34,674 nt of DNA from contig JAEELO010000029.1 of the NCBI GenBank assembly GCA_016282705.1, positions 1 through 34,674 of the forward strand, written 5' to 3'. This DNA is from Candidatus Gastranaerophilales bacterium (GTDB taxonomy: Bacteria; Cyanobacteriota; Vampirovibrionia; Gastranaerophilales; Gastranaerophilaceae). This document shows, piece by piece, positions 1 through 34,674 of this stretch (position 1 is its first letter; every line of letters begins with the position of its first letter). The position numbers and the translations under genes were made by a program. A model generated the notes under the pieces. The model did not search any database. It worked only from the letters and a program-made list of their open reading frames with translations, and was not told where the DNA came from.

Positions 1-2
1 CC

Positions 3-293
3 GAAGAAATAAATACGGCAAGAACTCAAATTATGGCAGATATGGAAGCCAATTTAAGGAAGCTCGGATTTGATGATAATGAAGTAAATGAAGTTATATT
101 TATTTTGAATAAACTCGAAAGAGATAAGCAAGAAATCAAAGATAAACTAATCGGCACAAATATAAATGTTACAGAACGAGACCCAAATGCTGTATTAAAA
201 AATGCATTAGATGAAATAAGAAGAATGGAACTTCAAGCTGCTATGGATGTAAAAGCGAAAATAGCAGAAATCCGCAAACGGAAAGGCATTTAA
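3..293 (+). CDS. 3' part of an unrecognised helical protein (partial)
   Basis: The reading frame is open from base 3, the first in-frame codon, so the true start probably lies outside the window. The first internal Met codons at 33 and 42 have no convincing ribosome binding site. The visible 96 residues are strongly charged and predicted helical, rich in Glu, Lys and Arg, with no Cys and no membrane segment, and end in a basic tail (KIAEIRKRKGI). I do not recognise a family. The gap to the next gene is 86 bases on the same strand. Confidence 0.55.
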   Translation, partial: EEINTARTQIMADMEANLRKLGFDDNEVNEVIFILNKLERDKQEIKDKLIGTNINVTERDPNAVLKNALDEIRRMELQAAMDVKAKIAEIRKRKGI

Positions 294-379
294 TTATTAA
301 TATTTATTAACATTTAATATGTTATATAGCACTTTTTTGCTTTCAGACCAATTATTATAAACAAAAGTAAGGAAGTACT

Positions 380-2248
380 ATGAAAATTACAGCCGTAAAC
401 GCATTTAATAATAAGAGTTATATAAATAATTCATTTAAGAATAGCAAAGTTTCAACAAATACAATAAACGAAGTTCCTGCAAAAACACTATCTGAGGCCA
501 TAGGCAGAAGTCAGGTTGTAGCTTTTAAAGGTCAAAATTTTGTTGACGGAGCTAATATTACGCACGAATGCAACGAACTTTTTAAAGGTATAAAAGAAAC
601 AATAAACTATAACAAAGAAGACGGTTCATATATACATACGGTAGTCGGTCACGACGGTTCAATAAAAGCAAAAGAAGAATACTACCCTTTGTTAGGGAAA
701 GAAATAATAACAAGAGTAACAAAAAACGGAACAATTCAAACCGTTAAATTGCCGAACGGTAAAATAACAACTCATACGGATTTAAGCGGCAGAGAAATTT
801 TATATAAAGAAGAATTTTCAAACGGAGTAAAATACACTAAAAAGACTGAATTTTCAAAGAACAGACAAATTATAAGAAAAGAACAGTGCGATAAAGTATA
901 CGTTCAAGTAATAGATTTAAGAAACGGACAAAGCGTAACATCAGGCAATATGGTGCTTGACGAAAGATATGATGAAACTTCCGATACATATTATACGGAA
1001 AATTTAATTACAGGCTCCGTATATAAGAAAGAAAAATACAGACCAAACGGTCGTCTGCAATATATGGCAGAATATTTCCCCGAAACAAAAATTATGTCAC
1101 ACGAAGTAAGATATAATGAAAAATCCGGCGGATATGATGAAACATACTTCTATCAAACAGGTTACAGAAGTGCATTTAATAGTTATTCAAAGAACAACAG
1201 AGAACAAGAAACCTATGAATTCGGACAAGACGGAAGAACAGTTACTCAACATTACCACCATACATACAATAAAGCAAATAAACTTATATATAGAACGAAT
1301 TATGATGTAAGAACAAATAAAATTATTTCGGAAGAAGAATTTGACGGTAATAACAGAATAGAAACAATTTTCAAATCTACACCGAATATTCCGGATTATT
1401 CGGAATTTTATAAAGACGAGATTAAATACAGATACGTAAAATATCAAGATGACGGTGAAAAATTCGCCCAAATGATAGATTACAAGGGAAACGGCGACGT
1501 TATAAAAACAGATTACACTTCAAGAGGAAAGAAATATTGCACAGAATGCTATGATGCATCAGGCTTTTTATTTGAAAAAACAGAATATTATTCGGATAAA
1601 GGTACTCCTTGTACAATAACTAAATTCAACAGAGTAAGCGGAGAAAAAGCACAATATTTTTATAACAGAGATTATGGCACTCTTGAAAAAGAAGTACACA
1701 AGACCAGAGACGGCAAATTTATTTCAGTAACAACATATTACGAAGGAACACAAAAGCCCGAAACTCAATCTTTATATAATTCAGACGGTTCTTATCAAAA
1801 AACATATTTTGATATTGACGGAAGAAGAACAAAAGTCGAAAATTATAATGCAGACGGAACAAAAAGAAGTAATTACAATAGCTACGACCAAAGATACAGA
1901 AGAACAGAAGGATATGAATCTTCCAGAACAACAGGAAGAAGAAGAACAACACAAACACAGCAAAAAACAACCGCTCAAACACCTCAAGAGCAAACTTTAA
2001 ACCATATTTTAAGCATACTTGCGAGTGCTCATCAATCAATAAGAAATATCAGCGATATGGAATGGGAATTATTGGTAAATCTTACAGGTGTAGATGATGT
2101 ATCTGATTTAACAAATATGACAGCACAAACATACAGGAAACTGGCTAAAAAATTCCATCCTGATTTAAACATAGGAAATCCCAGAGTAAAAGAATGTGAA
2201 ATAGTGTTTAAAATAATTAATTCATTAAATAGCAGAAAACAATCATAA
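380..2248 (+). CDS. YD/MORN-like repeat protein with C-terminal DnaJ J domain
   Basis: 622 residues, start ATG preceded by TAAGGAAG. Three parts are visible. Residues 1-55 are an Asn/Ser-rich leader ending in AFKG (48-51), the motif shared with other proteins here; there is no classical signal peptide. Residues about 65-520 are a long array of degenerate 20-25 residue units, each with Tyr and Gly-containing turns (for example NADGTK, DIDGRR, SNDG-type), resembling YD/RHS or MORN_2 (YwqK-like) beta repeats. After a Gln/Thr-rich linker (about 525-550), residues 563-617 look like a J domain: YRKLAKKFHPD with the HPD triad at 593-595, then a second helix ending FKIINSLN. HPD is the residue set that stimulates Hsp70 (DnaK) ATPase. 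Function is unknown; the fusion suggests a client- or surface-associated protein handed to DnaK. The repeat class is uncertain, the J domain fairly sure. Confidence 0.75.
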   Translation: MKITAVNAFNNKSYINNSFKNSKVSTNTINEVPAKTLSEAIGRSQVVAFKGQNFVDGANITHECNELFKGIKETINYNKEDGSYIHTVVGHDGSIKAKEEYYPLLGKEIITRVTKNGTIQTVKLPNGKITTHTDLSGREILYKEEFSNGVKYTKKTEFSKNRQIIRKEQCDKVYVQVIDLRNGQSVTSGNMVLDERYDETSDTYYTENLITGSVYKKEKYRPNGRLQYMAEYFPETKIMSHEVRYNEKSGGYDETYFYQTGYRSAFNSYSKNNREQETYEFGQDGRTVTQHYHHTYNKANKLIYRTNYDVRTNKIISEEEFDGNNRIETIFKSTPNIPDYSEFYKDEIKYRYVKYQDDGEKFAQMIDYKGNGDVIKTDYTSRGKKYCTECYDASGFLFEKTEYYSDKGTPCTITKFNRVSGEKAQYFYNRDYGTLEKEVHKTRDGKFISVTTYYEGTQKPETQSLYNSDGSYQKTYFDIDGRRTKVENYNADGTKRSNYNSYDQRYRRTEGYESSRTTGRRRTTQTQQKTTAQTPQEQTLNHILSILASAHQSIRNISDMEWELLVNLTGVDDVSDLTNMTAQTYRKLAKKFHPDLNIGNPRVKECEIVFKIINSLNSRKQS

Positions 2249-2259
2249 TTTTTAAATCA

Positions 2260-2284
2260 GCAAGTAGATCAGGCAATGCCTGAC
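2260..2284. repeat. 25-bp palindromic repeat, copy 1
   Basis: This copy matches the one at 3588-3612 at 24 of 25 positions. It contains an almost perfect inverted repeat (tcaggca-a-tgcctga). It starts 12 bases after the stop of the J-domain gene. The two copies bracket the AT-rich Kelch-like gene. It could be a small dispersed palindromic element or a transcription terminator hairpin, although no U-tract follows directly. Confidence 0.75.
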
Positions 2285-2310
2285 AATAAGTCTGGCATAA
2301 GTTAATTTTA

Positions 2311-2339
2311 TTGCCCATAAGAAAAATGTAGCATAAACT
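2311..2339 (+). promoter_or_regulatory. candidate sigma70-type promoter for the Kelch-like gene
   Basis: TTGCCC (2311-2316), a 17-base spacer and TAAACT (2334-2339) lie 24 bases before the ATG at 2364. Each box matches consensus at 4 of 6 bases. In DNA this AT-rich, chance matches are common. Confidence 0.35.
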
Positions 2340-2363
2340 TATTTTATAAAGGGAGAAAAATTA

Positions 2364-3578
2364 ATGAGTAATAATAACAAAAACATTATTAAAAAAAAAT
2401 ACATAATATTTTTATTAATATTTTTTTTCTTTTTGATGATTCTTTTTATATTAGTCAATCGTATGGAAATAATAAAATCTAATACTAACAAATTAGTATT
2501 AGATTTTAATTTAAAAGATAATGATAGTAAATCATATAAAGACCGATATAATTTAACAGGTAATAATAATTTTTTCTATGCTGGTAAAATGAATAATAAG
2601 AAAGCATCTGCAAATATGATATTACTTCCCAATGGCAATATTGTTATATCTGGTGGGTATAATATTCAAACAAATAATAGCTTCGAAATTTTTGATCCAA
2701 ATACTGGATTTTTCAAAACTATAATTTTGCCAGCAATATTTAAGTATCCAAGAAATACTATACTTTTATCTAATAATGAAATATTAATTAATGATGCATT
2801 TGTTTACAATTTTTTATCTAACGAGTTCATAAATATATTTAATAAATATGATTATACAAATACTTCAAATTCTTTTTGGTATTCTGATAATGAAATCATA
2901 ATAATAGATAATGAAGAATATTACAAATATAATATAAAAACGAAAACAATTGAGACTATTCCATTAAGTTTTCCAGAAATTGCAAATAAAAAATTTATAA
3001 ATATGAACAAAAACAATATTCTGATATATGGAATAAAGAGTGTAAATAATAACTCCAGTCCATATTATATTACACAAATGTATTTATGGGATATAAAAGA
3101 GAATTCATTTAAAACGATAAATATAGGTAATATAAGCTCTGATATATCTATAATAAAAATTAATGATAATGAAATAATTATTTTTGGACAAAAATATAAC
3201 GAAAAAAATAATAAAATACTTTTAGAAAAAAAACAAATTACATATAAATTAGATTTAAATAATAATAAAATTAACATACTTAAAAATTCAAATATATCAA
3301 GAAAATCAGCACCAATCGCATTAAAATTATCTAATAATAAAATATTTATTATAGGAGGTGAGGATGATACAAATAAAAGCTTAATGACAGCAGAATTATA
3401 TGATATAAAAAAAAATAATTACAATTTATTAAATTCATATAAGTCTTTGTATATTCCTGCCAATAGGATGAAAATACCTTCAATTATTGAAATGCAAAAT
3501 AAAGATTTATTAATTTGCGGTGGAGTATATGAAAGTGAAATACAAGATAAATGTATAATATATAAAACAGGAGATTAA
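2364..3578 (+). CDS. membrane-anchored Kelch-like beta-propeller protein
   Basis: 404 residues, ATG preceded by GGGAG at ideal spacing. A basic N terminus (KKKY) is followed by one long hydrophobic segment at about residues 13-32, an uncleaved signal anchor. The rest would then face the periplasm. Kelch-type units are visible: ILLPNGNIVISGG near 85-97, a central degenerate set, KLSNNKIFIIGG near 318-330, and MQNKDLLICGG near 377-387; each is a strand plus Gly-Gly pair followed by a Tyr/Phe turn such as AELYDIKKN or FEIFDPNTG. The substrate or partner is unknown. Composition stands out: Asn, Ile and Lys dominate, codons are nearly all A/T-ending, and homopolymer runs are frequent, unlike the flanking genes. 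Together with the flanking repeat copies, this suggests later acquisition. The frame is intact. Confidence 0.7.
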   Translation: MSNNNKNIIKKKYIIFLLIFFFFLMILFILVNRMEIIKSNTNKLVLDFNLKDNDSKSYKDRYNLTGNNNFFYAGKMNNKKASANMILLPNGNIVISGGYNIQTNNSFEIFDPNTGFFKTIILPAIFKYPRNTILLSNNEILINDAFVYNFLSNEFINIFNKYDYTNTSNSFWYSDNEIIIIDNEEYYKYNIKTKTIETIPLSFPEIANKKFINMNKNNILIYGIKSVNNNSSPYYITQMYLWDIKENSFKTINIGNISSDISIIKINDNEIIIFGQKYNEKNNKILLEKKQITYKLDLNNNKINILKNSNISRKSAPIALKLSNNKIFIIGGEDDTNKSLMTAELYDIKKNNYNLLNSYKSLYIPANRMKIPSIIEMQNKDLLICGGVYESEIQDKCIIYKTGD

Positions 3579-3587
3579 AAATGACAA

Positions 3588-3612
3588 GCAAGTAGGTCAG
3601 GCAATGCCTGAC
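3588..3612. repeat. 25-bp palindromic repeat, copy 2
   Basis: This is the second copy of the 2260-2284 element, in the same orientation with one substitution. Here the palindrome has 8-bp arms around a single central base (gtcaggca-a-tgcctgac). It begins 9 bases after the stop of the Kelch-like gene and lies between that gene and the converging prfB. Confidence 0.75.
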
Positions 3613-3620
3613 AGCAAAAA

Positions 3621-4730
3621 TTATTCAATACGAATGTTTTGTTTTAAATAGGCTTCAATGAAACCGTCAATATTACCGTCCATTACGGAATCTACATTAC
3701 CCACTTCAAAATTAGTTCTGTGGTCTTTAACCATTTTATAGGGATGAAAAACATACGAACGAATTTGAGAGCCGAAATTTATATCAACATTTTGCCCTTT
3801 AAGTTTCATCAACTTTTCTTCGTGTTCTGCCTGTTTTATTGCAAGCAATTTAGAAGCCAATATTTGCAAGGCAGTTTCTTTATTTTGAAGTTGAGAACGC
3901 TGCTGTTGGCATCTTACAACAATTCCTGTCGGTTTATGCAAAATTCTTACCGCGGTTTCCACTTTATTGACGTTTTGACCGCCCGCACCGCCTGAACGCA
4001 TTGTATCGACAACTATATCCTCCTGCGGTATTGTTATTTTTTTACTAAAATCTTCTATTACTGGGCTGACTTCCAGACTCGCAAAACTGGTTTGACGTTT
4101 ACCGTTTGCATTAAAAGGTGAAATTCTGACAAGTCTGTGAACTCCCTTTTCTGCTTTAGCAAGTCCGTAAGCATATTTACCGCAGACTTTGATTGTAGCA
4201 GATTTTATGCCGGCTTCTTCACCATCAGAGTGTTCAATCAAATCAACTTTCCAATGTTTCGACTCAGCCCATCTTGTATACATTCTAAGGAGCATTTGCG
4301 CCCAATCCTGAGCATCCGTACCTCCGGCACCTGCATTTACGGTTATAATGGCATCAGCCTTATCATATTCACCGCTTAATGTTGATTCTATTTCCCAAAT
4401 TTCAAGTTCTGATTTGAGTTTTTTAATTAATCTTTCTGCTTCATTTAACAAAGAGTCATCTTTTGTTTCATCATATAGCTCAAATAATGTTTCTATATCG
4501 CTTATAGAACTTTTCCAGCCTGATATTTTTTCTATATTATCTTTGTCTTCTTTAACTTCTTGTGCAATCTTTGCAGACAATTCGCTGTTAGACCAAACAT
4601 CTGTCTGCTGCAATTTTGCTTCATTTTCTTGAACAGATTTTTTTAATGAGTCAATATCAAAAACTTTCAATGCTTTTTCAAACATTGTTTTAACAGGAGT
4701 GTAGTTTTGTTTTATTTCCTCATATATCAA
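3621..4730 (-). CDS. prfB: peptide chain release factor 2
   Basis: 369 residues. This class I release factor terminates translation at UGA and UAA. The stop-codon recognition tripeptide SPF is at 204-206 and the catalytic GGQ loop (RSGGAGGQN) at 245-253, with Q252 the residue normally methylated by PrmC. SPF rather than PxT identifies RF2, not RF1. The likely start is TTG at 4730, three bases after the metG stop; it gives the full N-terminal helical domain. ATG at 4685 would remove 15 residues and has no ribosome binding site. The frame runs unbroken through the position where many prfB genes carry a UGA and +1 frameshift (around VFDID, 23-27), so no autoregulatory frameshift is needed. It is almost certainly cotranscribed with metG. 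Confidence 0.95.
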
Positions 4731-4733
4731 TTC

Positions 4734-6305
4734 TTATTGACCTTTTTTCTTATCTGTTGCGAATTCCGAATCTAATCTTAAAAATACAGGTTTAATTTTG
4801 TCTTTTTCTGTAATTTTTCCGACCTTAATACCGTTCCAAACAAGTTTATCATACTTAAAATCGGCACTTTCATCAAGTTGAGATAATATATCTGCTGCTA
4901 TATTCGGGCAGAAAGGATACAACATTATTGCTATATGACGCATAGCTTCAAGTACATTATATAAAACCTGCCCGCATTCAGTCATTTTTTCTTCTTTTGC
5001 TAAAGACCAAGGAGCTGTTTCCGTTACATATTTATTTACATTATCCGCAAAAGTAACAATTAAATTCGCAGCTTCTGCTATTTCATAATTATTAAAGCAA
5101 TTAATAATCTGTTTCTTTGTATTTTCAGCTAAAACTGCTATTTTAGAATTTTTATCAGATACAAATTCAGGCTTAATTTCACCGTCAAAGTATTTAACAA
5201 GCATATTTAAGGTTCTGTTTAACAAATTACCGATATTATTTGCCAAATCAGCATTAACTTTTTCTTTAAAATCTTCGTCGGAATAATTACCGTCTTTACC
5301 TGTTTGAGCAGCAGATGCCATATAATATCTGAAAGCATCGGGTTTTTCTAAATTAAATGCTTTTAAGACATCGTGAGGAGAAATTACATTACCTAATGAT
5401 TTACTCATCTTTGACTGGTCTATAGTAATCCAGCCATGTGCATATATTGTATCAGCCAAAGGCAAGCCTAAGGACATCAATATAGCAGACCAATATATTG
5501 AATGGAATTTAATAATATCTTTACCTATTACATGGACATTTGCAGGCCACAAATTTTTAAATTTATCACTCGGATTTTCGACATCGTAACCGATTGCTGT
5601 TATGTAATTAGATAAAGCATCTATCCAAACATATATTGTTTGTTCATCATCATCAGGAACACCAATTCCCCATTGAACGGAAGATTTTGTTCTTGATACA
5701 GATATATCTTCAATATTTTCAAGCTGATTTAAAATTTCATTAACTCTTGATGCGGGTTTGATAAAATCAGGGTGAGTTTTTATATAATCCGCTATTTTAT
5801 CTTTATATTTTGAAAGTCTGAAGAAGTAATTTTCTTCGGTTATTTCTTCGGGTTTCTTTTGATGGTCAGGACATAAGCCGTCTTCGGTTAAATCCTTCGA
5901 ACTTAAAAATGCCTCACAACCGCTGCAATATAAACCTGTATATGAATGTTTATATATATCACCGTTTTCTAAAAGTTTTTTAAATATTTGTTTTACAACC
6001 TTTTTATGCTGTTCGTCGGTAGTTCTTATAATTTGGTCATAGCTAATTTCAAGTTCTTTCCATGCTTGTTCAAACTTAGAAAAATTCTCATCACAAAGTT
6101 CTTTTGGTGTAATACCTTTTCCTGCTGCAGTTTTTTGAATTTTGATACCGTGTTCATCAGTACCTGTCAACATATATGCATTATCAGTTAATTGTCTTTT
6201 ATGACGAATAATAACATCCGATAATATTTTTTCATATGCGTGACCTATATGAGGAGCACCATTAACATAATCAATAGCGGTAGTTAAATAAAATTTATCT
6301 TGCAT
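4734..6305 (-). CDS. metG: methionyl-tRNA synthetase
   Basis: 523 residues; ligates Met to tRNA-Met in the cytoplasm. The class I signature HIGH is at 19-22 (GAPHIGHAYEK) and KMSKS at 299-303. The connective peptide carries one zinc knuckle, CSGC (127-130) with CPDH (145-148). The anticodon-binding helical domain follows, with FADNVNKYVTETAPW near its middle. The protein stops soon after, so the C-terminal tRNA-binding EMAP-like domain seen in longer MetRS is absent, as is normal for the short form. ATG at 6305 is preceded by GAAGGTG on this strand. First gene of a metG-prfB unit and divergent from rph. Confidence 0.97.
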   Translation of the reverse strand: MQDKFYLTTAIDYVNGAPHIGHAYEKILSDVIIRHKRQLTDNAYMLTGTDEHGIKIQKTAAGKGITPKELCDENFSKFEQAWKELEISYDQIIRTTDEQHKKVVKQIFKKLLENGDIYKHSYTGLYCSGCEAFLSSKDLTEDGLCPDHQKKPEEITEENYFFRLSKYKDKIADYIKTHPDFIKPASRVNEILNQLENIEDISVSRTKSSVQWGIGVPDDDEQTIYVWIDALSNYITAIGYDVENPSDKFKNLWPANVHVIGKDIIKFHSIYWSAILMSLGLPLADTIYAHGWITIDQSKMSKSLGNVISPHDVLKAFNLEKPDAFRYYMASAAQTGKDGNYSDEDFKEKVNADLANNIGNLLNRTLNMLVKYFDGEIKPEFVSDKNSKIAVLAENTKKQIINCFNNYEIAEAANLIVTFADNVNKYVTETAPWSLAKEEKMTECGQVLYNVLEAMRHIAIMLYPFCPNIAADILSQLDESADFKYDKLVWNGIKVGKITEKDKIKPVFLRLDSEFATDKKKGQ

Positions 6306-6322
6306 TTTAATACACCTTCAAA

Positions 6323-6350
6323 CTTATATGATAAAATTAATTTATCACAA
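6323..6350 (-). promoter_or_regulatory. candidate promoter for metG-prfB
   Basis: On the minus strand TTGTGA (complement of 6345-6350), a 16-base spacer and TATAAG (complement of 6323-6328) precede the metG ATG by 17 bases. The implied leader is about 10 bases, too short for a T-box or SAM riboswitch. Confidence 0.4.
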
Positions 6351-6376
6351 AGTTATTATATAAAAAAGGGTTAAAT

Positions 6377-7081
6377 ATGAGTGAGAGATTAAATAACAGA
6401 AATAATAACGAATTAAGAAATATCAAAATAACAAAAGATTATACAAATCACGCATTGGGGTCTGTCCTTATTGAATTTGGGGACACAAAGGTCATATGCA
6501 CCGCATCCGTTGAAGAAGGCAAACCCAAATGGATGGACAAAACAGACCCGAGAGGCTGGGTAACAGCAGAATATTCCCTTCTGCCCGCATCAACGCACAC
6601 AAGGGTACAGCGTGAAAGAAGCAAAATTTCCGGCAGAACACAAGAAATTCAAAGATTAATAGGCAGAAGCCTTCGTTCTTGCGTAAATTTAGAAAAATTA
6701 GGTGACAGAACAGTAACAATAGATGCCGATGTTATTCAAGCAGACGGCGGCACAAGATGTGCTTCAATATGCGGCGGTTTTGTTGCTATGAATATCGCTT
6801 TTAATAAATTAAAAGAGCAGGGATTGCTTGAAGAAAATCCGATTATTGAACCTATTGCGGCAGTTTCAGTAGGACTAATAGACGGAGAAATAAAGCTTGA
6901 TCTTGACTACAGCGAAGACTCACACGCACAGGTAGACAGCAATGTAGTTATGACTAAATCAGGGAAAATAATCGAATTTCAAACAACTGCTGAAGGCGCT
7001 CCTTTTGAAAAATCACAACTGGATGAAATATATAATCTTGCAAACAATGCCATTCAGAAAATAATTTCTATGTACAATTAA
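6377..7081 (+). CDS. rph: ribonuclease PH
   Basis: 234 residues. A phosphorolytic 3'-5' exoribonuclease that trims tRNA 3' ends. Diagnostic stretches are present in order: GSVLIEFGDTKVICTASVE near 28-46, the substrate-binding loop with HTRVQRERSKISGRTQEIQR (74-93) and IGRSLRS, and the catalytic phosphate/metal region DADVIQADGGTRCASICGG (117-135). Length is typical for the family (about 240). ATG follows AAAAAAGGG with good spacing. It lies divergent from metG and only 8 bases upstream of a radical SAM gene, so the two are probably one transcript. tRNAs must gain CCA after trimming, consistent with the tRNA-Ser gene here lacking an encoded CCA. Confidence 0.96.
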   Translation: MSERLNNRNNNELRNIKITKDYTNHALGSVLIEFGDTKVICTASVEEGKPKWMDKTDPRGWVTAEYSLLPASTHTRVQRERSKISGRTQEIQRLIGRSLRSCVNLEKLGDRTVTIDADVIQADGGTRCASICGGFVAMNIAFNKLKEQGLLEENPIIEPIAAVSVGLIDGEIKLDLDYSEDSHAQVDSNVVMTKSGKIIEFQTTAEGAPFEKSQLDEIYNLANNAIQKIISMYN

Positions 7082-7089
7082 GGAATAAT

Positions 7090-8118
7090 ATGTTTTTTAA
7101 TTTGTTTAACAGAGATAAAGAATATATTAGCTGTGAATACCTTGAATATGGGATTCATTTCCGCGTAGACGGCCTTTTTCATTGTGCAAGCCACTTTCAT
7201 TCAAACGAAAACAATATTCCCGTTACGAATAATACCGGTAATATTGACACTGACTTTAAAAATTTTTTAAAAGCAAAACAAAGAGACAAAAAGTCTTTTC
7301 GTAAGGGCGAAATAATTAAGAGATGCCAAAATTGTTACTTTTTAAAAAAGCAATCTTGGCAAGCGTCTAATAAAATTAAAGAAATAGGAATAACCGCAAA
7401 CAGAAGATGCAACAGTAAATGCCGATACTGTACAAGTTCATCAGAAACTGATATTTTAAATAAATTGCCCGATTTACCCATATATGATTTTTGTAAAAAA
7501 TTATATGACAAAAATATGATAGCTAAAGACTGCGAAATTCAGTTTGGAGGGGGAGAACCGACTCTTCATTTTGAATTTAATAAAATGATAGATTTATGTA
7601 TTAAAGCAACTGATGATGAAACAAGAATTTGCGTTTTTACTAACGGTATAAACTATAGCTCAGCAATTGAGAAATTAATTAAATTAAACAGAGCAAACAT
7701 AGTAATATCTACGGATTCAGGTAATAGTGAATTATATAAAAAAATTAAAAATGTTGATAAGTTTAATCAAGTTAAAGAAAATGTTAAAAGATATTGTGAT
7801 GCTCAAGATTGTACAACAGAAAACAGACAAGTTGCATTAAAATACATTATTATTCCAGAGATAAATGACAACTATGAAAATATAACAGAATTTCTGAACT
7901 TTGCACAAGAAGTCAATTGCCACGCAATAAGAACAGAGGTAGAAGGCGAATATTATAAAAAGAATATTGATAATAAAGATGCAATAAAACACCTTTTAAA
8001 GATGATGAAATTTATGAAAATAAATGCGGAAAATATGGGATTTCAATTTTTCTTTTTCTGTACTTCGGACAGTTTATACAACAAATATAAAGACATTTAC
8101 AATCAAATAGCTATTTAA
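7090..8118 (+). CDS. radical SAM protein with N-terminal SPASM-like cysteine domain (paralogue 1)
   Basis: 342 residues, ATG preceded by AAGGAAT. The radical SAM CxxxCxxC motif is C107-C111-C114 and the SAM-binding GGGEPT is at 153-158. Upstream lies a four-Cys domain: C15 (YISC-YLEYG), C32, C79 and C82 (RCQNCYFL). All seven cysteines have the same spacing as in the two paralogues near 33 kb, with the whole numbered set offset by nine residues. The pattern resembles the SPASM/twitch auxiliary Fe-S domain, but it precedes the core rather than following it. Here the second cysteine is CA, not CC, and the Gly-rich loop after it is missing, so this is the most divergent copy. Substrate unknown; no precursor peptide is visible nearby. 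Probably cotranscribed with rph; its 3' end overlaps the converging cyclo-ligase gene by 8 bases. Confidence 0.88.
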   Translation: MFFNLFNRDKEYISCEYLEYGIHFRVDGLFHCASHFHSNENNIPVTNNTGNIDTDFKNFLKAKQRDKKSFRKGEIIKRCQNCYFLKKQSWQASNKIKEIGITANRRCNSKCRYCTSSSETDILNKLPDLPIYDFCKKLYDKNMIAKDCEIQFGGGEPTLHFEFNKMIDLCIKATDDETRICVFTNGINYSSAIEKLIKLNRANIVISTDSGNSELYKKIKNVDKFNQVKENVKRYCDAQDCTTENRQVALKYIIIPEINDNYENITEFLNFAQEVNCHAIRTEVEGEYYKKNIDNKDAIKHLLKMMKFMKINAENMGFQFFFFCTSDSLYNKYKDIYNQIAI

Positions 8119-8647
8119 CTGTTTTTAGTATTTGATTTTCGGTAACAATAATATCAACAGGTTCATCGTAGCTGTCAGGGTAAATGGAGTCAAAAAGCAA
8201 TTCAATCGGACACAGTGCAACTTTAATGACTTTTGAGGGCAATTGTTTGAATAATCTGTCATAATAACCTTTACCGTAGCCGATTCTATAACCTTGAACG
8301 TCAACTGCAGCGGCAGGAATAATAGCCATATCAAGAATTGAATAATCGCAAATTTTTTCTGTTTGCGGTTCCATTATTTTATATGCGCCCAAAGACATCT
8401 TTTGTTTATTATACGGGCAAATATCAAGCATTGAACCGTTTACTCTGGGCAAAAACCAGTTTTTATCTGCATCATTAAAACAAGCCAAGGTTGAAACTTC
8501 ATATTTTAACGGATAATAAGTCAGAATATTTTTAGAATTTATGTATTCATCCAAAGAAAAAAGATTTTTAATTATCTTTTCACTCAACAAACTAATATCT
8601 AATGATTTTCTTTTTGCTAAAGCAATTTTTCGCAGATTATTTTTCAT
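8111..8647 (-). CDS. 5-formyltetrahydrofolate cyclo-ligase
   Basis: 178 residues. Converts 5-formyl-THF to 5,10-methenyl-THF with ATP, returning folate to the one-carbon pool. Family marks: basic N-terminal helix KIALAKRKSLD (8-17), YYPLKYEVST (44-53) with the folate-site Glu, and the ATP/phosphate loop GYRIGYGKGYYDRLF (119-133). Length is typical. ATG at 8647. It has no strong Shine-Dalgarno; TAATAT lies four bases before the ATG. A terminator separates it from the upstream phosphorylase gene, so it should have its own promoter. Confidence 0.93.
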   Translation of the reverse strand: MKNNLRKIALAKRKSLDISLLSEKIIKNLFSLDEYINSKNILTYYPLKYEVSTLACFNDADKNWFLPRVNGSMLDICPYNKQKMSLGAYKIMEPQTEKICDYSILDMAIIPAAAVDVQGYRIGYGKGYYDRLFKQLPSKVIKVALCPIELLFDSIYPDSYDEPVDIIVTENQILKTVK

Positions 8648-8663
8648 ACTTATATTAGAACAT

Positions 8664-8699
8664 AAAAAAGAGGACTTTGTAATAAAGCCCTCTTTTTAT
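8664..8699 (-). terminator. rho-independent terminator of the phosphorylase gene
   Basis: Read on the minus strand, an arm of AAAAAGAGGGCTTT, loop ATTAC and arm AAAGTCCTCTTTTTT form a long stem with one G-T pair and a run of T. It sits 12 bases after the phosphorylase stop codon. Confidence 0.8.
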
Positions 8700-8710
8700 A
8701 TTTTAAATAA

Positions 8711-10399
8711 CTATTTAATATTTGAGAAAGTCCAAGCATCTGTAGCAGGCTGAGTTGCTGCTTGGTAATCAGCATCAGATACTCCGCCTTCATCACTTCC
8801 GTGAGCTATTGGCTTATACAATCTGTTGAAATATTCAATAACCATTCTGTCAGAATTGAAGTAAGCCTGAGCTGTTCTTATAGCTTGACGCATCATAATA
8901 GCCCATTTAACTTTATCATTGTAGTATGTAGGAATAATTTGATTTTCAATTATATCCATCATACATTCATAGTCTTTTTTATGTCTTTCTTCCCATGGAA
9001 TGTTATCATCCAATCCCGGATATTCAATAGTATAACCGTTAATTCCGGGGAATGTACCTTCTACAGTCCAACCGTCAAATGTAGATAAGTGCAGAGCACC
9101 GTTTGCATTAGCTGACATACCTGAAGTACCTGATGCTTCAAAAGGTCTTAACGGAGTATTTAACCAAATATCGGAAGCTCTTTTTAATTTACCGCTCAAA
9201 TCAAGTTCATAACCGGTAAGAACAACAACATTCTTCATTGAATATGAGCTTCTTAATATTTTGTTAAACATTTCTTTACCGCTTACATCATCAGGATGGA
9301 ATTTACCAGCAAAAATTAACTGTATTTTATTTTCATTTAACAGTTTTAAAATTCTGTTTTCATCCATGAAGATTAACCAAGCACGTTTATAATCGGCAAA
9401 TCTTCTTGCCCAAGTGATTGTAAGTACATTCGGATCTAATCTTTTACCAACTGTATTTGCAATAAATTCAAATACTTCTTTTTTCATTTCTTTCTTTGAC
9501 TCAAGAAGTGCTTCTAAATTATCTGTTTGCATTCTTGGATCTTGCCAGTAATGAAGGTTTACAGCATTTGTAATAGCTCTTATCGGACATCTGCCTTCAA
9601 CCCATTTCCACATTTTATTAGATACTAATCCGTGTAATTGAGAAACGGCATTAGCTAATCTGGACATTCTTAATGCGGCAACTGTCAAAGAGAATTGTTC
9701 TCCGCCTAATTGAACTGCTTCAGCTCTTGAACGACCTGCAAAGAAACCGCCTTTTAATAAATTATCAACCCAGTGAACCTCATTTCCTGCAGCAACAGGA
9801 GTATGAGTTGTAAATACAACTTTTTCTTTAACTTTTGCCAAGTCACCGTCATATTGATTTAATAATTCGAATGCAGCAGGAAGAGCATGACCTTCGTTTA
9901 AGTGAACACAATCAAAATTGTATCCGATTTTTTGAAGTAATCTTATACCTGCTATACCTAAAACCGTTTCCTGTGCAATTCTTATTTTTTCGTTACCGTC
10001 ATATAATTTATGAGATATTGATCTTGCCCATTCAGAGTTTTCATCAATATCAGTAGTCAAATAATATACGGGACAAGTATCAAAAATTCCCGGTTCTAAC
10101 TTATATGCTTTAACTTTTACATTTTCACCATATACTTCTACATTAACAGATTCATTAATATCTGTTAAAAAGTCATAATGTTTTCTAATATATGCAACTT
10201 CAACATTACCGTCATGGTCTATTCTTTGGTTATAATAGCCATATGACCATAACATTGTAATACCGACCATAGGCATTTGGAGATATCCTGCAGATAGCAT
10301 GTGCGAACCTGCCAAAAAGCCTAAACCGCCAGAATATGTTGCAATAGATTGGTCAATTGCTATTTCCATCGAGAAATATGCTACATTTGGTAATCCCAT
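8711..10399 (-). CDS. alpha-glucan phosphorylase family protein (short, GlgP-like)
   Basis: 562 residues, ATG after AGGAGAG. The GT35-type alpha-glucan phosphorylase family releases glucose-1-phosphate from glycogen or maltodextrin. Matches: AYFSMEIAIDQS (7-18), TYSGGLGFLAGSHMLSAG (21-38), HLNEGHA, VFTTHTPVAAGNE, WARRFADYKRA, IFAGKFHPDD and RPFEASGTSGM ending at M428. The residue after SGTSGM is normally the lysine that forms the PLP Schiff base; here it is Ser429 (codon TCA), and the region continues ANANGALHLSTFDGW. The protein is also shorter than E. coli GlgP (about 815), because little precedes AYFSME, as in the compact branch of the family. It may be inactive, regulatory or mechanistically altered. 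It stands alone, with its own promoter and terminator. Confidence 0.88.
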   Translation of the reverse strand: MGLPNVAYFSMEIAIDQSIATYSGGLGFLAGSHMLSAGYLQMPMVGITMLWSYGYYNQRIDHDGNVEVAYIRKHYDFLTDINESVNVEVYGENVKVKAYKLEPGIFDTCPVYYLTTDIDENSEWARSISHKLYDGNEKIRIAQETVLGIAGIRLLQKIGYNFDCVHLNEGHALPAAFELLNQYDGDLAKVKEKVVFTTHTPVAAGNEVHWVDNLLKGGFFAGRSRAEAVQLGGEQFSLTVAALRMSRLANAVSQLHGLVSNKMWKWVEGRCPIRAITNAVNLHYWQDPRMQTDNLEALLESKKEMKKEVFEFIANTVGKRLDPNVLTITWARRFADYKRAWLIFMDENRILKLLNENKIQLIFAGKFHPDDVSGKEMFNKILRSSYSMKNVVVLTGYELDLSGKLKRASDIWLNTPLRPFEASGTSGMSANANGALHLSTFDGWTVEGTFPGINGYTIEYPGLDDNIPWEERHKKDYECMMDIIENQIIPTYYNDKVKWAIMMRQAIRTAQAYFNSDRMVIEYFNRLYKPIAHGSDEGGVSDADYQAATQPATDAWTFSNIK

Positions 10400-10446
10400 T
10401 CGGCTCTCCTTATTTTTTTCTGAACAAAAATTTTACTAACTTGTAA

Positions 10447-10475
10447 TTTATACCAACAACATAACAAAAAATCAA
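10447..10475 (-). promoter_or_regulatory. candidate promoter for the phosphorylase gene
   Basis: On the minus strand TTGATT (complement of 10470-10475), a 17-base spacer and TATAAA (complement of 10447-10452) lie 47 bases upstream of the ATG at 10399. Confidence 0.5.
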
Positions 10476-10529
10476 TATTTTCTCAAATTAATTATAAATA
10501 ATGGTACAATTATGTAAACGGAGGTAAAA

Positions 10530-10976
10530 ATGACATTAACTGATAACAATTACTATAGTAAAAAGCTTGGTGAAATTCTTGTTGATATGCGCATTGTTAA
10601 TGATGAACAAGTTCTTAACGCATTATTTGTTTCAAAGAAAACTCATTCAAAAATAGGATCCACTATGGTAAGAGAAGGAATGATAACTTTGGAACAACTA
10701 AAAACAGCACTGAAACTTCAATTGGGGTTTGATGCGGTTACAGAAGAACAAATTTCTTCTTTGAACTCAAATATATTATCAATATTACCTGAAGATTTTA
10801 TTAAAATGTTCTGTGTTTTACCTATCAGTTCAGATGAAAGAACACTTACAGCAGGATTTGTTAACCCTCTTGATAAAACGGTAATATCCAATGTTATTGC
10901 ATATACAAGCATGAATCCTAAGATATTAGTTATTACGCAATATGAATATCAAATGATTATACAAAAGTTTTTTTAA
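10530..10976 (+). CDS. stand-alone MshEN / GspE N-terminal domain protein
   Basis: 148 residues, ATG after GGAGGT, the best ribosome binding site in the window. The sequence matches the domain found at the N terminus of type II secretion and type IV pilus ATPases: KLGEILVDMRIVNDEQVLNA (residues 11-30), then the repeat unit SKIGSTMVREGMITLEQLKTA, and the second half ILPEDFIKMFCVLPISSDERTLTAGFVNPLD. The Walker ATPase half is absent. In this family a tandem K/RLG-x4-L type motif binds c-di-GMP; the motif is present in degenerate form. A single-domain protein of this type could be a c-di-GMP or pilus-assembly adaptor. It is 27 bases upstream of serB and probably cotranscribed. It is not a truncated gene: start, stop and length agree with one complete domain. 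Confidence 0.72.
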   Translation: MTLTDNNYYSKKLGEILVDMRIVNDEQVLNALFVSKKTHSKIGSTMVREGMITLEQLKTALKLQLGFDAVTEEQISSLNSNILSILPEDFIKMFCVLPISSDERTLTAGFVNPLDKTVISNVIAYTSMNPKILVITQYEYQMIIQKFF

Positions 10977-11003
10977 AAAATAGTTTTTACATAGCGAGGA
11001 AAT

Positions 11004-11624
11004 ATGAAATTAGCAGTTTTTGATTTTGATTCAACATTAATGGAAGGTGAAACTTTAGAATTCATTGCAAAAGAATACAATTTAGAGCCTTTAATTAAAA
11101 AAATAACGACGGAAGCAATGGAAGGAAAAATTGATTTTTTTGAAAGCTTAATAAAAAGAGTTTCTCTTTTAAAAGGAGCAAAAGAAGAAAAAATCAAAGA
11201 TATATGTGAGAACTTACCATATACAAAAGGTGCAAAAGAAACAATTTATGAACTAAAAAAAATGGGATATAAAGTTGTTTGTTTTTCCGGAGGATATGAA
11301 ACTGCAACAATTCCGGCACAAAAAGTTCTAGGATATGATGCACAATTTTCAAATATATTCCATTTTAAAAACGGAGAATTAACCGGAATGCTCGGAGGAG
11401 AAATGATGTTCTCCGACAGCAAAGGTAAAATGTTAAAAAGACTTCAAGCCATAATGGATATATCAAAAGAAGATACCATTGCAATAGGCGATGGGGCAAA
11501 TGATTTAAGTATGTTTCAATATGCAGGAAAACGTATCGCTTTTTGTGCAAAACCGATTTTAAAGGAAAATGCAGATATAATAATTGACATAAAAAATCTG
11601 ACTGAAATATTAAATCATATGTAA
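11004..11624 (+). CDS. serB: phosphoserine phosphatase-type HAD hydrolase
   Basis: 206 residues, ATG after GCGAGGAAAT. HAD subclass IB phosphatase; SerB makes L-serine from phosphoserine. Motif I is DFDSTLMEGE with D7 nucleophile and D9 acid/base; E13 is the Glu of the SerB substrate pocket. Motif II is CFSGG (91-95, S93), then SDSKGKM with K138 or K140 as motif III, and motif IV is GDGANDLSM (160-168, D161 and D165). The length lacks the ACT domain of E. coli SerB and matches the compact archaeal/Firmicute form. Other HAD-IB substrates cannot be excluded by motif alone. Confidence 0.87.
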   Translation: MKLAVFDFDSTLMEGETLEFIAKEYNLEPLIKKITTEAMEGKIDFFESLIKRVSLLKGAKEEKIKDICENLPYTKGAKETIYELKKMGYKVVCFSGGYETATIPAQKVLGYDAQFSNIFHFKNGELTGMLGGEMMFSDSKGKMLKRLQAIMDISKEDTIAIGDGANDLSMFQYAGKRIAFCAKPILKENADIIIDIKNLTEILNHM

Positions 11625-11815
11625 ATTTTTGTAAATTTTATTTATATGATTAAACCGGCTAAAATACTATTTTAATTGACTAAAGTGGAATTTTAATAAA
11701 AATTTTAATTGTTCATCTCTGAATTTAGAGCTAAAAAAAACTCTTTATATATATAAGACTAATTATTATACAAAGCGTTTAAACAGCGCCAAAGATGATA
11801 CGGGGATAAAAAGGG

Positions 11816-13684
11816 ATGAATTTAATTTCATTGAAGCTTGATTTCTTCAATTACTTGGAGAAAGAAGGAAAAACTGACGGTTTAAAAGAAGATGAGATAT
11901 TATCTTCCGACTTAAGCATTTTTATGTATTCCTCAGAATTTGAAAAATTCATGGATGAAAAAGGCAGTGAATATAATCTACCTGAAGATTTTTCAGGAAG
12001 CATAAGTGATATATTAGAAATGGAATTTGATGAGGAAACCGGTGAATTTAAAACAGGTGAAGATGATGAAAATTCCTTAATGGGTGGATTATTAAACGAA
12101 TTATTTAAAAATGAAGATGTATTAAAAGCAACAGATATAGACCACGACGGTAAAATAAGCCAAGATGAAATGACTAATTTCATTCAATTGGCAAATCAAT
12201 ATGATAAAGATGACAAAAACTTCACATTAAAAGATATTTTCGGGGCAGTAAAAGGTATTGAAGACGGAACATTCAATCCGTCATACGGTATTATTCCTAC
12301 TGAATTATCAGACCCGGCTGCGCTTGCAATGCAGCAAGCATTGTCAACAAATGCAGCAAATAATACAGATGGTGGGAATACAACAAATAGTACGAGCGGA
12401 ACAACAGAACCAAAGAACAATTCATTCAACACACAAAATTCCGGACCTGCCGCTACTCCGACTCCATCTAAAGGTGCAACTGAAGAATCAGAAAATAAAG
12501 CAAAAGAAATCGAAGAAATTGACAGACAAATTGCAGAAAAGACAAATGAAATAAATTCATTAACCTCCGAAAAAGCAAATGCATACTCAGCAAATTCAGA
12601 ATATCAAACATTAACTAATGATTTAAAAACAGTTAATGATACAATTGCGAAATCCAGCAGTAATATAACAACACTTGAAACTGATTTACATAAAACACAA
12701 ACAGATATATCAGCAAAACAAGCAGAACTTGATAACTTGCAAGATCCTAAAGTATTTACGGAATACAAAGAACAAATCGATGCAAAAAGAAATGAATTAA
12801 AATCCGCAATTGAAAGTTTAAAAACAAAAGAAAGCGAAACTCAACAAAAGATTGAAACAGAAAAACAAACAATAACAACAAATGAACAAAAGCAAGCAAC
12901 ATTAGAAGGACAAATTAAAGAATTTGAACAAAACAATCCAAATGATCAAATTAAAGAAATAAACAGTAAAATTGAAACTTTAAAAAGTGACATTTCATCA
13001 TTGAAGGAGCAAAAACAACAGAAACAAACAGAAATCAAACAAACAAGAGATCAAGAAAAATCTGATGCGGAAGTATACGGAAAAGCAACTGCATACAGAC
13101 AAAGTGAATTTGTAAAATATATGATGGATTACGCAACAGACAGCGGTACAAGAAACAGATACGATAGTGCGAACCACGGAGGTGCTTGGTGCGCAATATT
13201 TACAAGTGAAGTAACAGAAAAATTATATGCAGAAGTAGCCAAAAGACTCGGAATGTCTACAAATCAATCGCAAGACTTAGGAGGAAACCAAATGGCTATG
13301 CACGCTACAGCTTGGGGTAAAATGGTACAAAATGCATTATCTAATGCAGGAATTAAACAACAAGCAACAATTAATATATCACATATGACAGAACAGCAAA
13401 GAAAAGATGCTGTAAGAAACGGCTTAATTTATCCTGGTATGACATTTGAATATGAAGAAGGCGGACATTATCATACCGGATTCATTGAAAGTATTAATCC
13501 TGATTTAACTTGGAACACTATCGAAGGAAATTCTACCGGAGGTAAAACAGGTCAAAACAGAAGAGATGCAACTTACAGTAAACTTACCAGTGTAACAGAC
13601 TCAACATTAAAAACAATGTACTGGCTTGTACAAAGAGGAATTATAACGGCAGAAGAAGCAAATAGAAGATTATATGGGGCATAA
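11816..13684 (+). CDS. EF-hand / coiled-coil / CHAP-like peptidase protein, tandem copy 1
   Basis: 622 residues. Domains in order: a conserved helical N-terminal domain (1-165, beginning MNLISLKLDFFNYLE) with one canonical EF-hand loop DIDHDGKISQDE at 107-118 (D107, D109, D111, S115, E118); a Thr/Asn/Pro-rich linker (166-222); a coiled coil (about 225-412); and a C-terminal domain (415-622) resembling CHAP or NlpC/P60 cysteine peptidases. Candidate catalytic residues are C459 in GGAWCAIFTSE, H553 in HYHTGFIE, and E570 or N572 in TIEGNSTGG. CHAP enzymes cleave peptidoglycan peptide or amide bonds. No signal peptide or membrane segment is visible, so the export route is unknown. The start is a non-AGGAGG site after GGGGATAAAAAGGG. 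A paralogue follows 130 bases downstream. Confidence 0.8.
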   Translation: MNLISLKLDFFNYLEKEGKTDGLKEDEILSSDLSIFMYSSEFEKFMDEKGSEYNLPEDFSGSISDILEMEFDEETGEFKTGEDDENSLMGGLLNELFKNEDVLKATDIDHDGKISQDEMTNFIQLANQYDKDDKNFTLKDIFGAVKGIEDGTFNPSYGIIPTELSDPAALAMQQALSTNAANNTDGGNTTNSTSGTTEPKNNSFNTQNSGPAATPTPSKGATEESENKAKEIEEIDRQIAEKTNEINSLTSEKANAYSANSEYQTLTNDLKTVNDTIAKSSSNITTLETDLHKTQTDISAKQAELDNLQDPKVFTEYKEQIDAKRNELKSAIESLKTKESETQQKIETEKQTITTNEQKQATLEGQIKEFEQNNPNDQIKEINSKIETLKSDISSLKEQKQQKQTEIKQTRDQEKSDAEVYGKATAYRQSEFVKYMMDYATDSGTRNRYDSANHGGAWCAIFTSEVTEKLYAEVAKRLGMSTNQSQDLGGNQMAMHATAWGKMVQNALSNAGIKQQATINISHMTEQQRKDAVRNGLIYPGMTFEYEEGGHYHTGFIESINPDLTWNTIEGNSTGGKTGQNRRDATYSKLTSVTDSTLKTMYWLVQRGIITAEEANRRLYGA

Positions 13685-13705
13685 TATAAAATTTGTTTCG
13701 CGCCA

Positions 13706-13762
13706 AGAAACAACCTGTATATTAAGGAATTAATATTTCTTAATATACAGGCAATTTCTTTT
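13706..13762 (+). terminator. strong rho-independent terminator between the tandem copies
   Basis: 13714-13726 (cctgtatattaag) pairs perfectly with 13739-13751 (cttaatatacagg). An outer AAGAAA/TTTCTT helix is separated by CAA on each side, and a T-rich tract follows. It ends copy 1 and implies that copy 2 has its own promoter. Confidence 0.85.
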
Positions 13763-13814
13763 TTAAAAAAAATTTTTTATATATAGATAAGCATATTAAG
13801 AGAAGTAGTTTTAT

Positions 13815-15680
13815 ATGAATTTGATTACTCTAAAGATAGACTTTTATAACTATCTTGAGCAGGAAGGAAAACTTGATGAACAAAAAGCAGAAGATTTATT
13901 GTCTTCTGATATTAGCATATTCATGTATTCTGCTGAATTTCAAAAATTTATAGATGAAAAAGGTTCTGATTATAATATACCCGAAGATTTTTCAGGTTCA
14001 TACACTGATCTTATTGAAATGACTTTTGATACTGAAACATGTCAATTTATACCAAACGAGTACACGGGTAATAAAAGTGATGAAAATCAAGATATAAAAA
14101 TGCTTGAAATGTTAAATGACTTGTTCAAGCAAGATGAAGTTAAAGATGCTTTCGATATAGATCATGACGAAAAAATAAGCAATGACGAAATGAAGAACTT
14201 CCTTCAACTTGCAAATCAATTTGATAATGACAAAGAAAACTTTTCACTTGAAGACATATTTAAAACAATGGAAGGAATAAAAGACGGAACATTTAACCCT
14301 GCATATGGTATTATTCCGAAAGAACTTCAAGGTGAAGATGCAATAAAATTACAAGAACAATTGTCTGAAGAAGCTGCAGAAAAAGTAGGCGGAGACAGCA
14401 GCAAAGTAACCTCAAGTAATAATGTGGGCGGAGGTTCAAGTACGACACCTGACAGAAAAGGTGCGAATGATGATTCTAAATTGGAGTCAGGGAAAATTTC
14501 TGATATTGATAAAGAAATTGAAAGACTGAACAACGAGATTATAAGCAAAAATAATGATAAAGCAAAATTAAAAGCTAATGATAAAGATTACCAGTCAAAA
14601 GTAACCGAATTAAATTCTGTATTATCTGATATTTCAAAAAATGAAGCAAATATAACAAATTTTGAACAATCATTACATGAAACTCAAACTTCAATATCTT
14701 CTTTGACTGCGGAATTAAATAATCTTCAAGATCCTGTTTTGTTTACGGAATACAAAGATGATATTGAAAATAAGAGAAAAGAACTTCAAGCTGAAATAGA
14801 AAAGAAAAATAATGAAGCTGCAAAACTTCAAGAAAATATAGAAAAAGAACAAAAAGCATTAAAAGAAAACAAAGATAAACAAAAAGAACTTGAAGGCATT
14901 ATAGAAAGCTATGAAAAGAATGAACCAAATTCGGAAATAGATAAAATCAATCAAGAAATAACCGCACTTAAAGAACAAATTACAAAATTAGAAAATGATA
15001 AAAAAGAAAAGAAAGAAAATGATTTAAGTAAAGTCAGAAATAGAGAAATATCTGATGCAAAAGTATACGGTGAAGCTAAAGCATACAGAGAAAGCAATGA
15101 ATTCACAAGATGGATGATGGATTACGCAACCAGCAAAGAAACAAGAAACAGATATGATAATACTAACTTTGGTGGAGCTTGGTGTGCAATATTTACAAGC
15201 GAAGTAACAGAAAAATTATATGCAGAAGTAGCAAAAAGACTTGGAATTTCAACAAATAAATCCCAAGGAATGAATGGTAATCAAGTTGCAATGCACGCAG
15301 TTGCTTGGGGAAATCTATATCAAAAAGATTTTGATGCAATTGGTTTGAAACAAAAAGCAGCAATTAATGTAACTAATATGACAGAACAACAGAGAAAAGA
15401 TGCCGTAAGAAACGGTTTAATATATCCCGGTATGACATTTGAATATGAAGCAAACGGCGGTTATCATACAGGATTCATAGAAAGTATAAATGAAGATTTA
15501 ACTTGGAATACAATAGAAGGCAACTCTACCGGAGGTAAAACCGGAGTTAACGTAAGAGATGCTTCAAATCAAAGATTAAGCAGTGCGACAGATACTACTT
15601 TAAAATGTATGTACTGGCTTGTACGCTCAGGCAAAATAACAGCAGCCGAAGCAAATAAACGTTTGTATAATGCAGCATAA
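13815..15680 (+). CDS. EF-hand-like / coiled-coil / CHAP-like peptidase protein, tandem copy 2
   Basis: 621 residues, collinear with copy 1. The N terminus (MNLITLKIDFYNYLE) and C-terminal peptidase-like domain are highly similar; linker and coiled coil (about 225-410) have diverged in sequence but kept length. The EF-hand loop at 114-125 is DIDHDEKISNDE: the Gly normally needed at position 6 for the loop turn is Glu119, so calcium affinity may be lost or altered. Candidate catalytic residues are C457 (GGAWCAIF), H551 (YHTGFIE) and E568/N570 (TIEGNS). No signal peptide. ATG follows AAGAGAAG. Conserved catalytic core with a diverged calcium site suggests duplication followed by regulatory specialisation. 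Confidence 0.8.
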   Translation: MNLITLKIDFYNYLEQEGKLDEQKAEDLLSSDISIFMYSAEFQKFIDEKGSDYNIPEDFSGSYTDLIEMTFDTETCQFIPNEYTGNKSDENQDIKMLEMLNDLFKQDEVKDAFDIDHDEKISNDEMKNFLQLANQFDNDKENFSLEDIFKTMEGIKDGTFNPAYGIIPKELQGEDAIKLQEQLSEEAAEKVGGDSSKVTSSNNVGGGSSTTPDRKGANDDSKLESGKISDIDKEIERLNNEIISKNNDKAKLKANDKDYQSKVTELNSVLSDISKNEANITNFEQSLHETQTSISSLTAELNNLQDPVLFTEYKDDIENKRKELQAEIEKKNNEAAKLQENIEKEQKALKENKDKQKELEGIIESYEKNEPNSEIDKINQEITALKEQITKLENDKKEKKENDLSKVRNREISDAKVYGEAKAYRESNEFTRWMMDYATSKETRNRYDNTNFGGAWCAIFTSEVTEKLYAEVAKRLGISTNKSQGMNGNQVAMHAVAWGNLYQKDFDAIGLKQKAAINVTNMTEQQRKDAVRNGLIYPGMTFEYEANGGYHTGFIESINEDLTWNTIEGNSTGGKTGVNVRDASNQRLSSATDTTLKCMYWLVRSGKITAAEANKRLYNAA

Positions 15681-15730
15681 AAATACTGTTTTATGATGAT
15701 TTATTTGTTGTCATATAAAGACAGTTTTTA
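15680..15730 (+). terminator. probable terminator after tandem copy 2
   Basis: An imperfect hairpin directly after the stop codon: aaaaatactgttttatga pairs with tcatataaagacagttttt with small bulges, followed by T-rich sequence. Confidence 0.5.
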
Positions 15731-15828
15731 TGCTGTATATTAATTTTTGTAAAAGACATTTTCCATGACCTAACAACAAGTTTTCTTTTTGTTTTTTAAT
15801 AAGAACATCAAAGAGAGAAGGATAATTT

Positions 15829-16152
15829 ATGGAAAGTGCTATTAAAACAAGAAAAAGCTCAAGTGTAAAAAGAAGTGCTAACAGATTAAGCAGCACATAT
15901 AGAAATTCACACATGACAGACAGTATCAGCGTCGGAAGAAATATCCACACCGGTACTATGTACAATCCTATCAGAGCAGAAAGAAAATTCAAGAAAATCC
16001 AAAAAGCAGAGAAAACTCACGTAAGTTTTATATCAACACATCCTGCTGAAATTGTTTTAGGATTAGCAATCGGCGCTTGTTTAACTGTAGTAACAAACGG
16101 TGCAGCATTACCTGTTTTGATTGTTGCTGTTATAGCAATAGCTTTATGGTAG
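15829..16152 (+). CDS. small basic protein with C-terminal two-helix membrane hairpin
   Basis: 107 residues, ATG after GAGAGAAGGATAA. Residues 1-65 are strongly basic and Ser-rich (KTRKSSSVKRSANR; RAERKFKKIQKAEK), with no Cys. Residues 74-90 and 93-107 form two short hydrophobic segments separated by TNGAALP, ending at Trp107, so it would be a membrane hairpin with the basic domain on the cytoplasmic side. No family recognised. It follows the two CHAP-like proteins but is separated from them by a probable terminator and has its own strong terminator. Small size and two helices are holin-like, but the long basic tail is not typical; treat as unknown. Confidence 0.7.
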   Translation: MESAIKTRKSSSVKRSANRLSSTYRNSHMTDSISVGRNIHTGTMYNPIRAERKFKKIQKAEKTHVSFISTHPAEIVLGLAIGACLTVVTNGAALPVLIVAVIAIALW

Positions 16153-16166
16153 TTTTTATATAACAT

Positions 16167-16201
16167 AGAAGAAGCTTAAGCCTAAGGCTAAGCTTCTTTT
16201 T
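16167..16201 (+). terminator. rho-independent terminator after the small membrane protein
   Basis: Arms agaagcttaagcc and ggctaagcttct pair with one bulged A around loop TAA, followed directly by a run of six T. It sits 14 bases after the stop codon. Confidence 0.85.
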
Positions 16202-16294
16202 GCTATAAAAAAGTATTTAACTAAACTTTGTAAAAATGTAGTTGAAAGAGTGTTTACGTGTTATCATTTATTCATAAATGTTAGGGAGAATGTA

Positions 16295-17179
16295 ATGATA
16301 AGCGTACAAAAAACCATACAGCAAAATGAACTAAAATTAGCTGTTTTTATAGTTGTTATTTCAGTAATAATATTATTTTTAGGATATCTTATATCTGATA
16401 TTTTTAATCTCGGAATGATAGGTATATTTATATCATTTATTATAGCTGCAGGTGCAAATTTTATTTCATACTTCTTTTCTAGAGATATTGTACTAAAGTC
16501 ACAGCATGCAATACCGATGAGAGATGCTGAATTCCCTGAATACTGCAACATGGTTAGGGGAATGTGCGAAAAAAATAATATAATTATGCCGGACTTATAC
16601 TACATTAAAACAAATGCCCTGAATGCTTTTGCAACCGGCAGAGATCAAAAACACGCAGCTGTTGTTATAACAGAAGGTATGTTAAGAACAACACCGTTAG
16701 ATGAAATATCTGGCGTAATTGGTCATGAATTATCTCATATTGTTCATAAAGATATTATGATAACAAGCTTTATAGCAATACTAATAGGCTATGTAACTAT
16801 ACTTGCAGGTGCTTTAAGAACAGCATCAATGTACAGAACATCAGGAAGCAGACAAAACAACGGATTACTAATGTTAATAGGCCTTGCTTGTTCAATCTTG
16901 GTGCCGATTGCAGGCATGATTATTAAAATGGCAGTTTCTCGTTCAAGAGAATATATGGCAGATGCCACAGGCGGAGTAATATGCGGAGATCCGAAGCTTC
17001 TGGCTAAAGCATTATACAGAATAAGCCATGACGGTCAAGAAATGCCAATGGCGAATACTGCAACAGCACCGTTATACATTTCAAATCCATTTAAAGGAAA
17101 TTCTTTTGCCAATCTTTTTTCAACACACCCGGATATAAATGACAGAATCAGAAGATTAAATGAAATGAGATTGGTTTAA
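16295..17179 (+). CDS. htpX: HtpX-like M48 membrane zinc metalloprotease
   Basis: 294 residues from ATG at 16295, which is preceded by TTAGGGAGAA; an upstream GTG at 16250 is in frame but has no binding site and would add 15 residues not expected in HtpX. Two N-terminal membrane segments (about 15-35 and 40-60) are followed by the protease domain: zinc-binding HELSH at 144-148 and the third ligand E219 in SRSREYMADATGG. Two further hydrophobic stretches (158-172, 191-213) lie between, as in HtpX. The family degrades damaged inner-membrane proteins with the active site facing the cytoplasm. It ends with FSTHPDINDRIRRL, a common M48 C-terminal motif. Its stop codon overlaps the next start (TAATG). 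Confidence 0.93.
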   Translation: MISVQKTIQQNELKLAVFIVVISVIILFLGYLISDIFNLGMIGIFISFIIAAGANFISYFFSRDIVLKSQHAIPMRDAEFPEYCNMVRGMCEKNNIIMPDLYYIKTNALNAFATGRDQKHAAVVITEGMLRTTPLDEISGVIGHELSHIVHKDIMITSFIAILIGYVTILAGALRTASMYRTSGSRQNNGLLMLIGLACSILVPIAGMIIKMAVSRSREYMADATGGVICGDPKLLAKALYRISHDGQEMPMANTATAPLYISNPFKGNSFANLFSTHPDINDRIRRLNEMRLV

Positions 17180-18645
17180 TGTCAAAAAAGCTCATTATTT
17201 CTATTATATGTACTATAATTTATGCATTTATAACATTAATTGCGGTATTGCATCACGAATCATGGGCTGATGAAGTACAAGTATGGCAATTGTGCAGATA
17301 TCTTTCTATATCGGAATTAATACAACATCTTCAAAATGAAGGGCATCCTTCTTTATTTTATTTACTAATTTTTCCGCTTACAAAAATATCTTCAAATATA
17401 ATGTATATGCAGCTGCTTTGCTGGATTTCGATGGTATTTGCGGTTTTTATAATGTTTTTCAAGTCACCATTTGGTAATTTCACAAAATTTGCTATAGTAA
17501 CAAGTGCAGGATTTCTTTATTTTCTGCCGGTTATGGCAAGAAATTATGCAATTATTCCGGTCCTTGTATTTTTGGCCGCCATATTATATCTAAAGCAGAA
17601 AGAACATCCGATATTGTACGGAACAACTATTGCACTGATTGCTAATACTCACGCAATAATGTTTGGGTTTGCATTTATTCTTGCTTTATTATTCTTTTAT
17701 GACAACATATTCATTCCTTGGAAAAATAAAGAAGAAAAAATTAAAAATTCTATTATTATTTCAACTGCAATCATTATTACAGGATTATCAACACTTATAT
17801 TGCAATTATATAATACAACATCAAGTAATCAATTTATAACATTTGATGATGAATCAATTTATACAAAGGCTGCGCACGTTTTTTCTCATTTCTTTTTTAA
17901 TACATATAATTCAAATTTACTCGGATTTAATTTAATAGATATAACATTTATATACATTTTAGCCGCTTTATTCTTGGGATTTTTTGTTATTTTGTTCATA
18001 AATAATAAACGTATGTTTCTTATTTCAACTTTTGCAATAGGCTTTCAATTTGCTATATATATTCTTGTTTATTGGAAACTTGTTTATGCAACCAGAATTT
18101 TTACATCATTCGTGATTTTGATTTTCTGTATGTGGATACTTATTCTAATGACTGATAATGAAAAGCAAAAGAAAATTGCGAACATATTAATTTCTATATT
18201 TTTTATTCTTACTATATATAATTCGCTGCATTCATATATACTTGATTTAAAAAATAATTATTCCAGTGCTAAATCAACAGCAGAATATATAGTCAAGCAT
18301 TTTGAAAAAAATAAATCTCTGTTCTTAATAGATATAGAGTCTTGCCATATTGCATTAGCATATTATTTGGACATAAAGGGATATGAATTAATATCAATAA
18401 TGAGAGAAAAACCGCTAAAATATGTAGTTTGGGATAATCAATCAGGTATAGCACTGGATGAAGCAAATTGGAAAAAATGCGGAAAATATTTTTCACAATT
18501 ATATCCTGATTTAAACATATATGTAATAAGGTCAAGAAGTAATTTTTACGACTACTCATTAACGGAAAATTTTGAACCTGTATACATTTCCGCTGACTGT
18601 ATGGACTTCTATGAAAAATATATAATATATAAATACATTAAATAG
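17179..18645 (+). CDS. GT-C fold membrane glycosyltransferase-like protein
   Basis: 488 residues with about ten hydrophobic segments spread through residues 5-360 and a soluble C-terminal part. The first extracytoplasmic loop has HHESWADEVQVW with D31-E32, the acidic pair typical of GT-C enzymes using polyprenyl-phosphate sugars, followed by NEGHPSLFY (53-61). GT-C proteins transfer sugars on the periplasmic face to lipids or proteins. The donor and acceptor cannot be told from sequence. ATG overlaps the htpX stop by one base, so translation is coupled. Its 3' end overlaps a small minus-strand ORF by 8 bases. Confidence 0.75.
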   Translation: MSKKLIISIICTIIYAFITLIAVLHHESWADEVQVWQLCRYLSISELIQHLQNEGHPSLFYLLIFPLTKISSNIMYMQLLCWISMVFAVFIMFFKSPFGNFTKFAIVTSAGFLYFLPVMARNYAIIPVLVFLAAILYLKQKEHPILYGTTIALIANTHAIMFGFAFILALLFFYDNIFIPWKNKEEKIKNSIIISTAIIITGLSTLILQLYNTTSSNQFITFDDESIYTKAAHVFSHFFFNTYNSNLLGFNLIDITFIYILAALFLGFFVILFINNKRMFLISTFAIGFQFAIYILVYWKLVYATRIFTSFVILIFCMWILILMTDNEKQKKIANILISIFFILTIYNSLHSYILDLKNNYSSAKSTAEYIVKHFEKNKSLFLIDIESCHIALAYYLDIKGYELISIMREKPLKYVVWDNQSGIALDEANWKKCGKYFSQLYPDLNIYVIRSRSNFYDYSLTENFEPVYISADCMDFYEKYIIYKYIK

Positions 18646-18892
18646 TTTTATCTCTTTTCATATATGGTTTTATAAACTCACCAACAGAATAATATTCAAC
18701 TTTTAAGTCTGTTTGTTCTGCTTCATCTTCAAAATAATCAAATAAATCAGCAAGAATATCCATATATTTATTACCTTCTTTTGCAAAAAACTTGGATTCT
18801 ATATCCATAATTACAACATTCACACCTGTTTGTTTTGATTTTATAAGGAATGATTTTATTTGTTCTATATTTGTATTAATCGGAGGTATCAA
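18638..18892 (-). CDS. short ORF of unknown function, possibly a 5'-truncated gene remnant
   Basis: The frame is open from an in-frame stop near 18971 down to the stop at 18638, about 110 codons, but contains no ATG. The only plausible starts are TTG codons without a binding site, and the one at 18892 gives 84 residues. The sequence looks protein-like, not random: VNVVIMDIESKFF then KYMDILADLFDYFEDEAE and VEYYSVGEFIKPYMK, a hydrophobic strand followed by acidic helix. It sits just downstream of the 3' end of tRNA-Ser, a common place for insertion and deletion debris. I do not recognise a family. It may be a decayed gene, so coding status is uncertain. Confidence 0.35.
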   Translation of the reverse strand: MIPPINTNIEQIKSFLIKSKQTGVNVVIMDIESKFFAKEGNKYMDILADLFDYFEDEAEQTDLKVEYYSVGEFIKPYMKRDKTI

Positions 18893-18994
18893 AATATATT
18901 TTGTACGAACGGCAATTTTATATAAATTTATAAGTATAATATGGAGGAAAGGGAACCAACTTACCTTTATTTATTTGGAAATTAAAGTATAATT

Positions 18995-19081
18995 CGGAGA
19001 AGGGGGGATTCGAACCCCCGGTGGAGTTGCCCCCACACAAACGTTCCAGGTTTGCACCTTAAACCACTCGGACACCTCTCC
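18995..19081 (-). tRNA. tRNA-Ser (anticodon GGA)
   Basis: 87 bases. On the minus strand the acceptor stem GGAGAGG pairs with CTTCTCC (one G-T), discriminator G. Anticodon stem-loop is CAAAC-CTGGAAC-GTTTG, anticodon GGA, reading UCC and UCU. A long class II variable arm (around GTGGGGGCAACTCCAC) is diagnostic of serine tRNA; the T arm is GGGGG-TTCGAAT-CCCCC. CCA is not encoded, so it must be added by the nucleotidyltransferase. Confidence 0.97.
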
Positions 19082-19116
19082 ATTGATTTACTTTCTATTT
19101 ATAACAGACAAAAACT

Positions 19117-19145
19117 TTGTCGTCAAATGTTTATTCATATATAAT
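19117..19145 (+). promoter_or_regulatory. promoter for the PLD-like gene, probably giving a leaderless mRNA
   Basis: TTGTCG (19117-19122), exactly 17 bases, then perfect TATAAT (19140-19145). Only six bases separate the -10 box from the ATG at 19152, so transcription should begin at or next to the start codon. No Shine-Dalgarno is present. Confidence 0.65.
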
Positions 19146-19151
19146 ATTTTT

Positions 19152-20948
19152 ATGAAAAAATCAATTTTAATATTATTTTTAATCCTTATATTAACTCTTC
19201 TTTTCATTAATATTCTTCCATCTGAAGGATACAAAGTATTTAAAATTGAAAACCCAAAGACCATATACATTGATACAAACAATAATTCAATTTTTGATGA
19301 AAATGAACCTGTAATAATAGAAAATCTGTACTACATAGATGAGAATACAGATACCGCTAATTTCCCGATATTGGATAATTTAACAGAAGAACAAAAAGTA
19401 TTTTTATCATATAAAGTTAAAGATTTATCTGAACAATTATTAAAAAATAAACATGTTAAGATAGAAAATAATGATATTTATATAAACGGAAAAAGCTATT
19501 CGGAACAAATGCTGAAATCAAAAACAGTATTTAATAATTCCGAGGAGACACAAAAAGCACTATACAATTACATAAATTCAATTAATTTGGATGACTATGT
19601 ACTCTTAAATACACGGAGCAAAAAATATCATAAATTATCCTGCACAGAAGGAAGAAAAAGCACAAATTTAAGACTGACAAATAAAAACAAACTTGGAAAT
19701 GACGCTTCGCCTTGTAAATACTGCCATTTAAATAAAACATTTAACAATAATAAATATAACTGCAAGAATACAGATGATAAATCAAAACAAGAAACATCAA
19801 CAACTTTCAAACAAATAAAAAAGCCGGCAAATAAATTTAAAGAAGATAATATAGAAATATTTTTTATTGATTTGAATGAAATTGAACTACCTTCAAACAA
19901 ATGCGCTTCAACTGCCTGCCAAACATTATTAAATGAAATAAATAATGCACAGTCTTCAATTGATTTTGCTATATACGGAATTAATAATCAACCTCTTTTA
20001 GTTAATGCCCTTTTAAAAGCAAAAGAAAGAGGAGTGAACATTCGATGGGTATTTGATATTAATAAATCCTCGGGAAATTACTATGAAGATAATGAAGAAC
20101 TTGCAAAATTAATCACTTCATATAAAACAGATGAAGTTTATGAAAGTAAAAATCAAACAGCAATTATGCATAATAAGTTTTTTATTTTTGATAAAAAACA
20201 TGTATGGACAGGTTCTGCAAATATTTCAACTACCGATTTAACAGGATTTAATGCAAATTATGCGGCACTTATAAAATCGGACGAAATCGCTAAAATTTAT
20301 ACAAATGAGTTTGAACAAATGTATTCGGGATTGTTTCATAATTATAAGAAAAAACAGCAGACAAATTTCATTCAAATCAACTCAGAAACCTATGTAAAAC
20401 CTCTGTTTTCTCCGCAAGATAATATCATAAATAATGAAATTATTCCTCTGATAAATAATGCTAAAAAGTACATTTATATTCCTATGTTTTTTATCACACA
20501 CAAAGGAATTTCAAAAGCACTTATCAATGCCCATAATAAAGGTATAGATATTAAAATCATTCAAGATGCAACAAATGCTCATTCGACGGCAACTATACAC
20601 AAAGAATTAAGGGATGCGAATATACCGGTAAAAACCGAAAATTTTGCCGGAAAAATGCATGCTAAATCGATGATTATTGATGATAATATTTCTCTAATCG
20701 GTTCTATGAACTATACAAACAGCGGAAATAATAAAAACGATGAGAATGTTTTAATAATAAAAAGTCCCCAAATAGCAGAATATATGAAATATACATTCAT
20801 ATATCTATGGAATAAAATTCCGGATAAATATTTAAAATATGACCCGAGAGCAGAATCATTTGAATCAACGGGTTCGTGCAATGACGGAATTGATAACAAT
20901 TTTGATAATAAAATAGACGGACAAGATGACGGTTGTAAAACAAAATAA
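19152..20948 (+). CDS. exported phospholipase D-superfamily protein with CxxC zinc-type motif and Ca-binding-like tail
   Basis: 598 residues from ATG 19152; an in-frame TTG at 19083 lies upstream of the promoter and is rejected. A signal anchor (about residues 5-22) directs it outward. A zinc-ribbon-like motif, H160-x3-C164 and C188-x2-C191 (KYHKLSC, ASPCKYC), precedes the catalytic half. Two HKD motifs define a PLD fold: H340 in HNKFFIFD with GSANIS after it, and H503 in HAKSMIIDD with GSMNYTNSG after it. Members cleave phosphodiesters in DNA (Nuc) or phospholipids, or act as cardiolipin synthases. The C-terminal tail (about 570-598) is CNDGIDNNFDNKIDGQDDGC, an Asp-rich pattern typical of exported proteins, likely calcium-binding. 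Nuclease is my preferred reading because of the metal motif. Divergent from tRNA-Ser. Confidence 0.85.
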   Translation: MKKSILILFLILILTLLFINILPSEGYKVFKIENPKTIYIDTNNNSIFDENEPVIIENLYYIDENTDTANFPILDNLTEEQKVFLSYKVKDLSEQLLKNKHVKIENNDIYINGKSYSEQMLKSKTVFNNSEETQKALYNYINSINLDDYVLLNTRSKKYHKLSCTEGRKSTNLRLTNKNKLGNDASPCKYCHLNKTFNNNKYNCKNTDDKSKQETSTTFKQIKKPANKFKEDNIEIFFIDLNEIELPSNKCASTACQTLLNEINNAQSSIDFAIYGINNQPLLVNALLKAKERGVNIRWVFDINKSSGNYYEDNEELAKLITSYKTDEVYESKNQTAIMHNKFFIFDKKHVWTGSANISTTDLTGFNANYAALIKSDEIAKIYTNEFEQMYSGLFHNYKKKQQTNFIQINSETYVKPLFSPQDNIINNEIIPLINNAKKYIYIPMFFITHKGISKALINAHNKGIDIKIIQDATNAHSTATIHKELRDANIPVKTENFAGKMHAKSMIIDDNISLIGSMNYTNSGNNKNDENVLIIKSPQIAEYMKYTFIYLWNKIPDKYLKYDPRAESFESTGSCNDGIDNNFDNKIDGQDDGCKTK

Positions 20949-20949
20949 A

Positions 20950-22245
20950 TTATTTAACGGCTTTTTTTAGTATATGTTTTATCTGTTCTGTTTGCTTATC
21001 TGCATTATATCCTCTGTTAAAATTTTTATAAGAATTATCATATTCTTTATACTCAAACTGAGTCTTTTTGTTAAAAGCCAATATTATAGTTTCTTCACTA
21101 TCATATTCGGCAGTCTTAATTTCATTATAAAGACTTAAAAGTGTTTCTTTTATTACGTCAATATTATTTTTGTTAGCTTTAACAATTAAAAGTTTATTCG
21201 CAAAATCCGAAAGATTTTTAACTAAATCTATTTCAACATTCCCTAAGCACATTGCACAATCGGAAACAAATCTCTTCTTTGCATAATTATCAAATACTGC
21301 CCTATATTTATAATTGGCAGGTATTTCATTATCATTTTCCAACGGATACAATACACCAATGTTGACATTCTTCATTTTGTTATTACGAACGTATTTATAT
21401 ACAGAATCACATAATTCATAATCATCAATATAAATTGTTTTATGAATATTTTCATTTAAAGGAAGTGAGAAGTTTGCAGCTTCTTCTCCGACAGAGAATA
21501 TATCAGATATACATTGATTTTGTAGATTTTCAACAATAAAATTATTTAAATTATTATTAAAAAGCAACTTGGGCTGATATACATACGATTTATCGGCATT
21601 TTCAGAATAATAATTTTGAAGAATTTTATGCAGAAATTCATACATTTTTTTAAATTGCTTAGTTCTTATCAGATACAAGCTATATTGCAAATTCAAAAAA
21701 TATTTAAGCCAATTTACAAAAGGTATCATAGTAAAAATTTGAGAACATTTAACCCTGTTTAAATAATATTGACCGAGTTCTTTTCTGGAAATCAATTTAG
21801 TAAACTCAAAACTGCTGAAAACAATTTTAAAAAAGCCTCTTGCCAGTGCCTTTATTTTTCTTGTTTCAAGAGATAATCCTTCAAAATCATATAAAATCCA
21901 TCTGCCATTATTAAAAGTATAATTGTGAGGAAGTAAATCCCAACCGCATATACCGAATTTTTCAAGTTCAATACACATTTCTAATGCGAGTTCAGATACA
22001 TCATAAGCCATCGTTTCCGTGTACTCTTCAGAATGAATTATTCCTTTTAAAAATTCATGTTGGACAATTTTCTTTTCATCGGAATATATTTTTGTATCAA
22101 CAACACAATCGGATAAATAATCAGAATTTTTAATAATATCAATTATCCTTTTGGTTTCATCAATATTATCAACAATTCTAAATATTTTTCCGTCTTTTTG
22201 CTTAACAGTATCCGAAAAATTTATTTCTTCGCTATTATCAATCAT
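20950..22245 (-). CDS. kinase-like / methyltransferase-like protein of unknown function
   Basis: 431 residues, ATG start. The centre of the N-terminal half has GICGWDLLPHNYTFNN (98-113) and WILYDFEGLSLE (116-127). The D103-x4-N108 and D120-F-E-G arrangement recalls the catalytic and metal-binding loops of protein-kinase-like phosphotransferases, and also the Asp-x-x-x-x-N plus DF element in a family of SAM-dependent methyltransferases found in glycan loci. The C-terminal part (about 245-400), with VGEEAANFSLPLNE and an acidic strand TIYIDDYE, looks like a degenerate Rossmann methyltransferase lacking a clear GxGxG. No signal peptide. It converges tightly on the PLD-like gene (one base apart). 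The assignment is tentative. Confidence 0.45.
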   Translation of the reverse strand: MIDNSEEINFSDTVKQKDGKIFRIVDNIDETKRIIDIIKNSDYLSDCVVDTKIYSDEKKIVQHEFLKGIIHSEEYTETMAYDVSELALEMCIELEKFGICGWDLLPHNYTFNNGRWILYDFEGLSLETRKIKALARGFFKIVFSSFEFTKLISRKELGQYYLNRVKCSQIFTMIPFVNWLKYFLNLQYSLYLIRTKQFKKMYEFLHKILQNYYSENADKSYVYQPKLLFNNNLNNFIVENLQNQCISDIFSVGEEAANFSLPLNENIHKTIYIDDYELCDSVYKYVRNNKMKNVNIGVLYPLENDNEIPANYKYRAVFDNYAKKRFVSDCAMCLGNVEIDLVKNLSDFANKLLIVKANKNNIDVIKETLLSLYNEIKTAEYDSEETIILAFNKKTQFEYKEYDNSYKNFNRGYNADKQTEQIKHILKKAVK

Positions 22246-22277
22246 AAACTTATTTCTTAATTGCGGACTTATTAATT

Positions 22278-22306
22278 ATATTATAAACAATACATTTCAT
22301 TGGCAA
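22278..22306 (-). promoter_or_regulatory. candidate promoter for the kinase/methyltransferase-like gene
   Basis: On the minus strand TTGCCA (complement of 22301-22306) is followed by TATAAT after 15 bases (22280-22285) or TAATAT after 17 bases (22278-22283), 32-34 bases before the ATG at 22245. Confidence 0.4.
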
Positions 22307-22337
22307 ATTTTTATATTTATGATTTTTAGTAAACAAT

Positions 22338-22934
22338 ATGAGAATAAATGGAAAGAGTAACAATATTTCTTTTAACAAAAGACTGGCAGCAACCTGTTCT
22401 GTTGTGCAATCAACAGGTGAGCCATTGCCATGCAATATATACAAAATATTGCCGAATGAAGATAGAAATTATTTAAAAAAACTAGGAAATGATTATAATT
22501 GGGAGAAAAACCATTACTTAGACTGTCTGGAAATAGACTTTTTAGAAATGAATGAATTGCCTTATACTTCTATATATTCAATAGAAGACAAAGACGGGAA
22601 ATGTATAGGATTAACAGAAGTAAAAGAAAATCTCAATACTTTTAACATTGAAATTTTAGAAACCGCCCCAAGATTTGAGAACAAAAGGTCAGATTCTTCA
22701 ATAAAATATATTGGAGAAACAATGGTCTCTTTTATAACAGAATTGGCAAAAAGAACAAAAAAGCATATGATAGAAGTATTTTCCGCATCAAAAGCAGTAG
22801 ATTTTTACAGAGAAAAATGTCATATGAACTACAATGACAGAAATAAATATTTTTATTTACCTGCATACAGATACGACCGGCTTTTAATGCAAAATGAAAG
22901 ACATACCGGAAGTAAAATCAATATTATAGAATAA
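22338..22934 (+). CDS. GNAT-like acetyltransferase family protein
   Basis: 198 residues, ATG without a clear binding site. The N terminus MRINGKSNNISFNKRL carries a variant of the shared leader (F12-N-K). The C-terminal half matches the GNAT pattern: YIGETMVSFITELAKRTK (residues about 121-138, acetyl-CoA pyrophosphate helix), strand HMIEVFSAS, then KAVDFYREKCHMN, the usual A-x-x-F/Y-Y-x-x-x-G-F ending. The Q/RxxGxG/A loop is not canonical, so activity is uncertain. Cysteines near the N terminus (C20, C32) are notable. Its stop is one base from the stop of the converging aminotransferase gene. Confidence 0.6.
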   Translation: MRINGKSNNISFNKRLAATCSVVQSTGEPLPCNIYKILPNEDRNYLKKLGNDYNWEKNHYLDCLEIDFLEMNELPYTSIYSIEDKDGKCIGLTEVKENLNTFNIEILETAPRFENKRSDSSIKYIGETMVSFITELAKRTKKHMIEVFSASKAVDFYREKCHMNYNDRNKYFYLPAYRYDRLLMQNERHTGSKINIIE

Positions 22935-22935
22935 T

Positions 22936-24117
22936 TTATACTTCAGTCAATGCTTCAGAAAGACGCTTAATTCCTTCTCTGATAGTTTCCGAATTTGCAT
23001 TTGTATAGTTTAATCTCAATGTATTTACATTTTTAGGATTAACATAGAAAGGATGTCCAGGAACAAAAGCAACATTCTTTGCAATTGCTTTATCAAATAA
23101 TTTCATTACATCTTTACCTTCTTCTAATGTAACCCAAGTAAACATTCCTCCTTTAGGACGGGTAAATTTAACATTTTTCGGGAAATATTCTTCCATCGCA
23201 CCGACCATTGCCTGTGCTTGTGATTTATATAATTTCTTAATTTTTTCAATATGTTTATCCAAATCATTATTATAAAGATAATCGGATATTAAATACTGCC
23301 CGAATATATTTGAATGTAAATCTGCTGCTTGTTTAGCTGTTTCAATCATTCTTATTATTTCTTTATTTGCAATTATGTAACCCAAACGCATGCCGGGAGT
23401 AACAATCTTAGAGAATGAACCGAGATACAAATTCTTTTCTGTTTGATTTAATCCGATATAAGGAATTCTGGGTGTATCTTCAAATCTGAGTTCTCCATAC
23501 GGATCATCTTGTATTAAAAGCATATCTTCATCTTTAATTAAATCAAAAACAGCTTTTCTGTTTTCTGCCGTATATGTTAAACCCGTAGGATTTTGGAAAT
23601 TAGGTATTAAATATGCCAATTTTGGTTTATAAGTTTTTAAAGTATTTTTTAAGTCTTCAATGTCCAACCCGTCATCATTAAGTTTCGTTGTAACAAAATT
23701 AGCCTGATAAACACAGAAAGATTGTAAAAGACCTAAATATGAAGGTTTTTCAACCATTACATTATCACCTTCATTTATAAATACTTTCCCTATTAAATCC
23801 AAAGCCTGTTGAGAACCGGTTGTAATGATTATATTTTCAATAGAAATATCCATATTCCAAAGTTTTTTATATCGGTCTACAATATATTGTCTCAAGGTAT
23901 CAAGACCAAGTGTTGTCGAATATTGATATATCTTCGCTCCGTACATTTCAGCTATTCTGTTCATTGAAATTTTAAGTTCTTCCTGCGGAAATGAAATCGG
24001 ATTTGGAAGTCCGCCGGCAAATGAAATAATTTCAGGCTTTTGAGTAACCTTTAATATTTCTCTTATAAATGATGAAGGAGTATTTTTTATTCTTTCGGAA
24101 AAGTAATTTTCAAACAT
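22936..24117 (-). CDS. PLP-dependent class I aminotransferase (2-aminoadipate / aromatic type)
   Basis: 393 residues. Fold type I aminotransferase. PLP lysine is K237 in LGSFSKIVTPGMRLGY (232-247); N176 in FQNPTG and D205/Y207 in QDDPYGELRF are the usual PLP-contacting residues; GSQQALDLIGKVF (101-113) is the phosphate-binding loop. The N terminus ISFAGGLPNP and the SFSK(I)xxPGxRLGY stretch place it with LysN/Kat2-like and MocR-like aminotransferases, without the DNA-binding domain of MocR regulators. Substrate (aminoadipate, aromatic or branched-chain amino acids) cannot be fixed. ATG at 24117; divergent from nth. Confidence 0.9.
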   Translation of the reverse strand: MFENYFSERIKNTPSSFIREILKVTQKPEIISFAGGLPNPISFPQEELKISMNRIAEMYGAKIYQYSTTLGLDTLRQYIVDRYKKLWNMDISIENIIITTGSQQALDLIGKVFINEGDNVMVEKPSYLGLLQSFCVYQANFVTTKLNDDGLDIEDLKNTLKTYKPKLAYLIPNFQNPTGLTYTAENRKAVFDLIKDEDMLLIQDDPYGELRFEDTPRIPYIGLNQTEKNLYLGSFSKIVTPGMRLGYIIANKEIIRMIETAKQAADLHSNIFGQYLISDYLYNNDLDKHIEKIKKLYKSQAQAMVGAMEEYFPKNVKFTRPKGGMFTWVTLEEGKDVMKLFDKAIAKNVAFVPGHPFYVNPKNVNTLRLNYTNANSETIREGIKRLSEALTEV

Positions 24118-24191
24118 ATTTTAACCTATTTTCTAATATTTTAAGTCTATCACATAGTGTTTATGTATGCAAAATAATTTACTTGATTTAT

Positions 24192-24199
24192 GTTAATAT
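24192..24199 (+). promoter_or_regulatory. extended -10 promoter for nth, probably leaderless
   Basis: TGTTAATAT (24191-24199) has a TG one base before TAATAT, an extended -10 element. Six bases separate it from the nth ATG at 24206, the same spacing as at the PLD-like gene. No Shine-Dalgarno is present. Confidence 0.45.
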
Positions 24200-24205
24200 G
24201 GTTTT

Positions 24206-24847
24206 ATGATTAAGAATTTTGATAGAATTATTGACGGCATAAAAAAAATGAATCTTCCATATACAGATTTTGTAAAATTTATGGAAGATATACATGATCC
24301 TTTTATTGTTTTAATTGCTTGCATTCTTTCTCTAAGAACAAATGACAGGACAACATATCCTGCGACTATGAGAATGCTGAAATTAGGTAAAACACCTAAA
24401 GACTTCTTGAATGTTAAACTTGAAGATTTAGAAAAAGCTATCTATCCTGTAGGTTTCTATAAAAATAAAGCGAAACAAATACTGGATATAGCATATGAAC
24501 TGTATCATAAATACAATAGTATAGTTCCAAATGAAATAGATGAACTTGTTAAATTTAAAGGAGTAGGAAGAAAAACAGCAAATCTTGTTCAATCAAAAGG
24601 ATACGGATTACCCAGTATATGTGTGGATGTTCACGTTCACAGAATATCTAACAGACTAGGGTTATGCTCCACCAAAGAGCCGGAAGAAACCGAAACGGCA
24701 TTAAAAAATAATCTGCCTAAAGAAAAATGGTCGGAAATTAACACTATTTTTGTCACTCTCGGACAAAACATCTGTAAACCAACTAAACCCGACTGTTCAA
24801 AATGCGGAATTACAAAATATTGTAAATACTATAATTCACTAAAGTAA
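24206..24847 (+). CDS. nth: endonuclease III (DNA glycosylase/AP lyase)
   Basis: 213 residues. Base-excision repair enzyme removing oxidised pyrimidines and cutting at AP sites. The helix-hairpin-helix is FKGVGRKTANLV (117-128) with the Schiff-base lysine K123, and the catalytic Asp is D141 in CVDVHVHRISNRLG. The [4Fe-4S] cluster ligands have canonical C-x6-C-x2-C-x5-C spacing at C190, C197, C200 and C206. Length matches E. coli Nth (211). It overlaps the converging downstream gene by 9 bases. Confidence 0.96.
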   Translation: MIKNFDRIIDGIKKMNLPYTDFVKFMEDIHDPFIVLIACILSLRTNDRTTYPATMRMLKLGKTPKDFLNVKLEDLEKAIYPVGFYKNKAKQILDIAYELYHKYNSIVPNEIDELVKFKGVGRKTANLVQSKGYGLPSICVDVHVHRISNRLGLCSTKEPEETETALKNNLPKEKWSEINTIFVTLGQNICKPTKPDCSKCGITKYCKYYNSLK

Positions 24848-25879
24848 TACTTGATTTGTTGATTTTTGTCTTGTCTGCGGCTGTGATATTCTCTGTTGAA
24901 ATCTGCTTTTTGTATTTTTATATTCTTGAGAGAGATAATCTAAACTCGGTTCTACAGTCTTTTTTATCACAATATTTTCAACAAAATTATCAATAGATTT
25001 TGCTAATAATGCCAATCCAATAAACCCGCCGGCGGTTTTAATCATTTTATTCTTAAAAATTTGATTTTCATGGAAATCTTTTAATATACTCTTTACTGCT
25101 TTTCCCATATATTTATCGGCAGGATACAATTTTGCATATTCACTTTGAACTGTCTGAAACTTTTCAAATAATTTTTTAGACATTTCTTTTGGTCGTTGAT
25201 TTTGCATTAATTGCGCACGCATTTCCATTATTTTTGCGCCCTGCCTTTTTGCAAAATCTCCGAGTTTTTGTTCATTAGCATGTGCAAATGTATCAGAATC
25301 CTTTAACGGATTTATAAAAGATAAAACTTTTTTAAACGGAGATAGTCTTTTAAATTCATCTTTGGATGTTTTGGCAGTTGTCAAAATGGCATCTTCGAAG
25401 CCAAGGGCATAACTTTCAGGATTATCAACAAACGTATGTAAACTCTTTGACTGCATGTAATCAATTGATTTATAAATTACATCAATTTTAGATTGAGAAG
25501 ATAAGCCGTTTTTTGATAATCGGTTAAAAGAAGAAGCGCATCTTTGCCCTAACGATACTGCAGCCGTCGGCATAAATACACTTGCCATAGCCTGAAATAC
25601 AGCTTCTTTTACACCTCTTCTTTTACTCGGATTATATTGTGTATCTTCATTTTTGTATTTATCATAAATATCTGCACCAAAATACATCAAAGCAGGAACC
25701 CATAATGCAGTTCCTATTTTAGGCGATATTCCGCTAACTACGGCACCCAATTCGTTAGAATACGCTAAACCTTTAATCGGCCATGTTTTTAGCGGGTCGA
25801 CATATTTATCATTTTTATCTTTAAGGTTTGCAGAAGTAAAATTTACTCTCGGCTTTATTGAATTGTTCGTAATTTTCAT
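24839..25879 (-). CDS. lineage-type protein with N-terminal FT-S motif and membrane segments, unknown
   Basis: 346 residues from ATG at 25879; a longer frame to 25930 would begin inside an inverted repeat and lose the shared leader. The N terminus is MKITNNSIKPRVNFTSAN, matching the leader motif of other proteins here (F14-T-S). Two weakly hydrophobic segments, around TALWVPALMYFGADIY and GGFIGLALLAKSIDNF (near residue 300), may associate with membranes; the centre is basic and helical (AKRQGAKIMEMRAQLMQ). No family recognised. The 9-bp inverted repeat 27 bases upstream may control it. Confidence 0.65.
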   Translation of the reverse strand: MKITNNSIKPRVNFTSANLKDKNDKYVDPLKTWPIKGLAYSNELGAVVSGISPKIGTALWVPALMYFGADIYDKYKNEDTQYNPSKRRGVKEAVFQAMASVFMPTAAVSLGQRCASSFNRLSKNGLSSQSKIDVIYKSIDYMQSKSLHTFVDNPESYALGFEDAILTTAKTSKDEFKRLSPFKKVLSFINPLKDSDTFAHANEQKLGDFAKRQGAKIMEMRAQLMQNQRPKEMSKKLFEKFQTVQSEYAKLYPADKYMGKAVKSILKDFHENQIFKNKMIKTAGGFIGLALLAKSIDNFVENIVIKKTVEPSLDYLSQEYKNTKSRFQQRISQPQTRQKSTNQVLL

Positions 25880-25906
25880 TAATATAATTTCTAAAAGTCT
25901 AATTAC

Positions 25907-25932
25907 AATTGAGACATGTTTACGTCTCAATT
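25907..25932. promoter_or_regulatory. perfect 9-bp inverted repeat, candidate operator
   Basis: Arms aattgagac (25907-25915) and gtctcaatt (25924-25932) around an 8-base centre. On the minus strand the distal arm overlaps a TATAAT box (TATATAAT before TGAGAC), placing the dyad across the -10/start-site region of the 346-residue protein gene, where a repressor would bind. It could alternatively form an RNA hairpin in the leader. Confidence 0.4.
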
Positions 25933-25982
25933 ATATAAGTATTATAAAATAAAAATTTGCCAGATAAAGCCATATAAATTTT

Positions 25983-27296
25983 TTATATCGGAAGTTTATT
26001 CATACAGCAGTTTTTAAACTTTTTTCCGCTCCCGCAAGGACATTTATCGTTTCTTCCGACATTAGAATAATCAATATTTTGAATATTTTTTGCTTCTTCT
26101 TTTACGGAAACTGCATTCATAGTTTCTTCAAATATTTTTGAAGCATAAAGTACACTTGCAGAAGAAAATATCTTTTTATCAACGGAGTCTGCTTTATAAT
26201 AATTCAACAGTTCTTCCAAACTATATTTGGTTTCAAGTATTTCATTTACCCTGTCCGTAAAATTTTTATATTTTGAAGCAATTCTTCTTAGTATTCCGGC
26301 AGGAACTTTATCATTTTCCAAGAAGTTTTTAATACAATCTTTATAGCCCTGAATTGTTTTATAATCATCTATTTCAAATATTTTGCAAAATGTTTGATAG
26401 AAAGGAAGTACAAACAGTCCTAATTCTTTATCATAAATTATTCCTATATCATAAACGGAAGAATGAGAAGAAAAACCTTCCAATGATTTTTCCATAAAAT
26501 CAGAATATGAATTTCTAAAATCAGACACAGTAAAATATCTGTTATTTTCAACTTGTTTTATGTTTTTATTAACATCATCCTTTTCGGGAAGCACATCTGT
26601 ATCACAATATTCATTGAACATATTAATTAAATTATCAGCATATACATTTGTTGTTATAACTTCATCCGTATTAAAACACTTTGAGAACTTTTCACCAAAA
26701 TTTTTAACCAATGATTCAATTTGTTCTAATTTTTTAGGATTTTGTTCATAAGCATCTTCCGGTCGTTCAATTATTTTAGCTATTGCATATTTATAGACTT
26801 CTTCTTTGTTAATACTTGAAAGAACATTAGAAATTTCAAGAAGATAATGTTCATCTTTCATAGGAAATATTCTGCAAAGAGCATACTGTCCCGGAGTAAT
26901 ACCTCTAAAATTATTCATCTTAACTAATGAAAGAACCTTATAATTTTTTTCATTGACAAGATTATAAATTTCAAATCCGTTACTGAGAACTCTTCTTATC
27001 TCAAATACAGAAGAAAATGATTTTGATAAATTATCTAAAATTTCTTTTTCTTCTTTTGTTATATCGGTATTTTTTTCTTCAAATAGTTGAATAATTGTTT
27101 TTCTGTCAGTAGTAAGCCTTCTTTCAAAAATATAAGGGACTAATAAAGCTTGAAGTCTTGCACCTTGAGCATTACCTCCTTGTACCGTAACAAGATATTC
27201 ATCGAAATCAGGTTTAACAAGCTCATCAGCAAGAACAAAATTCATTACTTTTGTAATTGTATCCGAAATAATTGCTAATTTTTCTATTACTGACAT
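25983..27296 (-). CDS. SEC-C zinc-motif protein of unknown function
   Basis: 437 residues. Only the C terminus is recognisable: GRNDKCPCGSGKKFKNCC, with C419, C421, C430 and C431 in the exact SEC-C spacing C-x-C-x8-C-C that binds zinc in SecA and many accessory proteins. The rest is soluble, helical and charged, with YIFERRLTTDRKTIIQLFEEK (about 54-74) and FRGITPGQYALCRIFPMKDEHY (about 130-151). Proteins with an unassigned body and a C-terminal SEC-C tail are common; the tail generally mediates protein or nucleic-acid contact. Last gene of the MCE-upp-pgeF operon; its ATG is three bases after the pgeF stop. Confidence 0.75.
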   Translation of the reverse strand: MSVIEKLAIISDTITKVMNFVLADELVKPDFDEYLVTVQGGNAQGARLQALLVPYIFERRLTTDRKTIIQLFEEKNTDITKEEKEILDNLSKSFSSVFEIRRVLSNGFEIYNLVNEKNYKVLSLVKMNNFRGITPGQYALCRIFPMKDEHYLLEISNVLSSINKEEVYKYAIAKIIERPEDAYEQNPKKLEQIESLVKNFGEKFSKCFNTDEVITTNVYADNLINMFNEYCDTDVLPEKDDVNKNIKQVENNRYFTVSDFRNSYSDFMEKSLEGFSSHSSVYDIGIIYDKELGLFVLPFYQTFCKIFEIDDYKTIQGYKDCIKNFLENDKVPAGILRRIASKYKNFTDRVNEILETKYSLEELLNYYKADSVDKKIFSSASVLYASKIFEETMNAVSVKEEAKNIQNIDYSNVGRNDKCPCGSGKKFKNCCMNKLPI

Positions 27297-27298
27297 TT

Positions 27299-28033
27299 TT
27301 AATCCCCTTTTATTTTTACTATAGCAGAATGTCTAGCGGTAATTCCTTTTTCTTTTCTATATGAAAAAAATATATCAGACATACAGCATGTGCAATAGTC
27401 GCATGTGTCTATATTTTCAACACCGGCACTCAATAACTGATTATAATTTATTTTTTTTAAATCTACAAAATATTTACCGTTTTTGAATTGATATAATGAA
27501 ATATCATTTTTATCTTCAACAAGCTGCTCAAAGACATCTTCACCTGTTTCGAAACAACATTTTCCGATAGAAGGTCCGATAAGCGCAATAATATTTTCAG
27601 GATTAATATTAAGTTCATTTTTTAATTTATCAATTCCGATTTTTACTATTTTTGCTGCGGTTCCTCTCCAACCCGCATGAAGAATCGCACCCGTATTATC
27701 ATTTTTGCTGTATAAAATTATCGGAACACAATCAGCAAAATTCATAAGTAATAAAGAATTTTTTATATTTGAAATTAATCCGTCGGTATTATCATAAAAT
27801 TCTTTATCTTTAGATATAATTTCAATGTTATTACCGTGAACTTGTTTTGCAGTAGTAATATTACAGCCTGTCTTATTTGATAAAAATTTCCTATTATGTT
27901 CGGACAATTCTTTTAAATCTTCTCTTGAAGCACAAGTTAAAACGAACTCTCTTGTTGTAAAAAAACAATCATAATCACTAAGCAGCGAAGATTTTAATAT
28001 TTTTTTTCCGTAAAAATCATCAAAATAGAACAT
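27299..28033 (-). CDS. pgeF: PgeF/YfiH-type purine nucleoside phosphorylase / peptidoglycan editing factor
   Basis: 244 residues. DUF152/YfiH family, copper- or zinc-dependent, reported as purine nucleoside phosphorylase/adenosine deaminase and as an editor of mis-incorporated L-Ser in peptidoglycan precursors. Metal ligands: H66 in QVHGN, C102 in NFADCVPI and H119 in HAGWRGT; the C-to-H spacing of 17 is the family value. GPSIGKCCFE and the CTCCMSDIFFSYRKEKG-ARH end are also diagnostic. Start ATG overlaps the upp stop by one base (TAATG), so translation is coupled; a link with nucleobase salvage by upp is attractive. Confidence 0.92.
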   Translation of the reverse strand: MFYFDDFYGKKILKSSLLSDYDCFFTTREFVLTCASREDLKELSEHNRKFLSNKTGCNITTAKQVHGNNIEIISKDKEFYDNTDGLISNIKNSLLLMNFADCVPIILYSKNDNTGAILHAGWRGTAAKIVKIGIDKLKNELNINPENIIALIGPSIGKCCFETGEDVFEQLVEDKNDISLYQFKNGKYFVDLKKINYNQLLSAGVENIDTCDYCTCCMSDIFFSYRKEKGITARHSAIVKIKGD

Positions 28034-28695
28034 TAATTTTCGACCGTATTAAATATTCTGTCGCCTGCATCTCCAAGTCCCGGTCTGATATATCCGTTAT
28101 CGTTAAGACAATTATCAATACTTGCAGTTACAATTTTGACATCAGGATAAGCTTTAGTAACCTTTTCTAAACCTTCAGGCGCACTAATAAGGCTTACAAA
28201 ACGAATATTTTTTTGAGGAACTTTTTTGTTTGCAAAAAGTTTAATGGCATCTATGGCCGAATTCCCTGTTGCAAGCATCGGGTCCAATATTAAAATGATT
28301 TTATCTTCGGGATTATCAAATTCAACAGGAATTTTATTATAGTACCAAACAGGAGTTAAAGTATCTTCGTCCCTATACATTCCTATATGTCTTACAGTAG
28401 CATAAGGCATAATTTCATTTGCAATATCCGAAAATATTAAACCCGCTCTTAAAATAGGAGCAATTATTATTTCTTTTTTACTGCTTAAACGCTGAACTGT
28501 ACATTTTTCAAGCGGAGTTTCGATTTCAATATCTTCAAGCTCCAAGTCATCAGTGGCATTATAAAATAACAAATATGTAATTCTTCTTATGGCATTTCTA
28601 AATACTTCCGCACTTGTGGCCTTATTTCTTATTATGCTTAAATTATGACAGCATATAGGATGTTTTACTACTTTTACATTTTGGAAATCAGTCAT
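28033..28695 (-). CDS. upp: uracil phosphoribosyltransferase
   Basis: 220 residues. Makes UMP from uracil and PRPP. PRPP-binding loop DPMLATGNSAIDA (138-150), flexible region APILRAGLIFSD (79-90), and the uracil-binding C terminus YIRPGLGDAGDRIFNT. Typical length is about 210. ATG at 28695 lies inside the end of the upstream MCE gene (8-base overlap), and its stop is shared with the pgeF start, so the three are one tightly coupled operon. Confidence 0.96.
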   Translation of the reverse strand: MTDFQNVKVVKHPICCHNLSIIRNKATSAEVFRNAIRRITYLLFYNATDDLELEDIEIETPLEKCTVQRLSSKKEIIIAPILRAGLIFSDIANEIMPYATVRHIGMYRDEDTLTPVWYYNKIPVEFDNPEDKIILILDPMLATGNSAIDAIKLFANKKVPQKNIRFVSLISAPEGLEKVTKAYPDVKIVTASIDNCLNDNGYIRPGLGDAGDRIFNTVEN

Positions 28696-29323
28696 TTTTT
28701 ACGCCTCTATTTTTCAATAATTTTTCAGTTTCTTTAGTCATTTTATTTATAATAACAGTTTGAGATTTATTTGCCATATTGGTTTGATTTATTAAATTTT
28801 CCATATTTTTACTCTGCTTTAAGATTTCTTTTCTATGAAGAATTCCTGATTCATCTATAGCCCTTTTGGCATTACCGTATAAAGCAATCATAACTTCTGA
28901 CGATAATTTAGAACCATCCCAATAATCTTGAACTCTGTATGTTCCTGATGGAATTATTTCTTCTCTGTTATCAGTTTCCGATGCTGTTGCAGGATTTAAT
29001 TCCAATGAAGTAGAGCCTCCAAGCCCATAAAATTCAATAGTGGCAGTTGCACACTTTGGTATAATGGCATATTTTTTTGTAACATGTATAGAAACAAACA
29101 CTTTATTATCAAATATTTTTATGTTTTTAATATAACCGATGTTGACTCCCATTAAACGAACAGGAGAGCCTTTTATTAGCCCTTCAACATCATCAAAAAA
29201 GATATAATATGTATTCTTGACATTATCTTTTATCGTGGAATTATAGAAATATAATAAACTGCCGCAAAATATTATAAGCAGCCAAACAATAAATTCTATA
29301 ATCAATATTTGTTTCTTGCGCAT
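28688..29323 (-). CDS. MCE-domain (MlaD-like) membrane-anchored lipid transport protein
   Basis: 211 residues from ATG 29323 (MRKKQILIIE). A TTG 18 bases upstream is in frame but probably lies in the promoter. One N-terminal membrane segment (6-26) anchors a periplasmic MCE domain: YYIFFDDVEGLIKGSPVRL then GVNIGYIKNIKI (about 39-70) and FYGLGGSTSLELN (98-110). The C-terminal 60 residues are charged and helical. MCE proteins bind lipids in the periplasm and work with an ABC transporter (MlaFE) between the outer and inner membranes. No MlaE/MlaF gene is in this window, and MlaD-type proteins are normally next to their ABC partners. The unit with upp and pgeF is unusual. It implies a diderm envelope. 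Confidence 0.85.
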   Translation of the reverse strand: MRKKQILIIEFIVWLLIIFCGSLLYFYNSTIKDNVKNTYYIFFDDVEGLIKGSPVRLMGVNIGYIKNIKIFDNKVFVSIHVTKKYAIIPKCATATIEFYGLGGSTSLELNPATASETDNREEIIPSGTYRVQDYWDGSKLSSEVMIALYGNAKRAIDESGILHRKEILKQSKNMENLINQTNMANKSQTVIINKMTKETEKLLKNRGVKND

Positions 29324-29329
29324 ACAAAC

Positions 29330-29357
29330 ATTATAAATCAAATGATATATATTACAA
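29330..29357 (-). promoter_or_regulatory. start-proximal promoter candidate for the MCE-upp-pgeF operon
   Basis: On the minus strand TTGTAA (complement of 29352-29357), 16 bases, and TATAAT (complement of 29330-29335) end six bases before the MCE ATG at 29323. This is the leaderless arrangement seen at two other genes. Confidence 0.4.
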
Positions 29358-29390
29358 AATAAAATGTAGTGTTAATTAAATATTAAGTAA

Positions 29391-29418
29391 ATTATAAATT
29401 ATCATTATATTTTATCAA
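29391..29418 (-). promoter_or_regulatory. upstream promoter candidate for the MCE-upp-pgeF operon
   Basis: On the minus strand TTGATA (complement of 29413-29418), 16 bases, and perfect TATAAT (complement of 29391-29396). It would give a leader of about 60 bases. Confidence 0.45.
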
Positions 29419-29446
29419 TTTTAACTTTTAGGGGTTTTATAAAGGT

Positions 29447-31090
29447 ATGAAAATTAGTTCAATAAAATCTGTCATGAATTTTAAAGGTGCAACGATAAAT
29501 ATAAATGCGCTGTCTGATATACACGGGCATATAGAAAAATGTGACAGAGCATACCAAACAATGCAGAAGCATAATGTTTTTGAACCCGAAAAAAAAGGTA
29601 CAGCCAACTATCTTATTATAGGCGGAGATTGGTTTATTTCAGGAGATAGAAAAGGCTATAAATCAGCACCAAATAAACCTTTGATGGGTTTTCAACTTGA
29701 TATGTACAACAAATTTGTCGGTTCAATAAAACAAAAATTCCCCAAGCTTATATCATTATTCATACCAGGAAACCACGATTTTGACGGAGGAAGAAAATGT
29801 TTTAAAGAAGTTGCAAAAAATATAGACTCAACTATCTTATCTACAAATTTAGACAAGAATAATTCCAAATATTTGGCAGATGAAATAAAAACAGGTCATA
29901 TAGTAGAATCTTATATTGATTTTGTCAGTGATGATAAAAAAGCGAATGTATCATATCCTGTATTAAATTTAGGCATCTCTCCGGTTAATATGAGTTATTA
30001 CAAAAAATATTTATCAGGTATTAATTTTACGGATAATATTCCGCAAGCGCAAAAAACTGTAAAACCAGAACAATACAAGAAAACATCAGAACGAGTAAAT
30101 TCATTAATAAACGATTTCAAAAATAAATATCCAAACGGAATTGTAGTATTAACAAGCCATACAGGTGTTGATTTTGCACAAAATTGTGCAAAAGAAGGAA
30201 ATATAGATTTAATATTTAATGCACATGAACACAAAGAGGAAATTGAACAAATAAACGGAACACCGATTATAAATCTTTCCCAAAACTTCAATAAAATAGT
30301 TAATGCAAAAATAAAACTGGATGATGATGGTAAGAAACATAATATTTTAATAAAATCTATGAATCCGAACGAAGAAACAATATCAACGGAAAGCAGTATC
30401 GGAGAATATTATGACGAACTTTTCAAAGAAGATTCAAAAAAAATATATACAATAAGATGTACAAATCCGTTATTAACAGAACTTTCTACAGAAGGTATAA
30501 GATACGAAAATAACCATCTCGCAAATTTTGTAACAGGTATTCTTCTTGAACAAGCTCAAAAAATTAATCCGCTAATTGATATTTTTGCATTAAATTCTTC
30601 TTCTATAAGAGGTGGTTTCCATCTCAGCGATGACAAAAATACAACTCATGCAGAAGTTTTAAACTGCCTCGACGGCATAAACACATCCCAATCAGATGTT
30701 TATGTTACAGATGTTTGGGGAGAAGAATTAATAATGCTGATAATGGATAATTTCGTATTTAATATGGCAGATAAAGAAAAAAATCCGATTATTCAATATG
30801 CCGGAATTACTATAGATAAAACAAATATGTTGGAAGACTACCATAACGGTAAAAGTTTTAAAGATTTGTGTAAATATATAAAATTAACAAGTACAGGGGA
30901 ACAAATAAACCCTAATTTCATATACAGAATAGCTAATCCAAAAAAATATTTTGAAAAGTCAAACAGTGAAGAAATAAGAAACAAAATATATTCATCTACA
31001 CCTTTAAACAAAAATGTTCACGAATTATTTGAAAATTATTTTGCAGAACATAATACTATTACTTATGTTCCTGAAACAAGATTATATTAA
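29447..31090 (+). CDS. UshA-type 5'-nucleotidase / metallophosphoesterase without signal peptide
   Basis: 547 residues. Calcineurin-like metallophosphoesterase domain with all metal motifs: D24-x-H26 (SDIHGH), GGDW (D61), GNHD (109-111), TSHTG (H238) and NAHEH (H260, H262). A 5'-nucleotidase C-terminal domain follows, with the substrate-site NSSSIRGGFHLSD. UshA-family enzymes dephosphorylate nucleotides in the periplasm and normally have a cleaved signal peptide; here the protein starts MKISSIKSVMNFKGATININ, with the shared leader motif (F12-K-G) and no signal peptide, 11 residues before the catalytic fold begins. Either a cytoplasmic enzyme or one exported by the leader. Divergent from the MCE operon. 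Confidence 0.88.
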   Translation: MKISSIKSVMNFKGATININALSDIHGHIEKCDRAYQTMQKHNVFEPEKKGTANYLIIGGDWFISGDRKGYKSAPNKPLMGFQLDMYNKFVGSIKQKFPKLISLFIPGNHDFDGGRKCFKEVAKNIDSTILSTNLDKNNSKYLADEIKTGHIVESYIDFVSDDKKANVSYPVLNLGISPVNMSYYKKYLSGINFTDNIPQAQKTVKPEQYKKTSERVNSLINDFKNKYPNGIVVLTSHTGVDFAQNCAKEGNIDLIFNAHEHKEEIEQINGTPIINLSQNFNKIVNAKIKLDDDGKKHNILIKSMNPNEETISTESSIGEYYDELFKEDSKKIYTIRCTNPLLTELSTEGIRYENNHLANFVTGILLEQAQKINPLIDIFALNSSSIRGGFHLSDDKNTTHAEVLNCLDGINTSQSDVYVTDVWGEELIMLIMDNFVFNMADKEKNPIIQYAGITIDKTNMLEDYHNGKSFKDLCKYIKLTSTGEQINPNFIYRIANPKKYFEKSNSEEIRNKIYSSTPLNKNVHELFENYFAEHNTITYVPETRLY

Positions 31091-31121
31091 TAAATTCGGT
31101 ATCTTAAAAATATAAAAAGAC

Positions 31122-32483
31122 CTATTTTGAAGTTTGTTCTTCGGATATCATTTGTTTATATCCGGCAATAACTTCTTTCCAAGGTTCAACAATTACATCA
31201 TCCTTAGAAAGTGCTTCTTTCGGAATACCTGCGTGATGTATATATGGAAGAAGTTCTTTTTCTGAAATTTTAACTTCAGCGTCAATACCGTCATCAGTAT
31301 CATTGCAGATAAAATATCCGTTTCCGTCTTTATCTTGTTCATAACCGATAACAGTAAGTTCATGCCCGCCTTTAACATTATTTTCAGAGTCAGTGTATAT
31401 TCTTCCGATTATAATATTTTGATTTAATTCTAATGATTTTAGAAGATGATTTTTTAATTCTTGAGGTTCACAATTATAACCTGCGAGTTTTCCGTCTTGA
31501 ATATTTTGATATACAACAGAAATAACAGGCTTTTCAAATACAATTCTTTCGACAAAATTCTTTTCTTCTTCAGTTAATCCTGTTTTATCAGGATTTAAAT
31601 GACCGGTTCTCTCATCAGTAAGTGCATCATATGTATTTTGAGAACCTAAATTTAATAAAGCAGATTGAATTAATACATCTATACAAGAACGCTCGCCCGG
31701 ATCCTTATATGAAGTTTGGACTCTTGCTCTTACTATTGCATTTCTATCCGGCTTAATTTTTACATTAAGCTTTTCCCAATTATTTTCAAAATAACAGTCT
31801 GTATTAAATTGTCTTAATTTAAATAAGCTTTCGGCCGTACCCTGAGCCATATCCGTTATATCAATTCTTTTATCAACACTATATGAATTGCCGCTTAATC
31901 CTTCTGCAAATCTTACAAACTCCGCAGGATTTTTGCTCGCAAGACAATATTCCATGCTTGCTACAACGCAAGAAGATGACATTACATTATATGCTTGTTG
32001 AGGGAATTGATTACCCGTTTCTTTTGTAATTCCTTTCGCAACAGGAGCCGGAATATCTCCGAATTTTTGCGTAATACTTGCAGGATTATCTAAGGCTTTT
32101 ATAACTTCAGAAAGTATTTGCTTTTTATCCAAGCCTTGAAGTCTCGGTTGAGTCACGATTTTATACATATTAGAGAGAACAGTGGAACCGTCATTTGATT
32201 TGTTATTCATTAAAATACCCTTTTTATCAAGAGCATTAAATGTCTTTAAGTCCGAATGGTTTAAAAATGACTTAACGGTGTTATATTGCTGTTCCAAAGA
32301 AGGTGAAGCAGTATTGGAAGCTGCACCTGTAAATGAAGGTATATAAGCTTTATAATTATCTGCATTTAAACTTTTTAAATCTGAAGGTTGTGTTAAAGCA
32401 GGACTTGTTCTAACTTTAAATCTCAAGTCAGTTTTCAAATCCTTTGAAATGTACATATTATTAACTTTAGAAATTTTTAACAT
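31122..32483 (-). CDS. candidate papain-fold cysteine peptidase with N-terminal FTG motif
   Basis: 453 residues. The leader MLKISKVNNMY... ends in PSFTGAAS (49-56, F51-T-G). The body contains a potential cysteine-protease triad: Q162/Q163 and C172 in MSSSCVVAS (168-176), H374 in GGHELTVIGYE (372-382), and N394/D395 in FICNDTDDG. The HELTVIGY...D-NGYFICND order matches the histidine and asparagine segments of C39/papain-like folds. No signal peptide or membrane segment. A secreted peptidase or effector-like role is possible. It converges on the 5'-nucleotidase gene, and its neighbour on the other side is a radical SAM gene 96 bases away in the same direction. The fold call is inferred from pattern only. 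Confidence 0.55.
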   Translation of the reverse strand: MLKISKVNNMYISKDLKTDLRFKVRTSPALTQPSDLKSLNADNYKAYIPSFTGAASNTASPSLEQQYNTVKSFLNHSDLKTFNALDKKGILMNNKSNDGSTVLSNMYKIVTQPRLQGLDKKQILSEVIKALDNPASITQKFGDIPAPVAKGITKETGNQFPQQAYNVMSSSCVVASMEYCLASKNPAEFVRFAEGLSGNSYSVDKRIDITDMAQGTAESLFKLRQFNTDCYFENNWEKLNVKIKPDRNAIVRARVQTSYKDPGERSCIDVLIQSALLNLGSQNTYDALTDERTGHLNPDKTGLTEEEKNFVERIVFEKPVISVVYQNIQDGKLAGYNCEPQELKNHLLKSLELNQNIIIGRIYTDSENNVKGGHELTVIGYEQDKDGNGYFICNDTDDGIDAEVKISEKELLPYIHHAGIPKEALSKDDVIVEPWKEVIAGYKQMISEEQTSK

Positions 32484-32579
32484 AAAACACTTATACCTTC
32501 AAATATAATAAAAAAAGAAGGGATTAAAAATTGCTATTTTTACTGTTTATTTGTAATTTGTTAAGTACATTGTTACAAA

Positions 32580-33545
32580 TTAAATTTGGTTTTTACCCTC
32601 TTTTAAACCTCTTGCTCTGTCATAAAGTTCTACCTTCATATTTAATGAATGTGCTTTATCTATAACATAATTAACCAAATCAAGGTAATAATCGGATATT
32701 GTAGCTCTGTTTGTTTTATACCAAACATCTTCAATATCTAAAGCAAGCCATTTACCGCCTACATTAATAACAGAATTAATCCAAGAATCAATCTCTTTCC
32801 TGTTATCGTTTACATTCGGAATAATAATATATTTGGAAGTCATCAAGCCAAAACTGTCAGTATTAGCATCTGCATACTTTTTCATGTTTTCCAAAACTTT
32901 TTTATAAGCATTAACACGCTTAATTTTTTGATAAGTTTTATCACAACCCGCATCAATTGAAATAACAACGTTTAAAACACCTTTTCTGATTGCTTCTTCA
33001 ATTGCAGGAGAGAATTTAATACCTGATGAATGTATTCTCATGTTTTTAAAATTATTAGCAGTAAGCAGCTTAATCAAATCTTCAAATTCGGGTGCTACAG
33101 TAGGTTCTCCCCCTCCAAATGATACTTCTCCGCCGGGGCGTAAAATTTTTCGTTCTATCATGTCTTTAACAACCGGAACAGCATCATAAGGTTTAATTTT
33201 GTCGAAAATCTTTTTATTTTGAACCTCATAACAATACGTACATCTGCTGTTACAAAGAACCCAATAATTAAATTGGAGGAAGTTTATATAATCTTCATCA
33301 TCCCATTCTTTTTCTTCAAGAAAAACACAACCCAAACAATTAGGTGTAAGATTTCCTTTTTTGTGTTCTTCACGAAATTTACGTTTAAACTCAAACAGTT
33401 TATCCCAGTCTATCGGTTCACCGTTATAAACATTCTGTATGGTAATTCTTCCCCCGCCTGTATGGCACGTAAAACAACAAGTTTCAAGTCTTGTATGTTC
33501 AAAGTCCATACCATGCTCTATATATCTGCAACTAAGGTATTTCAC
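32580..33545 (-). CDS. radical SAM protein with N-terminal SPASM-like cysteine domain (paralogue 2)
   Basis: 321 residues if started at GTG 33545, which follows GGGAT and makes the N terminus (MKYLSCRYIEHG) collinear with paralogue 3; an alternative TTG at 33557 adds four residues. N-terminal Cys domain: C6, C23/C24 (ETCCFTCH), C70 and C73 (NCLGC), with GGGRITIQN and NGEPIDWDKLFEFKRKFREE between, the latter resembling the W-x-x-x-R segment of SPASM domains. Radical SAM cysteines are C98, C102 and C105 (NSRCTYC), GGGEPT at 144-149. Cleaves SAM to a 5'-deoxyadenosyl radical; substrate unknown. An additional C27 lies nearby. Followed by AT-rich dyads that may end transcription. Divergent from paralogue 3. 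Confidence 0.88.
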   Translation of the reverse strand: MKYLSCRYIEHGMDFEHTRLETCCFTCHTGGGRITIQNVYNGEPIDWDKLFEFKRKFREEHKKGNLTPNCLGCVFLEEKEWDDEDYINFLQFNYWVLCNSRCTYCYEVQNKKIFDKIKPYDAVPVVKDMIERKILRPGGEVSFGGGEPTVAPEFEDLIKLLTANNFKNMRIHSSGIKFSPAIEEAIRKGVLNVVISIDAGCDKTYQKIKRVNAYKKVLENMKKYADANTDSFGLMTSKYIIIPNVNDNRKEIDSWINSVINVGGKWLALDIEDVWYKTNRATISDYYLDLVNYVIDKAHSLNMKVELYDRARGLKEGKNQI

Positions 33546-33610
33546 TTGATATCCCAATCTCTACTCTTATGTATAAATTACCATTTTCAATAATAATAGT
33601 CAAGAATGCA

Positions 33611-33629
33611 AAGAAATGCTAAATTTCTT
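33611..33629. promoter_or_regulatory. inverted repeat overlapping the paralogue 3 promoter
   Basis: aagaaat (33611-33617) and atttctt (33623-33629) flank five bases in the 145-base gap between two divergent radical SAM genes. The right arm touches the -35 box of the rightward promoter. It could be a binding site controlling both genes. Confidence 0.3.
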
Positions 33630-33656
33630 GTCTTTGGATTTTATTATATGTATAAT
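33628..33656 (+). promoter_or_regulatory. promoter for radical SAM paralogue 3
   Basis: TTGTCT (33628-33633), exactly 17 bases, and perfect TATAAT (33651-33656), 34 bases before the TTG start at 33691. Confidence 0.55.
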
Positions 33657-33690
33657 AACAATGTTTTTAGATAATAAATAGGAATATGTT

Positions 33691-34671
33691 TTGAAATACG
33701 TAAGTTGCATACATTTAGAGCATGGTATAACATTTTTTTCAAATTCGGTTCAAATATGCTGTATAAGTTCACATCCGGGTGGCGGAAGAATTATGCAGGT
33801 AGAAAATTATAAAGGCGAGCCGATTGATTGGGATAAGTTTTTTGAAAACAGAAACAAGTTAAGAGAGGGTGCAAGAAACGGTAATATCCCAGAAAAATGT
33901 GAAGGATGTTATTATCTGAAAGAACAGGAATGGAATCCCGAAAATTACATTGATGAAGTATTAATCGGTCATTTTACTCATTGCAATTGCAATTGTATAT
34001 ATTGCTATACGGAAGCTGATAAGAAATTTTTTAATGCAAATAAAACATATAACATCTATCCTGTTATGAAAGATATGATTGACAGAGGCATCCTTTCAAA
34101 ACAAGCAACAATAACTTTTGGAGGCGGAGAACCTACTATACTTCAAGAATTTGAAGAACTTATAAATTTATTACTGGATTACGATGTATATAATATCAGA
34201 ATACACTCTGACGGAATAAAATATTCTCCGGGTATTGAAAGAGGATTAAGGCTGGGGAAAATTACACTTATTACATCTGTTGATTCAAGTTCTCCTAAAA
34301 TATACGAAAGAATCAAACAAGTACCCTGTCATGATAAAGTATGGGCAAATCTTAAGAAATATGCCGATGCAAAAAACGGACTAATAAGAACAAAATATGT
34401 ATTAATTCCCGGAATAAATGACAGCCTTTCCGAAATTAAAAATTGGCTTCAAAAAACATATGATGCAGGAATAAGAAATATAGCATTTGATATTGAAGAT
34501 AACTGGTTTAAAGAACACAGAGAAAATATTCCTCAATATATATATGTAATATTCGATTTCGTATTTGATTGTTATAAACAATACAACATAGACAGCTGCG
34601 AATTATATGAAAGAGCATATAATTTAAAAGTAGACAGAGAAAACAGGCAAAAATCTCTATCTGAAACATAG
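33691..34671 (+). CDS. radical SAM protein with N-terminal SPASM-like cysteine domain (paralogue 3)
   Basis: 326 residues, complete, TTG start with AGGAA eight bases upstream. It is collinear with paralogue 2: MKYVSCIHLEHG, C6, C23/C24 (QICCISSH), Gly-rich HPGGGRI, GEPIDWDKFFENRNKLREG (42-60), C70 and C73 (KCEGC). Radical SAM cysteines C98, C102 and C105 (HCNCNCIYC; C100 is extra), GGGEPT at 144-149. Later, VDSSSPKIYERIKQ and KYVLIPGINDS follow the usual strand order of the SAM barrel. All seven cysteines match paralogues 1 and 2 in spacing. Substrate unknown. The stop is three bases before the window edge, so any downstream partner gene is out of view. Confidence 0.9.
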   Translation: MKYVSCIHLEHGITFFSNSVQICCISSHPGGGRIMQVENYKGEPIDWDKFFENRNKLREGARNGNIPEKCEGCYYLKEQEWNPENYIDEVLIGHFTHCNCNCIYCYTEADKKFFNANKTYNIYPVMKDMIDRGILSKQATITFGGGEPTILQEFEELINLLLDYDVYNIRIHSDGIKYSPGIERGLRLGKITLITSVDSSSPKIYERIKQVPCHDKVWANLKKYADAKNGLIRTKYVLIPGINDSLSEIKNWLQKTYDAGIRNIAFDIEDNWFKEHRENIPQYIYVIFDFVFDCYKQYNIDSCELYERAYNLKVDRENRQKSLSET

Positions 34672-34674
34672 GAG

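Follow-up and report, generated by a model that had tools for sequence, protein, structure and literature searches.

SPASM and twitch domains are defined in a review as C-terminal extensions (PMC9012708). The enzyme BtrN of butirosin biosynthesis fits this definition, its twitch standing behind the radical SAM core, and its four-cysteine twitch cluster, which accompanies the two-electron oxidation of an aminocyclitol, is thought to accept an electron (PMC9012708). The peptide maturases SuiB, SkfB and CteB likewise have a C-terminal SPASM domain, in addition to a peptide-binding N domain. The reverse order has also been catalogued: the NCBIfam family NF033640 (N_Twi_rSAM) comprises an N-terminal C-x16/17-C ... 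CxxC twitch followed by the radical SAM core, and its true members L034 and L035, from a genome of the same phylum as the DNA studied here, show a Pfam SPASM domain at the N terminus, before the core. L034 (genome G120, contig C83) is a chain of at least 1,197 residues in which a sulfotransferase, the SPASM domain, the radical SAM core, a further region and the start of a class III aminotransferase follow one another. Proteins of vibriophages (K566, QD01, and Q6WHP4 of KVP40) place C-x16/17-C ... CxxC before CX3CX2C, as read directly in K566 and QD01. Neither "N-terminal twitch" (with radical SAM) nor "N-terminal SPASM" occurs as a phrase in the open-access literature searched.

The window analysed here is a complete contig of 34,674 bases from a Candidatus Gastranaerophilales bacterium, whose own assembly amounts to 2.2 Mb. 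It holds the following features of a radical SAM family with a predicted auxiliary domain in front of the core.

7090 to 8118, plus strand: copy A, a solitary and diverged paralogue with a putative N-terminal twitch (ORF, regular-expression match)
7402 to 7893, plus strand: radical SAM core of copy A (Pfam PF04055)
18641 to 18952, minus strand: C-terminal remnant (about 100 residues) of a further family copy (sequence comparison)
32580 to 33545, minus strand: copy B, divergent neighbour of copy C with the same architecture (ORF, orthologue comparison)
32787 to 33260, minus strand: radical SAM core of copy B (Pfam)
33691 to 34671, plus strand: copy C, radical SAM protein of 326 residues with a putative N-terminal twitch, TTG start (ORF, AlphaFold2)
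33691 to 33975, plus strand: N-terminal twitch-like domain of copy C, residues 1-95, with Cys 6, 23, 70 and 73 (alignment A4, hhalign, AlphaFold2)
33970 to 34443, plus strand: radical SAM core of copy C, PF04055, residues 94-251 (Pfam)

An earlier note on this DNA had reported three open reading frames sharing a seven-cysteine pattern, and the pattern is real. The regular expression C-x16-C-x46-C-x2-C-x24-C-x3-C-x2-C matches exactly in all three copies, spanning residues 15-114 of copy A, 10-109 of copy B (numbered from TTG 33557) and 6-105 of copy C, and GGGEPT begins 39 residues after the last cysteine in each, as had been stated. The CC doublet and the GEPIDWDK motif, which had been added to the shared pattern, are present in copies B and C but not in copy A, which reads CA and lacks GEPIDW. 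The note was silent on the strand of copy B, which is the minus strand; the start of this copy was placed at GTG 33545, the residue at which orthologues begin, and its frame is open back to TTG 33557. In copy C the core motifs are CX3CX2C at residues 98/102/105, the ligand motif of the SAM-cleaving cluster, and GGGEPT at residue 144. The three window copies score 52.4, 57.3 and 71.6 bits against PF04055 (gathering score 29.5), and the core is the only Pfam match above cut-off in each, apart from a marginal Fer4_12 match within the core of copy B. Copy A, which shares 27% identity with copy C, is flanked by rph and a gene resembling that for 5-formyltetrahydrofolate cyclo-ligase. The remnant adjoins a tRNA-Ser gene (18994-19082) and the gene of a large membrane protein (17179-18645).

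The order of domains proposed for these proteins holds in copy C, where the auxiliary domain (residues 1-95) precedes the core (94-251) and no C-terminal SPASM domain follows, which departs from the C-terminal placement in the published definition (PMC9012708). As a novelty, the permuted layout does not stand, because NF033640 and Pfam-detectable N-terminal-SPASM enzymes already exist, some of the latter in the same genome. By score, the family is outside NF033640: the window proteins reach 24.6-35.4 bits against a cut-off of 170 bits and align over the core only, no genome of the set of relatives has a protein above this cut-off, and of the dozens of NCBIfam matches to the window proteins, all weak and centred on the core, not one approaches its cut-off. 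The own genome encodes two adjacent Pfam-detectable N-terminal-SPASM radical SAM proteins (L031), and such enzymes also occur in other cyanobacteria and in vibriophages. Like the window family, the N-terminal-SPASM proteins (L009, L010 and L031/L075/L076) have the auxiliary domain before the core and are found in the same islands, but they carry a GNIxExxFDEIWN motif of their own that the window family is without. In a tree of the core domains, which has no outgroup and in which five labels were mis-assigned by regular expression, the two classes form separate groups; because of the missing outgroup, one or two origins of the N-terminal placement are not readable from it. Across 39 genomes of the genus, SPASM counts track the copy number of the window family (Spearman 0.71), and the two classes seem to have been gained and lost together.

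What we did not expect is the expansion of the family and its islands, more than the permutation. The own genome contains 21 full-length copies and the C-terminal remnant, and the window holds three of the 21. Among 39 genomes of the same genus, each of about 2 Mb, copy number ranges from 0 to 43 with a median of 27, and three genomes have none. Genomes G007, G256 and G318, in which the family is absent, have one SPASM domain each. In a phylum-wide sample outside the genus, with at most seven candidates scored per genome, only ten genomes have copies above the threshold, one or two apiece. Most of the nearest named relatives belong to Candidatus Gastranaerophilales, and several of these come from deer or rumen. 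The cluster at the end of the window takes the form, in sibling genomes, of a four-gene cassette, B (minus), C, D and E (all plus), with C, D and E nearly overlapping. The window contig ends at 34674, and in the own genome D and E lie on contig C117; the window is therefore cut in mid-cassette. The contamination estimate of the assembly is 7.6%; nevertheless, the cassette recurs in independent assemblies. Up to 43 copies in a genome of about 2 Mb is unusual for a family of radical enzymes. None of the curated models is matched above its cut-off; the family, like its expansion and probable role in glycan modification, appears not to have been described before.

The genomic context of relatives offers a lead to function. 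In other genera, which have few copies, one family member is fused behind a family 2 glycosyltransferase (GT2; L064), and another in front of a hexapeptide acyltransferase, beside a capsule-type PGA_cap gene (L043, by Pfam); by reading, L045 and L046 have the same layout. Neighbours in other genera include PS_pyruv_trans (polysaccharide pyruvyl transferase), RgpF, GT2 and a methyltransferase-hexapeptide fusion, and GT9-like genes are also among the neighbour families of relatives. Two loci encode radical SAM protein and MATE-family transporter in a single chain (L040:1-1484, minus strand; L042:2483-3961, plus strand); at L042, which belongs to the genus, a GT2 gene and a heptosyltransferase-like gene lie upstream of the fusion. 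A family copy of the own genome (L017) is directly followed by an unfused MATE gene. In genomes G005 and G217, about half of 38 copies are gathered in one island (G005 contig C4, 46-79 kb, L084-L086; G217 contig C1, 198-243 kb, L087-L089). The islands contain about 20 radical SAM genes of the two classes with an N-terminal auxiliary domain, accompanied by GDP-mannose 4,6-dehydratase (GDP_Man_Dehyd), DegT aminotransferase, GT2 and SGNH-like genes, genes for large membrane proteins and TPR genes, and, in G217, a hexapeptide transferase (Hexapep). The islands may be no more than a glycan locus in which family genes happen to sit. Copies A, B and C lie beside housekeeping genes; among 61 neighbours of own-genome copies, tallied by Pfam, helicase domains and radical SAM were the only families to recur, and glycan-like genes were no commoner than among 55 control genes. 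The own genome is unclosed, and islands may be missing from its assembly.

The family may carry out radical modification of surface-glycan sugars, a reading that rests on the context of relatives and that we regard as evenly poised between right and wrong. It is favoured over the modification of ribosomal peptides because the fusion partners in relatives include a glycosyltransferase, a hexapeptide acyltransferase and MATE, and the islands hold sugar genes.

The earlier note had hinted at ribosomal peptide substrates, and the strongest competing explanation keeps the same architecture with ribosomal peptides or proteins as substrates, dozens of paralogues acting in trans on as many protein targets. 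Peptide maturases are common among SPASM enzymes, the scattered solitary copies would fit trans-acting modifiers, and maturases of the SuiB, SkfB and CteB type, with which the family shares the radical SAM core fold, rank among the core's best structural matches. These matches are generic, however, with BlsE, PFL-AE and NifB ranking alike: VIA-align of the full-length model against radical SAM enzymes gave Z scores of 12-17, and assigning a function from this comparison was rejected, many radical SAM enzymes falling within 1-2 Z units. No precursor peptide was found for the window family. In the two islands, where gaps between genes are mostly below 150 bp, there was no recurring short, precursor-like ORF besides TPR proteins, although precursors may be distant, and Pfam scans of the window proteins and relatives returned no match of the PqqD/RRE type. 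Together with the fusions of relatives, which point to glycans, this makes peptide or protein substrates rather doubtful.

A more basic question is whether the N-terminal domain is a twitch at all. The claim that residues 1 to about 95 are homologous to SPASM/twitch domains is borne out by profile-profile comparison. Aligned by hhalign, A4 (28 N-terminal domains) and a set of SPASM domains, mostly from the own genome, gave a score of 26.1 (E 1.7e-4), above all 100 column shuffles (maximum 14.8) and above shuffles in which the cysteines were held fixed (maximum 17.9). Since the latter also stay below the observed score, the similarity does not come from the cysteine columns alone. When the vibriophage N-twitch sequences were added, the probability reached 91% (E 9.1e-7) with the four cysteines in register. 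In searches with existing SPASM/twitch profiles, some A4 members weakly match NF033640 (9e-4), TIGR04085 (1.5e-3) and PF13186 (0.025), but the window copies go undetected, single-sequence Pfam and NCBIfam models finding no SPASM domain in the window proteins and Pfam SPASM none in the 21 own-genome copies even at E 10.

AlphaFold2 predicts copy C, with high confidence, as an N-terminal domain plus a radical SAM barrel (full length, alignment A2, pLDDT 94.5, pTM 0.91; isolated N-terminal domain, pLDDT 89.9). The predicted secondary structure of the N-terminal domain runs from a cysteine through a short helix, a hairpin, the CC, a loop, a strand and a long helix (47-62) to the CxxC. The order cysteine, hairpin, CC, helix and CxxC, and its position, are common to the N-terminal domains of the family and N_Twi members. 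The isolated 95-residue domain found no match in the PDB with Foldseek or VIA-align, being very small for such searches. This missing fold match and the failure of Pfam SPASM to detect window members would suit a structural metal site, for example zinc, or a convergent, twitch-like Fe-S fold of other ancestry; we consider this unlikely, as the profile similarity extends beyond the cysteine columns and grows stronger with intermediates, and the shared elements stand at the same position and in the same order as in N_Twi members. The domain is thus very probably homologous to SPASM/twitch domains and, judging from sequence, best described as a divergent twitch (half-SPASM) in front of the core, with its four cysteines as putative cluster ligands.

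All seven cysteines are invariant in an alignment of 58 relatives with identities down to 21%, which is far beyond chance. They account for seven of only 11 invariant columns, the others being Y104, G146, D198 and N243. Loss of conservation at C6, C23, C70 or C73, which would have told against a two-cluster enzyme, is seen in none of the 58. The last three cysteines were correctly read as the radical SAM motif: CX3CX2C is invariant throughout, and PF04055 lies above its gathering score. To call the spacing a fixed ruler was too strong, because it varies outside CxxC and CX3CX2C (x15-21, x36-49 and x24-34), the exact pattern being kept in 6 of the 21 own-genome copies and 19 of the 58 relatives. 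The GGE-type SAM-binding motif is GGGEPT in copies A, B and C and is altered in some paralogues, to CGDP in the D paralogue, GGN in L030 and GGD in L024. Cassette gene D (L022:34-1032; L048:4043-5059) keeps CX3CX2C with CGDP in place of GGEP, and D orthologues evolve faster than those of B, C and E, on which purifying selection is strong (dN 0.06-0.18, dS often saturated). That many copies are catalytically degenerate scaffolds or regulators maintained by recent duplication, as the lost GGE motifs and the remnant at 18641-18952 might suggest, is quite improbable given the low dN/dS of B, C and E and the invariance of CX3CX2C and the four N-terminal cysteines in all 58 sequences. The family is real and strongly conserved, in a rearranged layout that is already catalogued.

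We thus return to an expanded, lineage-specific family with a putative N-terminal twitch, a predicted four-cysteine Fe-S cluster and a (beta/alpha) core, possibly acting on surface glycans. The core cluster would cleave SAM to a 5'-deoxyadenosyl radical, which would abstract hydrogen from the substrate. The auxiliary cluster, which would be ligated entirely by cysteine, might take up or return an electron, as proposed for BtrN, which also has a single four-cysteine auxiliary cluster and a carbohydrate-type substrate of the kind suggested here; the division of labour would be the same, with the cluster delivered from the N-terminal side. Going by the context of relatives, substrates could be cell-surface glycan sugars, or nucleotide- or lipid-linked precursors of these, on which each paralogue would perform one dehydrogenation, epimerisation or similar change, the products being assembled by glycosyltransferases and exported by MATE-type flippases. 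More tentatively, chemically unusual surface glycans could be the product of radical chemistry in one gut and rumen genus of Gastranaerophilales, whose N-terminal-twitch enzymes number up to about 40 per genome, with about 20 in a single island; each paralogue would then contribute one modification. Copy number points to a large unexplored radical chemistry, possibly glycan-directed, in gut and rumen bacteria. The domain in front of the core, its invariant putative ligands and the fusions to glycosyltransferase, acyltransferase and flippase offer material to probe the role of an auxiliary cluster after its position in the chain has changed.

The vibriophage proteins have low sequence identity to the window family. 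Matches in a viral structure library cover the whole length of the model (324 columns, TM 0.66), unlike those in the PDB, and KVP40 provides a full-length fold match. Vibrio phage K566 (L090, 255 kb) carries four radical SAM genes among glycosyltransferase-like genes, all with an N-terminal C-x16/17-C and CxxC, and the glycosyltransferase neighbours of this cluster comprise GT8 and a weak GT4-type match. A phage-borne origin of the window family was considered and rejected, there being no viral contig and a single partial phage match; for P0001, no full-length phage match was obtained.

In the G217 island, one radical SAM protein (L088:900-1865, plus strand) begins with a Tat-type signal (MKRRDF...), and its counterpart in G005 has the signal on a separate short ORF. 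From its sequence, this enzyme appears to be exported, which would be odd. Elsewhere in the window, two tandem genes (11816-13684 and 13815-15680, plus strand) encode proteins of about 620 residues in which an EF-hand-like DxDxDG motif, a coiled coil and a cysteine-peptidase-like C-terminal domain were recognized by eye.
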